Part shown: positions 1 to 64,000 of the stretch, one piece after another
Numbering within the stretch: the stretch's first letter is position 1
Layout of the letters: each line of letters opens with the position of its first letter
From: Psychroserpens algicola
Lineage (GTDB): Bacteria; Bacteroidota; Bacteroidia; Flavobacteriales; Flavobacteriaceae
NCBI RefSeq assembly: GCF_014526325.1
Contig: NZ_JACNMJ010000001.1
Coordinates: 496,001 to 560,000, forward strand
Direction: 5' to 3'
DNA length: 64,000 nucleotides
The notes under the pieces: model-generated
Seen by the model: the letters and a program-made list of their open reading frames with translations, nothing else
Told to the model about the DNA's origin: nothing
Databases searched by the model: none
Made by a program: the position numbers and the translations under genes

Positions 1-104
1 GCATCACTAGAAATTAAAGACTTAAGGCCATGAGCTCCAAAAGCACCAAGAACAATTGCAACAACTCCTAAAATACAAGCTGTAATCAGAATTTTTTTGT
101 TCAT
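1..104 (-). CDS. DUF423 family membrane protein (partial, N-terminus only)
   Basis: The first 34 codons of a gene that runs off the left edge. The translation begins MNKKILITACILGVVAIVLG and continues with GAFGAHGLKS, the N-terminal hydrophobic helix and Gly/Ala/His motif typical of the DUF423 (YgdD-like) small inner-membrane proteins, whose function is not established. The start ATG is read on the minus strand at 104. It is divergent from the saccharopine dehydrogenase-like gene, with a 149-bp intergenic region between them. The family assignment rests only on this N-terminal segment. Confidence 0.7.
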   Translation of the reverse strand, partial: MNKKILITACILGVVAIVLGAFGAHGLKSLISSD

Positions 105-253
105 ATATAAATTGAATTTAGGTTTTTATAACCCATTGTATTTAGTAAATTCGTCTAAAATTGCTTTGAAGTGGTTTAAAACTTAATAGGTAACTTTAGC
201 TATATTTTGAACTTCAAAGATTTTAATAACAAAATTACTCAACTCAAACCATT

Positions 254-1618
254 ATGCGAAAGATTTTAGTCATAGGTTCTGGAAAATCTACATCCTACCT
301 TATAAAATATTTACTAGAAAAATCTACTGAAGAAGAACTTCATATTATTGTAGGTGACATTAATATACAAAATGCAAAAAAATTAATTGGCGAACACGAA
401 AATGCCAATGCGATTACCTTAGATGTTTTTAATAAGTCCTCTCGTCAAGCTGCAATTGAAAATGCCGATATTGTGGTTTCTATGCTTCCTGCCAGATACC
501 ATATAGAAGTTGCGAAAGACTGTATCATGTTTGGAAAAAATATGGTTACAGCATCTTATGTTAGTGATGATATGCAAAAACTCAATAAAGCAGTAACTGA
601 AAAAGGACTGGTCTTTATGAACGAAATAGGTGTTGATCCTGGTATTGATCATATGAGTGCCATCAAAGTGATTGACAGTATTAGAAGTAAAGGAGGAAAA
701 ATGATTTTATTTGAATCGTTTACTGGTGGATTGGTAGCACCTGAAAGCGATAATAATCTATGGAATTACAAATTTACCTGGAACCCAAGAAATGTTGTTA
801 TTGCAGGACAAGGTAGTGCTGCTAAGTTTTTACAGGAAGGATCCTATAAATACATCCCTTATAATAGATTGTTCAGGAGAACAGAATTTTTAGAAATTGA
901 TGGTTTTGGTCGTTTTGAAGCTTATGCCAACAGAGATTCGCTTAAATATCAATCGGTTTACGGATTAGATTCCATTAAAACTTTATATCGTGGTACGATG
1001 CGTCGTGTTGGTTTTAGTCGTGCGTGGAATATGTTTGTTCAATTAGGAATGACAGATGACAGTTATACCATTGATGATAGTGAAAATATGAGCTATCGCG
1101 ATTTTGTAAATGCTTTTTTACCCTATAGCCATACAGATTCCGTAGAATTAAAGTTTAGACATGCGCTCAAAATTGATCAAGATGATATTGTATGGGACAA
1201 ATTAGAAGAAATTGACATTTTTAGTAAGACAAAAATGGTAGAACTTAAAAAAGCAACACCTGCACAAATACTTCAGAAAATTCTAATGGATAGCTGGACA
1301 CTTCAAGAAGATGATAAAGACATGATTGTTATGTATCATAAGTTTGGGTATGAACTCAACGGTGAACAACACCAAATAGATTCGACAATGGTAACTATTG
1401 GAGAAGACCAAACTTATACAGCTATGGCAAAAACTGTAGGACTACCTGTAGCTATTGCGACATTAGCTATTTTAAATGAAAAAATCACAACACCTGGTGT
1501 ACAAATTCCTATTACCAAAGAAGTTTATGAACCCATTTTGAATGAATTAGAAGATTTCGGAATTCAATTTTCAGAAAAAGAAGTTCCTTATTTAGGTTAT
1601 AATCCATTAAACGTCTAG
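254..1618 (+). CDS. Saccharopine dehydrogenase-like oxidoreductase
   Basis: A 454-residue NAD(P)-dependent oxidoreductase of the saccharopine dehydrogenase/reductase family, the enzymes that form or cleave saccharopine in lysine metabolism. An N-terminal Rossmann fold is visible: strand ILVIG, then the nucleotide loop GSGKS (residues 8-12), and an acidic residue after the second strand (GDIN, about 34-37). The conserved NEIGVDPGIDH segment lies at 123-133, followed by the FTGGLVAPE region of the catalytic domain. Length fits the single-function enzyme rather than the bifunctional eukaryotic AASS. It is followed after 11 bases by an Lrp/AsnC regulator, which suggests amino-acid-responsive control. 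The exact reaction in this organism (lysine breakdown or another amino-acid conversion) cannot be told from sequence alone. Confidence 0.85.
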   Translation: MRKILVIGSGKSTSYLIKYLLEKSTEEELHIIVGDINIQNAKKLIGEHENANAITLDVFNKSSRQAAIENADIVVSMLPARYHIEVAKDCIMFGKNMVTASYVSDDMQKLNKAVTEKGLVFMNEIGVDPGIDHMSAIKVIDSIRSKGGKMILFESFTGGLVAPESDNNLWNYKFTWNPRNVVIAGQGSAAKFLQEGSYKYIPYNRLFRRTEFLEIDGFGRFEAYANRDSLKYQSVYGLDSIKTLYRGTMRRVGFSRAWNMFVQLGMTDDSYTIDDSENMSYRDFVNAFLPYSHTDSVELKFRHALKIDQDDIVWDKLEEIDIFSKTKMVELKKATPAQILQKILMDSWTLQEDDKDMIVMYHKFGYELNGEQHQIDSTMVTIGEDQTYTAMAKTVGLPVAIATLAILNEKITTPGVQIPITKEVYEPILNELEDFGIQFSEKEVPYLGYNPLNV

Positions 1619-1629
1619 ATAACTTGCCT

Positions 1630-2100
1630 ATGAAGATGGTTAATCAAAATATTCAAATTGATGGTATTGATAAAAAAATACTGAGAGCATTGATGTCTGA
1701 TGCTAGAACACCTATTTTAGAAATTGCGAGACATGTAGGTATTTCGGGTGCTGCTATACATCAAAGACTTCGGAAATTGGAAAAATCGGGTTTAATTTCT
1801 GGTTCTAAATTTGTAATTAATCCTAAAGTTTTAGGCTATACAACGATGGCTTTTATTGGAATTTATTTAGATAAGGCAATCAGTAATCCTGAAGCTGTAA
1901 AACAGTTGCAAAAAATACCTGAAGTTTTAGAATGTCATTATACAACCGGAAACTGGAGTATCTTCATAAAAATTCTATGTAAGGATAATGAACATCTAAT
2001 GCATGTACTCAATCGCGATATACAGTCTATTACAGGTGTATCTAGAACAGAAACTTTCATTTCATTAGATCAGCAAATTGAACGTCAGATAAAAATTTAA
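1630..2100 (+). CDS. Lrp/AsnC family transcriptional regulator
   Basis: A 156-residue feast/famine regulator. The N-terminal winged helix-turn-helix occupies about residues 12-60 (DKKILRALMSDARTPILEIA, then recognition region SGAAIHQRLRKLEKSGLI). The C-terminal RAM/AsnC ligand domain follows (from about 65), with the family's GYTTMAFIGI strand and the ECHYTTGNWSIFIKI region that forms the effector pocket between dimers. I chose the ATG at 1630 over an in-frame TTG six bases upstream; an ATG at 1636 is also possible. It lies 11 bases after the saccharopine dehydrogenase-like gene and is probably co-transcribed, so it may regulate that gene in response to an amino acid. A strong terminator follows. 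Confidence 0.9.
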   Translation: MKMVNQNIQIDGIDKKILRALMSDARTPILEIARHVGISGAAIHQRLRKLEKSGLISGSKFVINPKVLGYTTMAFIGIYLDKAISNPEAVKQLQKIPEVLECHYTTGNWSIFIKILCKDNEHLMHVLNRDIQSITGVSRTETFISLDQQIERQIKI

Positions 2101-2110
2101 AACCAATAAA

Positions 2111-2141
2111 AAAAGCAACCTTTGAGGTTGCTTTTTTTTTT
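2111..2141. terminator. Bidirectional intrinsic terminator after lrp
   Basis: Ten-base arms AAAAGCAACC and GGTTGCTTTT (2111-2120 and 2126-2135) close a five-base loop and are followed by a run of T to 2141. The 5' A-run means it can also stop transcripts from the minus-strand gene ending at 2161. Confidence 0.9.
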
Positions 2142-2160
2142 GTAATAATTTCAAGGGTAT

Positions 2161-3168
2161 TTATTGAATAATAATCTTTTTTACTGTGGAAGCTGTATCC
2201 GAAGAGATTGTTACAAAATAGAGTCCTGATGACACTACATCACTTAAATCTAGTTCTTTATCCTGAGTAACACCATTTAAATTAAACGATTGGATGGTTC
2301 TACCATTAATATCTGTTAGTATTGCTGTTTCTAATGCAATACCAGAGTTTTTAATGGTTACTATACCATTAGAAGGGTTAGGCGAAATGAATATCGAATT
2401 CCCTAAATCAAACTCATCAACTGATAGCGCCAATATGGTAAACTTTTCAGGCATACCAGCAACCAGTCCATTATATGGAGCATCAGTTATAGCATTGACT
2501 CCAACGAAATTTGCTGGATCTGTAACCGCTATTTTAGCATCTGCTACTGTTGCAAATGTATAACCTCCTGTATATACTGCATTATCCCATTCTTGAGAAG
2601 GTGCTGGACCAGAACCTACAGCCACAGCCGTTCTTGGCAAACCAGTATCTATTAAGCCTGTGAATAAATTAGTTTCTGTTGTACTTACACTATCATCACC
2701 CGAAAATGTTGTTGAAGAACCGCTTAACATAAAAATAAAATTTGGACTAGAAGGCGTTCCTTGTAAAACAGTAATGTGATCACCTCCAGTTGAAAGCGCC
2801 ATACCAGTTGTTCCTGTAATTACTGCATCTCCTGCAAAATCAACAAAATCAACTCCAGGCAGACTATCATCATAAGTAACTATTTCTCCTGCTAATAGTC
2901 CTGATGCAGGAACAGTATATACAATTGCACCTTCTCCGCAACCAGCTGGATCAAAAGTACCAGCAGGTACTGCTCCACAATCTGTAAAAATAATTTCAGT
3001 TCCAGCGTCTAAATCTACAAATGTCGCAAAGGCAAAAGAATCTGGTGTATCAGCCTGATACCAGATTATAGCAATATCGCCTGGCAACAATACTGTTTGG
3101 GCTTGAGTGTGTTGGATGCTCAATATTGAGCTCATTAAAAATGTCAATAAAAGTAATTTTGTTTTCAT
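2161..3168 (-). CDS. Secreted protein with T9SS type A sorting tail (LTD-like body)
   Basis: A 335-residue exported protein. It has a Sec signal peptide (MKTKLLLLTFLMSS, cleavage probably after QAQ near residue 23) and a C-terminal T9SS sorting domain of about 80 residues, recognisable by SPNPSNGIVTIKN, TDINGRTIQSF, SSGLYFVTI and the terminal KKIIIQ. The body starts with LLPGDIAIIWYQADTPDSFA and AGTEIIFTDCG, resembling surface proteins in which this region forms a lamin-tail-like beta sandwich; I cannot name a function. Its signal peptide and tail nearly match those of the next gene upstream (3349-4326), while the middles are unrelated. It is probably carried across the outer membrane and anchored or released at the cell surface. 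Confidence 0.85.
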   Translation of the reverse strand: MKTKLLLLTFLMSSILSIQHTQAQTVLLPGDIAIIWYQADTPDSFAFATFVDLDAGTEIIFTDCGAVPAGTFDPAGCGEGAIVYTVPASGLLAGEIVTYDDSLPGVDFVDFAGDAVITGTTGMALSTGGDHITVLQGTPSSPNFIFMLSGSSTTFSGDDSVSTTETNLFTGLIDTGLPRTAVAVGSGPAPSQEWDNAVYTGGYTFATVADAKIAVTDPANFVGVNAITDAPYNGLVAGMPEKFTILALSVDEFDLGNSIFISPNPSNGIVTIKNSGIALETAILTDINGRTIQSFNLNGVTQDKELDLSDVVSSGLYFVTISSDTASTVKKIIIQ

Positions 3169-3309
3169 AATAGCTAAGTGTTTTGGATTAATTAATTAAA
3201 TGTATTGATTAACAGATGAATACAACTATTATTCAATGTGTTTTCTATGAATTACTTAATTTAACGATAATGAACCCCTCAAAAGACTTAAAGCTCAGAC
3301 AGCAATAAG

Positions 3310-3343
3310 AAAAAAGCAACTTAGGTAAGTAAGTTGCTTTTTT
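3310..3343 (-). terminator. Terminator for the T9SS gene at 3349-4326
   Basis: Perfect 14-bp inverted repeat (3310-3323 with 3330-3343, core GCAACTTA/TAAGTTGC) with six A/T pairs at the open end, six bases beyond the minus-strand stop codon at 3349. It lies between the two T9SS genes, so the upstream gene probably has its own transcript. Confidence 0.85.
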
Positions 3344-3348
3344 AAATA

Positions 3349-4326
3349 TTATTCAATAATAATCTTTTTAACGACAGATCCATTTTCAGAAGAAATCGTC
3401 ATGAAGTATAATCCTGATGATACTACCGAAGTTAAATCAAGTGTTTTATCTAATGCCGACCCATTTAAATCATACGACTTAATTGCTCGACCATTTATAT
3501 CTGTAATTACAGCAGTATGTAATGCAATACCCGAATTTTTAATGGTTACAATACCTTGCGATGGATTTGGAACTATTGAAATAGAATTCTCCAAATCAAG
3601 AGATGGTGTTGACAATGTCATACCTGCTGTAAAAGAAATGGCATCAAGTCCTAACTCTTCGGCTGCAGAGTTTGATGAAAACTCAATAACTAATTGCGCT
3701 TTACATCCAGCATATGCTGTTAAATCAGCATTTAAAGTATTCCAGGTATCTTCAATACCAAGGTCATCTATATCAAGTCCAAGAGTATCAATTAACGTTA
3801 ATGTAGGACTTGCACAGTCTGTAAATTGAATGGTTACTCTTAAAAAATCTTCTGCTTCCCAACTTGTAGCTTCTAACACATATTGCATGCTAAACTGAGG
3901 ATTTGTTGTTCCTGCTAAATCTACAATATCAAAAGTCATTGTAATATCTCCATCAGGATCTTCCATAAAAAACCCTTGACTGCCTTCTGGTGGTGATAAT
4001 GCAATTTCAGTATTGAAAAAAGCACTAGTTCCAACACCAAAAAAATCTCCATCACTAAATCCAGATGGTCCATTAGGAGATGTAGGATCTAGAGTAATAG
4101 AATACCCTAGAGTTGCTCCCGACGACGGCTCTGTAACATAAATTAAACCGCAAGGCGCATTGTAATTGGCAAGTGTATGAATTGTAGTGGTATCAAAATC
4201 AAAATATTGACAAGAACCGCCTGATGCATTAAATGTTACGCCTGGTGTATTCTCAAAGCCATTTCCCACTTGCGCAAAAATAATTGTAGGTAATAAGAAA
4301 GTTAGTAAAAGTAGTTTTGTTTTCAT
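3349..4326 (-). CDS. Secreted protein with T9SS type A sorting tail
   Basis: A 325-residue exported protein. Signal peptide MKTKLLLLTFLLPTIIFAQ (cleavage near residue 19); C-terminal sorting domain with VPNPSQGIVTIKN, TDINGRAIKSYDL, SSGLYFMTI and terminal KKIIIE. The central part is acidic and aromatic, with a beta-rich pattern (FLRVTIQFTDCASPTLTLID, AQLVIEFSSNSAAEELGLDA) resembling jelly-roll or carbohydrate-binding-like modules, but no catalytic motif is visible. The first 11 residues are identical to those of the neighbour at 2161-3168, and the tails are close copies. A strong terminator separates the two. Function unknown; surface or secreted location is inferred from the sorting tail. 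Confidence 0.85.
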   Translation of the reverse strand: MKTKLLLLTFLLPTIIFAQVGNGFENTPGVTFNASGGSCQYFDFDTTTIHTLANYNAPCGLIYVTEPSSGATLGYSITLDPTSPNGPSGFSDGDFFGVGTSAFFNTEIALSPPEGSQGFFMEDPDGDITMTFDIVDLAGTTNPQFSMQYVLEATSWEAEDFLRVTIQFTDCASPTLTLIDTLGLDIDDLGIEDTWNTLNADLTAYAGCKAQLVIEFSSNSAAEELGLDAISFTAGMTLSTPSLDLENSISIVPNPSQGIVTIKNSGIALHTAVITDINGRAIKSYDLNGSALDKTLDLTSVVSSGLYFMTISSENGSVVKKIIIE

Positions 4327-4416
4327 AATAATTCTTTTTTTAGATTAAGAAGCCTAAAGTACTGTAAATAAATACAATACTTTAGGGATTCTTTTAAAAT
4401 TCGATGAATGACGCCT

Positions 4417-4968
4417 TTAGCTTCTTGGTGGATAAAGACCTTCCATACAAATGATATAATAGGTCCCTAAAAATGGGTTTTGAATATCAAATGGTTGGTT
4501 TCCTCCTTGTAATCCTGTATTTCCAGAAACTGATCCTCCTCCAAATGTAGCATCATTAGCTGCCGAGTTGTAAGGGGTTCCAGATCCTGCAATACCGATA
4601 TTGCGTCCTGATGGCTCATTATTATCACCATCATCTTCGTTACATGATAATGTAGCTGTTAATGTACTTCCATCATGACTATGAGAAGGTAACTGTCCTG
4701 TAGTAAGTGTTACTTGTTCACGACCTGCTCTTTCTCCTAAAGTAACAGGCTGAAGTCCTGGTCCATTACCAGGATGCTTTGGCACACGTCCTCTTAAATC
4801 TGGTAAGGCAAAAGTTGTTCTACCATCACCTCCATAAGTTGTTCCTAAAATTGAAAATAAAGCCGAATAGTTTGAAATTGGCAATAACTGACCGCTACAA
4901 AACGCCCAACCTCTTGGAGCAAAATTACCTCCAAACATCATTACTGTTCCTATATATGCATCATCCAT
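4417..4968 (-). CDS. Tail-collar domain (MdpB-like) protein, copy 1
   Basis: A 183-residue protein of the phage tail collar / microcystin-dependent protein family. The N-terminus (GTVMMFGGNFAPRGWAFCSG, QLLPISNYSALFSILGTTYG, GDGRTTFALPDLRGRVP) is the classic collar domain. The middle has the SHSHDGS motif, and the C-terminus ends FLGTYYIICMEGLYPPRS. No signal peptide is present. Homologues occur in phage tail fibres and as free-standing bacterial proteins of unclear role. There are no other phage genes around it, so this is not a prophage remnant by context. It is a tandem duplicate of the gene at 5019-5567: the stretch from CNEDDGDN to VSGNTG is nearly identical in both, while the flanks have diverged. 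Confidence 0.85.
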   Translation of the reverse strand: MDDAYIGTVMMFGGNFAPRGWAFCSGQLLPISNYSALFSILGTTYGGDGRTTFALPDLRGRVPKHPGNGPGLQPVTLGERAGREQVTLTTGQLPSHSHDGSTLTATLSCNEDDGDNNEPSGRNIGIAGSGTPYNSAANDATFGGGSVSGNTGLQGGNQPFDIQNPFLGTYYIICMEGLYPPRS

Positions 4969-5018
4969 AATATTATATTTTTTAAGTTGATTATTAATTA
5001 ATTTAAATTGATTTTAAT

Positions 5019-5567
5019 TTAGCTTCTCGGAGGAAAAACACCTTGAAGTGCAATAATGTAATTGATTCCTAAGAAAGGGTTTTGTATGTCTACAGACTGA
5101 CCATTACCTTGTGGACCTGTATTACCAGAGACCGTACCTCCGCCAAACGTAGCATCATTGGCTGCCGAGTTATATGGTGTTCCAGATCCTGCAATACCGA
5201 TGTTTCGTCCTGAAGGCTCATCGTTGTCTCCATCATCTTCATTACAAGATAACGTAAGGCTTAAGCTACTTCCATCATGACTGTGCGATGGCATATTGGC
5301 TACAGTTATAAGCGTTTCTTCTTTACCGCCTTTTTCACCCCAAGTTACTGCTTGAAGCCCTGCACCATCTCCAACACCTTTTGGAGTTCTACCTCTTAAA
5401 TCTGGCAAAGCAAATGTAGTTCTACCATCTCCTCCATAAGTTGTTCCTATTAAAGAAAACAATGCCTGATTCTGGGAGATTGGCAATAATTGTCCGTTGC
5501 AAAACGCCCAACCTCTGGGGGCAAAATTGCCAGCAAACATGATAATTTGTGCAATAAATGGATTCAT
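5019..5567 (-). CDS. Tail-collar domain (MdpB-like) protein, copy 2
   Basis: A 182-residue paralogue of the gene immediately downstream, separated from it by 50 bases and in the same direction, so probably the first gene of a two-gene unit. The same blocks are visible: FIAQIIMFAGNFAPRGWAFC, PDLRGRTPKGVGDG, MPSHSHDGS, PSGRNIGIAGSGTPYNSAAN, and the end GVFPPRS. No signal peptide and no catalytic motif. Nucleotide differences between the copies are mostly synonymous within the shared central block, which indicates an old duplication under protein-level selection rather than a fresh copy. It is divergent from the sensory cassette starting at 5756, with a 188-bp intergenic region. Function unknown. 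Confidence 0.85.
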   Translation of the reverse strand: MNPFIAQIIMFAGNFAPRGWAFCNGQLLPISQNQALFSLIGTTYGGDGRTTFALPDLRGRTPKGVGDGAGLQAVTWGEKGGKEETLITVANMPSHSHDGSSLSLTLSCNEDDGDNDEPSGRNIGIAGSGTPYNSAANDATFGGGTVSGNTGPQGNGQSVDIQNPFLGINYIIALQGVFPPRS

Positions 5568-5755
5568 AATAATCTGTTTTTTTATAATTGGTTAATAATT
5601 AGAAACAAATGTCTACTTAAACACTAAAGCATTTAAGCGCAAAACCACTATAAGTCAAAATCACGTAGAATTACCTGTTTTTAAAAACTAAGCCTGTTTT
5701 TAATTTCTATTTAATTAGCTTTAAGGATTATTAATCAACTTTAAATTTAAATATC

Positions 5756-6202
5756 ATGAAAGAAAGTTCGCTTACTGCTAAAAAAAACCCCATTGATATT
5801 AACGACGCAATTAACTACGCTAGAAATTGGAGAACAGCCCAGCCTAAAAATTGTAAAGCTTTTTTAATTCCTGCTGAAGATTTAATCGACACACTTGAAG
5901 AAATGGGCGTCATCGCAAAAGAAACTGATGGTCATTACTCCGTAAAAAATGTCAAAAACTCAGGTGTTAGAGCCTATATGGGAATTGATCCTAGCGAGCC
6001 TGATGGTGGTGGAGAAAAACTGTTACTTGTTGGTACAAGCATTGATTGTAATGGCAAACATAGAGACATCGTTCAAGGAGAAAAATCACCAGGATGTCCT
6101 TCAAATTTTGTTATGCCAAACCCAATAGGGAGTGGTGTATATGATTTAACAACACCATGTCCTAGCGAATGTGACACATTAAGCCCTTTGGAAAATGGTT
6201 AA
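5756..6202 (+). CDS. Conserved hypothetical protein upstream of a two-component cassette
   Basis: A 148-residue soluble protein with no signal peptide or membrane segment. It begins MKESSLTAKKNPIDINDAIN and contains YARNWRTAQPKNCKAFLIPA, a VKNSGVRAYMGIDPSEPDGG segment and a Cys-containing C-terminus (CNGKH, PGCPSN, TPCPSECDT). I recall similar proteins in other Flavobacteriaceae but know no assigned function. It stands 11 bases before a seven-helix membrane protein, then a histidine kinase and response regulator in the same direction, so it may be a signal, target or sensor component of that system. The four Cys in the last 40 residues could bind metal or form disulfides; this is only a guess. 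Confidence 0.7.
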   Translation: MKESSLTAKKNPIDINDAINYARNWRTAQPKNCKAFLIPAEDLIDTLEEMGVIAKETDGHYSVKNVKNSGVRAYMGIDPSEPDGGGEKLLLVGTSIDCNGKHRDIVQGEKSPGCPSNFVMPNPIGSGVYDLTTPCPSECDTLSPLENG

Positions 6203-6213
6203 AATATTAACTG

Positions 6214-6861
6214 ATGAATAAAATTGATGATTTTTTTGAATACCTAGGTGTTTTACTGCTTATCATTAATTCTTGCTTATACATTTGGAGCTACAGTGTT
6301 TTTAAAAACATTGTAGCTCTAAAATATTTTATAATTTATATTGTGAGTATATGTATCATTCAAGTTATAGGACATATTTATGCTCACAACCTACAAAATA
6401 ATTTACATCTATCACATTTTTATTTTATCATTCAATTCATATGTCTGTCTTTTTTTTACAAAACAATGTTCACGAAGATTCAGAAAAGAATGGTATACTA
6501 TTTATTAGGTGGTGTATTGATTATTCTGGTTATTCAATATTACAAAAACCCAGAATTGTATTTTCAATTTAATAGTTTAGAAATATTTATTACCAGTCTA
6601 CCCCTTATCATTTATTCAATTGTTCATATGTACAACTCATTGAATAAGTCTCCAGAATATATGTATATTAACGCTGGGATATTGATATACATTACGACAA
6701 GCACATTGATTTTTTTATTGGGTGTCTATTTATCCTCATTTAGAAATAATGATGCAGTAAAAAATATTTGGTTCATAAATAAGATACTTTATACAGTGTA
6801 TATGGTATTAATACTAATAGAATGGAAAATGAATTTTCGGCCAGTCAAGCAGAAATCATAG
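6214..6861 (+). CDS. Seven-helix integral membrane protein of unknown function
   Basis: A 215-residue, strongly hydrophobic protein with about seven predicted membrane helices (near residues 10-28, 35-55, 65-83, 92-108, 122-139, 150-172 and 184-203), separated by short Lys/Asn-rich loops. No transporter or enzyme signature is recognised. Its last 40 bases overlap the start of the histidine kinase gene, a tight arrangement that implies co-translation. The layout resembles a split receptor, with the membrane part encoded separately from the kinase, which has only one helix of its own. A sensory role is inferred from this context. Confidence 0.7.
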   Translation: MNKIDDFFEYLGVLLLIINSCLYIWSYSVFKNIVALKYFIIYIVSICIIQVIGHIYAHNLQNNLHLSHFYFIIQFICLSFFYKTMFTKIQKRMVYYLLGGVLIILVIQYYKNPELYFQFNSLEIFITSLPLIIYSIVHMYNSLNKSPEYMYINAGILIYITTSTLIFLLGVYLSSFRNNDAVKNIWFINKILYTVYMVLILIEWKMNFRPVKQKS

Positions 6862-7628
6862 GAGCGCTTGTTTATGGAATTATTTTTTTAGTCTTAGTTA
6901 CCTTAGGACTCATTCTGTTTTTCTATTACTCCAGAAGAAAAATTGTAGAAAAAGAAGTAGAAAAAATTAATATTAAACTCGATCATCAAAAAAAAATATT
7001 ACAAACAACGATTAAAGTTCAAGAGGAAGAACGTAATAGAATAGCTCAAGATTTACATGATGCCATTAGTTCAAAATTAAACGTGGTGAGTTTAACAACA
7101 AATGTTTTAATTGATGATGATTCTATAGCTGAAGAACATAAAGAAGCTTTGAATCACATTCTTGATATTACCACAAGAACCTTAGAAAGTTCGAGAAAAA
7201 TAGCGCACGAGTTAATGCCTCCTATTTTAGATAAATTTGGATTAAAAGTCGCACTCGAAGAATTATTTGATGAGTTTACATCAAATACAGATATTAAAAT
7301 AAAACATCATATTGAGTCATTAAACGACCTTGACAAGAGTAATGAACTACATGTATTTAGAATCGCTCAAGAACTCATAAGTAATGCTCTTGTGCATGGT
7401 AAAGCCAATCAATTAAAAATGGAGCTTAAAAAGGAGAAAGAGGGATTTGCTTTAGTTTTTAAAGATAACGGTGTTGGGTTTGATGTTAATGATATTAAAA
7501 AGAAATCCGGTATCGGATTACAAAATATAAAGAGTAGAGTTGCGATTTTAAATGGGCAGCTTTTTGTTGAGAGCTCGAAAAAAACAGGAAGTATATTTAC
7601 TATTAATTGTCACTCGTATGGATACTAA
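6822..7628 (+). CDS. Sensor histidine kinase (HisKA_3 / NarX-type)
   Basis: A 268-residue membrane kinase. It has one N-terminal helix (about residues 12-36), a charged coiled-coil linker (about 38-68), then the HisKA_3 dimerisation domain with the phospho-accepting His79 in EERNRIAQDLHD. The ATPase domain follows, with the N-box (ELISNALVHGKAN), the DNGVGF G1 motif and GIGLQNIKSRV. This class phosphorylates LuxR-type regulators, and one is encoded immediately downstream with an 11-base overlap. It lacks a periplasmic sensor domain, so input may come from the overlapping seven-helix protein. The start overlaps the previous gene by 40 bases; the ATG at 6822 is the first giving the full membrane helix. 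Confidence 0.9.
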   Translation: MENEFSASQAEIIGALVYGIIFLVLVTLGLILFFYYSRRKIVEKEVEKINIKLDHQKKILQTTIKVQEEERNRIAQDLHDAISSKLNVVSLTTNVLIDDDSIAEEHKEALNHILDITTRTLESSRKIAHELMPPILDKFGLKVALEELFDEFTSNTDIKIKHHIESLNDLDKSNELHVFRIAQELISNALVHGKANQLKMELKKEKEGFALVFKDNGVGFDVNDIKKKSGIGLQNIKSRVAILNGQLFVESSKKTGSIFTINCHSYGY

Positions 7629-8295
7629 AATAACATTAGCAATAGCAGATGATGAACTATTGTTTAGACAAGGGCTCATCTCTATTTTAAGTAAAGAAAA
7701 AAACTTAAACATTCTTTTTGATGCCGAAGATGGCAACCATCTTATGGATCAATTACGATCGGCAGCTGAAATTCCTGAGATTGTCATCACCGACTTAAAA
7801 ATGCCAGGACTCAATGGAGTGGAAACCACCAAACTTATTAGAAAAGAATTTCCAGATATTAAAATTATCGCACTAACCAGCTACTTTAGTAAACCGTTTA
7901 TTATCAATATGATTTCTATTGGAGCTGTTGCCTATTTGGCTAAAAACAGTACACCTAAACTGATGTTAACGACTATTAATGAGGTCGCAGATAAAGGCTT
8001 TTATTATGATGAACAGGTTATGAAATTTATTCATGAAGGTTTATTAAATAATAACGATCAAATTAAAAAATCTAATTTTGACACCACCTATTTCACCAAA
8101 CGTGAAAAAGAGGTTTTAGACCTTATTTGTAAGCAGTTTACCACCAATGAAATTGCCGAAAAACTGTTTATAAGTCCTAGAACAGTCGATGGACATCGCA
8201 ATAATTTACTCTTAAAAACTGAAGCTAAAAATCTTGCTGGCTTGGTTGTGTATGCGATTCAGAATAAACTTGTGAATTTAGAAGAACAATTTTAA
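7618..8295 (+). CDS. LuxR-family (NarL-type) response regulator
   Basis: A 225-residue response regulator. The receiver domain has the acidic pair in ADDE (residues 10-13), phospho-acceptor Asp59 (VITDLKMPG), the Thr of ALTSY and the Lys of AYLAKNS. The C-terminal LuxR-type helix-turn-helix reads FTKREKEVLDLICKQFTTNE, followed by IAEKLFISPRTVDGHRNNLL. An in-frame ATG lies 66 bases upstream inside the kinase gene, but the receiver fold starts at MDTKITLAIADDE, so I place the start at 7618, overlapping the kinase by 11 bases. It is the obvious partner of the upstream kinase. Its targets are unknown; the divergent collar genes are candidates by proximity only. Confidence 0.92.
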   Translation: MDTKITLAIADDELLFRQGLISILSKEKNLNILFDAEDGNHLMDQLRSAAEIPEIVITDLKMPGLNGVETTKLIRKEFPDIKIIALTSYFSKPFIINMISIGAVAYLAKNSTPKLMLTTINEVADKGFYYDEQVMKFIHEGLLNNNDQIKKSNFDTTYFTKREKEVLDLICKQFTTNEIAEKLFISPRTVDGHRNNLLLKTEAKNLAGLVVYAIQNKLVNLEEQF

Positions 8296-8302
8296 ACAAA
8301 AA

Positions 8303-8327
8303 AAGCATCCTTTTCAGAATGCTTTAA
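8303..8327 (+). terminator. Weak terminator after the response regulator
   Basis: Arms AAAGCAT and ATGCTTT around a loop of about nine bases, directly after the stop codon, with only a short T-rich tail. Weaker than the other terminators in the window. Confidence 0.4.
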
Positions 8328-8344
8328 TATCATATTTTTAAAAT

Positions 8345-9073
8345 TTAGTCTCTAGACATGAAGATTTGTAATACATACCAGAATAATAACATCAATGATG
8401 CAAATAAGCCTAATGATGCTGGTATATAATCATCTTCAGAGTATTTATGTACCAGATTAGACGTTTGGTATAAAATAGAACCTCCAGCCAGTAAACACAT
8501 GCCTACAGAGAACCATAAACCAAGGTTAAATCCAAAAAGTGTTCCTGCGATGATGAGTCCGATAGCAATAAAAAATCCAATGGTCAAACCTGTCCTCAAA
8601 AAAGAAAAATCTTTCTTAGTCACAAATACAACAGCAGACAATCCTGTAAATAATGCCAGAGTCACAATAGCTGCTTGATTAAGTAATTCAGGACCAGACT
8701 CCATATAATATGCTGCAATGTAAATTAAAGGCACAAAAATGAAGGCTTCTGCCAAAATATATAAACCATAGGCTAAATATTGCTTGTTTTTATCTTGTGT
8801 TTTTAAGGCCATGCCTTCAGCATAATTGGTAATAAACATAAAACCTCCAAGCATGATAAGCCATCGCCAGCCTTGTGTCATCGACATCGCAAAATTCACA
8901 ATAGTTTCGCTTTGTAAGAGCATCCATTCAAATAAAATGAATACCAACACGCCTCCTGCGACATGTGCATAAGTTTTTTTATAAAACGCTACACGATCGG
9001 CGTCAGATAACGCACTAATTAATAGTTTTCCGTCCTCAAAATTATCGAAAGGACTTGGGTTTGAGTTTTCCAT
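8345..9073 (-). CDS. Bax inhibitor-1 / YccA family membrane protein
   Basis: A 242-residue protein with about seven membrane helices, in the Bax inhibitor-1 (UPF0005) family of calcium-leak-like or membrane-protease-associated proteins. The N-terminus is cytoplasmic and acidic (MENSNPSPFDNFEDGKLLIS), followed by AFYKKTYAHVAGGVLVFILF, the start of the family domain. Later segments include GFMFITNYAEGMA and the C-terminal LYQTSNLVHKYSEDDYIPAS, matching the conserved last loop and helix. An upstream in-frame ATG (9100) would add nine residues, but the start at 9073 fits homologues better. It shares orientation with the YugP-type protease gene upstream, separated by a terminator-like hairpin. Confidence 0.88.
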   Translation of the reverse strand: MENSNPSPFDNFEDGKLLISALSDADRVAFYKKTYAHVAGGVLVFILFEWMLLQSETIVNFAMSMTQGWRWLIMLGGFMFITNYAEGMALKTQDKNKQYLAYGLYILAEAFIFVPLIYIAAYYMESGPELLNQAAIVTLALFTGLSAVVFVTKKDFSFLRTGLTIGFFIAIGLIIAGTLFGFNLGLWFSVGMCLLAGGSILYQTSNLVHKYSEDDYIPASLGLFASLMLLFWYVLQIFMSRD

Positions 9074-9111
9074 AAGTAATAATTGATTTAGTAATAGCAA
9101 ATTAGTAAAAG

Positions 9112-9149
9112 AAAACCGAATAACGTGTAAATAAACGTAATTCGGTTTT
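9112..9149. terminator. Terminator between YugP and BI-1 genes
   Basis: A 15-bp stem with one mismatch (arms beginning AAAACCGAA and ending TTCGGTTTT) around an eight-base loop. A/T tails on both sides; it most likely ends the minus-strand gene stopping at 9173. Confidence 0.75.
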
Positions 9150-9172
9150 AATATCTATGTGTTGTAAGGCGT

Positions 9173-9877
9173 TTAGTCGCGACTTCCAAAAACCTGAAGC
9201 GCCCAATATAAAAGCGATGCTAAAGCACCAATGGCAGCAACCAGATATGTTCTGGCAGCCCATTTCAAAGCGTCTTCAGATCCCTTATACTCTTCTGGAG
9301 TTACCATGTTTTTATTTTTTAACCAGGCTAAAGCTCTGTTACTTGCATCATACTCCACAGGAAGTGTGATAAAACTAAATAAAGTTGCAAATCCCATAAA
9401 GACTAAACCTGCAACAGCCACCCAATATCCTAAACCAACACCAGCAGCAGCTCCAAGAACAAGACCACCAATGACTAACCATTGTGACATTCCTGACGTA
9501 ACACTAACGATAGGTACTAATGCCGAACGCATCCCTAAAGCACTATAAGCTTGTGCATGCTGAACAGCATGACCAACCTCATGTGCCGCAACAGCTGCCG
9601 CTGCAGCATTACGCTGATTGTATACAGCTTCACTTAAGTTTACGGTTTTATTCTTAGGGTTGTAATGATCTGTTAACTGTCCGGCTACAGAAATCACTTC
9701 TACATCAGAAATACCATTATCTGCCAGCATTTTCTCTGCGATTTCTCTTCCACTCATACCGTTACGCAATTGTACCTTAGAGTACTGTGCGAATTTTCGT
9801 TTTAATTGACTACTTACTAACCAACTCACCAATGCAATGGCACCAATTAGTACGTAATATCCCATCATTCCATTCAT
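9173..9877 (-). CDS. YugP-type neutral zinc metallopeptidase
   Basis: A 234-residue membrane metallopeptidase of the Zn_peptidase_2 family (Bacillus YugP). It has an N-terminal membrane helix (about residues 6-22), a soluble region with NGMSGREIAEKMLADNGISD and TVNLSEAVYN, then the zinc-binding HEVGH motif at 99-103. Two or three hydrophobic helices follow, and the LPVEYDASNRAL segment, whose Glu is the likely third ligand. The end, KWAARTYLVAAIGALASLLY, is typical. The active site probably faces the cytoplasm or membrane surface. Substrates are not known. It is a single gene between two hairpin-flanked intergenic regions. Confidence 0.88.
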   Translation of the reverse strand: MNGMMGYYVLIGAIALVSWLVSSQLKRKFAQYSKVQLRNGMSGREIAEKMLADNGISDVEVISVAGQLTDHYNPKNKTVNLSEAVYNQRNAAAAAVAAHEVGHAVQHAQAYSALGMRSALVPIVSVTSGMSQWLVIGGLVLGAAAGVGLGYWVAVAGLVFMGFATLFSFITLPVEYDASNRALAWLKNKNMVTPEEYKGSEDALKWAARTYLVAAIGALASLLYWALQVFGSRD

Positions 9878-9947
9878 ATGTTTTAAAATTAAATTGTTAG
9901 TAGTATAGCAAAAAGTACGCCATATTAAAGATAGGAAAATTTGTCAG

Positions 9948-10340
9948 TTATTGATACCTATCCCTCTCTATAGATTTTTCAAGCGGTTCCTTTTTATGAA
10001 GCACTTTTTGCACGCTATTATTGTCAAAAAAGATTATGAGTCGGTCGCCAAGATGATCTTTAAAGCTAGGCGATTTTCCCATTTTATAAATGATATAGTT
10101 TTTAGAATCTTCAGTGAAAATTTCAGGTTCACCTAAGAGAGATATCACCTCTTCCTTTGTTTTTCCTACAAGTAATTTATTATCGATAATATCATCTGCT
10201 AACTTATACCGTTTTGCCGGATTTGAATGCCATAAACCTTCATCAAATCGTTCTTCAAAATACCAGGTAAGTGAACTTGTGACTACAAATGCCACGAAAA
10301 AAAACATAAGTACTTTATCATATTTTTTTAGGCCTATCAT
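9948..10340 (-). CDS. Small membrane-anchored protein with BamE/SmpA-like repeat
   Basis: A 130-residue protein with an N-terminal membrane segment (KVLMFFFVAFVVTSSLTWYF) and a soluble domain. The stretch LLVGKTKEEVISLLGEP resembles the SmpA/OmlA/BamE-type fold, in which such a Gly-x-Thr helix and 'LLGxP' turn recur. No lipobox is present, so it is probably inner-membrane anchored, facing the periplasm. Its ATG directly abuts the stop codon of the lipoprotein gene at 10341-10640, so the two are probably one operon. Function unknown. Confidence 0.6.
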   Translation of the reverse strand: MIGLKKYDKVLMFFFVAFVVTSSLTWYFEERFDEGLWHSNPAKRYKLADDIIDNKLLVGKTKEEVISLLGEPEIFTEDSKNYIIYKMGKSPSFKDHLGDRLIIFFDNNSVQKVLHKKEPLEKSIERDRYQ

Positions 10341-10640
10341 TTAGTCTATTAAATCTATCGAATTCACTTTAAAACGACCATCGACAACTTCTCCTGACAC
10401 CTCAGCAGTTCTGACAACCTCGCAAAATCCTGAATCTTTATCATGAGCGTCACCATAATCATCTATATCAGCACCATCAACAAAATATGCCTTGTCATCA
10501 ATACGAACAGCTAAATCACATCCCTTTTGACTTGTCAATCCAAATTGACATTGTCCACAAGACACCTCAGCAGTTTGCTTTTTGTTTTGACTACAAGCAA
10601 AACATACATACAAAACACCTATAAGTAGTATTTTTTTCAT
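10341..10640 (-). CDS. Small Cys-rich lipoprotein (DUF6370-like)
   Basis: A 99-residue protein with a signal peptide ending in a lipobox-like CFACSQN (Cys near residue 16). The mature part has paired cysteines (VSCGQCQFGL, GCDLAVRIDDKAYFVDGADI) and the DYGDAHDKDSGFC segment, which I recall from a family named DUF6370. The CxxC and the spaced Cys/His/Asp residues suggest metal binding or disulfides, but this is inference. It lies directly upstream of the BamE-like gene and 15 bases downstream of leuS, in the same direction, so it may be read through from leuS. Confidence 0.65.
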   Translation of the reverse strand: MKKILLIGVLYVCFACSQNKKQTAEVSCGQCQFGLTSQKGCDLAVRIDDKAYFVDGADIDDYGDAHDKDSGFCEVVRTAEVSGEVVDGRFKVNSIDLID

Positions 10641-10655
10641 GACAATCTTTTTTTA

Positions 10656-13562
10656 TTAGCCTACAATATTGACAATTTTTCCAGGAACCACAATTACTTT
10701 TTTAGGCTCGCGACCGTCTAACTGTGCGATTGTTTTTTCGTGAGCCATTACTGTTTTCTCAATCTCATCCTTGCTCATATCTAATGGTAATTCTAAGGTA
10801 AAACGCATTTTTCCATTAAATGAAATAGGATAGTTTTTACTACTTTCTACAAGGTGTTTCTCTTCAAACTTCGGAAATGAAACCGTCGAGATAGAGTCGT
10901 CATGACCAAGTCTGTTCCATAGTTCTTCAGCAATATGAGGCGCATAAGGAGAAATTAAAATCAGTAGAGGTTCAAGAATGGCTTTGCTGTTACATTTTTG
11001 AGCCATTAACTCATTAACGGCAATCATAAATGTAGACACAGAGGTATTGAACGAAAAATTCTCGATATCCTCTTCGACTTTTTTAATGGTTTTATGAAGC
11101 GTTTTCAGACTGTCTTTTGAAGGTTCGGTATCACTGACTTTTAAACCATTGTCATCAACATACAATTTCCAGAGTTTTTTAAGGAAACCATGCACGCCTG
11201 TAATTCCTGCGGTGTTCCAGGGTTTGTATTGCTCTAATGGTCCTAAAAACATTTCGTATAAACGAAGGCTATCGGCTCCATACTGTTCGCAAATCGCATC
11301 TGGATTGACAACATTGTACTTAGACTTCGACATTTTTTCGACTTCTCGACCTACTTTATAAACTCCATTTTCTAGTATAAATTCAGCATCAGAATAATCG
11401 TCACCAAATTCACTATCACTTTTTAAACCATCAATATCTAATTCATCTGAAGCATTAACATATTTTACTTTCACATGAATTGGAATCACATTTTTATCTT
11501 GTATAAGACCAGATGATATATAACGATTAGTCCCATCTTCCCTATAAACAAAAGCACTTGTCCCCAAAATCATTCCCTGATTTATCAGCTTTTTAAACGG
11601 CTCTTCAACATTGACGAAGCCTCTGTCTTTTAAAAACTTCACCCAAAAACGTGAGTAGAGCAAATGTCCTGTAGCATGCTCGCTTCCACCAATATATAAA
11701 TCGACACTCTCCCAATAATCAAGAGCTTCTTTACTGGCAAAAACCTCATCACGCATAGCGTCTTCCATATATCTAAAGAAATACCACGAGCTTCCTGCCC
11801 ATCCTGGCATAGTGTTGAGTTCTAAAGGAAAGACATGTTCATTATCAATCAATTCATTTGAGACCACACTATGAGTTGTCGTGTCCCAAGCCCAAACATC
11901 GGCACGTCCTAAAGGTGGCTCACCTTCTTCGGTTGGTAAGTATTTTTCAACTTCTGGCAAAACAATAGGCAGGTGTTTTTCATCTATCATTTGCGGCTTA
12001 TCATTGACATAATACACAGGAAATGGTTCGCCCCAATAACGCTGACGAGAAAACACCGCATCACGTAATCTATAGTTGGTTTTACCTTCACCTTGACCCA
12101 ATTGCTCCAATTCGTAAATGGCGCGTTTGGTAGCTTTTTTATAGTTCATTCCGTTAAGGAAATCACTATTCGCAAGTTTCACATTGTCTTTTGAAGCATA
12201 GGCCTCTTCAGAAATATCGACACCTTCAAAAATATTAGGAATCGGAATATCGAAATGCTTTGCAAAATCATAATCGCGTTGATCACCACACGGAACCGAC
12301 ATCACTGCACCTGTTCCGTAACCTGCCAATACATAATCACCAATCCAAATCGGAATTAGCTCTTTTGTAAACGGATGCTCTGCATAAGCACCTGTAAAGA
12401 CTCCAGAAATGGTTTTTACATCTGCCATACGATCGCGTTCACTTCGTTTTGCTGTGGCTTCTATGTAGGCATCGACGTCTGCTTTTTGAGCTTCGGTTGT
12501 AATTTTTGACACCAATTCGTGCTCTGGTGCCAGCGTCATAAACGACACACCATATATGGTATCAGGTCTTGTTGTGAAAACTTCGATCTTGTACGGATGA
12601 GATTCCGAAACAAGTTCGGAATGACGTTCACTTATGTCATGCTGAACGTGTTTCAGCATATCACTCGTCATGTTGACATTGAAAGTCACAGATGCTCCAA
12701 CCGATTTCCCAATCCAGTTACGCTGAATATCTTTTAATGAATCGGTCCAGTCTAAATCTTCAACATTATAATCAATTCCATGAAGTAAGCGTTCAGCATA
12801 GGCCGAAATTCGCATACTCCATTGGGTCATTTTTTTTCTAATCACAGGATGTCCACCACGTTCTGACACACCATTGACAATTTCATCATTAGCTAACACA
12901 GTTCCGAGCGCAGGACACCAGTTTACTTCGGTTTCGGCCAAATAAGTCAATCGGTATTTGAGTAAAATATCTTGCTGTTCTTCCGAAGCATAACCAGACC
13001 AGTCTTCTGCAGTAAAATACGTCACATCATCATCACAAGCAGCATTAATTTGTGCATTTCCTTCCGTTTCGAAATCGGTAATTAATTCTGAAATCGGCCT
13101 TGCCCTATTCGAATCTTTACAATAGTACGACTCAAACAATTGAATAAAAATCCATTGTGTCCATTTGTAATACTCAGGATTACTGGTACGTACTTCTCGG
13201 CTCCAGTCGAATGAAAACCCGATTTGATCCAGTTGTCGACGGTAAGTTTTTATATTGGTTTCGGTCGTAATTGCTGGATGCTGACCTGTTTGAATGGCGT
13301 ACTGTTCAGCAGGCAAACCAAAACTATCATATCCTTGAGGGTGTAAGACATTAAAGCCTTTATGACGTTTGTAACGCGCATAAATATCACTGGCAATATA
13401 ACCTAAGGGATGACCAACATGCAGCCCTGCTCCACTAGGATAAGGAAACATATCTAAGACATAGTATTTAGGTTTATCTCTATTGTTTTCGGCCTTAAAT
13501 GTTTGTTTATCGGCCCAATAGTTTTGCCATTTCTTTTCGATCTCGTTAAAATGATAACTCAT
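10656..13562 (-). CDS. leuS: Leucine--tRNA ligase with an in-frame palindromic-repeat insertion
   Basis: A 968-residue class I leucyl-tRNA synthetase. The HIGH-type motif is HVGHPLG (about residues 48-54) and the KMSKS motif is MSKSKYN in the C-terminal half. The CP1 editing domain carries the TTRPDT motif (in FTTRPDTIYGV), and the WSMRISAYAERLL segment is typical. The length exceeds the usual bacterial 800-880 residues, as is normal in this phylum. Oddly, just before FTTRPDT the protein contains about 25 extra residues reading MLKHVQHD and HSELVSES. These are the translation of two inverted palindromic repeats at 12601-12662, inserted without breaking the frame. Downstream on the same strand are two small envelope genes; divergent upstream is ftsX. 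Confidence 0.97.
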   Translation of the reverse strand: MSYHFNEIEKKWQNYWADKQTFKAENNRDKPKYYVLDMFPYPSGAGLHVGHPLGYIASDIYARYKRHKGFNVLHPQGYDSFGLPAEQYAIQTGQHPAITTETNIKTYRRQLDQIGFSFDWSREVRTSNPEYYKWTQWIFIQLFESYYCKDSNRARPISELITDFETEGNAQINAACDDDVTYFTAEDWSGYASEEQQDILLKYRLTYLAETEVNWCPALGTVLANDEIVNGVSERGGHPVIRKKMTQWSMRISAYAERLLHGIDYNVEDLDWTDSLKDIQRNWIGKSVGASVTFNVNMTSDMLKHVQHDISERHSELVSESHPYKIEVFTTRPDTIYGVSFMTLAPEHELVSKITTEAQKADVDAYIEATAKRSERDRMADVKTISGVFTGAYAEHPFTKELIPIWIGDYVLAGYGTGAVMSVPCGDQRDYDFAKHFDIPIPNIFEGVDISEEAYASKDNVKLANSDFLNGMNYKKATKRAIYELEQLGQGEGKTNYRLRDAVFSRQRYWGEPFPVYYVNDKPQMIDEKHLPIVLPEVEKYLPTEEGEPPLGRADVWAWDTTTHSVVSNELIDNEHVFPLELNTMPGWAGSSWYFFRYMEDAMRDEVFASKEALDYWESVDLYIGGSEHATGHLLYSRFWVKFLKDRGFVNVEEPFKKLINQGMILGTSAFVYREDGTNRYISSGLIQDKNVIPIHVKVKYVNASDELDIDGLKSDSEFGDDYSDAEFILENGVYKVGREVEKMSKSKYNVVNPDAICEQYGADSLRLYEMFLGPLEQYKPWNTAGITGVHGFLKKLWKLYVDDNGLKVSDTEPSKDSLKTLHKTIKKVEEDIENFSFNTSVSTFMIAVNELMAQKCNSKAILEPLLILISPYAPHIAEELWNRLGHDDSISTVSFPKFEEKHLVESSKNYPISFNGKMRFTLELPLDMSKDEIEKTVMAHEKTIAQLDGREPKKVIVVPGKIVNIVG
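12601..12662. repeat. Inverted pair of REP-like palindromes inside leuS
   Basis: Two hairpin units in opposite orientation. Unit A (12601-12625) has arms ATTCCGAA and TTCGGAAT around ACAAG and ends ATGAC. Unit B (12636-12662), read on the minus strand, has arms ATGCTGAA and TTCAGCAT around ACACG and also ends ATGAC. A ten-base spacer separates them. The units differ in the stem but every change is compensated so that pairing is kept. The same family occurs at 49739-49763 and, partly, at 25308-25326. Confidence 0.85.
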
Positions 13563-13684
13563 GGTTTGTTTGCAAATTTAGACCGCAAATTTAACGGTAT
13601 TACAACACAATTAAAAGTTTAAGCGTTGTAAACCTTATACAAACAAATTGTTTTTTATTTTTACAGCATTAATCCAATACTTTT

Positions 13685-14563
13685 ATGAGTACATCTTTTG
13701 ACAGATATCAAAAACGAAAATTAATTTCATCATACTTTTCTGTAGTGATCAGTATCGCCTTGGTATTATTTTTATTAGGTTGCTTAGGCTTATTGGTATT
13801 AAATGCTAAAAAGGTTGCCGACCATTTTAGAGAGCAAGTTGTGGTGACCATTTATTTAAACGATTCTGCTAAGGATGTAGAAGTTAAACAGCTTCAAAAT
13901 ACTTTGGCCATGGCTGAATACACAAAAGAAGCAAAATATGTGTCTAAAGAAGAAGCTGCTCAAATTGTTAAGTCTGATATAGGTGAAGATTTTATGGAGT
14001 TTTTAGGGGCTAACCCATTGCAAAACTCAATTGATGTTTACCTTAAAGCCGATTATGTTACGAACGAAACTTTAGATGGCATTACTGCCGAATTATCTAA
14101 CAAAGCTTTTATTGAAGATATCAAATACGACAATGATCTGGTGGAAATCATGAACAATAACGTAAAAAAAATCACATTTTGGGTATTGATACTAAGTGGC
14201 ATCTTTACGTTTATTGCTGTATTACTTATTAATAGCTCGATTCGACTGGCAGTATATTCAAAGCGCTTTATTATTAAAACGATGCAAATGGTTGGAGCGA
14301 CAAAACGCTTTATCAGGAAGCCATTTGTATTTAAAAGCATTCAATTAGGCATCATAGGTGCCATTGTAGCGCTCATCGGTATGGCTTTTGTACTATATTA
14401 CCTCGATAAAACATTCCCTGAAGTTGAGCTTTTACAAAACCCTGTATTGATAGGTGCCTTATTTATTGGCATTTTCCTTTTAGGAATCCTAATTACATGG
14501 ATTAGTACATTTATAGCAACACAACGTTTCTTAAATTTAAAGACCGATCAATTATACTATTAA
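13685..14563 (+). CDS. ftsX: Cell division protein FtsX (permease-like)
   Basis: A 292-residue membrane protein of the FtsX family, partner of the ATPase FtsE, linking the divisome to peptidoglycan hydrolase activation. The cytoplasmic N-terminus (MSTSFDRYQKRKL) is followed by one helix (about residues 17-40), a periplasmic domain of about 120 residues with VVVTIYLNDSAKDVEVKQLQ and FLGANPLQNSIDVYLKADYV, and three helices at the C-terminal end. The loop RLAVYSKRFIIKTMQMVGAT is the conserved cytoplasmic coupling segment. ftsE is not adjacent, unlike in Proteobacteria. It is the first gene of the block ftsX, DUF3098, uppP, truB. Confidence 0.93.
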   Translation: MSTSFDRYQKRKLISSYFSVVISIALVLFLLGCLGLLVLNAKKVADHFREQVVVTIYLNDSAKDVEVKQLQNTLAMAEYTKEAKYVSKEEAAQIVKSDIGEDFMEFLGANPLQNSIDVYLKADYVTNETLDGITAELSNKAFIEDIKYDNDLVEIMNNNVKKITFWVLILSGIFTFIAVLLINSSIRLAVYSKRFIIKTMQMVGATKRFIRKPFVFKSIQLGIIGAIVALIGMAFVLYYLDKTFPEVELLQNPVLIGALFIGIFLLGILITWISTFIATQRFLNLKTDQLYY

Positions 14564-14619
14564 TATTTAATTAAGAATTTGAAGTAAAATTTCATTTATA
14601 TTTACACCAGATTTAAATC

Positions 14620-14883
14620 ATGGGAGAACAAAAACGCAAAGAGACCACTAATCAAGATTTTATCTTCGGAAAGAAAAACTATAAGTTTATGCTTATTGGT
14701 TTAGCATGTATTGTACTTGGATTTATTTTAATGTCTGGTGGCGGAAGTGATGATCCTAATGTATTTGATCCTTCTATTTTTAGCTGGAGACGTATTCGAC
14801 TAGCTCCAACTTTAGTCCTTATTGGTTTTGGGATTCAAGTGTATGCGATTTTATTGAATCCGAATAAAAGTTCGAAGTCTTAA
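14620..14883 (+). CDS. DUF3098 family small membrane protein
   Basis: An 87-residue protein with two membrane helices (about residues 24-40 and 63-80) linked by a loop carrying SGGGSDDPNVFDPSIFSWRR. The pattern of a polar N-terminus (DFIFGKKNYKFML) then GLACIVLGFILMSGGG matches DUF3098, a Bacteroidota family nearly always found between ftsX and uppP. Function unknown; the fixed neighbourhood suggests a role in division or envelope synthesis. Confidence 0.85.
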   Translation: MGEQKRKETTNQDFIFGKKNYKFMLIGLACIVLGFILMSGGGSDDPNVFDPSIFSWRRIRLAPTLVLIGFGIQVYAILLNPNKSSKS

Positions 14884-14939
14884 CAACATCCTTAGTAACA
14901 AATTCTGAATGTTTTTATCAATAGATACGTCTATTTTGA

Positions 14940-14947
14940 TATTTTTG
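14940..14947 (+). promoter_or_regulatory. Probable -7 box of the uppP promoter
   Basis: TATTTTTG matches the Bacteroidota -7 consensus TAnnTTTG and ends only four bases before the uppP ATG at 14952. If used, the transcript would begin at or next to the start codon, that is, be leaderless or nearly so. Confidence 0.5.
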
Positions 14948-14951
14948 CCGC

Positions 14952-15755
14952 ATGGATATTTTAGATTCAATTGTATTAGGAATTATTCAAGGACTCACCG
15001 AGTTTTTACCAGTCTCATCTAGTGGTCATCTCGAATTAGGTAAGGTCATCTTACAAGATGAAAATCTGGGAGCAGAAGACAGTCTGCTATTTACAGTGGT
15101 ATTACACTTTGCAACGGCACTCAGCACAATGGTTATTTTTAGAAAAGATATTCTGGAGATTATCAAAGGTGTCTTGAAACTTGAGTGGAATGAAGATCTT
15201 CAGTTTATTTCTAAAATTGCCTTATCTATGATTCCTGCTGTGATCGTCGGTCTCTTTTTTGAAGAACAACTCGAAAGCCTTTTTAGCGGAAACATCAGAC
15301 TCGTTGGCTTTATGCTCATCGTAACTGCCGTGCTTCTATTTTTGGCTGATCGTGCCAAAAACACAGATAAAAAAGTGACTTTTTCTAATGCCTTTATTAT
15401 TGGAATTTCTCAAGCCATAGCAATGCTTCCTGGAATTTCCAGATCTGGAGCAACCATTTCGACATCTGTATTATTAGGAAACGATAAAACCAAAGCAGCT
15501 CGCTTTTCGTTTTTGATGGTCGTTCCACTTATCTTCGGAAAAATTGCCAAAGACGTTTTAGGTGGAGAAATCACCTATGACAGTGCAAACTTTACAAGCT
15601 TAAGTGTAGGCTTTATTGCCGCATTTGTTACTGGCTTATTTGCATGTACCTGGATGATTGCTTTGGTTAAAAAAAGTAAGCTATCCTATTTTGCATTTTA
15701 CTGTATCATTGTTGGTATCATCGCGATCATCTATTCTTATAACTTAGCTGTATGA
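14952..15755 (+). CDS. uppP: Undecaprenyl-diphosphate phosphatase
   Basis: A 267-residue integral membrane phosphatase of the BacA/UppP family that recycles undecaprenyl diphosphate to the monophosphate carrier for cell-wall synthesis. Both catalytic regions are visible: E17 with PVSSSGH (residues 20-26) near the N-terminus, and PGISRSGATIS in the second inverted repeat. About eight hydrophobic helices are present and the length matches the family. Its last four bases overlap the start of truB (ATGA arrangement), indicating translational coupling. A possible promoter box lies just before the ATG. Confidence 0.96.
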   Translation: MDILDSIVLGIIQGLTEFLPVSSSGHLELGKVILQDENLGAEDSLLFTVVLHFATALSTMVIFRKDILEIIKGVLKLEWNEDLQFISKIALSMIPAVIVGLFFEEQLESLFSGNIRLVGFMLIVTAVLLFLADRAKNTDKKVTFSNAFIIGISQAIAMLPGISRSGATISTSVLLGNDKTKAARFSFLMVVPLIFGKIAKDVLGGEITYDSANFTSLSVGFIAAFVTGLFACTWMIALVKKSKLSYFAFYCIIVGIIAIIYSYNLAV

Positions 15756-16444
15756 CCGCTGAAGATTTCAAAAATGGTCAAGTCTTGCTCATTGACAAGC
15801 CTTTAAACTGGACTTCTTTTCAGGCAGTTAACAAACTGCGTTGGGAAATACGTCAGGCTTTCAATATCAAAAAAATAAAAGTTGGTCACGCTGGAACATT
15901 AGATCCTTTAGCTACGGGATTACTCATTATTTGCACAGGTAAAATGACCAAACAAATTCACACTTTTCAGGGTCAGGATAAAGAGTACACCGGAACTTTC
16001 GTTTTAGGCAGCACAACACCTTCCTATGATTTAGAAACTGAAATTGACCAGAGTTTTCCCACCGAGCACATTTCCGAAGTTTTAATTCATGATACTACCA
16101 AAATATTTATTGGAGATATTGAGCAATTTCCACCTGTATTTTCAGCTTTAAAAAAGGACGGAAAACGTTTATACGAGTATGCCAGAGCCGGAGAACAAGT
16201 AGACGTAAAATCGCGAACTGTGCACATTTCAGAATTTGAAATCACAAATATAGAAGGGAATACCATTGACTTTAGAGTGGTTTGTAGTAAAGGTACTTAT
16301 ATTCGCTCTCTCGCTCATGACTTTGGAAAAGCACTTAACTCAGGAGCGCATCTTTCGGTCTTACGTCGTACAAAAATTGGTGATTTTGACGTCGCCAACG
16401 CAACTTCTCCTGAAGATTTTATTCAATCCTTGTCTTCGGAATAA
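15752..16444 (+). CDS. truB: tRNA pseudouridine(55) synthase
   Basis: A 230-residue enzyme that isomerises U55 in the T-loop of tRNAs. The N-terminus VLLIDKPLNWTSFQAVNKLR and the catalytic motif GHAGTLDPLATGLL (Asp51 nucleophile) are diagnostic. YTGTFVLG, the FPPVFSALKKDGKRLYEYAR substrate loop, and VVCSKGTYIRSLAHDFGKAL follow as in E. coli TruB. It lacks the longer C-terminal PUA-like extension of the E. coli protein. It overlaps uppP by four bases. Confidence 0.96.
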   Translation: MTAEDFKNGQVLLIDKPLNWTSFQAVNKLRWEIRQAFNIKKIKVGHAGTLDPLATGLLIICTGKMTKQIHTFQGQDKEYTGTFVLGSTTPSYDLETEIDQSFPTEHISEVLIHDTTKIFIGDIEQFPPVFSALKKDGKRLYEYARAGEQVDVKSRTVHISEFEITNIEGNTIDFRVVCSKGTYIRSLAHDFGKALNSGAHLSVLRRTKIGDFDVANATSPEDFIQSLSSE

Positions 16445-16479
16445 TTTTTGATACTTCCTTTGCTTCTAAACCTAACTAA

Positions 16480-17019
16480 ATGAAGCCATACGCTACACTA
16501 CTTCTACTTTTGGTATTTGCAAATGTGTATGCACAAGATGATAATAAATCTAGTGGGCTATTTTATAAAATATCGCTAGCTACCACATTAACTGTTAACG
16601 AAGATTTTACCTTTGGTGATGACACTACTGAACGTTTTTTTAGAACAAGTGCTTTCTTTTTAAACAATACTGTTGGTTTTCAATTTGATAATCGTTCTTC
16701 ACTAGGTTTAAACACTGAATATAATTGGCATTCTGAAAGCGGCTTACAATTTTTTCCAGTGCACTTAAGCTTTCAATATAACATTTTCGATTTTGATGAT
16801 ACATTATTTATTAGAGGTAGTTACGGACGCTTAGTTGGTGTTACTAATGATTTTGAAAAAGGAACACTTTATAAAGTTGGTGTTGGTGCTCGATTGTTTG
16901 ACGACAACTATAAAAACTCATGGCTTATTGGTGTTGACTTTACCAGAAAACGTTTCGGATTTAGACAATTGGAGAAGCTTTCTAGTGTTTCATTTTTTCT
17001 TGAGTTTATGCTGTTCTAA
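16480..17019 (+). CDS. Putative outer-membrane beta-barrel protein
   Basis: A 179-residue protein with a signal peptide (MKPYATLLLLLVFANVYAQ). The rest shows alternating hydrophobic strands ending in aromatic residues (TTVGFQF-type, SSLGLNTEYNWHSESG, FPVHLSFQYNIFDFDD, TLFIRGSYGRLVG) and a final SFFLEFMLF, the pattern of a small outer-membrane barrel. The terminal Phe supports barrel assembly by BamA. No named family is recognised. It sits between truB (35 bases away) and a TonB-like protein. Confidence 0.65.
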   Translation: MKPYATLLLLLVFANVYAQDDNKSSGLFYKISLATTLTVNEDFTFGDDTTERFFRTSAFFLNNTVGFQFDNRSSLGLNTEYNWHSESGLQFFPVHLSFQYNIFDFDDTLFIRGSYGRLVGVTNDFEKGTLYKVGVGARLFDDNYKNSWLIGVDFTRKRFGFRQLEKLSSVSFFLEFMLF

Positions 17020-17077
17020 TCTTTTTTTGTTAATTTGACGTATATAAAAGACCAACTTGAATTAAAATTAGGCCTAC

Positions 17078-17833
17078 TTGAATTTTATTGAAAAACATAA
17101 AGCACTTATTATAACGACCTTAATTGCAGGCACGTTATTGCTTGCTATGTTTAGTTTAAGCATCAAGAAAAAAGCTGAATTTATTGCTGAAAGTTACTAC
17201 GAAATTGAGCCTCAGACTGAAGAAGAAATTAAAGAATTAGAACGTATCAAAGCTTTAGAGGAATTAGACAATGCTACTCCTAAAACCAATCAAGCTTTTA
17301 ATGAAGATGAGGAGTTTAAAGAAATGATGCGTAATTTCAAATCTATGAACTCTCATCATGAAGAAGAAGCGCAGGAAACACCTGAAGAGACTTCAGAAGA
17401 CGCCTCTCAGGAGCCAGAAGAACTTATGAGTTCTAACGCACCTTATAACAGTTCAAAAACCTATGCACTTAATGATAAAGAACGTAAAACTTTTAATAAA
17501 GCTAATGATGTATTAGCCATGCATTCTGCTAAAAAAGACGCTAAAAACAGCAAAGGGAATTCGGCCAGTAGTGTCTCATTTTCATTGTCTAAAAGAACCA
17601 AAGTAAAACTTCCGCCTCCAGTATATTTATGTGAAACTGCTGGTAAAATTATTGTAAATATTACAGTAAATGCTCAAGGACAAGTCACAGACACCTATAT
17701 CAATTCTTCATCGTCTAGTGATAATCAATGTCTTATTGACACCGCTTTAGAGTATGCAAAAAACGCACTGTTTTCGGGTGCAGAACGTAAAAGTCAGATT
17801 GGATCTATCACCTATTATTTCCAAGGAAAATAG
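17078..17833 (+). CDS. TonB-like energy transducer protein, TTG start
   Basis: A 251-residue protein with one N-terminal membrane helix (KALIITTLIAGTLLLAMFSL) and a long acidic Glu/Thr/Ser-rich periplasmic linker (about residues 38-140). Its C-terminal domain resembles TonB: GKIIVNITVNAQGQVTDTYI followed by LIDTALEYAKNALFSG. The start is a TTG, because no ATG or GTG precedes the membrane helix; MNFIEKHKALIIT fits the N-terminus I recall from homologues. TonB-like proteins couple the inner-membrane proton motive force to outer-membrane receptors. No exbB or exbD gene is adjacent. The linker is more acidic than the Pro-rich linker of classical TonB. Confidence 0.7.
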   Translation: MNFIEKHKALIITTLIAGTLLLAMFSLSIKKKAEFIAESYYEIEPQTEEEIKELERIKALEELDNATPKTNQAFNEDEEFKEMMRNFKSMNSHHEEEAQETPEETSEDASQEPEELMSSNAPYNSSKTYALNDKERKTFNKANDVLAMHSAKKDAKNSKGNSASSVSFSLSKRTKVKLPPPVYLCETAGKIIVNITVNAQGQVTDTYINSSSSSDNQCLIDTALEYAKNALFSGAERKSQIGSITYYFQGK

Positions 17834-17871
17834 AATATTCAAAAAAATTTCAATCCAGAATTGTAATACGA

Positions 17872-18495
17872 CTAAACGCTATCTAATAGCGTAAGTATAT
17901 CGTCCACAATATTTTGGCCTTTATCCTTATTATACCACACTTGTAAGTCTTCTTTAAATTCTGGCGTCAAAGCTCCATGTTTGGTTTTATACGCATTAAC
18001 CAGTTGTGTCGCTTTACTTGGTCTTGGCCCGAAAGTATTAAGAACCTCACCTGAGTTATTATCAATCATGATTAACTTTGCAATAGCGCGTCCGCCATTA
18101 GTTAAAAATTGATCCATTAACGCTTCGTTTTCATCTCTAAAAACTAATTTCAGGTCGATATTTTCAGAAAGTTCAGCAAGTTTATTAAGCACCGGAATCA
18201 CATGAGCTGCATCACCACACCAACTCTCAGTAATAACTAACCAGGTTACTTTTCGGTTAAAACGGGCTACCTTTTCTTTTGTCTCTTCGGAAATTTTAAC
18301 CGTTTTATCCCAGCGTCTCATGCGTCGGTCATTAAGCATCGTATAGTTGACTAAAGCTTCGGTTTTATCTTGTCCGGAAGTTGATTCTTCTGCTACTAAC
18401 TGTGTCACTAATTCACGATATTCCTGGTAAGAAATCGCTTTTTTTAAGCTTTCGTTTATAATGTCTTTTACGGATATAGTTGTCAATGTATTCAT
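17872..18495 (-). CDS. Thioredoxin-family protein with single active-site Cys
   Basis: A 207-residue protein. An N-terminal helical part (to about residue 80) precedes a thioredoxin-like domain with the active-site segment TWLVITESWCGDAAHVIPVL. Cys93 is present but the usual second Cys of CxxC is replaced (CGDA), as in a cytoplasmic Bacteroidota subgroup annotated as thioredoxin family. The segment IDLKLVFRDENEALMDQFLT continues the fold. With one Cys it cannot act as a classical disulfide reductase; a monothiol or peroxidase-like role is possible. It has no signal peptide. A short single gene between convergent and divergent neighbours. Confidence 0.8.
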   Translation of the reverse strand: MNTLTTISVKDIINESLKKAISYQEYRELVTQLVAEESTSGQDKTEALVNYTMLNDRRMRRWDKTVKISEETKEKVARFNRKVTWLVITESWCGDAAHVIPVLNKLAELSENIDLKLVFRDENEALMDQFLTNGGRAIAKLIMIDNNSGEVLNTFGPRPSKATQLVNAYKTKHGALTPEFKEDLQVWYNKDKGQNIVDDILTLLDSV

Positions 18496-18639
18496 CTTAT
18501 TTAGGTTTGCAATTTAAATGATTCTATTCGTGTACAACATGATTTAAATCATCTATTTTATATTATTTAATAGTTTCTCAGACGAACTATTGTGTAAAAA
18601 CTTACTATTTTTAAAGTTCTATCAACAATAGGATGACTT

Positions 18640-19203
18640 ATGGAAAAACATAAATGCGGTTGGTGCTTAGGCGATGACTTATACGAAGCATATCATGATA
18701 AAGAATGGGGTGTTCCTGTTCGTGACGATGATACGTTATTCGAGTTTTTAATTTTAGAAACCTTTCAAGCGGGTTTAAGTTGGATTACGGTTTTAAAAAA
18801 ACGTGAAAATTTTAGAACAGCATTTGATCATTTTGACTATAAAAAAATTGCTCAATACGACCAGAAAAAAGTAGATCGTTTACTCCAAAATGAAGGAATT
18901 ATCAGAAATAAATTAAAAGTCAACGCCACTATTACTAATGCACAGGCTTTTATGAAAGTACAAGAAGAGTTTGGATCCTTCTCAAAATATATTTGGGACT
19001 TTGTCGATGGAAAACCTATCAAAAATAAACTTAAAGATTATAAAAATGCGCCTGCTAATACACCTCTAAGTGATGCGATTAGTAAAGATTTAAAAAAACG
19101 CGGTTTTAAATTTGTGGGTTCTACAGTCATTTATGCGCACATGCAAGCTACAGGAATGGTAAATGACCATGAAGTTAATTGTTTTAGATATGATGAAGTT
19201 TAG
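18640..19203 (+). CDS. tag: DNA-3-methyladenine glycosylase I
   Basis: A 187-residue base-excision glycosylase that removes 3-methyladenine from DNA. The N-terminus (KCGWC, YEAYHDKEWGVPVRDDDTLF) holds the conserved zinc ligands Cys6 and His19 and the base-recognition Glu of the HDxEWG motif; the matching C-terminal ligands are in VNDHEVNCFRY. FEFLILETFQAGLSWITVLK is the family's central motif. Length fits TAG of E. coli. The next gene starts within its last 11 bases (ATGAAGTTTAG), so the downstream genes may be translationally coupled. Confidence 0.95.
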   Translation: MEKHKCGWCLGDDLYEAYHDKEWGVPVRDDDTLFEFLILETFQAGLSWITVLKKRENFRTAFDHFDYKKIAQYDQKKVDRLLQNEGIIRNKLKVNATITNAQAFMKVQEEFGSFSKYIWDFVDGKPIKNKLKDYKNAPANTPLSDAISKDLKKRGFKFVGSTVIYAHMQATGMVNDHEVNCFRYDEV

Positions 19204-19777
19204 ACTTGTTTTAATAATCTGCATATGGTTTTCTTGTTTTAACCTGGAGGCTCAAACTAAAAACGAAAAGGAATCCAGAATACAACTCAGTCATTTTCCT
19301 GAGCAGGCTCAGTCGGTTTTAAATACGCTTACAACACAAGCAAAACGCATTCGCTATTACAAGGAAACTGATGGCAACAAATTGAGTTTTGAAAGTAAAT
19401 TTAAGTACAAAGGTCATTGGCATAGTGTCGAATTTAGCAACTTAGGCGCTCTAGAAGATATTGAAGTTTTAGTAAAGGAAAAACAATTAGCAAAATCTGT
19501 TAAAACTGCCGTCAGATCCTATTTAAAAACGAATGCTACTAAATATGATATTATTAAAATTCAGGAGCAATATGTGTATTCGGGCAATCATAGTGGAGTT
19601 GCATTTTTAAACTCAATTTTAGAGAACAGAAAAACATTATCATCAAACTATGAGATTATTGTTGCAATGAAATCTCAAAAATCATGGAAACTGAAAGAAC
19701 TTACATTTGATGAACATGGGGCTTTTATAAACGCTCGTAATTTACAACAAGACAGCTATGAATATATCATGTACTAG
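19193..19777 (+). CDS. Secreted PepSY-like protein
   Basis: A 194-residue exported protein. The start chosen (19193) gives a clean signal peptide, MKFRLVLIICIWFSCFNLEA; an ATG 30 bases upstream inside tag would disrupt it. The mature part resembles the PepSY-like beta-lactamase-inhibitor fold: HSVEFSNLGALEDIEVLVKE and KYDIIKIQEQYVYSG, with an unusual Lys-rich composition. Function unknown. It overlaps tag by 11 bases and the DUF2490-like gene by 20 bases. That makes tag and the two envelope genes a compact three-gene unit, although a functional link to DNA repair is not evident. Confidence 0.6.
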   Translation: MKFRLVLIICIWFSCFNLEAQTKNEKESRIQLSHFPEQAQSVLNTLTTQAKRIRYYKETDGNKLSFESKFKYKGHWHSVEFSNLGALEDIEVLVKEKQLAKSVKTAVRSYLKTNATKYDIIKIQEQYVYSGNHSGVAFLNSILENRKTLSSNYEIIVAMKSQKSWKLKELTFDEHGAFINARNLQQDSYEYIMY

Positions 19778-20441
19778 ACTTCTAGTCGTGCTGTTTGTAT
19801 TTGTATCCATCAGCACTAAAGCACAAGATCACACTGAAGTTTTTCACGAACACGAGTTTAATTTTAGACATAGTTTTAGTCAAAAGTACAGCGCTAATTT
19901 TGGATTGAGTTCTCGTGCTTATGTATATACTAATGAAGATGTTTTATATAACTTACGACAGGTGCAAATTAGTCATTTTTCAACTTTAAAATTAGACTTA
20001 AAGCACAGTATCGCTTTAGGTTTGATGTACAGAAATCGAGATGCCTTTGAAAACTCAAATAATGAAATTAGAGTAACTCAGCAATTTAATAGAAAATCTT
20101 TATTTAAAACCTTGCGAGTTGGTCATCGATTACGAAGTGAACAACGTTTTTATGACAGCTTTACGGCGTTTCGGTTTCGGTACCGTTTAGCACTTGATAT
20201 TCCATTACAAGGTTTAAAACTTGATGTTGGTGAAACCTATTTTGTAGTTACTAACGAAGGTTTACTAACCAGTTCAAAAGTTCATAAACCTGAACTAGAA
20301 TATCGAATTTCGCCTTCGATAGGCATTTTACTATCGGAAGCTTTAAATATAGAATTTGGAGTCGAACTTCGATTAGACCAATTAAATATTAATACCGAAG
20401 ACTCTCTGTTTTTTAATACGTCTGTTGATATTAAAATTTAA
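19758..20441 (+). CDS. DUF2490-like outer-membrane protein
   Basis: A 227-residue protein with a signal peptide (LLVVLFVFVSISTKAQ) and a beta-barrel pattern: FNFRHSFSQKYSANFGLSSR, IALGLMYRNRDAF, RVGHRLRSEQRFYDSFTAFR, FRYRLALDIPL, IEFGVELRLDQLNI. The RxRLRxExRF motif and charged strands match DUF2490, a Bacteroidota outer-membrane family of unknown role. It starts 20 bases inside the preceding gene and its stop overlaps the end of the convergent aat gene by four bases. Confidence 0.7.
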   Translation: MNISCTRLLVVLFVFVSISTKAQDHTEVFHEHEFNFRHSFSQKYSANFGLSSRAYVYTNEDVLYNLRQVQISHFSTLKLDLKHSIALGLMYRNRDAFENSNNEIRVTQQFNRKSLFKTLRVGHRLRSEQRFYDSFTAFRFRYRLALDIPLQGLKLDVGETYFVVTNEGLLTSSKVHKPELEYRISPSIGILLSEALNIEFGVELRLDQLNINTEDSLFFNTSVDIKI

Positions 20442-21064
20442 TCCAAGTAACTCAAAAACTCATTTCTTGGGATTTCTTCAGCGCCTAAACTTTCGAGATG
20501 ATTGGTGTAAACCTGACAATCAAATAGCTTGTAATTTGTGTTTTGAACAAAAGTAATTAAAGCAGCTTTGCTGGCATTACTAACCAGACTGAACATACTT
20601 TCTCCACAAAACACACCATTATTGACATCGACACCATACAAGCCACCAACCAATTCATTGTTAAGCCACACTTCTACAGATGTTGCAAGGCCTAACTCAT
20701 GTAACCTTATATATGCCGATTTCATATGTTTAGTAATCCAAGTCCCTTTTTGACCATCGCGTTTTACAGAAGAACAATGTTCAATAACAGCTTTAAAATC
20801 TTTATTTACTGTAATTTCAAAGTCACTGTTTCTCAGAATTTGTGTCATGCTTTTAGAAACTTTGAGCTGATTTGGAAACAAAACAAACCGTGGATCTGGT
20901 GACCACCAAACAATGGGCTCATCATCATCAAACCATGGGAAAATACCACTTTTATAAGCTAATACTAAACGTTCGGGAGACAAATCACCACCAATAGCTA
21001 AAATACCCTCTTTTGAAGCTAAGTGTACTGGAGGAAACTCGATATGTCTATTGAGTAAGTGCAT
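20438..21064 (-). CDS. aat: Leucyl/phenylalanyl-tRNA--protein transferase
   Basis: A 208-residue enzyme that adds Leu or Phe to N-terminal Lys/Arg of proteins, marking them for ClpS-ClpAP degradation (N-degron pathway). Diagnostic motifs are GILAIGGDLSPERLVLAYKS, GIFPWFDDDEPIVWWSPDPR, LGLATSVEVWLNNELVGGLY and GVFCGESMFS. Length matches the family. The gene is monocistronic by context: convergent with the DUF2490-like gene, while upstream lies an intergenic region with a possible small RNA. Confidence 0.95.
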   Translation of the reverse strand: MHLLNRHIEFPPVHLASKEGILAIGGDLSPERLVLAYKSGIFPWFDDDEPIVWWSPDPRFVLFPNQLKVSKSMTQILRNSDFEITVNKDFKAVIEHCSSVKRDGQKGTWITKHMKSAYIRLHELGLATSVEVWLNNELVGGLYGVDVNNGVFCGESMFSLVSNASKAALITFVQNTNYKLFDCQVYTNHLESLGAEEIPRNEFLSYLD

Positions 21065-21111
21065 TTACATCAAATGATTGGGATTCAAAAACGTATGTTA
21101 AATCTAAGTAT

Positions 21112-21257
21112 TAACTTTGAAAATCTTCTAATTTTCTCCATATTTGAGATGACCTTTGTGAATTAAATTTTGTTCATCATTGCTTTTTTTGAGTTTGTTT
21201 GTAAAGGTCAAACCTAAAACCACAATACTAAGTCCCAAAGAAATTTGGGACTTTTTT
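21112..21257 (+). ncRNA. Possible small RNA between aat and the DUF3127 gene
   Basis: A plus-strand terminator (arms AAGTCCCAAA and TTTGGGACTT, 21230-21239 and 21244-21253, GAAA loop, then T to 21257) stands here with no plus-strand gene upstream. A -7-like box TAACTTTG lies at 21112-21119. A transcript between them would be about 130 nt, and its only short reading frames are trivial. Promoter evidence is a single box without a clear -33 element. Confidence 0.35.
21230..21257 (+). terminator. Orphan plus-strand intrinsic terminator
   Basis: Ten-base perfect stem with a GAAA tetraloop and a T-run only on the plus-strand 3' side, so it acts on plus-strand transcription although both flanking genes are on the minus strand. 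Confidence 0.75.
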
Positions 21258-21260
21258 AAT

Positions 21261-21294
21261 CAAAAAAACCTCAATAAAAATTGAGGTTTTTTTG
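21261..21294. terminator. Bidirectional terminator after the DUF3127 gene
   Basis: Perfect 14-bp inverted repeat with core ACCTCAA/TTGAGGT and seven A/T pairs at the ends, 15 bases beyond the minus-strand stop codon at 21309. Confidence 0.85.
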
Positions 21295-21308
21295 ATTTTA
21301 AATATGAT

Positions 21309-21680
21309 TTAGAACGGCAGATCGTCGTGATCTTCTTCGTTTAAATTAGTTGCAGGTTCAAAGGCTTGAGCTGGTGCAGCAGGTGGAACATTTCCAGCTT
21401 CAGGTTGAGCTGCTTCAATTCTCCAGCCTTGTACAGAGTTGAAATATTTTGTTTCCCCTTGAGGGTTAACCCATTCTCTACCTCTTAAATTGATATTTAC
21501 TTTAACAGCTTGACCTACTTGGTAACTGTTTAATAAATCGGTTTTATCTTGAACAAATTCAACCAAAATATGTTGTGGATATTGTTCTTCTGTAGTTACT
21601 ACCAATTCTCTCTTTCTAAACCCATTACTTCCAAACGTTTGAGTTTCTCCAATCATTTTGATTTTTCCTTGTACTTCCAT
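21309..21680 (-). CDS. DUF3127 protein with SSB-like acidic C-terminal tip
   Basis: A 123-residue protein matching DUF3127, a Bacteroidota family with a probable OB-like fold: IKMIGETQTFGSNGFRKREL, VEFVQDKTDLLNSYQVGQAV, NLRGREWVNPQGETKYFNSV. After a Pro/Ala-rich linker it ends NLNEEDHDDLPF. This is nearly the same tip as the SSB encoded at 54770-55222 (LTEDNDDLPF), the short acidic peptide by which SSB recruits repair and replication proteins. It may thus be a second DNA-binding hub or competitor at SSB partner sites; this is inferred. Monocistronic, with a strong terminator. Confidence 0.85.
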   Translation of the reverse strand: MEVQGKIKMIGETQTFGSNGFRKRELVVTTEEQYPQHILVEFVQDKTDLLNSYQVGQAVKVNINLRGREWVNPQGETKYFNSVQGWRIEAAQPEAGNVPPAAPAQAFEPATNLNEEDHDDLPF

Positions 21681-21719
21681 TTTTGTATGACTTAAATTTA
21701 ATTTTTATACTGTTTTTGA

Positions 21720-22589
21720 TTACGATAGTAACAATTTCCATGCACTATCAACATCACCATAACTCAAATAGTTTCTGGCAATTTTATGTTTCTCATGATG
21801 CGCCATATCCTTGATATTAGGATAACGCTCACTTACATTACTTATAAATTCATCAATCTCATCTTGCTCAGGCAAAGCTTCAACATTACCCAACATTCCT
21901 AAATCGTTACCAGTTAATACCATACTGTTTTTTACGACATTGGGCATATTATCGACACCAATACCTAAAGTTGATAACGGTTTCGGAATTTCAAAAAACC
22001 CCTTTTTGGCTCTATTGTAATAATTCCCTCCAGCTCTAGCTACTAAATCCAGTTTTTCTTGTACAATAAGGTTTTTATCATCAAGAACATCATCTGATAT
22101 ATGCAATTTTACCACCTCACAAATAACAAGGTTTCCCGCACCTCCTTCTGTTCCCAGATGTATAATATCATTGACTTTACACTCCAATTGAACAGGTGAT
22201 TCTGCAACTCTAAAAGGCTGAACTACATCAGACTCTAACATGGTTAATCCCGCTTTTTCAAACTCGTTAACACCTTTATCATACTCTGTACTACTTAACG
22301 ACATTTGTTGTACAATATCATAGTTAACCACATTAATCACCACTTCTTTAGTTGCTTCTACATTTTCTAATGTATGCTTTGTTGTGTTATTTCTAACGCG
22401 TCGTGCAGGAGAAAATATGAGAATTGGCGGGTTGGCACTAAAAACATTAAAAAAACTAAAAGGTGACAAATTAGGATTGCCATTAACATCTACAGTGCTC
22501 GCAAATGCAATAGGCCTAGGAGCCACAGCACTTAATAAGTAACCATGTAATCGTCCTGTTGTAAGATCTTTTGGATTAAAAGATGCCAT
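21720..22589 (-). CDS. Flavin reductase family protein
   Basis: A 289-residue protein with an FMN-binding split-barrel domain of the flavin reductase-like family. Motifs include GYLLSAVAPRPIAFASTVDV, NGNPNLSPFSFFNVFSANPP, and ILIFSPARRVRNNTTKHTLE, which line the FMN site. The C-terminal 80 residues form an extension usual in this Bacteroidota subgroup. It probably reduces flavin with NAD(P)H or serves as an FMN-dependent oxidoreductase; the substrate is not evident. Single gene, divergent from the histidine kinase at 22740. Confidence 0.85.
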   Translation of the reverse strand: MASFNPKDLTTGRLHGYLLSAVAPRPIAFASTVDVNGNPNLSPFSFFNVFSANPPILIFSPARRVRNNTTKHTLENVEATKEVVINVVNYDIVQQMSLSSTEYDKGVNEFEKAGLTMLESDVVQPFRVAESPVQLECKVNDIIHLGTEGGAGNLVICEVVKLHISDDVLDDKNLIVQEKLDLVARAGGNYYNRAKKGFFEIPKPLSTLGIGVDNMPNVVKNSMVLTGNDLGMLGNVEALPEQDEIDEFISNVSERYPNIKDMAHHEKHKIARNYLSYGDVDSAWKLLLS

Positions 22590-22739
22590 CTTTTTTGTTT
22601 TCTGTTAATTGTAACGGTTTCAAGATAATGAAATGCAAATGTAACTATATTGCACATGCTATAAAAATGAATTCACCCTCTGACTAGACAATATTATTAA
22701 CATAAATCGTTTATATTTAAAAATCAAAAAAATAAGTTA

Positions 22740-23945
22740 ATGGCATTATCCATAAACCGCAATATGACACGATGGATTATCATCGTAGCTTCTTTTATCA
22801 TTATCTCACTTATTCTTTGGAATACCTATGTGTTTTTTCAGAATTTTAAAAATGAAGAACGTAGCAAAATGGAGATTTGGTCATTTGCGCAAAGAGACTA
22901 TTTTCAAGCCATTCAAGATGCCGATTTAAATGGAAATGATGATGTGTTTGCCGATTTAGATTTAGCTCTGGAAATCCTTAACAATAACAATACAACTCCG
23001 ATGATTCTTATCAATGCCGATTCGACAGTTGAGAATTATAGAAACATCATTAACAAAACTGAAGTTGATTCAATCCATAACATCAAAGAGGAGACCTATG
23101 TCAAAGAAAATCTTAAAGCGCTTATTTTGAAATATGGCAAGGAAAATGAGCCCATTAAAATTGAAAATAACAAACAAACCCTTTACTACGGAAATTCGCT
23201 ACTATTAAACAAACTTAAATATTATCCCTTAGCCTTATTGCTAATCATACTTCTATTTGCAGCTGTTGCCTATTTTTTCTACAAGAGTGCAAAAACAGCC
23301 GATCAAAATAAACTCTGGACAGGTATGGCTAAAGAAACTGCACATCAAATTGGAACACCTCTATCGTCTTTAGTAGGATGGACTGAAATTTTAAGAAATG
23401 AACAAGTCAATCCGGAGTACTTAAAAGAAATCGAAAAGGACATCACCAGACTTCAAACTATTACAGACCGATTTAGTAAAATTGGCTCTATGCCTACATT
23501 GGATAAAATGGATGTCGTTAAAGAAACTTTAGATTCATATGAATACCTCAAAGCGCGATCTTCAAAATTAATTGATTTTGAAATTTCAGTACCACAAGAA
23601 CATTTGTATGTCAACCTCAACAATCAATTATACAGCTGGACAATAGAAAATCTAGTAAAAAATGCTATTGATGCAATGAAGGGAAAAGGAACTTTAAAAT
23701 TAGCGATTACCAACGATGATAAGTATGTGAAAATTTCTATTCAAGATACAGGAAAAGGGATTTCTAAGCAAAATTTTAATTCGGTATTTCAACCTGGATA
23801 CACCACAAAAAAGCGTGGTTGGGGATTAGGATTGTCTCTGGCTAAACGAATTATTGAAGATTACCATAATGGAAAAATAAAAGTACTTCAATCTGAAATT
23901 GGAAAAGGTACAACCATGCAAATTTCATTGAAATTATTATCTTAG
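22740..23945 (+). CDS. Sensor histidine kinase (orphan)
   Basis: A 401-residue membrane kinase with two membrane helices (about residues 12-33 and 162-181) enclosing a periplasmic domain of about 125 residues. The phospho-accepting His202 lies in AKETAHQIGTPLSSLVGWTE. The ATPase domain shows the N-box ENLVKNAIDAMKGKG, the DTGKGI G1 box, a YTTKKRGWGLGLSLAKRI G2 region and a final KGTTMQISL. No response regulator gene is next to it; the downstream gene is a zinc-ribbon membrane protein. The input signal is unknown. Confidence 0.92.
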   Translation: MALSINRNMTRWIIIVASFIIISLILWNTYVFFQNFKNEERSKMEIWSFAQRDYFQAIQDADLNGNDDVFADLDLALEILNNNNTTPMILINADSTVENYRNIINKTEVDSIHNIKEETYVKENLKALILKYGKENEPIKIENNKQTLYYGNSLLLNKLKYYPLALLLIILLFAAVAYFFYKSAKTADQNKLWTGMAKETAHQIGTPLSSLVGWTEILRNEQVNPEYLKEIEKDITRLQTITDRFSKIGSMPTLDKMDVVKETLDSYEYLKARSSKLIDFEISVPQEHLYVNLNNQLYSWTIENLVKNAIDAMKGKGTLKLAITNDDKYVKISIQDTGKGISKQNFNSVFQPGYTTKKRGWGLGLSLAKRIIEDYHNGKIKVLQSEIGKGTTMQISLKLLS

Positions 23946-23954
23946 TTGCTGGTT

Positions 23955-24311
23955 ATGAATGAAAAACAATACTTTACACTAAAAGAAGTTCAGCTCAATA
24001 ACAACTGTCCTGAATGTTATTCTAACGACGGTTTAGAGTTGACATTCAAACAACGTTTTATTGAAAATAAATTCTACAAATCGATTACACAAGAAACCAT
24101 TCATGACATGCATTGTAAAACGTGTAATACAGATATTTTTCCTGTGCGATGGACCAATGATATTGAGCAGGTTGTTGCCTATCAAGAACGTGCTGTGGTA
24201 CCAAAACCAAAATCCTTAAAACTAAAACAACTGGCTTGGGTTGTCATTATTGCTGATGCCTTGTTGTTTATTGTAGTGTTGTTATTTATTACAGGCATCT
24301 TAAAATTTTAA
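23955..24311 (+). CDS. Zinc-ribbon tail-anchored membrane protein
   Basis: A 118-residue protein with two Cys pairs in its cytoplasmic part (NNCPECYSN and DMHCKTCNTD), a probable zinc ribbon, and one C-terminal helix (AWVVIIADALLFIVVLLFIT) that makes it tail-anchored. An in-frame TTG lies nine bases upstream, but the ATG at 23955 is the more likely start. It begins nine bases after the kinase gene ends and is probably co-transcribed. No recognised family or function. It is convergent with the HIT gene, whose stop follows immediately. Confidence 0.6.
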   Translation: MNEKQYFTLKEVQLNNNCPECYSNDGLELTFKQRFIENKFYKSITQETIHDMHCKTCNTDIFPVRWTNDIEQVVAYQERAVVPKPKSLKLKQLAWVVIIADALLFIVVLLFITGILKF

Positions 24312-24701
24312 TTACAAAAACGACGCTATCTTACTGGCAATCATTTCAAACGCTTTAGAATCTAAATGTGTTTTGCTTATAAAACGAGCATCTTCCATAG
24401 AGTTTAACGGAATTAAATGCACATGTGCATGAGGGACTTCTAAACCAATAACTGTTAACCCAACTCGTTTACAAGGGATTGCTTTTTCTATAGCAATAGC
24501 AACTTGTCGCGAAAACTCCATAAGACCATGATAGGTCACTTCGTCAAGATCAAATAGTTTATCTACTTCTTTCTTCGGAATACAAAGTGTGTGGCCTTTC
24601 GCATTAGGATTAATGTCTAAGAACGCTAGATAATCTTCTGTTTCAGCTACCTTATAACACGGAATGTCGCCATTTATTATTTTTGTAAAGATGGATGCCA
24701 T
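24312..24701 (-). CDS. HIT (histidine triad) family protein
   Basis: A 129-residue nucleotide-binding hydrolase of the HINT branch. The N-terminus FTKIINGDIPCYKVAETEDY and the middle NPNAKGHTLCIPKKEV are typical. The catalytic triad sits in PHAHVHLIPL. HINT proteins cleave adenosine phosphoramidates such as AMP-lysine; the physiological substrate is not known. I start it at MASIFTKII (24701), rather than the ATG 45 bases upstream that lies inside the greA terminator. It is downstream of greA but separated from it by a terminator. Confidence 0.93.
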   Translation of the reverse strand: MASIFTKIINGDIPCYKVAETEDYLAFLDINPNAKGHTLCIPKKEVDKLFDLDEVTYHGLMEFSRQVAIAIEKAIPCKRVGLTVIGLEVPHAHVHLIPLNSMEDARFISKTHLDSKAFEMIASKIASFL

Positions 24702-24732
24702 GGCTATTAATTTTAGAGTATATGTAAATATA

Positions 24733-24761
24733 AAAAGATTCCTCATTAGGAGGAATCTTTT
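24733..24761 (-). terminator. greA terminator
   Basis: Perfect 12-bp stem (arms AAAAGATTCCTC and GAGGAATCTTTT) around a five-base loop, with a T-run on the minus strand, 26 bases beyond the greA stop codon. Confidence 0.85.
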
Positions 24762-24786
24762 GACTATATATTAACAAGTTTGGGAG

Positions 24787-25260
24787 TTATCTTGAGATTT
24801 CCAAGACATCAAACTTCATGACACCATTTGGCACTTGCACTTCAGCAACTTCACCAACCGACTTTCCTAAAAGTCCTTTTCCGATAGGAGAATTAACCGA
24901 TATTTTTCCTGATGCTAAATCGGCTTCACCATCAGCAACCAAAGTATAAGTCATCTCCATACCATTGGTTTGGTTTTTAATTTTCACTTTAGATAATACC
25001 AACGCTTTTGATGTATCCATTTGAGACTCATCAATCACACGAGCACCAGCTAATGTTTCCTCTAATTTAGAAATTTTCATTTCTAACATACCTTGAGCTT
25101 CTTTAGCAGCGTCATATTCGGCATTTTCACTCAAATCACCTTTATCTCTTGCCTCAGCTATTGCTTGCGACGCTCTTGGGCGTTCTATATCTTTAAGTTG
25201 CTTTAACTCGTCTCTTAATTTTTTTAATCCTTCCGCAGTATAATAAGATACTTTACTCAT
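24787..25260 (-). CDS. greA: Transcription elongation factor GreA
   Basis: A 157-residue factor that enters the secondary channel of RNA polymerase and stimulates cleavage of backtracked RNA. The N-terminal coiled coil (about residues 8-75) carries the catalytic acidic pair at its tip, Asp42 and Glu45 in KGDLSENAEYDAAKE. The C-terminal FKBP-like domain ends with SVGEVAEVQVPNGVMKFDVL. Length is standard. The leader of about 100 nt upstream contains a terminator-like hairpin and a REP-like palindrome, which suggests leader control. A terminator follows the gene, so it is monocistronic. Confidence 0.97.
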   Translation of the reverse strand: MSKVSYYTAEGLKKLRDELKQLKDIERPRASQAIAEARDKGDLSENAEYDAAKEAQGMLEMKISKLEETLAGARVIDESQMDTSKALVLSKVKIKNQTNGMEMTYTLVADGEADLASGKISVNSPIGKGLLGKSVGEVAEVQVPNGVMKFDVLEISR

Positions 25261-25307
25261 AATTCAATCGTTTACTTAATGTATGCTTAATCACTATATT
25301 CAAAATA

Positions 25308-25326
25308 TCCCGAAACAAGTTCGGGA
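25308..25326. repeat. REP-like palindrome in the greA leader
   Basis: Arms TCCCGAA and TTCGGGA around ACAAG, matching the core of the palindromes in leuS and at 49739. The flanking ATGAC is not present here, so it is a degenerate or partial copy. Confidence 0.55.
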
Positions 25327-25336
25327 CTAAAGAAAA

Positions 25337-25356
25337 AATCTCGCTGTCACGAGATT
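25337..25356 (-). terminator. Terminator-like hairpin in the greA leader
   Basis: On the minus strand, arms AATCTCG and CGAGATT enclose TGACAG and are followed by TTTTC. It lies between a promoter-like box (25364-25371) and the greA start, where it could act as an attenuator. Confidence 0.5.
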
Positions 25357-25363
25357 AGTAATA

Positions 25364-25371
25364 CAAAGATA
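25364..25371 (-). promoter_or_regulatory. Probable greA promoter -7 box
   Basis: TATCTTTG on the minus strand matches TAnnTTTG. Transcription would start near 25358, giving a leader of about 100 nt before the greA ATG. Confidence 0.55.
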
Positions 25372-25441
25372 CAAAATATTTAATTCAACATTTAAAATAT
25401 TGTAAATTGCGGCTCTAAATGAGCACTTAACAAATTAAAAT

Positions 25442-25897
25442 ATGCGATTCGTTATCCCAAAAATTCAACACCTAAAAAAAGCACTACTAATGCTGCCTAT
25501 TTTCTTTTTAACTAATTGTGGCAGTGATGATAACATAAACAATTGCAATTTTTTATTTAATGTTGGTGTGAATGCTACACTGAATTTAAATCTACCCGAA
25601 TACAGTCAACTCCTCTTTACCAGTAATTCGGTTTACGTTCCTAATCAAGGAAATGCTGGAATTTATGTAACTAATGTTGGTAATGATAATTACCGAGCTT
25701 GGGATGCTGCAGATCCAAACCATGCACCTTCATCATGTTCGCTTTTACAAATAGATGGTGCTAATGTGACTTGTGGTTGTGCCGATCAAAATGAATATAG
25801 TCTCTTCACCGGACAATCGTTGGGCGATCAGTTACAATGCGGACTTAAAGAATATCGCGTTACCCTTTCGGGTGCAAATTTGGTTATTAGCAATTAA
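25442..25897 (+). CDS. Putative lipoprotein, Rieske-like but without ligand His
   Basis: A 151-residue protein with a signal peptide ending in a lipobox (FFLTNCGSDD, Cys about residue 27). The C-terminal part (CSLLQIDGANVTCGCADQNE, YSLFTGQSLGDQLQCGLKEY) resembles, in length and layout, Bacteroidota lipoproteins related to Rieske iron-sulfur domains. The CxH and CxxH cluster ligands are absent, however, so it should not bind a 2Fe-2S cluster in the usual way. Function unknown. Single gene between divergent greA and a terminator. Confidence 0.6.
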   Translation: MRFVIPKIQHLKKALLMLPIFFLTNCGSDDNINNCNFLFNVGVNATLNLNLPEYSQLLFTSNSVYVPNQGNAGIYVTNVGNDNYRAWDAADPNHAPSSCSLLQIDGANVTCGCADQNEYSLFTGQSLGDQLQCGLKEYRVTLSGANLVISN

Positions 25898-25920
25898 AAA
25901 TGTAGCGTTAAGCCTATAAA

Positions 25921-25956
25921 AAAACTCCCAATAGATACTATTAGGAGCTTTTGTTT
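25921..25956. terminator. Terminator between the lipoprotein and thiamine receptor genes
   Basis: A ten-base stem with one mismatch (arms CTCCCAATAG and CTATTAGGAG) flanked by A and T runs, placed between convergent genes. Confidence 0.65.
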
Positions 25957-25981
25957 TATAATGAGTTGTTCTTCGGAAATT

Positions 25982-28171
25982 TTAAAACTTTAAAGTCACT
26001 CCCACTAAAAAGTTAGTTGTAGCTTGCGGATAAAATCCTGCGAAATATCCAGTTGAAATTCCAGTAGGACTATCACTATCTTCAAAATCGAATGACCCGA
26101 AATAGCCATTAGACACATACTTTTCATTAAAGATATTATTGACTAATCCAGAAAAAATAACTGATTTAAAAATGGATTTTGGTTGCCACTCATAGGTGAT
26201 ATTGAAATCGTTAATAAAATAGCTTTCTAGTTTTGAATCTGGGTTTTCAGTATTACCCATAAACTGCTCACCGACATATTTACTCAATAATGACATTTGA
26301 AAGCCTTCTCTTGGTTGAAATACTAATGCATTGGCTGCAATAAATTCTGGAGAAAATGAAATATCAGTTTTACCTAAATCAAGTAATTCACCATTAACAG
26401 ATTCGAAAGTTTCCTTGTTTTTGTTTGAGCTAATTGTAAAATTAGGTTGTACTGAGAATTTATCAGTCAAAGCCACAGCAGCATCAACTTCTAATCCTAA
26501 ACGGTAACTATCGCCACTATTTGCTCTTACAGGATCTCCAGTAGTATCAATTTGACCCGTTAACACTAGTTGCTCATTGTATAACATATAATAGCCATTA
26601 ACATTCAATCTGAATTTCTGTGTGTTATGTCTCCATCCCAATTCAAAATCATTAAGCTGCTCCGGTTTTACAGTCGCATTATTTTCAAAATCACTTCGGT
26701 TAGGCTCACGATTTGCTCTGGCATATGAAAAATACAAACTGTTATTTGAATTGACTTTATAGGTAATTCCTGCTTTCGGATTAAAGAAACTGTAATTTTC
26801 ATCAACATTAAACGGAAGCCTGTCTGAAGTCAGTCCAGATGTTTCATATCCAACAAGTCGCAATTGTAAATCGCCATACAAACTCACTTTATCATTGATT
26901 CTATACGTCGCTTTTGTAAACAAACTCCAATCTGATTTTTTTCCGTTACCTTCATAATAACGATCTCTAATTTCGCTATCGCTGGCAAATTCGGCCCAAA
27001 TGATTTCCCCAAAATGATCGCCATCATAAATACTGTAGGAGGTTCCGAAAAAGAGATTGACCTCATTATTTTTATAGTTAGCACTTGCGTTTATTACATA
27101 AAAGTCATTATCCAGCCAACGACGTCTAATCAAATCGGTAGTACTCACAGTTTCATCGCCAATCTCGATAGGTGTTAAATCATAATCGGCAAAGTCTTCA
27201 TCTTCTTTATATTGTTCAAAATACCCTCTTCCGTAGGTATAATTCAAACCTAAATTAGTAGACCATCGGTTATTGTAACGTTGATTCCAATGTAACTGAT
27301 AATGGTCTTGATTGTAATTGTCAACCTCATTATCGTAGAACTGAGGATTTCCGTCGGCATCCGTGTAAGCACCAGACGGATTAAAAGTTCGGTTGTCTTC
27401 TAAAGTTTCAGCATCAATACCATTCCAGGCCTGATAAGTCACTTCTTTTCCACCAAATGTTATGGCTTTAATTAAGGTATTGTCATCTACATAAGACCCT
27501 TGTAAAAAGTAGGATTTTAAATCGGTTTCAGCTCTATCAATATATCCATCTGAAGTAATATTTGATAAGCGACCCGCAATTTCAATATGGTCATTTATTA
27601 AACCTGTACTAAATTTTACCGTATGTTTTCTGGTATTATAACTTCCGAAGGCATTAGAAATTTCGCCATTAGATTCTGAAGAAACAGCATCAGTGAGTAC
27701 ATTGATACTAGCACCAAATGCTCCCGAACCATTGGTTGACGTCCCAACACCTCGTTGCAATTGTAAACTTTCAACTGAGGACGCAAAATCACCTAAGTTC
27801 ACCCAAAAGGTACCTAACGATTCGGCATCATTATACGGAATTCCATTAATAGTTACATTGGTCGACTGCGCATTAATCCCACGAACTCTAATACCTGTAT
27901 ACCCAACTCCTGCTCCAGCGTCGGTTGTGGTCACCACAGATGGTAAGTAGTTTAAAAGCACCGGAATATCTTGCCCTAAATTACGTTTGGCCAACTCTTT
28001 TTTACTAACATTAGAGTGTGTGATTGGTGATGTCGCGTTTACTCTAACCGCTTTTACTAAAACCTCATCTAATGTTTCAGTCTTGGTAGAGTCTTGCTGT
28101 TTTTCATTGTTTTGTGCCAGGGCACTTACGGATAGCACAAAAAGTGCTACAAAAAGAAATGTGTTTTTCAT
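25982..28171 (-). CDS. TonB-dependent outer-membrane receptor, probably for thiamine
   Basis: A 729-residue receptor. It has a signal peptide (MKNTFLFVALFVLSVSALAQ), a probable TonB box region (TETLDEVLVKAVRV), and a plug domain with LPSVVTTTDAGAGVGYTGIR, VTINGIPYNDAESLGTFWVN and LQLQRGVGTSTNGSGAFGAS. A 22-strand-type barrel follows and ends in LVGVTLKF. The leader carries a TPP riboswitch (28316-28396), so expression should fall when thiamine diphosphate is plentiful. In Bacteroidota, TPP-regulated receptors of this kind have been proposed as thiamine importers (OMR1 in comparative genomics). Lying downstream of PnuC, thiamine-binding and kinase genes supports that role. Confidence 0.9.
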   Translation of the reverse strand: MKNTFLFVALFVLSVSALAQNNEKQQDSTKTETLDEVLVKAVRVNATSPITHSNVSKKELAKRNLGQDIPVLLNYLPSVVTTTDAGAGVGYTGIRVRGINAQSTNVTINGIPYNDAESLGTFWVNLGDFASSVESLQLQRGVGTSTNGSGAFGASINVLTDAVSSESNGEISNAFGSYNTRKHTVKFSTGLINDHIEIAGRLSNITSDGYIDRAETDLKSYFLQGSYVDDNTLIKAITFGGKEVTYQAWNGIDAETLEDNRTFNPSGAYTDADGNPQFYDNEVDNYNQDHYQLHWNQRYNNRWSTNLGLNYTYGRGYFEQYKEDEDFADYDLTPIEIGDETVSTTDLIRRRWLDNDFYVINASANYKNNEVNLFFGTSYSIYDGDHFGEIIWAEFASDSEIRDRYYEGNGKKSDWSLFTKATYRINDKVSLYGDLQLRLVGYETSGLTSDRLPFNVDENYSFFNPKAGITYKVNSNNSLYFSYARANREPNRSDFENNATVKPEQLNDFELGWRHNTQKFRLNVNGYYMLYNEQLVLTGQIDTTGDPVRANSGDSYRLGLEVDAAVALTDKFSVQPNFTISSNKNKETFESVNGELLDLGKTDISFSPEFIAANALVFQPREGFQMSLLSKYVGEQFMGNTENPDSKLESYFINDFNITYEWQPKSIFKSVIFSGLVNNIFNEKYVSNGYFGSFDFEDSDSPTGISTGYFAGFYPQATTNFLVGVTLKF

Positions 28172-28259
28172 TACGATTATACGTCATAATCGAATAAAAA
28201 GAGGTCATTATTCTTTGTTAATAATTAAAATTATGAACATTAATATAAATGTGATTAGA

Positions 28260-28311
28260 AAAATGCTTTAGCATTTTTTTGCACTCACTAAAAATGTCTA
28301 CTGGACATTTT
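28260..28311 (-). promoter_or_regulatory. Tandem hairpins downstream of the TPP aptamer (expression platform)
   Basis: Two small hairpins lie between aptamer and start codon on the minus strand. The first (28291-28311) has arms AAAATGTC/GACATTTT; the second (about 28259-28278) has arms AAAAATGC/GCATTTTT. Each is followed by five U. Either may be a conditional terminator that forms when TPP binds. Confidence 0.5.
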
Positions 28312-28315
28312 ATTA

Positions 28316-28396
28316 ACGTTCGCTTGCTTCCTAAACAGCATTACCTGTTCTAGGTTCAATGGGTATGATCTCAGCCGAAAATAGGCACCCCTTTTT
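28316..28396 (-). promoter_or_regulatory. TPP (thiamine diphosphate) riboswitch
   Basis: On the minus strand the conserved aptamer blocks appear in order: GGGGTGCC, GGCTGAGATCATACCC, GAACCT, CAGGTAATGCTG and a closing segment. These are the hallmarks of the THI element. It lies about 145 bases upstream of the TonB-dependent receptor start, and a TAnnTTTG box (28408-28415) just upstream would place the transcription start near 28402. Confidence 0.95.
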
Positions 28397-28407
28397 TGAG
28401 AACGCTG

Positions 28408-28415
28408 CAAAGATA
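28408..28415 (-). promoter_or_regulatory. Probable -7 box of the riboswitch transcript
   Basis: TATCTTTG on the minus strand, followed by CAGCG, the same 13-base string as at the ahcY promoter (33257). Transcription would begin a few bases before the TPP aptamer. Confidence 0.6.
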
Positions 28416-28458
28416 ATTCAGAATTATCATTTGATCATCAAGAATTGCTGAATTTTTT

Positions 28459-28866
28459 TTAATCAATTTCAGGAGGTTTTCTGTTGGCTTTTTTTTCAGA
28501 AGTTCTACGCTTATTTGCTAGCCGTTTCTTAATTACTGCCTTAGGAGTTTTTGTTGGGATACGTTCTTTATCTTCTATCAAATTGGTTTTGAGTAATTCT
28601 AAAAACCGCTGTATAATAATGGCTTTATTTCTAAATTGACTTCGACTTTCACCACATTGCATTATTAGAACATGTTCCTTTGTTAATCTGGATTGTAAAT
28701 TAGTTTTTAGGCGTTCTATTTGAGCTTCACTAAGCGCTAAAGAATTGTGCAAATCAAAACTTAGCTCTACTTTAGATGCCGTTTTATTGACGTGTTGCCC
28801 TCCTGCTCCTGAGCTTCTGATTGCTTTAAAGGTCAATTCATTTTTTATGGCATGCTCATCAAACAT
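28459..28866 (-). CDS. arfB: Alternative ribosome-rescue factor ArfB (YaeJ)
   Basis: A 135-residue peptidyl-tRNA hydrolase that frees ribosomes stalled at mRNA ends. The catalytic GGQ motif is at residues 22-24 (RSSGAGGQHVNKTASKVELS). The C-terminal tail is rich in Lys/Arg (KKRLANKRRTSEKKANRKPP), as needed to enter the empty mRNA channel. There is no codon-recognition domain, which separates it from release factors. Its start overlaps the stop of the DUF4301 gene by one base (TAATG), making it the last gene of a translationally coupled operon. Confidence 0.95.
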   Translation of the reverse strand: MFDEHAIKNELTFKAIRSSGAGGQHVNKTASKVELSFDLHNSLALSEAQIERLKTNLQSRLTKEHVLIMQCGESRSQFRNKAIIIQRFLELLKTNLIEDKERIPTKTPKAVIKKRLANKRRTSEKKANRKPPEID

Positions 28867-30425
28867 TAGTACTTAATTTGATGAGGCGCTTTAAGCAAAT
28901 CATTGACCGTTTTAACCGGGTTAAAAGTAATTAAGGGCACTTCTACAAAAATGGTATTCCAATTAGCCATGCTACCATTCCATAACCCAGGAAGTTCTAA
29001 TGCTTTGAGATCTTTTCCTGTTTTAGTTTTCATGGTGATGAATGCTGCTTTGGCATCTATGAACTTCTTTAAATCGAATTTTTCACCTTTGTAATTTTTA
29101 ATTCCGCAAACCAAATCTACAGGATTAAAATGTGTAGCGCCTTTTAAAATATCTTTTTGTTGCTTGCTTTTTTTATTGATTTGGGCAGACTCTACGATTT
29201 GTAGAGAGGTATTTCCGCTTTCATCTTTTATCCAAAATGGGCCTCCACCAGGTTCGCCTTCATTTTTTACCATCCCACAAACACGGATTGGTCGATTTAG
29301 TTTTTCAGCTAAATATTCAATTTGATATTTAAGAGAATATTTTTCAAATTCTGAACTTATCCTCACATTCATTCTATTCACTAAAAACTCTGCAATTTCA
29401 ATGAGTTCATTTTCAGAAAGATTGCCTTTATCAAGCCGGTTAAGATATATAAAAGCCTGCTCCTGAACTTTAATTAAAATTCCTGCAAGTACTTTTTTAT
29501 ACTTTGCTACATCGGCTTTGTATTTATACGTGACTACATTGTCGATGTTCTTAATGAAAATAATATCAGCATCAAGATCATTTAAGTTTTCAATAAGGGC
29601 ACCATGACCTGATGGTCTAAACAATAAAGTGCCATCATCGTTTCTAAACGGTTTATTTTTAGGTGTAACAGCTATAGTATCTGTCGATTCTTTTTGATAA
29701 GAAAATGAAATATCAAACTTTGAACCTGTTTTTTCTTCTACCTTTTTTTCAATACGTTTAAATTCTTCGTCGAATTTATGATTGTGTTTTTCTGAAATCG
29801 TAAAGTGCAGTTTTGTAGCATCTTCATTAGATGAATACAAAGCAGACTCATACAAATGTTCACCAAAAGCGGTTGAAATTTCTTGGTTTTTATAAGTATG
29901 AAAAGGCAATAACCCTTTTGGGAAATTCCCATAATCGAGCTTATCAGCATCCAACATCATTTGAATGAACTTTAAGCGTTGTTCATTAATAGATAATGCA
30001 TCAAAATCTGGATATGCTTGTTGAAGTCGTTCCTGTACAATATGGTAAAACGGAAACTTATCTAAACCAATAAAAAACAAGGACAAGTCTTTGCTTTTAT
30101 GTCTATTGATATAAGAATTGATACTTTCTTTGTTAAGATCATATTCATCTAAAAACTGAAATAAAAACTTAAACATTCGTGTCGCTGCTCCAGAAGCTGG
30201 GACAAATTTCAAGATACAAACCGAATCTTTTTTGGCTTCAAAGCTGGAAATAAAGTCTTCTATTTGAGCCTTAGACAATCTTAAAATTCCTTGATCTATT
30301 GTTGCTTCAGATACCAGATTTGCATAAGGGATACCATCTTCAAAAAGTTTAATTTGTTGTTCAACTTGTTTTACAGTTAAGCCTTTGCGTTCTATGTGAT
30401 TTATGTCTTCTTTCGAAAAGTTCAA
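28866..30425 (-). CDS. DUF4301 family protein
   Basis: A 519-residue soluble protein of the DUF4301 family. Conserved segments seen are KFVPASGAATRMFKFLFQFL near residues 73-92, LFRPSGHGALIENLNDLDAD in the middle, and RVCGMVKNEGEPGGGPFWIK later. The Gly-rich GEPGGGPF and RPSGHGA loops and the scattered Arg/Lys suggest a nucleotidyltransferase-like or phosphate-binding enzyme, but no activity is known to me. It overlaps the upstream NadR-like kinase gene by four bases and the downstream arfB by one. Its position in the thiamine-linked operon is intriguing; whether it works on a thiamine intermediate is unknown. Confidence 0.85.
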   Translation of the reverse strand: MNFSKEDINHIERKGLTVKQVEQQIKLFEDGIPYANLVSEATIDQGILRLSKAQIEDFISSFEAKKDSVCILKFVPASGAATRMFKFLFQFLDEYDLNKESINSYINRHKSKDLSLFFIGLDKFPFYHIVQERLQQAYPDFDALSINEQRLKFIQMMLDADKLDYGNFPKGLLPFHTYKNQEISTAFGEHLYESALYSSNEDATKLHFTISEKHNHKFDEEFKRIEKKVEEKTGSKFDISFSYQKESTDTIAVTPKNKPFRNDDGTLLFRPSGHGALIENLNDLDADIIFIKNIDNVVTYKYKADVAKYKKVLAGILIKVQEQAFIYLNRLDKGNLSENELIEIAEFLVNRMNVRISSEFEKYSLKYQIEYLAEKLNRPIRVCGMVKNEGEPGGGPFWIKDESGNTSLQIVESAQINKKSKQQKDILKGATHFNPVDLVCGIKNYKGEKFDLKKFIDAKAAFITMKTKTGKDLKALELPGLWNGSMANWNTIFVEVPLITFNPVKTVNDLLKAPHQIKY

Positions 30426-30997
30426 TGCGTATGGTTTATAAGTTTTTCTATATGATCTTTACATGTATTTAATCGTTCTTTGAAGTCGCCTTTTACCAGT
30501 ACATATGGTTTTTTAGTAGCAACTAATGCTTGTTCAAACTGATTAAACAATTCTAATCTGTTATTGGGTTGATCTCGAATACCATCGGCTTCCCAAACTG
30601 TGTCAATATAAGTTAAAAAATACAAATCGTAAGTATTTTCTTGGGCATATTTTTTGACTTCTTGCGGACAATATCCATCGTAATAAAATTGAGAATACAC
30701 TTGAGTTTCTAACAAATCGGTATCGCAAATCAAAAGGGTATTGGCGAAATGAAGTTGTTTGTTTTCCAAATGCATTTGTCCGATAGCAATTGGGAGCACA
30801 TCATCTTTGGTTATTGACAGGTTGTTTTTTGCCTTAGCTTCGGCATAACTACGTGAAAACTCCTCAACATATACAGTGTTATAATAGGTAGCCAGTTCTT
30901 GAGCAAGTGTTGATTTTCCAGTAGATTCTGGGCCATACAACACTACTTTTATACAGTTTGGGTTTGTATCTGTGATTTGTTTAAGCTTTTCTTCCAT
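30422..30997 (-). CDS. NadR-like ATPase / nucleoside kinase (possible thiamine kinase)
   Basis: A 191-residue P-loop kinase of the NadR/AAA_28 type. Walker A is GPESTGKST (residues 22-30). The following VYVEEFSRSYAEAK and the later LLICDTDLLETQVYSQFYYD and DGIRDQP segments match nicotinamide riboside kinase domains. There is no nicotinamide mononucleotide adenylyltransferase domain. It overlaps pnuC by 49 bases and the DUF4301 gene by four. The pnuC pairing fits NR uptake and phosphorylation, yet the adjacent thiamine-binding protein and TPP-regulated receptor make phosphorylation of thiamine equally plausible. Confidence 0.85.
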   Translation of the reverse strand: MEEKLKQITDTNPNCIKVVLYGPESTGKSTLAQELATYYNTVYVEEFSRSYAEAKAKNNLSITKDDVLPIAIGQMHLENKQLHFANTLLICDTDLLETQVYSQFYYDGYCPQEVKKYAQENTYDLYFLTYIDTVWEADGIRDQPNNRLELFNQFEQALVATKKPYVLVKGDFKERLNTCKDHIEKLINHTH

Positions 30998-31590
30998 GCT
31001 AAATAGCCAAAAATGGCAATAAATGTAAATCCTAAATATTGAAAACTAGTGAATGTAAATCCTTTATAAAAATAAAGTGGTACTGAAATTATATCTCCAA
31101 TTATCCAGAATATCCAATTTTCTAATTTGCGTCTGGCCATGAGCCACATTCCAACAAAAAATATCGCAGTTGTAATGGTATCAACATAAGCAACCCAACT
31201 GGTCCATTTATCAAAGGCTTGATATACTATATATACAAATGCTAATGTCGCTATAAAAATTACTACACTTATTTGTTTTTCTTTTGACGTTGTTCTGGAT
31301 ATTGGTGTAACGTGTGTATCATGTACTTTTCTTGTCCATATGTACCAGCCATAAACACTCATGATAAAATAATAAACATTTATCATCATGTCTCCTAATA
31401 ATTCCCATTTAACAAGTAAATACACAAATATAGCTGTACTTATCATACCTGTCGGAAACACCCAAATTTTATTTTGTTTGGAGGACCACACAGACAAAAA
31501 GCCAAATATTACAGCCGTTATTTCTAAAACAATATCAGTATTAGAATAGGTATTATATTGCCCAAAGAGAAACTCAAAAATGTGGTTCAT
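30949..31590 (-). CDS. pnuC: PnuC-family vitamin transporter (nicotinamide riboside or thiamine)
   Basis: A 213-residue inner-membrane transporter with about seven helices. Typical PnuC features are SVWSSKQNKIWVFPTGMIST, DMMINVYYFIMSVYGWYIWT and NWIFWIIGDIISVPLYFYKG, ending with a Lys-rich cytoplasmic tail (LAWKKSLNKS). The family takes up vitamin precursors by facilitated diffusion, trapped by phosphorylation. Members in TPP-regulated loci were called PnuT and proposed to carry thiamine. Here the gene overlaps the thiamine-binding protein gene (17 bases) and the kinase gene (49 bases). I favour thiamine on context, but the sequence alone does not decide. Confidence 0.88.
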   Translation of the reverse strand: MNHIFEFLFGQYNTYSNTDIVLEITAVIFGFLSVWSSKQNKIWVFPTGMISTAIFVYLLVKWELLGDMMINVYYFIMSVYGWYIWTRKVHDTHVTPISRTTSKEKQISVVIFIATLAFVYIVYQAFDKWTSWVAYVDTITTAIFFVGMWLMARRKLENWIFWIIGDIISVPLYFYKGFTFTSFQYLGFTFIAIFGYLAWKKSLNKSQIQTQTV

Positions 31591-31834
31591 AATCGTAGCG
31601 ATCAGATTTAACGATTTTCATATGAAGCAATCCATTTTCAATAAGTTCAAAAGCCTCTTTAATTTCGACAGTCAACAGAGTCATGACCTCATCATAGGGG
31701 CCATAAACCTGAGTGCTCAAAGGGTTTTCAAGTACTTTTAAATGAGATGCACGAAGCTGTTTAATAAAATGAATAATGGCAGGCTCGTAATCGTCATGTA
31801 ATGGAGTTAATGTAAGTTCTACAGATATGTTCAT
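31574..31834 (-). CDS. Thiamine-binding protein (YkoF/MTH1187-like)
   Basis: An 86-residue protein of the thiamine-binding family formerly DUF77, with a ferredoxin-like fold. It shows MNISVELTLTPLHDDYEPAI, followed by ENPLSTQVYGPYDEVMTLLT, the conserved loop. No signal peptide, so it is cytoplasmic. Members bind thiamine or a precursor such as HMP. It is the first gene of the operon with the PnuC transporter, NadR-like kinase, DUF4301 and arfB genes, and its product may hand thiamine to the kinase. I found no TPP aptamer directly upstream of it. Confidence 0.85.
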   Translation of the reverse strand: MNISVELTLTPLHDDYEPAIIHFIKQLRASHLKVLENPLSTQVYGPYDEVMTLLTVEIKEAFELIENGLLHMKIVKSDRYDYEPHF

Positions 31835-31879
31835 AATATTTTCCGTAAAAACGGGAGTCTTTTTATTGTTAATTTCATA

Positions 31880-32605
31880 CTAGAATTTTAAGGCATCAAA
31901 GAAGTGTTCATCTTCTTCAAAAGCGGTTCCTATAACCACTAAATCTGCTCCAGCTTTATAGGCTGCATCTAATTGTTTTTTCGTTTTAATACCACCTCCA
32001 ACAATTAAAGGGATATCTAATTCTTGTTTTACAAAACTAATAATTTCTAGTGGCACAGGGCTTAATGCTCCACTTCCAGCTTCTAGATATATGAGTCGCA
32101 TCCCAAGTAGTTCACCTGCCTTAGCCGTATGAGCTATGCGCTGGAGATTCTCTCTAGGTAAAGGTTTAGTTTTAGTGACCTTTTCCACGGAAGTTTCCTT
32201 ACCGTTTTCAATCAAAATATAACCTGTTGGAATAATTTCTAAGTCTGAATCTTTAAGTTTAGAAACTGCTTCAACATGTTTTCCGATAAGGTAATCAGGA
32301 TTATGGCCTGAAATTAAAGACAAAAATAGTAAAGCATCAGCTTGATGCGTTATTTGGCTAACATCACCAGGAAACAAAACAATAGGTAATTCTGTATATG
32401 ACTTAATTTCATTTACTAAAATTTCCGTAGCATATTCATCAACGGTACTTCCGCCTACAAAAATATGAGTCGCTACAGATTGATTTATTTTCTCAACAAA
32501 AACAGCAGCCTTTTTAATATCCATTTTATCAGGATCTATCAAAACAGCCAATAAGGTTTTACCTTCAGAAATTGCGCCTAATATGTTATTATAAACTGCT
32601 TTCAT
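31880..32605 (-). CDS. pcrB: PcrB-type geranylgeranylglyceryl/heptaprenylglyceryl phosphate synthase
   Basis: A 241-residue TIM-barrel prenyltransferase that links a polyprenyl diphosphate to sn-glycerol-1-phosphate. Visible motifs are AVLIDPDKMD near the N-terminus, HIFVGGSTVDEYATE, VLFPGDVSQI, and LIYLEAGSGALSPV followed by LIVGGGIKTKKQLDAAYKAG. Bacteroidota have group II enzymes of this archaeal-like family. The ATG at 32605 is the natural start; the longer frame begins inside the PPTase gene. It follows the PPTase gene by one base, so the two form an operon. The biological role of the ether lipid product in this phylum is not settled. Confidence 0.9.
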   Translation of the reverse strand: MKAVYNNILGAISEGKTLLAVLIDPDKMDIKKAAVFVEKINQSVATHIFVGGSTVDEYATEILVNEIKSYTELPIVLFPGDVSQITHQADALLFLSLISGHNPDYLIGKHVEAVSKLKDSDLEIIPTGYILIENGKETSVEKVTKTKPLPRENLQRIAHTAKAGELLGMRLIYLEAGSGALSPVPLEIISFVKQELDIPLIVGGGIKTKKQLDAAYKAGADLVVIGTAFEEDEHFFDALKF

Positions 32606-32606
32606 T

Positions 32607-33233
32607 TTAAGTGATAACATAAGCACATGTAAATCCTTCAAACTCTAAAAAATGCGTATTGTATCTGTATTTTTTATTATTATAATCAATCCATGCTATT
32701 GTTTCACCATCTTCTAACATAAACGGAATCACTAAAAAATGCTCTCTAAATAACATGCCTGGTGTCGCAAATAACTTGTATAGTGATTCTTTAATTCCCC
32801 AGATAACAGTAAGCTTTTTTATGTAATCTGCATCGCTTTTATTTAGATAATTAAATTCATAGTCTACAAACTTTTTAGCTATAATAGCTATTTTATCACG
32901 TTGCTTTTCGATATCTATACCAACTTCGGCATCGCTAATAATAACTCCAGAAAAGATAAACGAATGTGTAATCGATATATGTTTACCATCCTTTAAATGA
33001 GGTTTACCATTAGCATCATAAAACAAATCCTGATCTGTGTATCCAAAATCGCGTAAAAGATGCCTCACACTTAAAAAACCACGCTGATGTAATTCGCTTT
33101 TCATTCCCAAAACGCGCTCTAAGCTATTTGGTTTTAAATTTAAAGGCTGAAGTAAATCGTCGTACGACTCTGTAATCTTCCAGATTTTAACAGTAGTTTG
33201 TGAGTTTACTTGGATAGTTTTATAAAGTGGCAT
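32607..33233 (-). CDS. 4'-phosphopantetheinyl transferase (Sfp-like)
   Basis: A 208-residue transferase that moves 4'-phosphopantetheine from CoA onto acyl or peptidyl carrier proteins. The magnesium-binding and active-site motifs are ISDAEVGIDIEKQRDK (Asp and Glu ligands) and IWGIKESLYKLF (WxxKESxxK). The N-terminal half begins KTIQVNSQTTVKIWKITESY and shows HGKH-type ISITHSFIFSGVI. It is divergent from ahcY and precedes pcrB by one base; a functional tie between them is unclear. Confidence 0.9.
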   Translation of the reverse strand: MPLYKTIQVNSQTTVKIWKITESYDDLLQPLNLKPNSLERVLGMKSELHQRGFLSVRHLLRDFGYTDQDLFYDANGKPHLKDGKHISITHSFIFSGVIISDAEVGIDIEKQRDKIAIIAKKFVDYEFNYLNKSDADYIKKLTVIWGIKESLYKLFATPGMLFREHFLVIPFMLEDGETIAWIDYNNKKYRYNTHFLEFEGFTCAYVIT

Positions 33234-33256
33234 TTAATTATCTGAAACTTAATGGT

Positions 33257-33264
33257 TATCTTTG
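33257..33264 (+). promoter_or_regulatory. Probable ahcY promoter -7 box
   Basis: TATCTTTG on the plus strand, followed by CAGCG, identical to the box before the TPP riboswitch. It would give an ahcY leader of about 100 nt, which contains a short CGCC/GGCG hairpin at about 33268-33278 but no aptamer I recognise. Confidence 0.55.
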
Positions 33265-33368
33265 CAGCGCCTTAGGCGAATTAACATATTTAGACAGGCG
33301 AATTTAACCAATTTTAAAGTCTAAAGCCAAAGGTAAACCATATAAATAAGAAAGAATAAAATAGACAA

Positions 33369-34682
33369 ATGGATAAAACTATGACTTACGTACCTTACAA
33401 AGTAAAAGATATGTCTCTTGCTGCTTGGGGAAGAAAAGAAATCGAGCTGGCTGAAGCCGAAATGCCAGGACTTATGAGTCTTCGTGAAGAATACAAAGAT
33501 TCTCAACCACTCAAAGGAGCTCGTATTGCAGGATGTTTGCATATGACCATTCAAACTGCGGTTTTAATTGAAACCTTAATTGCTCTTGGCGCTGAAGTTA
33601 CTTGGAGTTCTTGTAACATTTTTTCAACTCAGGATCAAGCTGCCGCTGCAATTGCAGATGCTGGAATTGCTGTATATGCCTGGAAAGGCATGAACGAAGA
33701 AGAATTTGATTGGTGTATCGAACAAACTTTATTCTTTGGAGAAGATCGCAAACCATTAAACATGATTTTAGATGATGGTGGAGATTTAACCAACATGGTT
33801 TTAGACAAATACCCTGAACTAGCTGAAGGCATTAATGGTTTATCTGAAGAAACTACTACTGGAGTTCACAGATTGTATGAGCGTGTAAAGAACGGCACAT
33901 TGCCAATGCCAGCAATTAACGTTAATGACTCGGTTACAAAATCAAAGTTTGATAATAAGTATGGCTGTAAAGAGAGTGCTGTTGATGCCATTCGTCGTGC
34001 AACAGATATTATGTTGGCAGGAAAACGTGTGACTGTTTGTGGTTATGGTGATGTTGGTAAAGGTACTGCTGCTTCGTTTAAAGGTGCAGGAAGTATTGTG
34101 ACGGTTACTGAAATCGATCCAATTTGTGCACTACAGGCTGCTATGGATGGTTTTGAAGTGAAAAAATTAGAAACTGTTGTTGGTAATTCTGATATAGTTA
34201 TCACTACTACAGGTAACAAAGATATTGTACAAGCGCGTCATTTCGAAGCGTTAAAAGATAAAGCTATCGTTTGTAATATTGGACATTTTGACAACGAAAT
34301 TGATATGGCTTGGTTAAATAATAATCATGGTCATACTAAAAATACAATCAAACCTCAAGTTGATAAATATACTGTAAATGGTAAAGATATTATTATTCTA
34401 GCTGAAGGTCGTTTGGTTAATCTAGGTTGTGCAACAGGTCACCCAAGTTTTGTAATGAGTAACTCGTTCACAAACCAGACCTTAGCACAAATTGAGCTGT
34501 GGAACAATGCTGATGCCTACAAAAACGACGTATATATGCTACCTAAGCATTTAGATGAAAAAGTTGCAAAATTACACTTAGAAAAAATTGGTGTTGAACT
34601 AACCGAATTACGTGATGACCAAGCGTCATACATTGGTGTTTCTAAAGAAGGTCCTTTTAAACCTGAGCATTACAGATACTAA
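33369..34682 (+). CDS. ahcY: Adenosylhomocysteinase
   Basis: A 437-residue NAD-dependent enzyme that hydrolyses S-adenosylhomocysteine to adenosine and homocysteine. Signature stretches are [40 protein letters not shown], and the NAD-binding [20 protein letters not shown]. The C-terminus ends [20 protein letters not shown] followed by HYRY, the conserved tail that completes the partner's NAD site. Length fits the family. Single gene with its own promoter-like box and terminator. Confidence 0.98.
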
Positions 34683-34716
34683 TCATTGCTTTGAAAAAGA
34701 AATTTAGTAATCAAAG

Positions 34717-34747
34717 AATCCCAAACATTTACGTTTGGGATTTTTTT
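34717..34747 (+). terminator. ahcY terminator
   Basis: Perfect ten-base stem AATCCCAAAC/GTTTGGGATT, six-base loop, then T to 34747, 34 bases after the ahcY stop. Confidence 0.9.
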
Positions 34748-34790
34748 ATTTCTAAGTAAAAAAGTTCTTAACTTCACACAAATAAAGTTT

Positions 34791-35258
34791 ATGAGCTTAA
34801 AAAAGTTAAATTACACCTTAGATAGTTTAGAGGCAAACATTGAAAATCATCGTGTTTTAAATCCAAAAATATCAAAAGCAGATGTTGCCTGGCATTTGGA
34901 TCACAGCCTCAAAGTCATCAATAGTGTGATTGCTGCTATGCAAAACTCAGATCATACTACATACAAGAACAATTTTAGTTTCTTAGGAAAAGTGTTCTTC
35001 ACTCTTGGGTTTTTCCCCAGAGGAAAAGCCAAAGCTCCAAAACATGTAAAACCTCCAGAAATAATTCTTAAAGACGATCTTATCTCGCAAACCAAATTAG
35101 CAAAAGCCAATATTGAAACAATTGCTGGTTTAGACAAGAATGCCTATTTCAAGCATCCATTATTTGGAAATGTAAATACGTCGAGAGTATACCGGTTTTT
35201 ATGGTTACACTCAAAACATCATTTAAAGATTATCGATGAGATATTAAATGCAAAGTGA
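34791..35258 (+). CDS. DinB-like / DUF1569 family protein
   Basis: A 155-residue helical protein. The SKADVAWHLDHSLKVINSVI and FLWLHSKHHLKIIDEIL segments carry the three His residues (within HLDH and HSKHH) that bind a metal ion in the four-helix DinB/YfiT superfamily. The FFPRGKAKAPKHVKPPE loop fits the DUF1569 branch. Such proteins often act as metal-dependent thiol transferases; the substrate here is unknown. Single gene convergent with the putative lipoprotein gene. Confidence 0.75.
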   Translation: MSLKKLNYTLDSLEANIENHRVLNPKISKADVAWHLDHSLKVINSVIAAMQNSDHTTYKNNFSFLGKVFFTLGFFPRGKAKAPKHVKPPEIILKDDLISQTKLAKANIETIAGLDKNAYFKHPLFGNVNTSRVYRFLWLHSKHHLKIIDEILNAK

Positions 35259-35266
35259 AGCGGTAT

Positions 35267-36010
35267 TTAATGTGATGGCACCTGTAATCGGTCATTAAAA
35301 ATCCACTTTTTGACTAAGCTAGAATTGGTTGATATTTCAGCAAACACATAAATATTCGAAACAAAACAAGCTGATGTTTCGGCTAACTCCATGACAACTT
35401 TATTATCGCAATAACTCGAATGTAAAAAGTAAAGCTCTTTATCCTTTATAAGCACATAACCAACATGATTATCAAGGCCGACAAAATAAATTCCATCCTG
35501 ATAAACCGAATTTAGTTTTTGTTTTAAAGACTCAAATGTTTGGTTTCTATAAATTTTAAGTTCAGAATTTGATTGTAGCATCCTAGCCTCAATCAATCCT
35601 GCTTGTTGAGCCATTTTGTAACGATTAAGATTAAAACCCAAATGCTTTAGCGTCGTCGACACAAAATAGCCACAGGCTATTTCTCCTTCATTTGGACTAT
35701 TGGTGTGACCATTAAAATCCCATTGGGTATTATACCAATGTGGAACAATCTCGTTTAACAATTTAGAATATAAATATTTTGAAGCCGTATCAATTGCTTT
35801 GGTCGATTGGGTTTGATATAAACGGCTAAAATAGGCTCGATCGACAATGATCTTATCAATATTAGCTTTATAATCGCCTGTAGGTTTAAAGTTTATATTA
35901 AGTTGTAATGAATCTAATTCTGGCGCTTTAATGTCAAGCAAGACCTGAGAGGTTTCATCAGTTTTTTGAGTAATAACTACTTGTTTATCAGCGCTCATCT
36001 GACATGACAT
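35267..36010 (-). CDS. Putative secreted Cys-protease-like lipoprotein with lost start codon
   Basis: A 247-residue open frame from the first ATG (36010). Reading upstream, the frame continues to a stop near 36076 and spells a lipoprotein signal peptide, I-K-S-F-L-Y-L-V-L-V-L-V-M-S-C-Q, but has no ATG, GTG or TTG. The codon where Met is expected is ATC (36044-36046). The body shows GEIACGYFVSTTLKHLGFNL and FVGLDNHVGYVLIKDKELYF, and YFLHSSYCDNK: a Cys then His pattern reminiscent of NlpC/P60 or C39-like peptidase folds. Function not known. A start-codon mutation, a rare AUC start or a sequencing error are possible explanations. Confidence 0.6.
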   Translation of the reverse strand: MSCQMSADKQVVITQKTDETSQVLLDIKAPELDSLQLNINFKPTGDYKANIDKIIVDRAYFSRLYQTQSTKAIDTASKYLYSKLLNEIVPHWYNTQWDFNGHTNSPNEGEIACGYFVSTTLKHLGFNLNRYKMAQQAGLIEARMLQSNSELKIYRNQTFESLKQKLNSVYQDGIYFVGLDNHVGYVLIKDKELYFLHSSYCDNKVVMELAETSACFVSNIYVFAEISTNSSLVKKWIFNDRLQVPSH

Positions 36011-36115
36011 TACTAATACTAGAACTAAATATAAAAAAGATTTGATTGCCTTAAAAGATTGATTATAGTACTACAACTCTTTTTTATTATAATTATTATC
36101 ATAGTATATTTACAT

Positions 36116-37258
36116 ATGCAACTTACACCAAAACTGACCAATATAGACACCTCGATTTTTACAGTCATGAGTGCTCTGGCTCATAAGCATAAGGCAATTA
36201 ATTTATCTCAAGGTTTTCCTAATTTTAAAAGTGACCAAAAGCTTATTGATGCCGTTTCAAAAGCAATGCATTCTGGATATAACCAATATGCACCTATGGC
36301 AGGAAATTTAGATTTACGCAATGCCATTTCTAAAAAATTTGAGTTGCTGTACCAAACAACTTATCATCCCGAAACAGAGATTACAGTAACTGCTGGAGCT
36401 ACACAAGCTATTTTTACTATCATTTCTACTTTTGTAAAACCAGATGATGAAGTCATTATTTTTAAGCCTGCTTATGATTGTTACGAACCTGCAATAAAAC
36501 TCAATGGTGGCAAACCTATTTCTGTAGCGTTATTAGCACCAGAATACTCTATAGACTGGAATCATGTTGAGCAGTGTATTACTTCGAAAACAAAAATGAT
36601 CATTATCAATACGCCTCATAATCCGAGTGGAACTGTGATGCATAAAACTGATATGCTTAAACTTCAGGAGTTAACTGACGGAACAGATATAATTATTTTA
36701 AGTGATGAAGTGTATGAGCATATCATTTTTGATGAAAACCTACACCAAAGTGCGTGTTTGTTTTCAAATTTAAAAGCACGTAGTTTTATTACTGCTTCCT
36801 TTGGAAAAACATTTCACAATACGGGATGGAAAGTCGGTTATTGCTGTGCACCAAAAGCACTTATGGAGGCCTTTCGAGCTGTGCACCAATTTAATGTGTT
36901 TTCGGTACATCATCCCACGCAAAAAGGACTGGCCGACTATTTAGATGAACCCAATCATTACCTAGAATTATCTCAATTTTACCAAAAGAAACGCGATACG
37001 TTTTTAAACCTTATTAAAGATTCGAGGTTTTCATATACACCATCAAAAGGCACCTATTTTCAAGTGTTAAACTTTTCTGATATTACTTCAAAAAACGATA
37101 TAGATTTTGCTACATATTTAACTACAGAAAAAGGTATTGCTTCCATTCCAATGTCGGTTTTTAATGACCACAATCGCGATGATAAAATGCTGCGTTTTTG
37201 TTTTGCAAAAACGGATGAGACCTTAAAAGCCGCTGCTGACATTTTGAACAAAATTTAA
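36116..37258 (+). CDS. Methionine aminotransferase (YbdL/MtnE-like)
   Basis: A 380-residue class I pyridoxal-phosphate aminotransferase. The PLP lysine lies in TASFGKTFHNTGWKVGYCCA, and SLSQGFPNF-type LSQGFPNFKSD is at the N-terminus, as in YbdL, which prefers methionine and glutamine. Other conserved parts are QYAPMAGNLDLRNAI, NTPHNPSGTV and FCFAKTDETL. A longer frame from a TTG at 36059 adds a run of Ile/Val that is not part of the fold, so I start at the ATG at 36116. The omega-amidase gene two genes downstream could hydrolyse the 2-oxo-glutaramate it makes from glutamine. Confidence 0.92.
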   Translation: MQLTPKLTNIDTSIFTVMSALAHKHKAINLSQGFPNFKSDQKLIDAVSKAMHSGYNQYAPMAGNLDLRNAISKKFELLYQTTYHPETEITVTAGATQAIFTIISTFVKPDDEVIIFKPAYDCYEPAIKLNGGKPISVALLAPEYSIDWNHVEQCITSKTKMIIINTPHNPSGTVMHKTDMLKLQELTDGTDIIILSDEVYEHIIFDENLHQSACLFSNLKARSFITASFGKTFHNTGWKVGYCCAPKALMEAFRAVHQFNVFSVHHPTQKGLADYLDEPNHYLELSQFYQKKRDTFLNLIKDSRFSYTPSKGTYFQVLNFSDITSKNDIDFATYLTTEKGIASIPMSVFNDHNRDDKMLRFCFAKTDETLKAAADILNKI

Positions 37259-37322
37259 CTTAAATTTAAGTGACCTATACACTACTTTTGTGTCTTAATT
37301 ATAACTTTTAAAAACACATTTA

Positions 37323-37811
37323 ATGAAATATATAATAATCATAATAGTGATGGCTTTCAGTGTCACAATGAATGCCCAACAAGTTGAAAAAGACGGAAAA
37401 ACCTATGAGGTAAAAAAAGATAAAATTTTTCTTAATGGAGAAGACGTCACTGAAACTCTAAATTTAGAGGAAAGGGCAGCTATTTTAAAACAGGCAGCTA
37501 CGATTTCGGAAAAAATGAAAATGAAAGAAAAAGCTGAAAAAGAAGCCGAAAAACTAGAAAAAGACAAGAAAAAAGCTGAAAAAGCTCAGAAAAAAGCTGA
37601 AAAAGAAGCTAAACGCGCAGAAAAGGCTTTGAAGAAAAAGCAAAAGGCGCAGGATAAGTTCGAAAAAGCGAATAAGAAGCTAAAAGATGCCGAAAAAAAA
37701 TATGAAAAGCTAAAACGCAAAGGCAAACTTTCTCCAAATGATGAACTTAAATGGTTGGATAAACTTGAAGGTTTAAGAGAGGATGTCGCCAAAGCAAAAA
37801 AAAAGATGTAA
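37323..37811 (+). CDS. Secreted Lys/Glu/Ala-rich coiled-coil protein
   Basis: A 162-residue protein with a signal peptide (MKYIIIIIVMAFSVTMNAQ), a short globular start (VEKDGKTYEVKKDKIFLNGE) and a long region rich in Lys, Glu and Ala (about residues 60-145) that should form one extended alpha-helical coiled coil. Its repeats (KAEKAQKKAEKEAKRAEKAL) are low-complexity. The highly basic character would favour periplasmic or outer-membrane surface binding to anionic polymers; no family name is given. It sits alone between the aminotransferase and the omega-amidase genes. Confidence 0.7.
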   Translation: MKYIIIIIVMAFSVTMNAQQVEKDGKTYEVKKDKIFLNGEDVTETLNLEERAAILKQAATISEKMKMKEKAEKEAEKLEKDKKKAEKAQKKAEKEAKRAEKALKKKQKAQDKFEKANKKLKDAEKKYEKLKRKGKLSPNDELKWLDKLEGLREDVAKAKKKM

Positions 37812-37829
37812 ATTGCTTTCTTCTAAGAC

Positions 37830-37878
37830 AAAAATCTATTTCAGTCTAAATTTTAAATTCTGAAATAGATTTTTTTTT
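37830..37878. terminator. Terminator after the coiled-coil gene
   Basis: Perfect 15-bp stem (37830-37844 with 37860-37874, core TCTATTTCAG/CTGAAATAGA) around a 15-base AT-rich loop, followed by T to 37878. Confidence 0.85.
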
Positions 37879-37902
37879 GCTTAAAATTTGTAATTTTAGT
37901 TC

Positions 37903-38682
37903 ATGTATGACATATTAAAAATAGCATTAGTACAGTCTAATTTAGTTTGGGAAAATCCAGAACAAAACCGAATTAATTTTCGAAATACAATTGAAGCTAT
38001 AACTGACCCAGTAGATCTTATTATACTTCCTGAGATGTTTACATCGGGATTCACAATGAATGCCGATCCGGTTGCCGAAAATATGACTGGAAAAACCATC
38101 ATTTGGTTACAACAATTAGCTCAACTTAAACAAGCCGCAATAACCGGAAGCCTTATTATTAAAGAAGATCACAAGTATTACAATCGGTTATTGTTTGTAC
38201 ATCCTGATGGTACTATCGATCACTATAACAAACGTCACACTTTTACATTGGCTGGTGAACATAAGGTTTATGAGTCTGGTGCACAACATAAAATAATCAC
38301 ATATAAAGGCTGGAAACTAAAACCATTGGTATGTTATGATTTACGCTTTCCGGTATGGTCGCGAAACACTGAAGAATATGATGTCTTATTTTATGTTGCT
38401 AACTGGCCTAAAATCCGCATTGCAGCCTGGGATACTTTATTAAAAGCACGAGCTATTGAAAACATGAGCTATTGTGTTGGAGTAAATCGTGTAGGTTTAG
38501 ATGGAAATGGTTATGAGTACTCCGGACATTCTGCTGCTTATGATGCTTTAGGCGAGCGTTTAGACACTATTCCTGAGGCTAAAGAAGCTATTGACATCAT
38601 CACACTCGATAAAGAGCACCTATCAACATATAGAACTAAACTAGGCTTTTTAAAGGATAGAGATACCTTTACTCTAAAATAA
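37903..38682 (+). CDS. Omega-amidase / carbon-nitrogen hydrolase (YafV/Nit2-like)
   Basis: A 259-residue nitrilase-fold amidase. The catalytic triad is visible as Glu44 (ILPEMFTSGF), Lys110 (HYNKRHTF) and Cys144 (LVCYDLRFPVWSRN). Other typical segments are YVANWPKIRIAAWDTLLKAR and NRVGLDGNGYEYSGHSA. Omega-amidases hydrolyse 2-oxoglutaramate and 2-oxosuccinamate made by glutamine and asparagine transaminases. The nearby methionine aminotransferase is such an enzyme, so the pair may pull methionine salvage or sulfur amino-acid turnover forward. The end overlaps the convergent Ig-like lipoprotein gene by 14 bases. Confidence 0.92.
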   Translation: MYDILKIALVQSNLVWENPEQNRINFRNTIEAITDPVDLIILPEMFTSGFTMNADPVAENMTGKTIIWLQQLAQLKQAAITGSLIIKEDHKYYNRLLFVHPDGTIDHYNKRHTFTLAGEHKVYESGAQHKIITYKGWKLKPLVCYDLRFPVWSRNTEEYDVLFYVANWPKIRIAAWDTLLKARAIENMSYCVGVNRVGLDGNGYEYSGHSAAYDALGERLDTIPEAKEAIDIITLDKEHLSTYRTKLGFLKDRDTFTLK

Positions 38683-40273
38683 ATTCAATAATTGGATCCC
38701 AATTGGCTCTGGCATCGATAAGTTCGGGATAATGACTAATGCGTTCAGGCTGTTGTTGTTTGAGGTAATTTCCAGAATCCCATTTTTGATTACCATTAGT
38801 ATCAAAAACAACTCGTAAAAAGTATTTTCCAGGGTTTAAATTTCTAAAATCAAACAACTGTTCTTCTGATGCAAACTGCTCGTAAACAACCTCTTCCTTT
38901 TCATTAGTTAATTGAACAATAACGGGATAAGTGACATTCCTTAAGGTTATTCTCATATTAGAATAATCGGCATAGGTTTTTGTACGTGCAGCAAAATTAA
39001 GAGTATCATTTACATTTCCGAAGAAATCCTCTATAGCACCTGGCAACATGGTAATGTTATAGTTGTTAGATTGCATTTTTTCAAACCTAATTTGTACTTT
39101 ATTTTCTAAGGGTTGGTAACTGGATTCGAAAGGAACAATCACCGAATCTCTATCCATAACAGTAATACGGTTTTTGTTTAATTTTTGAATTGGAATCGTT
39201 GTTGTGTACTCAAAATCTTCGCTAAAACCCAGGGTTCCCGACGACAAAGATTGCACAACCAAGGTATCTTTATCAATTTGCCTAAAGCGATGGTTAACGG
39301 TATCTATATATGTTTTATTTCGGATAACAAACTTTGCAGAATCGAGTTCCATTTTAGGCTTATACCAGTAAAATAACGTATCAGAACTCGGGTCTTTAGT
39401 AATTCTATTTTCAAAGCCTTCAGGTTGGTCTCCCAGCATTTCTATCTCCATAGATTTATGGTCTCCTTCATAACCGAAAGCAATCTTTTGTCCTGCAACT
39501 TGTTTTGGTCTTTTGGCGTCAAAATTTAATGCTTCCTTAAATACTTTTATAGTATATAACGAATCGGTTGGTGCAGTAATAAATCCTTCATAAAACCCTA
39601 TTTTATCATTGTTTTGCTGAAAGGTATAATTTCCGTTTTCCTCTTTTAGAGCTATTAACTTATAAGTTCCGGGTTTAATATTATCGATACTGAATGTTGT
39701 TATACTATCTAAGGTATTTGTAATGTATTTAGGTTTTTGTTTATAGACAGTTGAATCTGTATAGGTTGAATCTTGCTCATATAGCATAACCGAGACAAAA
39801 GTGTCAGGTTTTCTTTTTTCAGCATCAATAATTAGTCCTTTAACAGACAAAGAATCAATATAGTCACCTGTTGAAAACACATATTTAAAGTAGTCGTATG
39901 GGTTTTCTTCATTGTTATCTACAATACTCTGGCCAAAATTAAAAGCATAAGTAGTATTATCTTCTAAAGTATCGTTAATAATAATCTTGATGTATTTACT
40001 TGCCGTACTTAATGGCGTCACAGTAGGCTCTGTGCTCATCGGAGGTGATACTATAAGTTGCTTTTGAAGGTTTTTAATTTTGACATATTCATCAAAATAA
40101 ATTCGTATTTCTTTACCCTTGAAATTTGTTGAGTAATTTTTAGGTGTAGATCGTATAATTTTAGGCGCATCTACATCTTTTGGTCCTCCAGAAGGTGTTC
40201 CCCTATTGGCACAACTCGCTAACATAGCGATGATGGTAAATAGGATAAATCCTTTTAAAACATTTTTATGCAT
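38669..40273 (-). CDS. Ig-like domain lipoprotein
   Basis: A 534-residue exported lipoprotein. From the ATG at 40273 the signal peptide reads MHKNVLKGFILFTIIAMLAS, then CANRGTPSGGPKDVDAPKII with the lipidated Cys. The next part (RSTPKNYSTNFKGKEIRIYF, then SPPMSTEPTVTPLS) is a bacterial Ig-like SbsA-type domain, and several more beta-sandwich stretches follow (YKLIALKEENGNYTFQQN, RVVFDTNGNQKWDSGN). Such proteins often sit on the outer surface in Bacteroidota. An in-frame ATG 48 bases upstream would lack a proper lipobox spacing. The role is unknown. It is downstream of comF by about 60 bases. Confidence 0.8.
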   Translation of the reverse strand: MHKNVLKGFILFTIIAMLASCANRGTPSGGPKDVDAPKIIRSTPKNYSTNFKGKEIRIYFDEYVKIKNLQKQLIVSPPMSTEPTVTPLSTASKYIKIIINDTLEDNTTYAFNFGQSIVDNNEENPYDYFKYVFSTGDYIDSLSVKGLIIDAEKRKPDTFVSVMLYEQDSTYTDSTVYKQKPKYITNTLDSITTFSIDNIKPGTYKLIALKEENGNYTFQQNNDKIGFYEGFITAPTDSLYTIKVFKEALNFDAKRPKQVAGQKIAFGYEGDHKSMEIEMLGDQPEGFENRITKDPSSDTLFYWYKPKMELDSAKFVIRNKTYIDTVNHRFRQIDKDTLVVQSLSSGTLGFSEDFEYTTTIPIQKLNKNRITVMDRDSVIVPFESSYQPLENKVQIRFEKMQSNNYNITMLPGAIEDFFGNVNDTLNFAARTKTYADYSNMRITLRNVTYPVIVQLTNEKEEVVYEQFASEEQLFDFRNLNPGKYFLRVVFDTNGNQKWDSGNYLKQQQPERISHYPELIDARANWDPIIEFILE

Positions 40274-40337
40274 TCCCGTGTGAAATTTCAACAAATTAAC
40301 AACAAACCACTTTATCCGCAAAACAATTAACGTCGTT

Positions 40338-41018
40338 TTAATCTGTAATTGCCATTGTTGCTAAGCTCAATTTAAGACCTTCAATCTTTAGTAAGCAATT
40401 GGCACAATCTTCAATGGTAGCTCCAGTTGTAATAATGTCATCAACCAGTAACACGTGTTTGTTTTTTAATGCAGTGTCATTTACAATTTTGAAATTTGTG
40501 GTCTTTTGTGCATTTCGTTTCAAACGATCTTTAAAAACTTGGGTTTTAGTGTTTTTGGTTTTCACTAAAACTGAAGTATTAAAATCGGCATTTAAGGCAT
40601 TGGCCAGAGCTTTTCCAAACCAATCGACCTGATTATAACCTCTGGATTTTAATTTTGTTTTGTGAAGTGGTACAGGAACAACAACATCAATAGTTTTATA
40701 AGCTTCAATAACTTTTAATTCTTCTCCAAGCCAGTCGCCCAAAACTTTTCCTATTTCTTGCTGACCTCTGTATTTTAGGTTATGCATTAATTGTTGAACA
40801 ATTCCTTTTTTAGAAAAATGGAGTAAAGCAGTTGCCTGATTTAATTTTACTCTTCCATAGAGCATTTTATGAACTGCATTGTCTGTATCACTATGAAAAT
40901 TTGTTAGCGGTAATTCATGTCTGCATGACGTACAAATTTGCTGCTCGTTGTCGGACAAATGTGTACTACAAGCACTGCAATTTTGTGGAAAAAACAAGTT
41001 TAACAAGTTTTTTATCAT
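40338..41018 (-). CDS. comF: ComF family phosphoribosyltransferase-like protein
   Basis: A 226-residue protein with an N-terminal zinc finger made of Cys14/Cys17 (NCSACS) and Cys29/Cys32 (ICTSCR). A type I phosphoribosyltransferase domain follows, with the PRPP-binding signature LLVDDIITTGATIEDCAN. The VPVPLHKTKLKSRGYNQVDW segment is diagnostic of ComF. In naturally competent bacteria ComF works in uptake of DNA; elsewhere its role is unclear. It is read toward the Ig-like lipoprotein gene and divergent from the coiled-coil membrane gene. Confidence 0.93.
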   Translation of the reverse strand: MIKNLLNLFFPQNCSACSTHLSDNEQQICTSCRHELPLTNFHSDTDNAVHKMLYGRVKLNQATALLHFSKKGIVQQLMHNLKYRGQQEIGKVLGDWLGEELKVIEAYKTIDVVVPVPLHKTKLKSRGYNQVDWFGKALANALNADFNTSVLVKTKNTKTQVFKDRLKRNAQKTTNFKIVNDTALKNKHVLLVDDIITTGATIEDCANCLLKIEGLKLSLATMAITD

Positions 41019-41087
41019 TTCAACGAATAAAATTAAGTTTCTATAACATATTATCTAGTTTCGCAAGATAAAATAACGATATTAATA

Positions 41088-41972
41088 ATGATAGTTAACC
41101 CTCAATCATTTAACTACAGATTAATTATTGGTTCTTTAATAGTAGCGGTCGCAATTTTAACTGTTTACAGTTTTACGAGTTATAAATCCATTGTAGCGCA
41201 CCAGCAATTTATAGAACAGGAAAAGAAGCTAGTTGAAAGTGAATTGTCCCAAATAATCACACGCTATGATGACGTTTCAATTTCAAATGATCTGATTTCT
41301 TCGCAGCTAGAAGATGCTAAAAGAGATACTAAATTAGCTTTAGATTCTCTTAGAATGCTTCGTAGTGACCTGTCTGTAATTTCAAAATTCAAAGCTCAGC
41401 TCTTTAATCTAAAACTTAAAAATAAGGCTTTATTCAAAACCATAGATTCATTAGACGAGGTTAATCAGGATTTAGAGCAAGAAAAACTGCTCGCTTATAA
41501 CGAATTAAAAAAACAAAAGCGTGAGAATTTTTCTCTTTTAAAAGAAAACAAAAATCTGGAAAAGAGTCTCGAAAAAGGAGCGCTTCTTACTGCCAATTCA
41601 TTTAAAGCTAAAGGATATGAAAAATTCTTTGGAGCCAAGCGTTCAAGTAATAAAGCAAAACGTGTTCAGAGTATAGAAGTTTGCTTTACACTTGCCGAAA
41701 ATGCTTTAACTGAAGCTGGCGAAAAAGAAATTTACGTTCAAATACTCAATCCGAAAAATAATGTTGTAGCCGATAAAGGTGCAATCAATTTTGGGAATTC
41801 TTCACTGATTTATAGTGCTAAAGAATTAATCAACTATGACAATAAAGTTAAAGAAGTTTGTCTAGATATTGATGCCGACATTGACGAACAACCTCTGGTG
41901 AACGGCACCTACTATATTTCTATTTTTCATAAAGACAGAAAACTAGGAAGTACCGAAGTGAAACTTAAATAA
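41088..41972 (+). CDS. Membrane-anchored coiled-coil protein
   Basis: A 294-residue protein with one N-terminal helix (about residues 12-30, LIIGSLIVAVAILTVYSF) and a long coiled coil of Leu/Lys/Glu heptads (about 40-160). A C-terminal globular domain begins QSIEVCFTLAENALTEAGEK and ends HKDRKLGSTEVKL. The end resembles beta-sandwich adaptor domains, with IYVQILNPKNNVVADKGAIN as a clear strand pair. No family is recognised. Topology suggests a periplasmic spacer or tether. Followed by a strong terminator before glyS. Confidence 0.6.
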   Translation: MIVNPQSFNYRLIIGSLIVAVAILTVYSFTSYKSIVAHQQFIEQEKKLVESELSQIITRYDDVSISNDLISSQLEDAKRDTKLALDSLRMLRSDLSVISKFKAQLFNLKLKNKALFKTIDSLDEVNQDLEQEKLLAYNELKKQKRENFSLLKENKNLEKSLEKGALLTANSFKAKGYEKFFGAKRSSNKAKRVQSIEVCFTLAENALTEAGEKEIYVQILNPKNNVVADKGAINFGNSSLIYSAKELINYDNKVKEVCLDIDADIDEQPLVNGTYYISIFHKDRKLGSTEVKLK

Positions 41973-41992
41973 ATAACAAGACATAAATAATT

Positions 41993-42025
41993 AAAAAACC
42001 GCTCTGTTAATTGGAGCGGTTTTTT
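41993..42025 (+). terminator. Terminator before glyS
   Basis: Perfect 12-bp stem (core CCGCTC/GAGCGG) with six A/T pairs at the base and a nine-base loop, ending at 42025. It directly abuts the glyS promoter-like box. Confidence 0.85.
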
Positions 42026-42032
42026 ATTTTTG
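42025..42032 (+). promoter_or_regulatory. Probable -7 box of glyS, near-leaderless
   Basis: TATTTTTG starts where the preceding terminator ends, and its last base is four bases before the glyS ATG (42037). The transcript would start at about the start codon. Confidence 0.5.
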
Positions 42033-42036
42033 CACT

Positions 42037-43578
42037 ATGGCAAACGAAGATCAATTTAAGAAAGTAATCTCTCACGCAAAAGAGTACGGTTACGTGTTCC
42101 AAAGTAGTGAAATCTACGATGGATTAAGTGCAGTCTATGACTATGCTCAAAATGGAGCAGAATTAAAGAAAAACATACGCGACTACTGGTGGAAAGCCAT
42201 GGTACAGATGAATGACAATATTGTAGGTATTGATGCGGCTATTTTTATGCATCCTACAACATGGAAAGCTTCTGGCCACGTCGATGCATTCAACGATCCT
42301 TTAATTGACAACAAAGATTCTAAAAAGCGCTATCGTGCTGATGTTTTAGTTGAAGATTATTGTGCTAAAATTGAAAACAAAATTGAAAAAGAAGTCAAAA
42401 AAGCTGAAAAACGCTTTGGAGATGCTTTTAATAAAGATGAATTCATATCTACCAACGGAAGAGTTTTAGGCTATCAGGAAAAAATTGACAGCATCTTAAA
42501 ACGTTTAGGACAATCTTTAGAAAAAGAAGATTTAGCCGATGTAAAAGCACTCATTGAAGAGTTAGAAATTGCCGATCCTATGACAGGTTCAAGAAACTGG
42601 ACAGACGTTAAGCAATTTAACCTCATGTTTGGAACTAAACTTGGAGCTAGTGCCGAAAGCGCTATGGATTTGTATTTGCGTCCTGAAACAGCTCAAGGTA
42701 TTTTTGTTAATTTTTTAAACGTTCAAAAAACGGGACGTATGAAAATTCCTTTTGGAATTGCTCAAACCGGAAAAGCTTTTAGAAATGAGATTGTTGCCAG
42801 ACAGTTTATTTTTAGAATGCGAGAGTTTGAACAAATGGAAATGCAATTCTTTATCAAGCCAGGAACTCAAAAAGAATGGTTTGACCATTGGAAAGAAACA
42901 CGAATGAAATGGCATTTATCACTCGGAATGGGTAATGATAATTACCGTTTTCATGACCATGAAAAATTGGCGCATTACGCTGATGCTGCAACAGATATTG
43001 AATTCAAATTTCCATTCGGATTTAAAGAATTAGAAGGGATACATTCACGTACCGATTTTGATTTAAAGCAGCATGAAGAATACTCTGGTAAAAAACTTCA
43101 GTACTTCGACCACGAAGATAATGCCAGCTACACGCCTTATGTTTTAGAAACGTCTATTGGTTTAGACCGTATGTTTTTAGCGGTATTTTCTAATGCTTTA
43201 GAAGATGAAACATTAGATGATGGAAGCGTGAGGACTGTTTTAAAACTGCCAGCAGTATTAGCACCGACAAAAGCGGCTGTGTTACCATTGGTTAAAAAAG
43301 ATGGATTACCTGAAATAGCGAAATCTATTATTGAAGATTTAAAATGGGATTTTAATGTAACTTACGATGAAAAGGACGCTGTAGGAAGACGTTACAGACG
43401 CCAAGATGCCAACGGAACACCTTTTTGTATCACAGTAGACCACGACACCTTAGAAGACAATACTGTTACCATTCGCCATCGAGACACCATGGAACAGCAG
43501 CGCATTAACATTGCAGACTTACGGGACATCATTAAAAAAGAGGTTGATGTAAAGCATTGGCTTCAAAAAATGAAGTAA
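42037..43578 (+). CDS. glyS: Glycine--tRNA ligase (alpha2 type)
   Basis: A 513-residue class II synthetase that charges tRNA-Gly. It is the homodimeric (alpha2) type, not the alpha2-beta2 bacterial type. Motif 2 and neighbours are visible in MKIPFGIAQTGKAFRNEIVA and FIFRMREFEQMEMQFFIKPG, and motif 3 in YVLETSIGLDRMFLAVFSN. The C-terminal anticodon-binding domain begins near LAPTKAAVLPLVKKDGLPEI. The N-terminus starts ANEDQFKKVISHAKEYGYVF with the YVFQSSEIYDGLSAVYDYA motif. Strong terminators flank it, so it is monocistronic. Confidence 0.97.
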   Translation: MANEDQFKKVISHAKEYGYVFQSSEIYDGLSAVYDYAQNGAELKKNIRDYWWKAMVQMNDNIVGIDAAIFMHPTTWKASGHVDAFNDPLIDNKDSKKRYRADVLVEDYCAKIENKIEKEVKKAEKRFGDAFNKDEFISTNGRVLGYQEKIDSILKRLGQSLEKEDLADVKALIEELEIADPMTGSRNWTDVKQFNLMFGTKLGASAESAMDLYLRPETAQGIFVNFLNVQKTGRMKIPFGIAQTGKAFRNEIVARQFIFRMREFEQMEMQFFIKPGTQKEWFDHWKETRMKWHLSLGMGNDNYRFHDHEKLAHYADAATDIEFKFPFGFKELEGIHSRTDFDLKQHEEYSGKKLQYFDHEDNASYTPYVLETSIGLDRMFLAVFSNALEDETLDDGSVRTVLKLPAVLAPTKAAVLPLVKKDGLPEIAKSIIEDLKWDFNVTYDEKDAVGRRYRRQDANGTPFCITVDHDTLEDNTVTIRHRDTMEQQRINIADLRDIIKKEVDVKHWLQKMK

Positions 43579-43608
43579 GAGTTCTTTTTTGATCAAACTT
43601 ACAGAATA

Positions 43609-43642
43609 AAAAAACGCGCAAATAGTTATTTGCGCGTTTTTT
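43609..43642. terminator. Bidirectional terminator after glyS
   Basis: Perfect 15-bp stem with GC core CGCGCA/TGCGCG, a four-base loop, and six A and six T at the ends, between convergent genes. Confidence 0.9.
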
Positions 43643-43665
43643 CATAGTAATTAAAAGTAAAATCG

Positions 43666-44220
43666 TTAAAAACGATAACCAACTGTAATTCCTAATTTCC
43701 CTACAAAATCAATACCTGATTCGTTAGCATTAAACAAATTACGGCCTACACCAAGACTTAGTTCGCCAACAAATCCATTATTAGTTACCCACTTGCCTCC
43801 TAATCCGATACCTAAAGCAAAGTCTGTAATATTATCCTCTTCTACACTTAGAATATCGCCTTGATTGTCAAAATAGGTAATTCTGTTTCCTTCTACATTA
43901 TTTAACATTCCGAAACCTTCTAAAAAGAATCCTGCAGCGTATTTCTCACCAAAATACAATCTATAATATGGTGAAATATAATAGTTAAGATCCGTATCCA
44001 GATCATTATCATAAACAACAAAACCATTGATTCCTATGGCTGATTCTTCATTTAAAAGGTATTCATACGTACCTTCAAATGCGCCAACAATTAATGATAA
44101 GGCATTTAGTTTTACTTCACTTTTAGGAAAGTCTACATCCTGATCTGCAATATCTTCATCTTGAGCAAATAATGGTATGGTAAATAAAAAGACGAAAGCA
44201 CATAAAATAGATTTTTTCAT
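43666..44220 (-). CDS. DUF3575-like outer-membrane beta-barrel protein
   Basis: A 184-residue protein with a signal peptide (MKKSILCAFVFLFTIPLFAQ) and an acidic mature N-terminus. Barrel strands are visible in KLNALSLIVGAFEGTYEYLL, IGINGFVVYDNDL, SPYYRLYFGEKYAAGFFLEG and NGFVGELSLGVGRNLF, ending GKLGITVGYRF with the terminal Phe typical of barrels. The order of strands fits DUF3575. Outer-membrane location is inferred; role unknown. Confidence 0.75.
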   Translation of the reverse strand: MKKSILCAFVFLFTIPLFAQDEDIADQDVDFPKSEVKLNALSLIVGAFEGTYEYLLNEESAIGINGFVVYDNDLDTDLNYYISPYYRLYFGEKYAAGFFLEGFGMLNNVEGNRITYFDNQGDILSVEEDNITDFALGIGLGGKWVTNNGFVGELSLGVGRNLFNANESGIDFVGKLGITVGYRF

Positions 44221-44309
44221 AGTTATAAATAGTTAAGATTAATTAGCATATTGTAGCAACAATTATACCATTAAAGATGGTAAAAGCATCTAAAGGTTGC
44301 GTTAAAAAA

Positions 44310-47300
44310 TTAAAAATAAGCTTTCAGTTGAACAGTCCCTGTATGAATCGTTTTGCTGGTTTCGGTCTTTCGTCCGAAATAATTTAAATTCAAATCTAAA
44401 AATTTAGTAAGTTTCTTTTGAGCTAATAAACTCCATGTAAAATTATTTCCGGGTTGTAAGCCTTCTAAAATCTGATAGGCTACAGGTGTATTTGCATTTC
44501 CGGTAAATTCATTTTTAAAGAAATTAACTTCACCAGTCAATGCCAGTTGATTCGTGTTATTATAAGTAAAAGAGAGTCCGTAATTACTCTGTAACAATTG
44601 CTCCATACTTCCAATAGTATTGTCTTTTGAAGTGTATTGATAAAACACATCAAATCGTGCATTTTCATTAAATATGTATGATAATTTGGGCTGAAACCTT
44701 ACTTCATCCAGCTTGTAATTACGTGTGACAAAATTTTCATTTAAACTTTCATTCGTCTCCAAACTAGACTGTAAATTTATCAACCAGCTCGTCCAGAATT
44801 TATGGTTGAATTGCACTTGATGACTCTGCAATTTATTCTCCTGAAAACCTATTGACAATGTCGTTCTGTTGGTATTTGATAAAAAGGTATAAGATGTTGT
44901 AAAATGCTGTTGTCCTCTATTAAAGAATACTACATTTCTAATGCTATTATTTAATGCCAATTGGCTTTCTTCATCTGTCGAAAACGGATTCAAATCAAAC
45001 TCCTCACCTTCTCGTTTATTTTTCCTATCAATTAAAAAAGAGGTTTGATTATAAAAATGAGACCAGAATTTCTTCATGTTATCTTCGGAAACAGACCATT
45101 GTTTCGGATTAATGGTCAGCGTTTGGCTAAAGCGATTTTGATGGGTTTTCACAAACACCTGATTAGGCAACAACACCCGAATATAATCCCCTTGATCAGA
45201 AAATTGAGCAACTTCAAATTCATTGAGTTCTTGTATACCATTCTCGTTATAATCTATCCAGGTATACGCACCTTGACCAGGTTCTACTTCAACATAGGTA
45301 AAATCCTGTTGTGGTAATGTTCCCGAATTGGTTTCAAAAACCGTATTCCAAAGCACTAAATTATTCCATAATTTTTGACTAAAGTTTAATCTGGAGTTTA
45401 ATGAATTTTCATCTTCAACACTATCATCATCACTTTTTAACCTACGGAAATTGGCATAAATACCTAAATTGGTATTTTGATTTTGAATGATTTTTGATTT
45501 TAAATAATAAGTGTTAGAGCTATTTACACGTTTAACCTCATTGGCCCTTAAGCTATCATTCACTCGGTGTTTATAACCAATTTCAACAAAAACACCTGTA
45601 CTGTCGCCATAACCTGTAAAGGCTTCATAAGACGTAAAACGCTGACTCAAATTGGTTAATTGATTGGTTGCTCGTTCGCGTTGTTCGCTATCTTCAAGAG
45701 CTATTTTGGCTCCAACCCATTGTTTGTTAAAAGTATAAGTTACTCTATTAAATGAACGTATAAACGTAGAGGTCGACAAGTTACTTTTATTACTCAAAAA
45801 ACTTGAGTTTGTAAATATATTGAAGTCTTTTAATTGAAGATTAGCTAATACATTATGACGGTTTCCGTTAAAATTTTCAGAGTAATTCAGATGTTCAAAC
45901 TTATACGTTGCAATACCCTTTTTCGAATGTATGAGGTCTAAACCCGAAGACCATAACATCTGGTTTCCTAAGGGATTTTCGAGATTCCAATCTCTATCAA
46001 ATTCGGCGCGATACAGTCGCTGGATGGTATTAAAGTTTTTATTGATAATATCGACATCAGCATAAGCATTAAGATTCCAGAGGCTGTCAGTTTTAATAAT
46101 AGTCTGGTTGACTTTAAGTTTGGCGGCAAAACCGTCATTATCATTATCATCTAAACTAGAAAATAAGTTAACATCATTTTTACTTCCAGAAAGTTCAAAA
46201 AAGATGTCGGTTTGCGCACTGGGTTTATAAGTTCCGTTAACCACTGCAACCTGAAGTTTTTCGGGTGCAATTAAACGCACAATAGGGTCGTAATTTCCTT
46301 GCGGAATGCCATTAACAGGAGCGATATATTCAAAAATGTTTTCAACAGCATTACTGTTTATCAAGACATAATTACCTTGGTTTTCACCAACCAGAGTAAA
46401 CCGAACGCTAAACAATTCGTCATCTGGATTGTTTGAAAATACAAATACTTCATTGCCATCAACAATATCTTTTCGATATAATATTCGGTTGTCATCAAAA
46501 GCTTCAGCAACATCAGAAGGCGCAACCATTAAGGTTTCGTCGTCTCCAGCATTTGATAAGATTTCAACCTGTTCAGGAGACAGGTTTTGTTGTAATGGCT
46601 GGTTTTTTGCATCAGCTTCAGAATAGACAAACACCCCAAGTTTTAACGTTTCTGTTTCATATGATCCGCCTCCAAAAATGGTAAACCTCGAAAAGTTTCG
46701 CTCACTAAATTGGTAATCAACAGTGATACGCATTTCTGAAGTGATTGGATACGTTGAATTAAAAATAATCTCTCCAGCATTATAATCGATAATATAATCT
46801 TTGTTTTCACCACGTTCAATAGGAATGCCGTTAACGTAAACCGTTTCACTTCCCGAAACAATTAGCACAAATAATTCGTTATTGGGTCCAGTAAGTTTAT
46901 AGGGTCCTTGATTACCTTCTTGAGCAGTAAATTTACTCGTTGTAAATTGTCCACGCACTAAAGCTCCAGAGGCGAAGGCATTTGTTTTTGATGTTTCACC
47001 ATCAAAATTAGCACTAACCTGCAAGCCCTGTACACGCTTGGTGAAATTTGCAAAATAGCTATTGGTATTAACCAAATCGATATCTCCGGCTCTAATGTTC
47101 CAAGAGTCGCTAAACAGCTCTATAAACACTTGATCAAATTCGTCTAAGCGTTGCGAATATCCACTTTCCTGCAATGGTATATTTGCATCTTGAATGGAGG
47201 CTCTAAGTGAGACTTTATCACTTAATTTTCCGGAAATTTGCAAATCGAGTTCACTATTTAATACTGAATTTTGATTGTTCCCTAAGGTCACACCTCTCGA

Positions 47301-47720
47301 GATACTTCCAGATGTACTTAAACCATCAAACGGCGTAAAACTTTGCTCTACATTAGATTGGTTGAGTTTATAAAGTTTTTGAAGATTGCCAGTGTTTTGT
47401 ACAATTATCTTATCGTCGAGCTGAAAATATTTCCGCGTTAAAAAATCGGGATAACGCAAATAATCGATAGCTACAGAATCGACATCGATAGGTTTTTTAA
47501 ACCTGAGAACTGCCTTAGCAAAATCAACACTGTAATAAGACGTATCGATTGTGGTTTGATCTTTCCGTTTTAATATAAACCAACTTGAATTTATACTCAC
47601 AGTATCGATTTGTATCGAATCTTTAACAGCCACTAGTTTACGCCTGTAATTAGAGCTATCTTCTTGAGCTAAAGCACAAAAAGACATCATAAAACATAAA
47701 ATAGAAATAGCAATTTTCAT
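44310..47720 (-). CDS. Very large outer-membrane beta-barrel protein of unknown function
   Basis: A 1136-residue exported protein with a signal peptide (MKIAISILCFMMSFCALAQ). The N-terminal part (about residues 20-130) contains DSIQIDTVSINSSWFILKRK and YLRYPDFLTRKYFQLDD. A plug-like region follows with SGSISRGVTLGNNQNSVLNS, LDLQISGKLSDKVSLRASIQ and NIRAGDIDLVNTNSYFANFT. The last 600 residues show strand pairs typical of a barrel, closing with FLDLNLNYFGRKTETSKTIH and TVQLKAYF. No TonB box or CarboxypepD domain is seen, so it is not a standard TonB receptor. I know similar uncharacterised proteins in Bacteroidota, but no function. Single gene. Confidence 0.75.
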   Translation of the reverse strand: MKIAISILCFMMSFCALAQEDSSNYRRKLVAVKDSIQIDTVSINSSWFILKRKDQTTIDTSYYSVDFAKAVLRFKKPIDVDSVAIDYLRYPDFLTRKYFQLDDKIIVQNTGNLQKLYKLNQSNVEQSFTPFDGLSTSGSISRGVTLGNNQNSVLNSELDLQISGKLSDKVSLRASIQDANIPLQESGYSQRLDEFDQVFIELFSDSWNIRAGDIDLVNTNSYFANFTKRVQGLQVSANFDGETSKTNAFASGALVRGQFTTSKFTAQEGNQGPYKLTGPNNELFVLIVSGSETVYVNGIPIERGENKDYIIDYNAGEIIFNSTYPITSEMRITVDYQFSERNFSRFTIFGGGSYETETLKLGVFVYSEADAKNQPLQQNLSPEQVEILSNAGDDETLMVAPSDVAEAFDDNRILYRKDIVDGNEVFVFSNNPDDELFSVRFTLVGENQGNYVLINSNAVENIFEYIAPVNGIPQGNYDPIVRLIAPEKLQVAVVNGTYKPSAQTDIFFELSGSKNDVNLFSSLDDNDNDGFAAKLKVNQTIIKTDSLWNLNAYADVDIINKNFNTIQRLYRAEFDRDWNLENPLGNQMLWSSGLDLIHSKKGIATYKFEHLNYSENFNGNRHNVLANLQLKDFNIFTNSSFLSNKSNLSTSTFIRSFNRVTYTFNKQWVGAKIALEDSEQRERATNQLTNLSQRFTSYEAFTGYGDSTGVFVEIGYKHRVNDSLRANEVKRVNSSNTYYLKSKIIQNQNTNLGIYANFRRLKSDDDSVEDENSLNSRLNFSQKLWNNLVLWNTVFETNSGTLPQQDFTYVEVEPGQGAYTWIDYNENGIQELNEFEVAQFSDQGDYIRVLLPNQVFVKTHQNRFSQTLTINPKQWSVSEDNMKKFWSHFYNQTSFLIDRKNKREGEEFDLNPFSTDEESQLALNNSIRNVVFFNRGQQHFTTSYTFLSNTNRTTLSIGFQENKLQSHQVQFNHKFWTSWLINLQSSLETNESLNENFVTRNYKLDEVRFQPKLSYIFNENARFDVFYQYTSKDNTIGSMEQLLQSNYGLSFTYNNTNQLALTGEVNFFKNEFTGNANTPVAYQILEGLQPGNNFTWSLLAQKKLTKFLDLNLNYFGRKTETSKTIHTGTVQLKAYF

Positions 47721-47855
47721 TCCCTATATAAACTTCTAAAGACAGAAATTATTTTATGGTTAAAATGCCCTTAAAATAATAGTGTAAAAGTACAGTATTA
47801 TTTAATTTAGACCGATAATAGACATTTAACAAAAAATATCTAATAAATTTATATT

Positions 47856-48617
47856 ATGAAAATAGTTTCTTACAACGTAAATGGCATCAGAGCAGCAATG
47901 AACAAAGGCCTAATCGACTGGCTTACAAGTGCAAATCCAGACGTGATTTGTTTGCAAGAAATTAAAGCCATGAAAGAGCAAGTTGATATAGAAGCTATTG
48001 AAAATGCAGGTTACAAATACAACTATTGGTTTAGTGCGCAAAAGAAAGGTTATAGTGGAGTTGCTATTTTGAGTAAAACCGAGCCTGATCATGTTGAGTA
48101 TGGAACAGGTATTGAATCTATGGATTTTGAAGGCCGAAATATTAGAGTTGATTTTAATGGTCTATCTATTATGAGTATGTACTTACCTTCTGGAACCAAT
48201 GACGCGAGACTGGCACATAAATTTGAGTATATGAATATGATTCATCAGTATTTAAATGACTTACGCCAGGAGAAACCAAATTTAGTTGTATTGGGAGATT
48301 ATAATATTTGTCATGAAGAAATAGACATTCATAATCCAAAAATGAAAGGTGTCTCGGGATTTTTACCTGAAGAGCGTGAATGGCTTGGGAATTTTATAAA
48401 TAGTGGTTTTATAGATTCTTACAGATATCTACATCCCGAAAAGCAGGAATTTTCCTGGTGGAGCTACAGAGCCAATTCTAGAGCTAATAATAAAGGCTGG
48501 CGTTTAGATTATGCTATGGTGAGTGAGCCTTTACAAGAAAATATAAAACGTAGCGTTATCCTTACTGAAGCTGTCCATAGTGACCATTGTCCAATTCTAA
48601 TTGAAATAAAACACTAA
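47856..48617 (+). CDS. xth: Exodeoxyribonuclease III / AP endonuclease
   Basis: A 253-residue metal-dependent nuclease that cuts at abasic sites in base-excision repair. Motifs are MKIVSYNVNGIRAAMNKGLI, VICLQEIKAMKEQ (Glu ligand), GYSGVAILSKTEPDHVEYGT, VVLGDYNICHEEIDIHNPK and the C-terminal EAVHSDHCPILIEIK with the catalytic His. Length matches ExoIII. It starts 26 bases upstream of the OmpA lipoprotein gene and runs in the same direction. Confidence 0.95.
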   Translation: MKIVSYNVNGIRAAMNKGLIDWLTSANPDVICLQEIKAMKEQVDIEAIENAGYKYNYWFSAQKKGYSGVAILSKTEPDHVEYGTGIESMDFEGRNIRVDFNGLSIMSMYLPSGTNDARLAHKFEYMNMIHQYLNDLRQEKPNLVVLGDYNICHEEIDIHNPKMKGVSGFLPEEREWLGNFINSGFIDSYRYLHPEKQEFSWWSYRANSRANNKGWRLDYAMVSEPLQENIKRSVILTEAVHSDHCPILIEIKH

Positions 48618-48643
48618 CATTAAAACAACTTAACCTGATTACC

Positions 48644-49603
48644 ATGATTAAAAAATTGTCATTAATAGCACTTAGTTTATTATTAACCACATCTTGTGTT
48701 TCTAAAAAAATATATACCGATTTAGAAGATAAATATGCTAACCTGAAAAAAGAAAACCGAAAATTATCTGATGATAATGCCAGTTTACAAACTGCTTTAA
48801 ATAAAGCTAAAAATGAACTCAGCACTTTGCAAGATAACTATGACAATGCCATTGCTAACCGAAACCGATGGGAAGGCGAATATAAAGCTTTAGTTAACGA
48901 ACATAAAAACCTTGAAGATTCCTATGAGGCATTAGAAAAAAACAGTAGTGCTTCTATTGCTGCAAATTCAAAAAAGAATAGAGAACTACTGGCACAACTA
49001 GAAGCTAAAGAACAAGCCATATTAGCTGAAAACAGGAGACTAGAACAGCTTAAAAAAGAATTAGAGTCTAGATCACAGCGCGTTGCCGAATTAGAAAATG
49101 TGATTGCTTCTAAAGATGCAGCCATGACACAATTAAAGAATGCAATTTCTAAAGCCTTAACCAATTTTGAAGGTAAAGGCCTCACTGTAGAACAACGCAA
49201 TGGTAAAGTATATGTATCTATGGAAAATAAACTTCTTTTTGAATCTGGAAGCTGGGCAGTTGGCACACAAGGCAAACAAGCGGTAAAGCAGCTTGGTGAA
49301 GTTTTAGCTGATAACCCAGACATTGCTATTTTAATAGAAGGTCACACAGATAATGTCCCTTATAAAGGCAATGCACAATTAAGTGGTAACTGGGATTTAT
49401 CAACTAAGCGCGCCACAGCCATCGTTAATATATTGAGAGAAAATGCGAGTATTAACCCAGAGAATTTAACAGCAGCTGGTCGTGGTGAATTTGCACCAAT
49501 TGCCAGTAATGATACTGCTGAAGGTAAAGCCAAAAACCGTCGTATAGAAGTTATTTTAACTCCTAAACTGGATGAGATCTCTAAGCTTCTGAACGATATT
49601 TAA
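48644..49603 (+). CDS. OmpA-family lipoprotein with coiled-coil stalk
   Basis: A 319-residue lipoprotein. The lipobox is LLLTTSC (Cys18). A coiled-coil stalk of about 140 residues (DLEDKYANLKKENRKLSDDN through LEKNSSASIAANSKKNREL) leads to a peptidoglycan-binding OmpA domain: LFESGSWAVGTQGKQAVKQL, DIAILIEGHTDNVPYKGNAQ and RGEFAPIASNDTAEGKAKNR. The Asp and Arg of the latter two bind diaminopimelate. The protein should bridge outer membrane and peptidoglycan. It follows xth after 26 bases and ends with a hairpin. Confidence 0.9.
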   Translation: MIKKLSLIALSLLLTTSCVSKKIYTDLEDKYANLKKENRKLSDDNASLQTALNKAKNELSTLQDNYDNAIANRNRWEGEYKALVNEHKNLEDSYEALEKNSSASIAANSKKNRELLAQLEAKEQAILAENRRLEQLKKELESRSQRVAELENVIASKDAAMTQLKNAISKALTNFEGKGLTVEQRNGKVYVSMENKLLFESGSWAVGTQGKQAVKQLGEVLADNPDIAILIEGHTDNVPYKGNAQLSGNWDLSTKRATAIVNILRENASINPENLTAAGRGEFAPIASNDTAEGKAKNRRIEVILTPKLDEISKLLNDI

Positions 49604-49627
49604 TATCTAAAATCTTAACATACATTT

Positions 49628-49659
49628 AGATGGTTCTGTTTATATAAGCAGAACCATCT
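49628..49659 (+). terminator. Hairpin after the OmpA lipoprotein gene
   Basis: Perfect 11-bp stem AGATGGTTCTG/CAGAACCATCT with a ten-base loop, 25 bases after the stop. The 3' tail is only moderately T-rich, so termination may be incomplete. Confidence 0.55.
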
Positions 49660-49738
49660 TCTTATCTTTACATTTATAAAAAAACAAGGCAACTAGGTTC
49701 GCAGATGATAATCGAACCCTATTAAACTAAAATAATGA

Positions 49739-49763
49739 GATTCTGAAACAAGTTCAGAATGAC
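49739..49763 (+). repeat. REP-like palindrome just upstream of the aldo/keto reductase
   Basis: Arms ATTCTGAA and TTCAGAAT around ACAAG, ending ATGAC. Same family as the pair in leuS, with compensatory stem changes. It ends six bases before the start codon at 49770, so it may fold in the translation start region. Confidence 0.75.
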
Positions 49764-49769
49764 GATACT

Positions 49770-50807
49770 ATGAGATACACAACATTACCAAAAACCGATA
49801 TAAAAGTTAGTAAAATATGTCTTGGGACTATGACCTGGGGAAATCAAAATACTCAAGAAGAAGGGTTTGCCCAAATGGATTTAGCTTTAGACAAAGGTGT
49901 TAATTTCTTTGATTGTGCAGAATTATATCCTGTGCCAGCTACTGCTGAAACTTATGCAGAAACCGAACGTATTATAGGAAACTGGTTTGAGAAAACAGGA
50001 CATAGAGATAAAATTGTATTAGCTACCAAAATAGCAGGAACAGGTGATTATACAGCGCATATTAGAACTAATGGATTTAGTAAAGCAGCACTTCATGATG
50101 CTGTTCATAATAGTTTGAAGCGTCTCAAAACCGATTATATTGATTTATACCAATTGCATTGGCCAGAACGTGATACCAATACGTTTGGAATTAGAGATTA
50201 TACACATAATCCTAATGACCCATGGACTGATAATTTTAATGAAATTTTGCATAACCTCGATGAACTTATCAAATCGGGTAAGATTCGCCACGTAGGAATT
50301 TCAAATGAAAAAGCATGGGGAACCATGCGTTACTTAGAAGAATCTAAAACCAATAAACTTCCGCGAATGATTACCATTCAAAATGCGTATTCGTTATTAA
50401 ATCGTGTGTTTGAAGGTGATATGGCAGAAATAGCCATTCGTGAGGAGATCGGACTCTTAGCTTATTCGCCAATGGCATTTGGTGTGCTTTCAGGCAAATA
50501 TATTAATGGGACCGCAGGTGAAAATGCACGATTAAAGTTATTTCCGAGATTTTCGAGATATAGTAGTGCTAAGGCTACCGAGGCTACAAAACGTTACATG
50601 CAAATTGCTAAAGATCACAATATGACTTTAGCACAAATGGCTCTGGCTTTTGTAACCGACAGACCATTTATGACGAGTAATATTATTGGAGCAACTTCTT
50701 TAGAACAGCTGGAAGAAAATATTGATAGCGTCGATATTATACTAAACGATGAGATTCTTAAAGCAATTAATGACGTGCATGCAGAGATTCCTAATCCTGC
50801 GCCATAA
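49770..50807 (+). CDS. NADP(H)-dependent aldo/keto reductase (Tas/YajO-like)
   Basis: A 345-residue TIM-barrel oxidoreductase. It shows TMTWGNQNTQEEGFAQMDLA, the catalytic tetrad region (DCAELYPVP with Tyr, then LATKIAG with Lys) and LYQLHWPERDTNTFG with His. IRHVGISNEKAWGTM and GLLAYSPMAFGVLSGKYI are cofactor-side motifs, and TSNIIGATSLEQLEENI is the C-terminal NADPH-binding loop. The substrate is not evident. A palindromic repeat sits immediately before the start. The neighbouring lipoprotein gene follows after eight bases and may be co-transcribed. Confidence 0.93.
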   Translation: MRYTTLPKTDIKVSKICLGTMTWGNQNTQEEGFAQMDLALDKGVNFFDCAELYPVPATAETYAETERIIGNWFEKTGHRDKIVLATKIAGTGDYTAHIRTNGFSKAALHDAVHNSLKRLKTDYIDLYQLHWPERDTNTFGIRDYTHNPNDPWTDNFNEILHNLDELIKSGKIRHVGISNEKAWGTMRYLEESKTNKLPRMITIQNAYSLLNRVFEGDMAEIAIREEIGLLAYSPMAFGVLSGKYINGTAGENARLKLFPRFSRYSSAKATEATKRYMQIAKDHNMTLAQMALAFVTDRPFMTSNIIGATSLEQLEENIDSVDIILNDEILKAINDVHAEIPNPAP

Positions 50808-50815
50808 GTAACATT

Positions 50816-51229
50816 ATGACAGCTAAAATAAACTTAATATTATTCATTTTAATGATTAGCTCTATGAGCTGTAAAGCTCAACAGACAAATGGCTCCTCAT
50901 CTGACGTAATTAGTATTACGTCAAAACTAATTGGCGCTTGGGTTTCAGAGGATGACGCAAATTGGACCATAGAATTTACAACAGATGGAAAATGTTATTG
51001 GCACTACACCAATGACGATACAGATACTCATGACTTTTCAGTATCTACATCATCACCTCAATGTGGATATGATGTTAGAACCAATGTTACGGAAGACTTT
51101 TATCTACGTTTAATTGACCAAAGTGATGCTTCAGAAAGCTGCTATGAAATACTAGGTGTAAATGAAGATTCCCTATCACTAAGTACAATTAGCTTAACTG
51201 TGAAAAATTATCTATTCAATAAACAGTAG
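50816..51229 (+). CDS. Small lipoprotein, lipocalin-like
   Basis: A 137-residue lipoprotein with signal peptide and lipobox ISSMSCKAQ (Cys19). The mature part, LIGAWVSEDDANWTIEFTTD, then GKCYWHYTNDDTDTHDFS, resembles short lipocalin-like domains found in Bacteroidota. Two Cys pairs could form disulfides. Function unknown. It lies eight bases after the aldo/keto reductase and before a strong terminator. Confidence 0.6.
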   Translation: MTAKINLILFILMISSMSCKAQQTNGSSSDVISITSKLIGAWVSEDDANWTIEFTTDGKCYWHYTNDDTDTHDFSVSTSSPQCGYDVRTNVTEDFYLRLIDQSDASESCYEILGVNEDSLSLSTISLTVKNYLFNKQ

Positions 51230-51252
51230 ATATAATATACTCATTAAAAACA

Positions 51253-51285
51253 AAAACCCCTTTCCGTTATACGAAAAGGGGTTTT
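51253..51285. terminator. Bidirectional terminator between the lipoprotein and rng
   Basis: Arms AAAACCCCTTTCCG and CGAAAAGGGGTTTT (one mismatch) with a short loop, between convergent genes. Confidence 0.85.
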
Positions 51286-51290
51286 AGATA

Positions 51291-52835
51291 TTATTTGATT
51301 TCCTTACCATTTTTGTCAAAAAAATGATATTCAAGATATGTGTAAGCATCTCTAGGTAAAACTTTTACCCATTTTTTGTGTTCTAAAAACCATTTAGAAC
51401 GTACTGATGGAAACCCTTTGGTTAAAAAGGCTGCTATAAATGGATGCGCATTTAAGGTTATCTTTTTATAGTCTTTTTTGAAAAGCCTTTCTAGGTCTTG
51501 CGTAATGTTTTGAATCACTTTAATAGGTGCTTCAATTTCACTACCTGCAACACCATTAGGATTTTCTTCTTTTGTTTTAATGTTGCGTTCTGGGCGAACA
51601 CGTTGTCTGGTAATTTGTATTAGACCAAACTTACTAGGCGGCAAAATTTTGTGTTTTGCCTTATCATCTTTCATTTCGTCACGAAGATGATTGTACAATT
51701 TTTTTCGATTCTCTGCTTTATTCATATCAATAAAATCTACTACGATAATGCCTCCCATATCACGTAAACGCAATTGTCGGGCAATTTCTGAAGCAGAAAT
51801 CATATTAACTTCTAGAGCAGTGTCTTCTTGATTTTTTTCTTTGTTAGATCTGTTCCCACTATTGACATCAATAACATGCATCGCTTCGGTGTGTTCTATC
51901 ACCAAATAAGCACCTTTTGCCATAGATACTGTGCGACCGAAAGACGTTTTGATTTGACGTTCGATGCCGAACTTTTCATAAAGTGGCACGCCATTTTTGT
52001 ACATCTTAACTATTGATTCTTTTTTAGGAGCAATTTCTTGAACATAATCTTTAATTTGTTCATACAGCACTTCGTCATCTACTGTAATTCCTGAGAATGA
52101 ATCGTCAAAAATATCTCTTAAAATAGAAGAGGCTTTGTTCATTTCACTCAAGACTTTACTAGGATGATGTGCTTTGTTTAATTTTCTACACATTGCTGTC
52201 CATCTATTCAGCAAATTCTGTAAATCTTTGTCGAGTTCGGCAACTTTTTTGCCTTCTGCGACCGTACGAATTATAACTCCAAATCCTTTTGGTGTTATAC
52301 TCTTGACCAAACGCTTTAAACGTTCTTTTTCTTCTTTAGATTCAATTTTTTGAGAAATTGAAATACGATCAGAAAATGGTACCAAAACTATATAACGACC
52401 AGCAATAGATAACTCGCTACTAATACGAGGACCTTTGGTTGAAATTGGTTCTTTTACAATTTGTACTAATAGAGACTGATTTGACTTTAAAACATTGGCT
52501 ATGCTTCCGTTTTTGTCAATATCTTTCTCAAACTGAAAATTTTTCAGTAAAAAATCGGTATGTCTACCTGCGCTTACACGTTTAACGAATTTTAAAAGTG
52601 AAGGCAATTTTGGTCCTAAATCATGATAATGCAAAAATGCATCTTTTTCATAACCTACATTTACAAATGCAGCATTTAGACCAGGAACAGCTTTGCGTAT
52701 TTTGGCAATAAATATATCACCAACAGCAAAGTTGTTATCATCTTCATCTTTGTGTAACTCGATAAGTTTTCCATCTTTTAATAAGGCAAAATCAACAATA
52801 TCAGAACTCGATCTAATAATCAATTCTTTTTCCAT
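51291..52835 (-). CDS. rng: Ribonuclease E/G family protein
   Basis: A 514-residue endoribonuclease of the RNase G branch, without the long C-terminal scaffold of RNase E. The S1 RNA-binding region is visible as VGDIFIAKIRKAVPGLNAAF, followed by YEKDAFLHYHDLGPK. The catalytic domain has GAYLVIEHTEAMHVIDVNSG (first catalytic Asp) and GGIIVVDFIDMNKAENRKKL (second Asp). It matures 16S rRNA 5' ends and starts mRNA decay in other bacteria. It is followed downstream on the same strand by no gene; upstream lie a 29-residue basic protein and HU, a common order in this group. Confidence 0.95.
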   Translation of the reverse strand: MEKELIIRSSSDIVDFALLKDGKLIELHKDEDDNNFAVGDIFIAKIRKAVPGLNAAFVNVGYEKDAFLHYHDLGPKLPSLLKFVKRVSAGRHTDFLLKNFQFEKDIDKNGSIANVLKSNQSLLVQIVKEPISTKGPRISSELSIAGRYIVLVPFSDRISISQKIESKEEKERLKRLVKSITPKGFGVIIRTVAEGKKVAELDKDLQNLLNRWTAMCRKLNKAHHPSKVLSEMNKASSILRDIFDDSFSGITVDDEVLYEQIKDYVQEIAPKKESIVKMYKNGVPLYEKFGIERQIKTSFGRTVSMAKGAYLVIEHTEAMHVIDVNSGNRSNKEKNQEDTALEVNMISASEIARQLRLRDMGGIIVVDFIDMNKAENRKKLYNHLRDEMKDDKAKHKILPPSKFGLIQITRQRVRPERNIKTKEENPNGVAGSEIEAPIKVIQNITQDLERLFKKDYKKITLNAHPFIAAFLTKGFPSVRSKWFLEHKKWVKVLPRDAYTYLEYHFFDKNGKEIK

Positions 52836-52980
52836 GTTGTTAATTTTAATCTATCTCAATTCATTTTGAAACAGATGGATTTTATTTTGACACAGGATAT
52901 TTAATCCAGCAAACTCATGCACCACGTAGGTAAAACGCAATGAAACTCATGAATTTTATATCAAAGAACGTTGTTTTTAT

Positions 52981-53018
52981 AAATTGAAAAAGTAGTTAAA
53001 AAACTACTTTCTCAATTT
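52981..53018 (-). terminator. Hairpin overlapping the stop codon of the 29-residue basic gene
   Basis: A 17-bp stem with one mismatch (arms beginning AAATTGA and ending TCAATTT) around a four-base loop. It overlaps the last bases of the stop codon at 53017-53019, so ribosomes ending there would cover the stem. Confidence 0.55.
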
Positions 53019-53106
53019 ATTTCTTTTTGTGACGATTAGCGCGTCTACGTTTTTTACGCTTATGCGTCGCTACCTTGTGTCTTTTTCTTTTTTTACCACT
53101 TGGCAT
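53017..53106 (-). CDS. 29-residue highly basic protein (possible small ribosomal protein)
   Basis: A short gene encoding MPSGKKRKRHKVATHKRKKR then RRANRHKKK. Twenty of 29 residues are Lys, Arg or His, as in small ribosomal proteins such as bL34 or bL36. The same protein is widespread between HU and rng in Flavobacteriaceae. A Bacteroidota-specific small ribosomal protein (bL38) was described from a Flavobacterium ribosome structure, and this may be it, though I cannot confirm identity from memory. Its compact size and conservation argue that it is translated. It lies 38 bases downstream of HU on the same strand. Confidence 0.75.
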   Translation of the reverse strand: MPSGKKRKRHKVATHKRKKRRRANRHKKK

Positions 53107-53144
53107 AAATAAGTCTTTTTTAAATTAATGTTTGTTTTAATGTT

Positions 53145-53435
53145 TTAGTTGACCTCAACATTGGTCTTAACACCTTCTACAAATACTTTTGCAGGTTTAA
53201 ATGCAGGAATATTGTGTGCTGGTATCTTAATTGTTGTGTTTTTTGAAATATTACGTCCAGTTTTTTCAGCTCTTGTCTTTACGATAAAACTTCCGAAACC
53301 TCTAAGGTACACGTTATCTCCTCCTTCTAATGAAGATTTTACTTCTTCCATGAATGTTTCAACTGTTGCTTGAACATCTCCTTTCTCAATTCCTAATTTG
53401 TCAGAAATTTTAGCTACTATATCAGCTTTTGTCAT
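53145..53435 (-). CDS. HU/IHF family DNA-binding protein
   Basis: A 96-residue histone-like protein. The N-terminal helices TKADIVAKISDKLGIEKGDV and the beta-arm region YLRGFGSFIVKTRAEKTGRN match HU and IHF; NTTIKIPAHNIPAFKPAKVF carries the Pro that intercalates DNA. It bends and compacts DNA as a dimer. A TATATTTG box (53477-53484) stands about 40 bases upstream. The downstream basic 29-residue protein gene may share the transcript. Confidence 0.93.
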   Translation of the reverse strand: MTKADIVAKISDKLGIEKGDVQATVETFMEEVKSSLEGGDNVYLRGFGSFIVKTRAEKTGRNISKNTTIKIPAHNIPAFKPAKVFVEGVKTNVEVN

Positions 53436-53476
53436 TGTTATTAATTTTTAGGGTTATCTATTAATTATAAGGGATG

Positions 53477-53484
53477 CAAATATA
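53477..53484 (-). promoter_or_regulatory. Probable promoter of the HU gene
   Basis: On the minus strand TATATTTG (-7 type) is preceded 21 bases upstream by TTG, the spacing known for Bacteroidota promoters. It is the best-formed such pair I noticed in this window. Confidence 0.6.
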
Positions 53485-53542
53485 GGTAATTTAATTTCAA
53501 TATTTCAAGCGTAATTAATTAAAATTTAACCTAGTAAAGATT

Positions 53543-53550
53543 TATTTTTG
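53543..53550 (+). promoter_or_regulatory. Probable mutY promoter -7 box
   Basis: TATTTTTG followed by CAAATATT, 19 bases before the mutY ATG at 53570. Confidence 0.45.
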
Positions 53551-53569
53551 CAAATATTTATTCTTTTAA

Positions 53570-54610
53570 ATGAATTTTACGAAAATTTTAACACATTGGT
53601 ATTCAGTAAATAAGAGGAGTTTGCCTTGGCGAAATACTAAAAATCCCTATTACATTTGGTTGTCTGAAATAATTATGCAGCAAACTCAAATTAAACAAGG
53701 ATTACCATATTATGAAGCTTTTGTTACCAATTACCCAACGGTTTTTGATTTGGCTCAGGCAAATGAACAAGATGTTTTGAAACTCTGGCAAGGTCTCGGT
53801 TATTATTCTCGTGCTCGAAATTTACATGCTTCAGCCAAATACATAGCTCACGAATTAAACGGCCACTTCCCTACAACTTACTCCGACTTACTAAAATTAA
53901 AAGGTGTTGGTGATTATACTGCCAGTGCTATTGCTTCAATTTGTTTTAATGCACCTACGGCTGTTGTTGACGGCAATGTTTACAGAGTACTTTCCAGATA
54001 TTTTGGGATAGACACTCCTATTAATAGTACTAAGGGCATTAAAACGTTTAAAACTTTAGCAACGACCTTACTGGATACTAAAAACCCTGGAGATTATAAT
54101 CAGGCAGTTATGGAATTTGGTGCTACACAGTGCAAACCTAAAAATCCAGATTGTACTGTATGCCCTTTAAAAAACAGTTGCGAGGCACTTCAACAACATC
54201 GTGTTGATCAACTTCCTGTTAAACTTAAAAAAACTAAAGTCACAAACAAACATTTCAATTTTTTAGTATTCATTTCCGAAGATCAAAGAACACTCTTTGA
54301 AAAACGTTCTGAAAAAGGAATTTGGCAAAATCTGTATCAGTTCCCTTTGATAGAAAGTGAAGATGCAATTTTGTCTGAAGACTTTAAAACCCATCCTTTA
54401 GTTAGTCGGTTTTTTGACACTATTGACTTTTCATATAGTCTTTACAATACTGAAACGATAATTCATAAACTATCGCACCAGCACTTATACACAAAATTTT
54501 GGATTATTGAAGTGAAACAACTTCCTGAAAAAGGTATTCCTATTTCAAAACTAAAAACGTATCCTACACCTATATTGATAGGTAATTTCATAGATTCTTT
54601 TAACTTTTGA
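53570..54610 (+). CDS. mutY: A/G-specific adenine DNA glycosylase
   Basis: A 346-residue base-excision enzyme that removes adenine mispaired with 8-oxoguanine. The catalytic Glu33 lies in SEIIMQQTQI, the helix-hairpin-helix is LKGVGDYTASAIASI with a following catalytic Asp in VVDGNVYRVLSR, and the 4Fe-4S ligands are in CKPKNPDCTVCPLKNSC. A C-terminal NUDIX-like domain (NFLVFISEDQRTLFEKRSEK) recognises 8-oxoG. In Flavobacteria it commonly precedes ssb, gldE and gldD, as here. Confidence 0.95.
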   Translation: MNFTKILTHWYSVNKRSLPWRNTKNPYYIWLSEIIMQQTQIKQGLPYYEAFVTNYPTVFDLAQANEQDVLKLWQGLGYYSRARNLHASAKYIAHELNGHFPTTYSDLLKLKGVGDYTASAIASICFNAPTAVVDGNVYRVLSRYFGIDTPINSTKGIKTFKTLATTLLDTKNPGDYNQAVMEFGATQCKPKNPDCTVCPLKNSCEALQQHRVDQLPVKLKKTKVTNKHFNFLVFISEDQRTLFEKRSEKGIWQNLYQFPLIESEDAILSEDFKTHPLVSRFFDTIDFSYSLYNTETIIHKLSHQHLYTKFWIIEVKQLPEKGIPISKLKTYPTPILIGNFIDSFNF

Positions 54611-54740
54611 CGCAGTGCTTTCAAAATTTTAGCAACTTAAAACATACTGTTTTTATTGCTTTATAACTAGTTAAAGCTAATTATGGGCTTTCATATTTTT
54701 TTTATACTTTTATTAACCAACTTATTGATTTCAAAATGTT

Positions 54741-54748
54741 TAATTTTG
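54741..54748 (+). promoter_or_regulatory. Probable ssb promoter -7 box
   Basis: TAATTTTG on the plus strand, 21 bases before the ssb ATG at 54770. No clear -33 element is visible. Confidence 0.45.
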
Positions 54749-54769
54749 CAGTCTAAATTAAAATGAAAT

Positions 54770-55222
54770 ATGTCAGGAACATTAAATAAAGTGATGCTTA
54801 TTGGGCATTTGGGAGATGAAGTTAAGATGCATTATTTTGATGGTGGAAACTGTGTTGGACGATTTCCGTTAGCAACGAATGAAACTTATACCAACAAGCA
54901 AACTAATGAACGTGTCACCAATACCGAATGGCACAATATTGTGGTTCGCAACAAAGCAGCCGAAATTTGTGAAAAGTACTTATCTAAAGGTGATAAAGTC
55001 TATATTGAAGGACGCCTCAAAACCAGAAAATGGCAGGACGATAAAGGTGCAGACCGTTATTCTACCGAGATTCAGTGTACTGATTTTACATTTTTAACAA
55101 CTAAAAATGAGAGTCAAGGTGGAAATTCGCCATCTTCAAACCCTCAGCAAGCGGCTCAAAAACCTGCTGCAAATCCTGTTTCTGAACCTTTAACTGAAGA
55201 TAACGATGATCTTCCGTTTTAA
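54770..55222 (+). CDS. ssb: Single-stranded DNA-binding protein
   Basis: A 150-residue SSB. The OB fold (about residues 1-110) includes GTLNKVMLIGHLGDEVKMHY, EWHNIVVRNKAAEICEKYLS and GDKVYIEGRLKTRKWQDDKG. A flexible Ser/Pro/Gln-rich linker leads to the acidic tip LTEDNDDLPF, the docking peptide for partner proteins. The tip is nearly the same as that of the DUF3127 protein at 21309-21680. The gene follows mutY with a promoter-like box and precedes gldE by 25 bases. Confidence 0.97.
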   Translation: MSGTLNKVMLIGHLGDEVKMHYFDGGNCVGRFPLATNETYTNKQTNERVTNTEWHNIVVRNKAAEICEKYLSKGDKVYIEGRLKTRKWQDDKGADRYSTEIQCTDFTFLTTKNESQGGNSPSSNPQQAAQKPAANPVSEPLTEDNDDLPF

Positions 55223-55247
55223 ATAAACTAAACTTAAATTATTTACC

Positions 55248-56555
55248 TTGGATCCTGAACCCACGAGTTTAATAATCACAATGCTTTCGGTAAACGTATC
55301 ATTCGTTTCTGGACTTATTTTACTTTTTATTTTACTATTGTTTTCTGCATTAATTTCTGGTGCTGAAGTTGCATTTTTCTCACTAATCAAATCTGACATT
55401 GACGCAGGTTTAGAAGAGAATCCAAAAAAATTTAATATTATTTCAAAGCTTCTCTCGCGTCCAAAAAAACTATTGGCTACAATCCTTGTTGCTAATAATT
55501 TTATCAATATCGGGATTGTTATTTTGTTCTCCTATTTAGGAGAAACCATGTTTAAAAACATTGAGGTCACCTGGATGAGATTTATTTTAGAGGTCGTTGT
55601 CATCACCTTCTTAATTTTACTCTTCGGAGAAATCGTCCCTAAGATTTATGCGAGTAGAAATCGTGTTAAATTTTCAACATTTATGGCCATTCCTTTACAG
55701 GTTTTAGATGTGATTTTTTCACCCATAAGCTTACCAATGCGACATGTTACTCTAACGATTCATAACAAGTTAGGTAAGCAAAAATCTAATCTTAGTGTTG
55801 ATCAACTTTCACAAGCCTTAGAATTAACTACCGATGGAGACACTACTGTTGAAGAGCATAAAATATTACAAGGTATTGTTTCCTTTGGAAATACAGACAC
55901 CAAGCAAGTGATGCGTCCTAGAATGGATATTTTTGCGCTTAATGAAGACACGCCGTATATTGATATAATTCCTGAAGTCATTAAAAATGGATATTCTAGA
56001 ATCCCAGTTTATAAAGATAGCATTGACAATGTTACTGGTATTTTATATATCAAAGACTTACTACCACACATAGAGCGTAAAGAGTTTGAGTGGACCACAT
56101 TACTTCGCGAACCGTTTTTTGTACCTGAGAATAAAAAACTGGATGACCTTATGGTCGAATTCCAAGAGAAAAAAGTCCATTTAGCTGTTGTTGTCGATGA
56201 ATATGGTGGCACCTGTGGAGTTGTATCCTTAGAAGATGTTATTGAAGAAATTGTAGGTGATATCAGTGACGAATTTGATGACGATGATGTTATATACACC
56301 AAAATTGATGATAAAAATTATTCGTTTGAAGGTAAGACTACTTTAAAAGATTTCTATAAGATTTTGAAATTTAATGATGAAGCAACTTTTGAAGAATACA
56401 AAGGTGAAGCTGAAACCATTGCTGGGTTTGTTTTAGAGATTTCTGGTATTTTCCCAAGACGTCACAGTAAAATAAATTTCAAAAATTACGTTTTCACTAT
56501 AGAAGCAATTGACAAAAAACGTATTAAACAGATTAAGTTTACTATTTTAGACTAA
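55248..56555 (+). CDS. gldE: Gliding-motility protein GldE (CorC/CBS family), TTG start
   Basis: A 435-residue membrane protein. The DUF21/CNNM-type membrane domain (about residues 20-190) has several helices (GLILLFILLLFSALISGAEV, FINIGIVILFSYLGETMFKN), followed by a CBS pair (DTKQVMRPRMDIFALN, then VVVDEYGGTCGVVSLEDVIE) and a CorC/HlyC-type C-terminal domain. GldE supports GldD in gliding motility and T9SS function in Flavobacterium johnsoniae. The start is a TTG giving MDPEPTSLII, which fits homologues; the first ATG would drop 11 residues. Its stop overlaps the gldD start by one base. Confidence 0.93.
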   Translation: MDPEPTSLIITMLSVNVSFVSGLILLFILLLFSALISGAEVAFFSLIKSDIDAGLEENPKKFNIISKLLSRPKKLLATILVANNFINIGIVILFSYLGETMFKNIEVTWMRFILEVVVITFLILLFGEIVPKIYASRNRVKFSTFMAIPLQVLDVIFSPISLPMRHVTLTIHNKLGKQKSNLSVDQLSQALELTTDGDTTVEEHKILQGIVSFGNTDTKQVMRPRMDIFALNEDTPYIDIIPEVIKNGYSRIPVYKDSIDNVTGILYIKDLLPHIERKEFEWTTLLREPFFVPENKKLDDLMVEFQEKKVHLAVVVDEYGGTCGVVSLEDVIEEIVGDISDEFDDDDVIYTKIDDKNYSFEGKTTLKDFYKILKFNDEATFEEYKGEAETIAGFVLEISGIFPRRHSKINFKNYVFTIEAIDKKRIKQIKFTILD

Positions 56556-57136
56556 TGACCTTAAAAAAAATTATTATTCCACTACTGGCTGTTGCTTGTT
56601 TTTCTTGTGGTAACGACCCATTACCTAAGCCTAAAGCCATGTTGAGGCTAGAGTATCAAAAACCAGAATACTCCAAAGTAGATGTACGCTTACCTTTCAC
56701 TTTTGAAAAGAATAGCAATGCCGATAAAATTTCAAACATCAAATTAGATGGTATTAACAATACGTATGGTGTTGATATCAATTATCCTAAAATGAAGGGC
56801 ACCATCTATCTCACTTACAAAAAAGTCAATGCTACAAATCTTGACACCTTACTGAGAGACGCTCAAAATTTAACTCAAAAGCATACGATAAAAGCCGATG
56901 AGATTGAAAGTATCATATATGAAAATCCTAGTCAAAATGTGTATGGGATGTTTTATGAGGTTGGTGGCAATGCTGCATCTCAATCTCAATTTTATGTAAC
57001 AGATAGCATCAATCACTTTTTAAGTGGTTCTTTATACTTTTATGCGAAACCCAATTATGATTCGATATATCCAGCTGCAGTATATCTTAAAAACGATATC
57101 AAGCATATTATGGAAACAATAGCGTGGAAAAAATAA
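56555..57136 (+). CDS. gldD: Gliding-motility lipoprotein GldD
   Basis: A 193-residue lipoprotein. The lipobox is ACFSC (Cys18). The mature part opens with GNDPLPKPKAMLRLEYQKPE and YSKVDVRLPFTFEKNSNADK, and ends GSLYFYAKPNYDSIYPAAVY then KNDIKHIMETIAWKK, all typical of GldD. It is needed for gliding and T9SS function in F. johnsoniae. It overlaps gldE by one base. The T9SS cargo at 2161-4326 would depend on such machinery. Confidence 0.95.
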   Translation: MTLKKIIIPLLAVACFSCGNDPLPKPKAMLRLEYQKPEYSKVDVRLPFTFEKNSNADKISNIKLDGINNTYGVDINYPKMKGTIYLTYKKVNATNLDTLLRDAQNLTQKHTIKADEIESIIYENPSQNVYGMFYEVGGNAASQSQFYVTDSINHFLSGSLYFYAKPNYDSIYPAAVYLKNDIKHIMETIAWKK

Positions 57137-57161
57137 CGATATGCATTTTGTATTAATACTA

Positions 57162-57195
57162 AAAAAAGCCTTGACAAATTTGTCAAGGCTTTTTT
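57162..57195. terminator. Bidirectional terminator after gldD
   Basis: Palindrome with 15-bp arms (core GCCTTGACA/TGTCAAGGC), AATT loop and A/T runs at both ends, between convergent genes. Confidence 0.9.
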
Positions 57196-57223
57196 AATAT
57201 TCTAGTGAAAATGATTAACTCAA

Positions 57224-58876
57224 TTAGTTAGCAACCCATTCTCCACCCATTTTGATTAGGCTGAAATCTTCTGTAGCGTTACTTCCGATATAAACATCAA
57301 CAGTAACAATATACTTTTGCTCTTCAGCTGCTCCTGGATCTAAATTGTCTAAAATTAAACCTAAAGCAGTGATCATCATCTCGTCACTCCAGTTTGTGCT
57401 TCCTCCAGTTCTATTGAAGTTACCAAAGTTATCAAGGTTACCTGCTGCAGCTTCAAAACCTGGCTCATCAATTAATGCAGCTGCGGCTAAACTATAATCA
57501 GAACCTTCTAAGGTATATCTAATCGTATTATCTGGTACCCAAATACCATTTTCTAATCCAAACTGTAAAGAAGTTTCAATAACACTTTCATGACCTATCC
57601 ATTCTCCGTTAGTATACGTGTATAAGTTACCTCTTGTTCCTAATCCGCTGTTACTTGAGAAGTACTTGTAAATCACAAAGATTTCATCTTCTTCCTGAGC
57701 AAAAGGATAGTTAAGTTCTAAAAATGTTGGTAAGTAGTTATCAGCTGGTGTACCACTACTAAAGTTATTGAAAGCACCTGGTTGTCCAGAACCTTCACCC
57801 ATTGAATCGTAATCAGAAGTACTTAAATAGTAAACACCTTCAGCAGCTTCCCATTCACCACCTTCGTATACGAAATACTCACCTTTAGCATCTGTTTCGC
57901 CAGAAACACCAATAGCTCTTACAGCTAAATCCTGCACTCTCCATCTTGGAGAATCTGAATCTGTAGAACTATACTTAAGTGCAATATGAATTGTTTCGTC
58001 ATCATAATCTGAAAAATCAAAATCTTCTGAAGTTGTTAAATTTCCGTAGATCGTTTTATCAAAAGCAAAAGCCTCCCAAGTTGCAGCCATGATATCTCCT
58101 CCAGTTGTATAGTCTGTAGATACTAAAATATCGATTAAAGTATCATCACCTAAGAAGTCGATTTCCTGAGTAATCTGTAATAATAAATCAGACTGACCTG
58201 TTAGGTCAATTTCAGGAGAAACTAACCATTCTTCGACAGCATTAGGCATTGTAGTAAAACCAGAACCTTGAACATTAGATGAACCAACTGTCCATCCTAA
58301 ATCGGCAGGTCCAGAAACATCTATAGATTCAAAACTATCGTAATCTGCAGGGAACTCAGCGCTATATAAGTTAGCTAAACCAATTTCAGGAGTTGCTACA
58401 TACTGGTCATACTCCACAAGAACGATTTGTCCTTCTGTTGGTGCTGCAATTTGAGCACTTAATACAGCTGGAATCTCTTCAGTTGGATCAACATTTGGAT
58501 AGAATCCAAAAGCATCACTTCCTGTTGTAGCATAATCAGCATTTGTAAATTCATAAGTATCGGCACCTGTGTAATCACTTACACCTTCTGCAGATCCTAC
58601 AAATAAGTTATACGTTACCAGAGCAGAAGAACCATCTCCAAAGAAAGGGTATCTGTCGGCTAGTAAACCTGGTATAGCAATTCTAGCATCTTCATCAGAG
58701 CTAAAGTTTCCGAAATCTAATTCTAACTCGTCATAATCATCATCAGTTAATGTATACTCTACATCTCCAATAACTGGATTATCCTGATTAGCAAGATCAT
58801 TATTAATATCTTCAACAGGATCACATCCTGTGAAAATTGCGCCTAAAAAGGCTAATACATAAACTATTCTTTTCAT
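57224..58876 (-). CDS. Surface lipoprotein with choice-of-anchor-J-like and DUF5017-like domains
   Basis: A 550-residue lipoprotein: LGAIFTGCDP gives the lipidated Cys18. The first third is acidic (IGDVEYTLTDDDYDELELDF, NFSSDEDARIAIPGLLADRY). The middle shows SPEIDLTGQSDLLLQITQEI with FDFSDYDDETIHIALKYSST, the pattern of a choice-of-anchor-J or DUF5017 beta domain. The C-terminal third contains repeated NYLPTFLELNYPFAQEEDEI and YTNGEWIGHESVI-type Trp repeats. It lies 12 bases downstream of a SusC-like receptor gene and is probably its surface partner, binding a still unknown ligand. Confidence 0.85.
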   Translation of the reverse strand: MKRIVYVLAFLGAIFTGCDPVEDINNDLANQDNPVIGDVEYTLTDDDYDELELDFGNFSSDEDARIAIPGLLADRYPFFGDGSSALVTYNLFVGSAEGVSDYTGADTYEFTNADYATTGSDAFGFYPNVDPTEEIPAVLSAQIAAPTEGQIVLVEYDQYVATPEIGLANLYSAEFPADYDSFESIDVSGPADLGWTVGSSNVQGSGFTTMPNAVEEWLVSPEIDLTGQSDLLLQITQEIDFLGDDTLIDILVSTDYTTGGDIMAATWEAFAFDKTIYGNLTTSEDFDFSDYDDETIHIALKYSSTDSDSPRWRVQDLAVRAIGVSGETDAKGEYFVYEGGEWEAAEGVYYLSTSDYDSMGEGSGQPGAFNNFSSGTPADNYLPTFLELNYPFAQEEDEIFVIYKYFSSNSGLGTRGNLYTYTNGEWIGHESVIETSLQFGLENGIWVPDNTIRYTLEGSDYSLAAAALIDEPGFEAAAGNLDNFGNFNRTGGSTNWSDEMMITALGLILDNLDPGAAEEQKYIVTVDVYIGSNATEDFSLIKMGGEWVAN

Positions 58877-58888
58877 TGTTCTATTTTT

Positions 58889-61462
58889 TTAAAATTTAAG
58901 TTTTGCTCCAACACTAAATGTTCTACCAAAACCATAGTATACTAATGCTGTCTCTGCATTTGATCCTGTACCATCTAATGCATCTGCAATATAATGGGTA
59001 TTAAACACATTGTTCATTCTAGCGGTTAATGAAGCATCAAACTCTCCAAATGAGAATCCGTGAGTAATTGCTGCATCAAAAACGCCATAAGCAGGAACTT
59101 CCCAAGGATCAGGAGCACCTTCTGTACCTCTATCACTAGGATCGAAATCAGCATATAAACGATCAAAGTAGTTGTAATCAACACTCAATCTTGTTTTAGC
59201 ACCAAATTTATAGTTAAGTCCGAGTGCCATTGTTGTTTGAGCAGCATCACCAACAGGTGTATCTTCGATAAATAAATCTACCGTATCAACGACTTCTTGT
59301 TCTTCATTTAAAATTTCAACACCAGTTACATCTTCTTCCCATCTCCAGTCTCCTAAAGAAACCATACCTGTGATATCTAATCTATCTGTCGCTTTATAGA
59401 CAAAATCAACTTCGATACCTTGGTGGATTGCGTTTACACCTAAAATGTTAGCAAATCCTGTTTCATCTTCACTTAATTGAAATGGAATTGTTTCTGTTCT
59501 ATCTCTCCATGCAGTTCTGTATAAGTTTACATTAGCAGATAATTTATCACCTCTAAATCCGTAACCTAATTCAAAACTTAAGATTTTCTGGTTTTCAGCA
59601 TTCTCATTAATTTCTTCGTTATTAAAGTTAGGGAAAACCGCATCAAAATCTGCTGCTTTTTCAAAATACCCTAAGTTAACGAATACATTATGCTTATCTG
59701 TAAGTCTGTAGTTTGCACCACCTTTAGCTCCAAAACCAAAGAAGTTATAACGATCTGTTTCTCTTAAAGGATCGTCTGGAGTATATTGGAAATAATCAAC
59801 TCTTTTGTAAGACGTGTTTGAGGCATTTAAAGAAATAAATGTGTTAAACTTTTCATTTACATCATACTCTAATTGAGCAAAAGCACCTAGCCATCCTACA
59901 AGACCATCGTTATAGTAAGATACTTTATCACCTACTCTAGAGATTCCTGTTGGATTATTTACATTATCTTCATTTATGATAAACTGACCACCTAATAAAT
60001 CGGTCACTTCTCTAAAGTGAATTCCTTTATAGTTTCTGTAATCTAAACCAGCTAAAAGTACTAAGTCATCAGACAAATCTGATTTTAAAGTTGATAACAC
60101 TCCATACCAGTTATGGTCATTACGTGATGCTCTTAATGCAGCACTAGAACCATTAGCTCCATGAGCAATGTTTTCTTCAACAATACGGTCAAAATCTAAA
60201 GGACCAAACTCTCCAATACGGTAATCTGGGCTTGTAAATTTAAATCTTGCATCACCTTCAAATCCTGGTGTCTCAGCATCACTTCCAAGAGTTCCACCTC
60301 CACCACCAGATCCAAACGATACATAAGCAGCAGTTGAAATACTTGTTTTGTCATTAAGATCCCAATAGTGATTTAATGATATTTGAGGTTTGTGATAGAA
60401 GTTATCTTCTATAAATGTTACTTGTCCATTTTTATATCCCCAATCTGAGTTATACTTGATCCCATCTTCACTACGTCTGTAGGTATCAATTAAATGTCTG
60501 TTTTGTCTTTGACCGTGACGTTGTTTTGCTCCAAAAGCTGTAAATGATAATTTGTGTTGGTCATTGATTTCTTTAGATACGTTAACAAAATAAGATACCG
60601 CATTAAACTGTGTTCCTCTAACATATCCGTCACCATCTGTTTTAGCAGCTGAAACTGTAGCAGCAAAACCATTATCCATTAATCCTGTAGAGTACGTCAC
60701 ACCAAATTTAGTATAACCATCGTTACCTAAAGTAGTCATGATGTTTCCACCCTCTTCAGCATCGGTTGTTTTAGTTAAGATGTTAATTGTACCACCAACA
60801 GAAGGCACAGCAACTCTAGCAGCACCAAGACCTCTTTGTACTTGCATAGAACTTGTTACATCACCTAATCCTGCCCAGTTACTCCAAAATACACGACCAT
60901 TTTCCATATCGTTTACTGGTACACCATTAATCATTACAGCAACGTTTTCAGAGTTGAATCCACGTAAGTTAATACGTCCATCACCAAAACCACCACCAGA
61001 TTTAGTAGCATACACACCAGGCGTAGATTTTAATACTTCAGGAAATTCTTGAGTTCCTAATTTCAATTGAATGTCAGCAGCTCTTACTGTAGATACAGCA
61101 ACAGGTGTTTTTCTATCAACTGCAACAGAAGCAATAATTTGAACTTCTTGTAAACCAACTTCACTAGATTCTAATACAATAGTTCCTAAGTCCTGCGTTG
61201 CAGAAAATGGAATAGTTTTAGAAGTGTACCCAACGAAGGTAATCACGATTTCTCCAGAAGAAGCTTGTGTTTTAAGGGTGAAATTTCCATCAAAATCGGT
61301 GTTAATACCATTTGATGTCCCTTTTTCAACAACATTCGCACCTGGTAATGGCTCATTGAAATCTGAACCGACAACTTTACCAGTAATTGTGCTTTGTGAA
61401 AAGGCAAGTGTAGTACAGCAAAATACAACAAATACCAATAAACATTTTGAAAATTTTTTCAT
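58889..61462 (-). CDS. SusC-like TonB-dependent receptor
   Basis: An 857-residue receptor. It has a signal peptide (MKKFSKCLLVFVVFCCTTLA), an N-terminal CarboxypepD_reg-like domain (ITGKVVGSDFNEPLPGANVV, residues about 24-110), a plug with LKSTPGVYATKSGGGFGDGR, INLRGFNSENVAVMINGVPV and MQVQRGLGAARVAVPSVGGT, then a barrel ending in GRTFSVGAKLKF. The lipoprotein gene 12 bases downstream is its likely partner. The barrel is shorter than in SusC proteins of about 1000 residues. The ligand is unknown; absence of glycosidase genes argues against a simple polysaccharide locus. Confidence 0.92.
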   Translation of the reverse strand: MKKFSKCLLVFVVFCCTTLAFSQSTITGKVVGSDFNEPLPGANVVEKGTSNGINTDFDGNFTLKTQASSGEIVITFVGYTSKTIPFSATQDLGTIVLESSEVGLQEVQIIASVAVDRKTPVAVSTVRAADIQLKLGTQEFPEVLKSTPGVYATKSGGGFGDGRINLRGFNSENVAVMINGVPVNDMENGRVFWSNWAGLGDVTSSMQVQRGLGAARVAVPSVGGTINILTKTTDAEEGGNIMTTLGNDGYTKFGVTYSTGLMDNGFAATVSAAKTDGDGYVRGTQFNAVSYFVNVSKEINDQHKLSFTAFGAKQRHGQRQNRHLIDTYRRSEDGIKYNSDWGYKNGQVTFIEDNFYHKPQISLNHYWDLNDKTSISTAAYVSFGSGGGGGTLGSDAETPGFEGDARFKFTSPDYRIGEFGPLDFDRIVEENIAHGANGSSAALRASRNDHNWYGVLSTLKSDLSDDLVLLAGLDYRNYKGIHFREVTDLLGGQFIINEDNVNNPTGISRVGDKVSYYNDGLVGWLGAFAQLEYDVNEKFNTFISLNASNTSYKRVDYFQYTPDDPLRETDRYNFFGFGAKGGANYRLTDKHNVFVNLGYFEKAADFDAVFPNFNNEEINENAENQKILSFELGYGFRGDKLSANVNLYRTAWRDRTETIPFQLSEDETGFANILGVNAIHQGIEVDFVYKATDRLDITGMVSLGDWRWEEDVTGVEILNEEQEVVDTVDLFIEDTPVGDAAQTTMALGLNYKFGAKTRLSVDYNYFDRLYADFDPSDRGTEGAPDPWEVPAYGVFDAAITHGFSFGEFDASLTARMNNVFNTHYIADALDGTGSNAETALVYYGFGRTFSVGAKLKF

Positions 61463-61624
61463 TGTTTAAGAATTATTTAAGAGTTTTAATTTTCGGCAAA
61501 AATACGCTTGAACTGGCGATACTATATTACCTTAATGTTAAGAATTATTAACATTCAAAATTACTTAAAATTTTCTTAAAATTTTGTGTTTAGACGCTTT
61601 CAGCTAAACAATTCTTCAACAACT

Positions 61625-63271
61625 CTAACGCAGGCTTTTATAGTGTTTAATTAGGTTTTTAGTCGAACCATCATGATTGTTGATAACATTATCATCTTGC
61701 AACTCTTTTAAAATTGAATTTGCAAGTTGTTTTCCTAATTCTACACCAAATTGGTCATAACTAAAAATGTTCCATACAATTCCTTGAACAAAAATTTTGT
61801 GTTCATACATCGCGATGAGTTTACCTAAACTTTCAGGAGTTAGTTTATCGACAAGAATCGTTGTTGTTGGTTTATTTCCTTTAAACACCTTAAATGGTGC
61901 TAATTCGTTTCGTTTTTCTTCGGAAAGATCTTGTGCATTTAATTCTTCTAAAACGGCCTCTTTAGACTTCCCATTCATCAAAGCATCTGTTTGAGCAAAA
62001 AAGTTAGACATAAGCTTGTCTTGATGGTCCTGATTCCCGTGAAGTGATTTTGAAAATCCGATAAATTCGGCAGGAATCAATTTAGTTCCTTGATGAATTA
62101 GCTGAAAAAATGCATGTTGTGAGTTTGTTCCTGGTTCTCCCCAAATAATCGTTCCTGTTTGATAATCTACAGCATCACCATTTCGGTCTATACTTTTACC
62201 ATTACTTTCCATTATCCCTTGTTGCAAATAGGTTGCAAACTGATTTAAATATTGCGAATACGGAATAACGGCTTCACTTTCAGCGTTAAAGAAATTATTA
62301 TACCAAACACTTAATAGCGCAGTAATTACAGGAATATTTTTATCAAAATCTTCAGTTTTAAAATGGGTATCCATTTTATGTGCTCCTAGAAGAAGTGTAT
62401 CGAAATTCTCAAAACCAACGGCAAGGCTTATGGATAGTCCTACCGCGCTCCAAAGAGAAAAACGTCCGCCAACCCAATTCCACATTGGGAAAATATTATG
62501 TTCATCAATTCCGAATGCTTTGACCTTTTCAATATTAGTAGATACAGCCACGAAATGTTTAGATACTGCATCTTTAGGCGCATGATTTAAAAACCATTGT
62601 CTAATTGTATTGGCATTGGACAATGTTTCTTGAGTTGTAAATGTTTTTGAAACAATTACAAATAGTGTCGTTTCCGGATTTAAATGTTTAATAACTTCAT
62701 TGACATGATCGCCATCTACATTACTTACAAAATGTGTTTTTAAGTGGTTTTTGTAAAACGACAATGCATCTACAACCATTGCTGGTCCTAAATCTGAGCC
62801 ACCAATTCCGATATTTACAATATCTGTAAATGGTTTATTTGTATGGCCTTTTATGTTTCCATTAATGATGTCGTTGGCAAAGTCTTTAATTTTATGTTTG
62901 ACTTCAAAAATTTCGGACATTACATTGTTGCCTTCAACAAGAACCTCAGCATTTTCTGGATTTCTTAATGCCGTATGCAATACTTCACGACCTTCGGTTT
63001 GATTTATAACCTCACCTCCAAAATACTTTGACATGGCGTCTTTTAAATCGACTTCATTTGCCAGCTCAATTAACAAATCAAGCGTTTCTTTAGAAATTCG
63101 ATGTTTTGAATAATCTACGAAGAAATCGTCCCAAGAAATAGACATTTCATGTGCTCGATTTGTATGCTCGGCAAATAATTCTTTAAGGTGCTTATGTTCA
63201 ATTGTTTTGAAATGCGCTTTTAATTTTTGCCAAGCTTTGGTTGTTGTCGGATTGATGGTTTTTAGAGCCAT
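61625..63271 (-). CDS. pgi: Glucose-6-phosphate isomerase
   Basis: A 548-residue glycolytic enzyme that interconverts glucose-6-phosphate and fructose-6-phosphate. Signatures are VNIGIGGSDLGPAMVVDALS, FVIVSKTFTTQETLSNANTI and IIWGEPGTNSQHAFFQLIHQ, with the catalytic Glu and His in the last, and the C-terminal KNLIKHYKSLR. Length matches the family. Its start overlaps the stop of the M23 peptidase gene by one base (TAATG), so the two are translationally coupled. Confidence 0.97.
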   Translation of the reverse strand: MALKTINPTTTKAWQKLKAHFKTIEHKHLKELFAEHTNRAHEMSISWDDFFVDYSKHRISKETLDLLIELANEVDLKDAMSKYFGGEVINQTEGREVLHTALRNPENAEVLVEGNNVMSEIFEVKHKIKDFANDIINGNIKGHTNKPFTDIVNIGIGGSDLGPAMVVDALSFYKNHLKTHFVSNVDGDHVNEVIKHLNPETTLFVIVSKTFTTQETLSNANTIRQWFLNHAPKDAVSKHFVAVSTNIEKVKAFGIDEHNIFPMWNWVGGRFSLWSAVGLSISLAVGFENFDTLLLGAHKMDTHFKTEDFDKNIPVITALLSVWYNNFFNAESEAVIPYSQYLNQFATYLQQGIMESNGKSIDRNGDAVDYQTGTIIWGEPGTNSQHAFFQLIHQGTKLIPAEFIGFSKSLHGNQDHQDKLMSNFFAQTDALMNGKSKEAVLEELNAQDLSEEKRNELAPFKVFKGNKPTTTILVDKLTPESLGKLIAMYEHKIFVQGIVWNIFSYDQFGVELGKQLANSILKELQDDNVINNHDGSTKNLIKHYKSLR

Positions 63272-64000
63272 TAGTGTATTTTTGATGTTAGTGTCTCCTC
63301 TTCGATTGGTAATTCAATGGTATTGTCTTCAAATTGAATATGATCCAGCTGAGATTTTAAAGGTTTAATAAATTCGGTGTACTTTGATTTAAGCGAATCT
63401 GGAATAGATTCGGCTGCAGGCAATTTTTCTTTAAAAGGATCTACTTGTTTTCCATTTTTCCAGAAGCGATAACACACGTGCGGACCTCCTGTGTTTCCTG
63501 TCATTCCTACCCAACCAATGACATCTCCTTGTTTGACAAAATCTCCTTTTTTGACATTTTGGGCTTTCATATGAAGGTATTGGGTACTGTAGGTTCCGTT
63601 ATGTTTAATCTTTACATATTTCCCATTTCCACCACGTCTGGTTGACTCGGTTACTGTTCCATTGGCAGTTGCAAGAATTTCTGTACCTATTGGAGCAGCA
63701 AAATCGGTTCCTCTGTGTGGTCTCAGTTTATAACCGTAATATTTGATACGTCGATTGAGATTATATCGTGACGAAATTCGGCTAAATTGTACTGGTGCTT
63801 TTAAAAATGTACGTCTTAAACTTTTAGTGTTTTCATCAAAATAATCGGAAATATTCTTAGTACTATCAACCTGAAAATTAAATGCATAAAATGGTTCGCT
63901 TTTATGCTCAAAATAAGCAGCCTCGATGCTTTCTATTCCAGCGTAAATGGTATCTTCAATAAATCGTTGTTTATAGACAATTTTAAAACGATCACCTTTT
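63271..64000 (-). CDS. M23 family metallopeptidase (partial, N-terminus outside window)
   Basis: The C-terminal 242 codons of a cell-wall peptidase. The open frame continues to the right edge without a start, so the short frame from 63570 is only its end. The M23 domain shows KLRPHRGTDFAAPIGTEILA (first His and Asp ligands), VKIKHNGTYSTQYLHM and the final NTGGPHVCYRFWKNGKQVDP. The last motif is HVC instead of the usual HxH, so the third zinc ligand would be Cys. The upstream part (FKIVYKQRFIEDTIYAGIES) is the typical linker of Bacteroidota peptidoglycan hydrolases of this type. It ends overlapping pgi by one base. Confidence 0.9.
   Translation of the reverse strand, partial: KGDRFKIVYKQRFIEDTIYAGIESIEAAYFEHKSEPFYAFNFQVDSTKNISDYFDENTKSLRRTFLKAPVQFSRISSRYNLNRRIKYYGYKLRPHRGTDFAAPIGTEILATANGTVTESTRRGGNGKYVKIKHNGTYSTQYLHMKAQNVKKGDFVKQGDVIGWVGMTGNTGGPHVCYRFWKNGKQVDPFKEKLPAAESIPDSLKSKYTEFIKPLKSQLDHIQFEDNTIELPIEEETLTSKIH

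Follow-up and report, generated by a model that had tools for sequence, protein, structure and literature searches.

The window (the whole stretch of 64,000 nucleotides that was analysed) contains a leucyl-tRNA synthetase gene, leuS, in which two opposed REP-like hairpins are read in frame just before the FTTRPDT motif, and this raises the questions of what kind of DNA the pair is, whether its position in LeuRS is accidental, and how it came to be there. The pair had been proposed by a sequence-only reading of the window, and was recovered at 12599-12626 and 12635-12660 in head-to-head orientation. The features concerned are:

10656-13562, minus strand: leuS, leucyl-tRNA synthetase, 968 aa (ORF; Pfam).
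12588-12674, minus strand: 29-codon segment replacing a CP1 turn of about 6 residues, NMTSDMLKHVQHDISERHSELVSESHPYK (comparison with insert-free relatives).
12599-12626, plus strand: CGTC-REP unit 1, encoding HSELVSES (pattern matches, sequence read).
12627-12634, no strand: spacer of 8 nt separating both facing tags (sequence read).
12635-12660, minus strand: CGTC-REP unit 2, encoding MLKHVQHD (pattern matches, sequence read).
49737-49764, plus strand: single intergenic copy just upstream of an ORF (pattern match).

The Pfam LeuRS editing domain (PF13603) covers residues 281-483 of the leuS product (E 7e-54). In the leuS frame, the 29 residues of NMTSDMLKHVQHDISERHSELVSESHPYK are flanked by FNV and IEVFTTRPDT, at a turn where insert-free relatives mostly have 6 residues (e.g., NDHDAV), and the net gain is 23 residues (a segment of 53 versus 30, with the insert-free relatives as reference). 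The segment encodes MLKHVQHD and HSELVSES, as in the earlier reading, which requires amendment in that the segment replaces the turn and is not simply added to it. In an AlphaFold2 model of modest quality (42 sequences; mean pLDDT 67.7, pTM 0.51), the segment lies between strands 286-297 and 325-330, and residues 305-321 have pLDDT values under 50. In LeuRS of Thermus thermophilus, the flanking aligned blocks (236 and 240) are separated by 3 residues. The insert, a predicted flexible loop, is probably translated without a function of its own.

Both hairpins have a stem of 8 bp and a loop of 5 nt. Unit 1 consists of arms 12602-12609 and 12615-12622 around loop 12610-12614, followed by the tag GACG (12623-12626), which reads CGTC on the leuS strand; unit 2 consists of the tag TGTC on the plus strand (12635-12638) and arms 12639-12646 and 12652-12659 around loop 12647-12651. 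The CGTC and TGTC tags thus point inward, 8 nt apart. The 28-nt palindrome pattern had 2 matches in the 64-kb window versus 0 in each of 100 shuffles.

The leuS palindromes are members of a dispersed, covarying repeat family. A hairpin pattern with most stem letters fixed up to mismatches and the most variable pair left free had 55 matches (at most three mismatches) in the genome of the window (G000; 3.8 Mb, 17 contigs), compared to 0 for a reversed-pattern control, which bears out the expectation of further genomic copies, and all 55 were recovered again when read in context. Among the 37 distinct copies, 97.0% of the stem cells were paired versus 88.1 ± 1.0 in shuffles, and 29 stem cells carried a double change versus 6.9 ± 2.4. 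This covariation test comprised five measures, two of which do not surpass the shuffles for the same 37 copies, namely the number of pairs showing a double change (3, a value attained in 101 of 500 shuffles) and that of further pair types (9, attained in 354 of 500). The proposal that pairing matters or that the family has several subtypes is in agreement with these covarying subtypes. Paired changes that keep the stems had also been proposed, and the change from C:G in leuS to T:A in the copy at 49737 is of this kind, whereas the leuS copy of the sister genome G009 has one stem pair broken and uncompensated (TTCGGAAT versus TTCTGAAT), as well as CCTC as one of its tags. The copy at 49737-49764, which precedes an ORF that we take to be aldo/keto-reductase-like, was found at the same place in G009 and as a related copy in G002; of the 12 relatives compared by eye, the remaining 10 lack it there. 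Neighbouring genomes differ in the repeat content of an intergenic stretch.

The leuS pair fits the CGTC-tagged REPs of Di Nocera, De Gregorio and Rocco (2013; PMC3733652), for which that paper gives as defining traits a CGTC tag (or TGTC/CCTC), a stem of 8 or 9 bp and a loop of 4 or 5 nt. The likeness includes the unpaired CGTC/TGTC tag at one hairpin end (CCTC in G009), the 8-bp stem opening with A-T, T-A and the 5-nt loop, which together correspond to the family 2 geometry of PMC3733652, as well as the head-to-head pair and the lack of a transposase gene flanked by the element, as judged from the G000 flanks examined. CGTC REPs occur in many scattered copies, mostly as head-to-head dimers; G000 has 55 copies, of which the two in leuS form such a dimer. 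The tail of unit 1 is CTC on the leuS strand versus CCA in the published elements; the CCA tail is stated for most CGTC REPs, so the difference is not strictly disqualifying (PMC3733652). In-frame intragenic CGTC REPs are already known. The same source lists intragenic copies, some of them in tRNA synthetase genes (three species), includes Bacteroidetes in the phyla that carry the elements, describes no dedicated transposase for them, and notes, as a single case, REPs at about one site of recB in two Xanthomonas species. The LeuRS turn differs from that recB case in that, family-wide, one turn is occupied by repeats of several types and also by a nuclease domain. Rickettsia palindromic elements (RPE; Ogata et al. 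2000, 2002, via PMC10969869 and PMC3733652) are likewise in-frame palindromes in genes that are read as extra peptide, and the leuS insertion resembles them in keeping the frame of a housekeeping gene and being missing from most relatives. RPEs differ in their length of about 150 bp (PMC10969869) and in that the accounts available describe no meeting with other repeat types at one site; RPE-4 and RPE-6 were assigned to the CGTC REPs by Di Nocera et al. (PMC3733652). The GTAG REPs of the REPIN/RAYT system share with the window's element the short hairpins, often in inverted doublets, and the genome-wide occurrence, and differ in the tag, which is GTAG versus CGTC/TGTC (PMC6006769, PMC3733652).

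The position of the insert was evaluated in 117 LeuRS that were unselected for inserts, derived from 22 of the 23 genomes of the same genus, 10 of the 11 of the same family and 8 of the 23 of the same order, and from 77 of 80 named loci, three of which were dropped as the same records as others. Twenty regions with broken matches were fetched additionally, which completed the genus and family sets; the same-order genomes are those whose unbroken matches scored best, a choice that leans against inserts. The CP1 turn was longer in 41 of the 117, with fewer than 4 extra residues defining a short turn, and the classes comprised 76 short, 28 REP-like, 8 other and 4 DUF559 turns (G024 among the latter, with a decayed copy) and 1 DUF559 remnant (L112). 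As had been anticipated, most relatives were without the window's segment, and a unit of its own type was present in 5 of the 117 (G000, G008, G009, G019 and G027), as head-to-head pairs like the window's in G000, G009 and G027 and as mixed pairs in G008 and G019. The remaining REP-like inserts include single units of several types, which replace the turn instead of lengthening it. The REP-like class was assigned by regular expression on the peptide, and SSAVE, HSE.SEES and EAKQS are in part presumed by us to be repeat types. A strict hairpin scan (perfect arms of at least 7, tag required) of 122 leuS genes gave 12 matches, 7 of them at the CP1 turn (one found twice), 1 before KMSKS and 4 elsewhere; with so few intact tagged hairpins, many rows of the REP-like class are decayed or interrupted palindromes or assignments by peptide only. 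In 10 of the 28 REP-like rows a forward [C/T]GTC tag starts on Asn-Val (8) or Pro-Val (2) codons. Tolerance alone gives no account of this start, nor of the meeting of different repeat types at one turn.

A FastTree tree of LeuRS, built with omission of the CP1 turn and the variable stretch before KMSKS, required at least 22 changes of the REP label, 16 of which were forced by well supported branches, with gain and loss not distinguishable. Shuffled labels gave a mean of 25.4 changes and were equally low in 21 of 500 shuffles, which indicates that the label is little clustered. Moreover, L094 and L095, and also L086 and L088, are well supported sister rows with unlike CP1 states. The CP1 turn is a recurrent landing spot, not a one-off accident. 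This recurrence at one place, a LeuRS turn that has taken repeats of different types as well as a nuclease domain, is new; an open-access literature search found no paper on recurrent inserts at the LeuRS CP1 turn and none that links DUF559 with leucyl-tRNA synthetase, and the combination of DUF559 and palindromic yielded work that, judged by title, is unrelated.

The nuclease-domain model PF04480 was matched in 142 of the 299 genomes of the family, with weak Vsr-like matches counted; G000 and G009 had no PF04480 match. Many DUF559 copies are free small ORFs, and others are in frame in LeuRS, MetH, RecG and the HemD N-terminus, as determined by Pfam runs on one LeuRS, two MetH, one RecG and one HemD. 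Among 20 LeuRS sequences with DUF559, 16 of which were obtained by searching for this domain, the core DFVC..EVDG.IH....D..R was kept in at least 85%, and was lost in G024, where the copy is decayed. Inteins and homing endonucleases are known as nuclease-type domains that occupy recurrent sites within housekeeping proteins, and the DUF559 of the relatives resembles them as a nuclease-type domain at recurrent sites in LeuRS, MetH and RecG. These proteins of the relatives (the comparison does not concern the window) differ in the lack of a splicing domain in Pfam: the G003 LeuRS (E ≤ 0.001) and four proteins that include the G005 and G259 MetH and the G302 RecG (E ≤ 1e-5) had none listed, and what Pfam matched in the G003, G005, G259 and G302 proteins was the domains of the host protein together with two nuclease models, DUF559 and MTES_1575. 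Palindromes adjoin the DUF559 copies that were read in leuS and metH. Hairpins of at least 8 bp near 4 of 8 free-standing copies were of other types (CCTC/CCTT-rich or AT-rich), the LeuRS-type flank CCTTCCC..GGGAAGG was rare (9 matches in 5 of 57 genomes, at most three mismatches), and the window's CGTC-REP family was matched (at most three mismatches) anywhere in only 4 of 65 loci fetched for DUF559, one of which (L163) has its REP elsewhere within the DUF559-bearing metH and not as a flank. On the basis of this low count and the other hairpin types at free copies, DUF559 was rejected as a carrier of CGTC REPs, and the link between the two lies in shared sites only.

Similar inserts were encountered in other loops. 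The second LeuRS loop (VVSN to PLELN) was at least 5 residues above the mode in 18 of the 117 rows with both anchors (122 less 5 without an anchor), or in 16 of 112 unselected rows when the 2 DUF559-selected loci are left out. By eye these inserts are mostly REP-type peptides, such as CHSERSEESH and SSAVETS, and four are SPPSGDLGG-like or similarly rich in proline and glycine. Among 30 metH loci, three of them without an anchor, the MetH turn before LRQQ contained REP-type peptides in three genomes (G005, G012 and G019) and inserts of another kind in four (G002, G003, G008 and G015); a REP-type peptide was also present at this turn in G060 (L273), and the G259 MetH has one DUF559 at the LRQQ-side turn and a second in the B12 linker. 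No REP was found at the MetH linker in 30 loci (29 readable), where the only long segment was the DUF559 of G005, or at the RecG site in 30 loci (29 readable), where one DUF559 and four extensions of 10 to 12 residues were found and the others were short.

The age of the window's insert was approached through synonymous divergence, which between G000 and G009 was 0.134 for the insert and 0.833 for the remaining LeuRS, and between G000 and G027 was 0.435 and 2.5 (saturated), respectively; the flanking 30-codon blocks diverge like the remaining leuS. At the gene's own rate, the probability of so few changes is 0.002 for G009 and 0.0007 for G027, calculated with about 16 synonymous sites and rounded to 2 and 5 changes of 16. 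The insert may thus be younger than the split, renewed by conversion or re-insertion, or constrained as DNA, and strict DNA constraint is disfavoured by the stem pair broken in G009. The low synonymous divergence is at odds with a neutral insert that predates the split.

We consider it probable that, in this Psychroserpens-type flavobacterium, a CGTC-REP pair came to occupy a permissive turn where the CP1 editing domain begins. Palindromes would be spread through the genome by some activity, landing at many places, and selection would spare those landings in which the palindrome has an open frame, lengthens a loop at the protein surface and leaves the enzyme unharmed; the CP1 turn, the second LeuRS loop and the MetH turn would be such permissive places. 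That the residues are native to LeuRS and the palindrome a matter of chance is practically excluded, and indeed refuted, by the relatives that mostly lack them and by the 55 genomic copies of the DNA. It had further been suggested that the layout is that of a REP doublet mobilised by a resident RAYT. The doublet is REP-like, inverted doublets are typical of REPINs, and G000 does have one Y1_Tnp match, but this sole match is bracketed by a perfect 28-nt inverted repeat that bears no relation to the leuS element, and no Y1_Tnp match was found in G009, which has 51 copies and shares the leuS insert. Across 57 genomes, counted for one repeat family at no more than two mismatches, 13 (the window's own included) had 10 copies or more, 9 of them without a Y1_Tnp match, while 11 of the 17 Y1-positive genomes were without a repeat copy. 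What Di Nocera et al. (PMC3733652) describe for these elements also speaks against a RAYT. Given the unrelated flanks in G000, the CGTC tag and the lack of co-occurrence over 57 genomes, the RAYT as mobiliser was rejected as very improbable. A role of the hairpin as RNA or DNA in leuS (mRNA stability, translation speed or supercoiling), for which it would be kept, is hardly more than a slight chance: the low synonymous divergence of the insert and the genome-wide covariation of stems argue for it, but the hairpin is missing or different in most relatives, and G009 tolerates a broken stem pair and a CCTC tag. Selection on the hairpin inside leuS is weakened as a candidate by that broken pair, and the low synonymous divergence stays unexplained.

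Entry at this turn may alternatively have been targeted, by an enzyme that recognises [C/T]GT(C) of Asn-Val codons or by cuts of a DUF559-type nuclease with REPs copied in during repair; we regard this as unlikely. It would be in line with the number of rows in which those codons read [C/T]GTC, 12 of the 28 REP-like versus 4 of the 76 insert-free ones (in 2 of the 12, G000 and G009, the nearest unit has the other orientation), with [C/T]GT in 23 of 28 versus 36 of 76, with single units that replace the turn without lengthening it, and with the occurrence of both DUF559 and REP-type peptides at the CP1 turn of LeuRS and at site 2 of MetH. However, the final C may be contributed by the REP itself, the turn has few in-frame positions and the events are perhaps not independent, and [C/T]GT was found there in 0 of 8 DUF559 rows. 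Moreover, two DUF559 sites, the MetH linker and the RecG site, showed no REP, the REP-rich genomes G000 and G009 have no PF04480 match, and few DUF559 loci matched the window's family. The codon counts are no more than suggestive of a target motif at the CP1 turn. A broader possibility is that a small set of loops in Flavobacteriaceae proteins (the LeuRS CP1 turn, the second LeuRS loop, the MetH turn and linker, RecG and the HemD N-terminus) serves time and again as stations for mobile DNA with palindromic ends, which is translated unspliced, that DUF559 or a relative mobilises the REPs, and that a REP or scar gives the allele immunity to that nuclease. If true, the full form would be DUF559 between palindromes, and bare REPs and scars would be small forms at some stations. 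This is doubtful, and was rated slightly lower because no REPs were found at the RecG and MetH-linker stations.

The CP1 turn of LeuRS, an essential enzyme, supplies natural filled, empty and scarred alleles for testing target choice, the mobilising enzyme and tolerance. Such an allele set is of value since CGTC REPs are reported to have no dedicated transposase (PMC3733652). LeuRS length and domain content vary in Flavobacteriaceae, and the causes may be unrelated to charging.

The leuS pair is not the only in-frame occurrence of the family in the window's genome. Among the 55 copies read in G000 alone, 7 are intragenic and in frame, in six ORFs, two of the copies being those in leuS. According to Pfam, the other hosts are a PrmC-type methyltransferase, a class I/II aminotransferase-family protein, a fused MeaB/methylmalonyl-CoA mutase and a 3-hydroxyacyl-CoA dehydrogenase, in addition to a 324-aa ORF without a Pfam match. 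Two more copies, one of them degenerate, are near the N-terminus of DJ-1/PfpI-family and NamZ-type proteins, and several further copies overlap open frames only ahead of the probable start.

DUF559 nuclease-type domains (PF04480) were found in frame at recurrent sites within housekeeping proteins of the relatives, namely in MetH, RecG, and LeuRS and at the N-terminus of HemD. Host and insert were confirmed by Pfam in two MetH proteins and in one each of LeuRS, RecG, and HemD; the remaining hosts and inserts were named from sequence resemblance. A Pfam scan of five DUF559-bearing proteins detected no splicing domain. Palindromes adjoined the in-frame DUF559 copies that were read, and a single MetH of genome G259 contained two of these domains.

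Loci with in-frame DUF559 domains
MetH: L163, L170, L233, L234, L242, L265, L273
RecG: L257-L260, L262
HemD N-terminus: L231, L241, L267-L270
LeuRS: L065, L067, L068, and others

The RecG proteins of G008, G014, G016, and G031 (L321, L322, L329, and L332) carry short extensions, e.g., GPASTLPNETEVN, at the site that holds DUF559 in other genomes; these extensions could be scars.

In LeuRS, a hypervariable stretch precedes the KMSKS motif (residues ~670-700 of the window leuS product); this stretch is short in some species and comprises longer, unrelated segments in close relatives, such as the same-genus genome G009 versus the window's own genome. REP-type peptides were also encountered in a second LeuRS loop, upstream of PLELNTMPGWAG, where L064 displays several peptide types in succession.

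Variable LeuRS positions
Hypervariable pre-KMSKS stretch, equivalent position: L063, L065-L070, L072-L074, L077-L082
Second loop with REP-type peptides (leuS): L035, L041, L064, L068, L077, L078, L086, L088, L104, L121, L122, L152, L156

Additional repeats were located elsewhere in the window's own genome (G000).

Window 25302-25331: palindrome CCCGAAACAAGTTCGGG, related to the leuS unit
L339:1814-2990 (G000:C8:793314-794490): eleven-copy REP array
L022:1360-2046 (G000:C8): Y1-type transposase ORF

The palindrome shares 70% identity with the leuS unit and resembles the GATCCCGAAACGAGTTCGGGAT copies elsewhere in this genome. The array spans 1.2 kb and combines two subtypes in opposite orientations. 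By eye, the G009 region orthologous to window 49600-49770 (L208, G009:C11) contains the intergenic REP of window 49737 and, directly past the upstream stop codon, a second REP that the window lacks; the corresponding regions of other relatives contain different repeats or none. The transposase ORF is flanked by perfect 28-nt inverted repeats, CCTCGCTAGCGCTCGTCTGTGACGAGTG, possibly representing the transposase's own repeat family.
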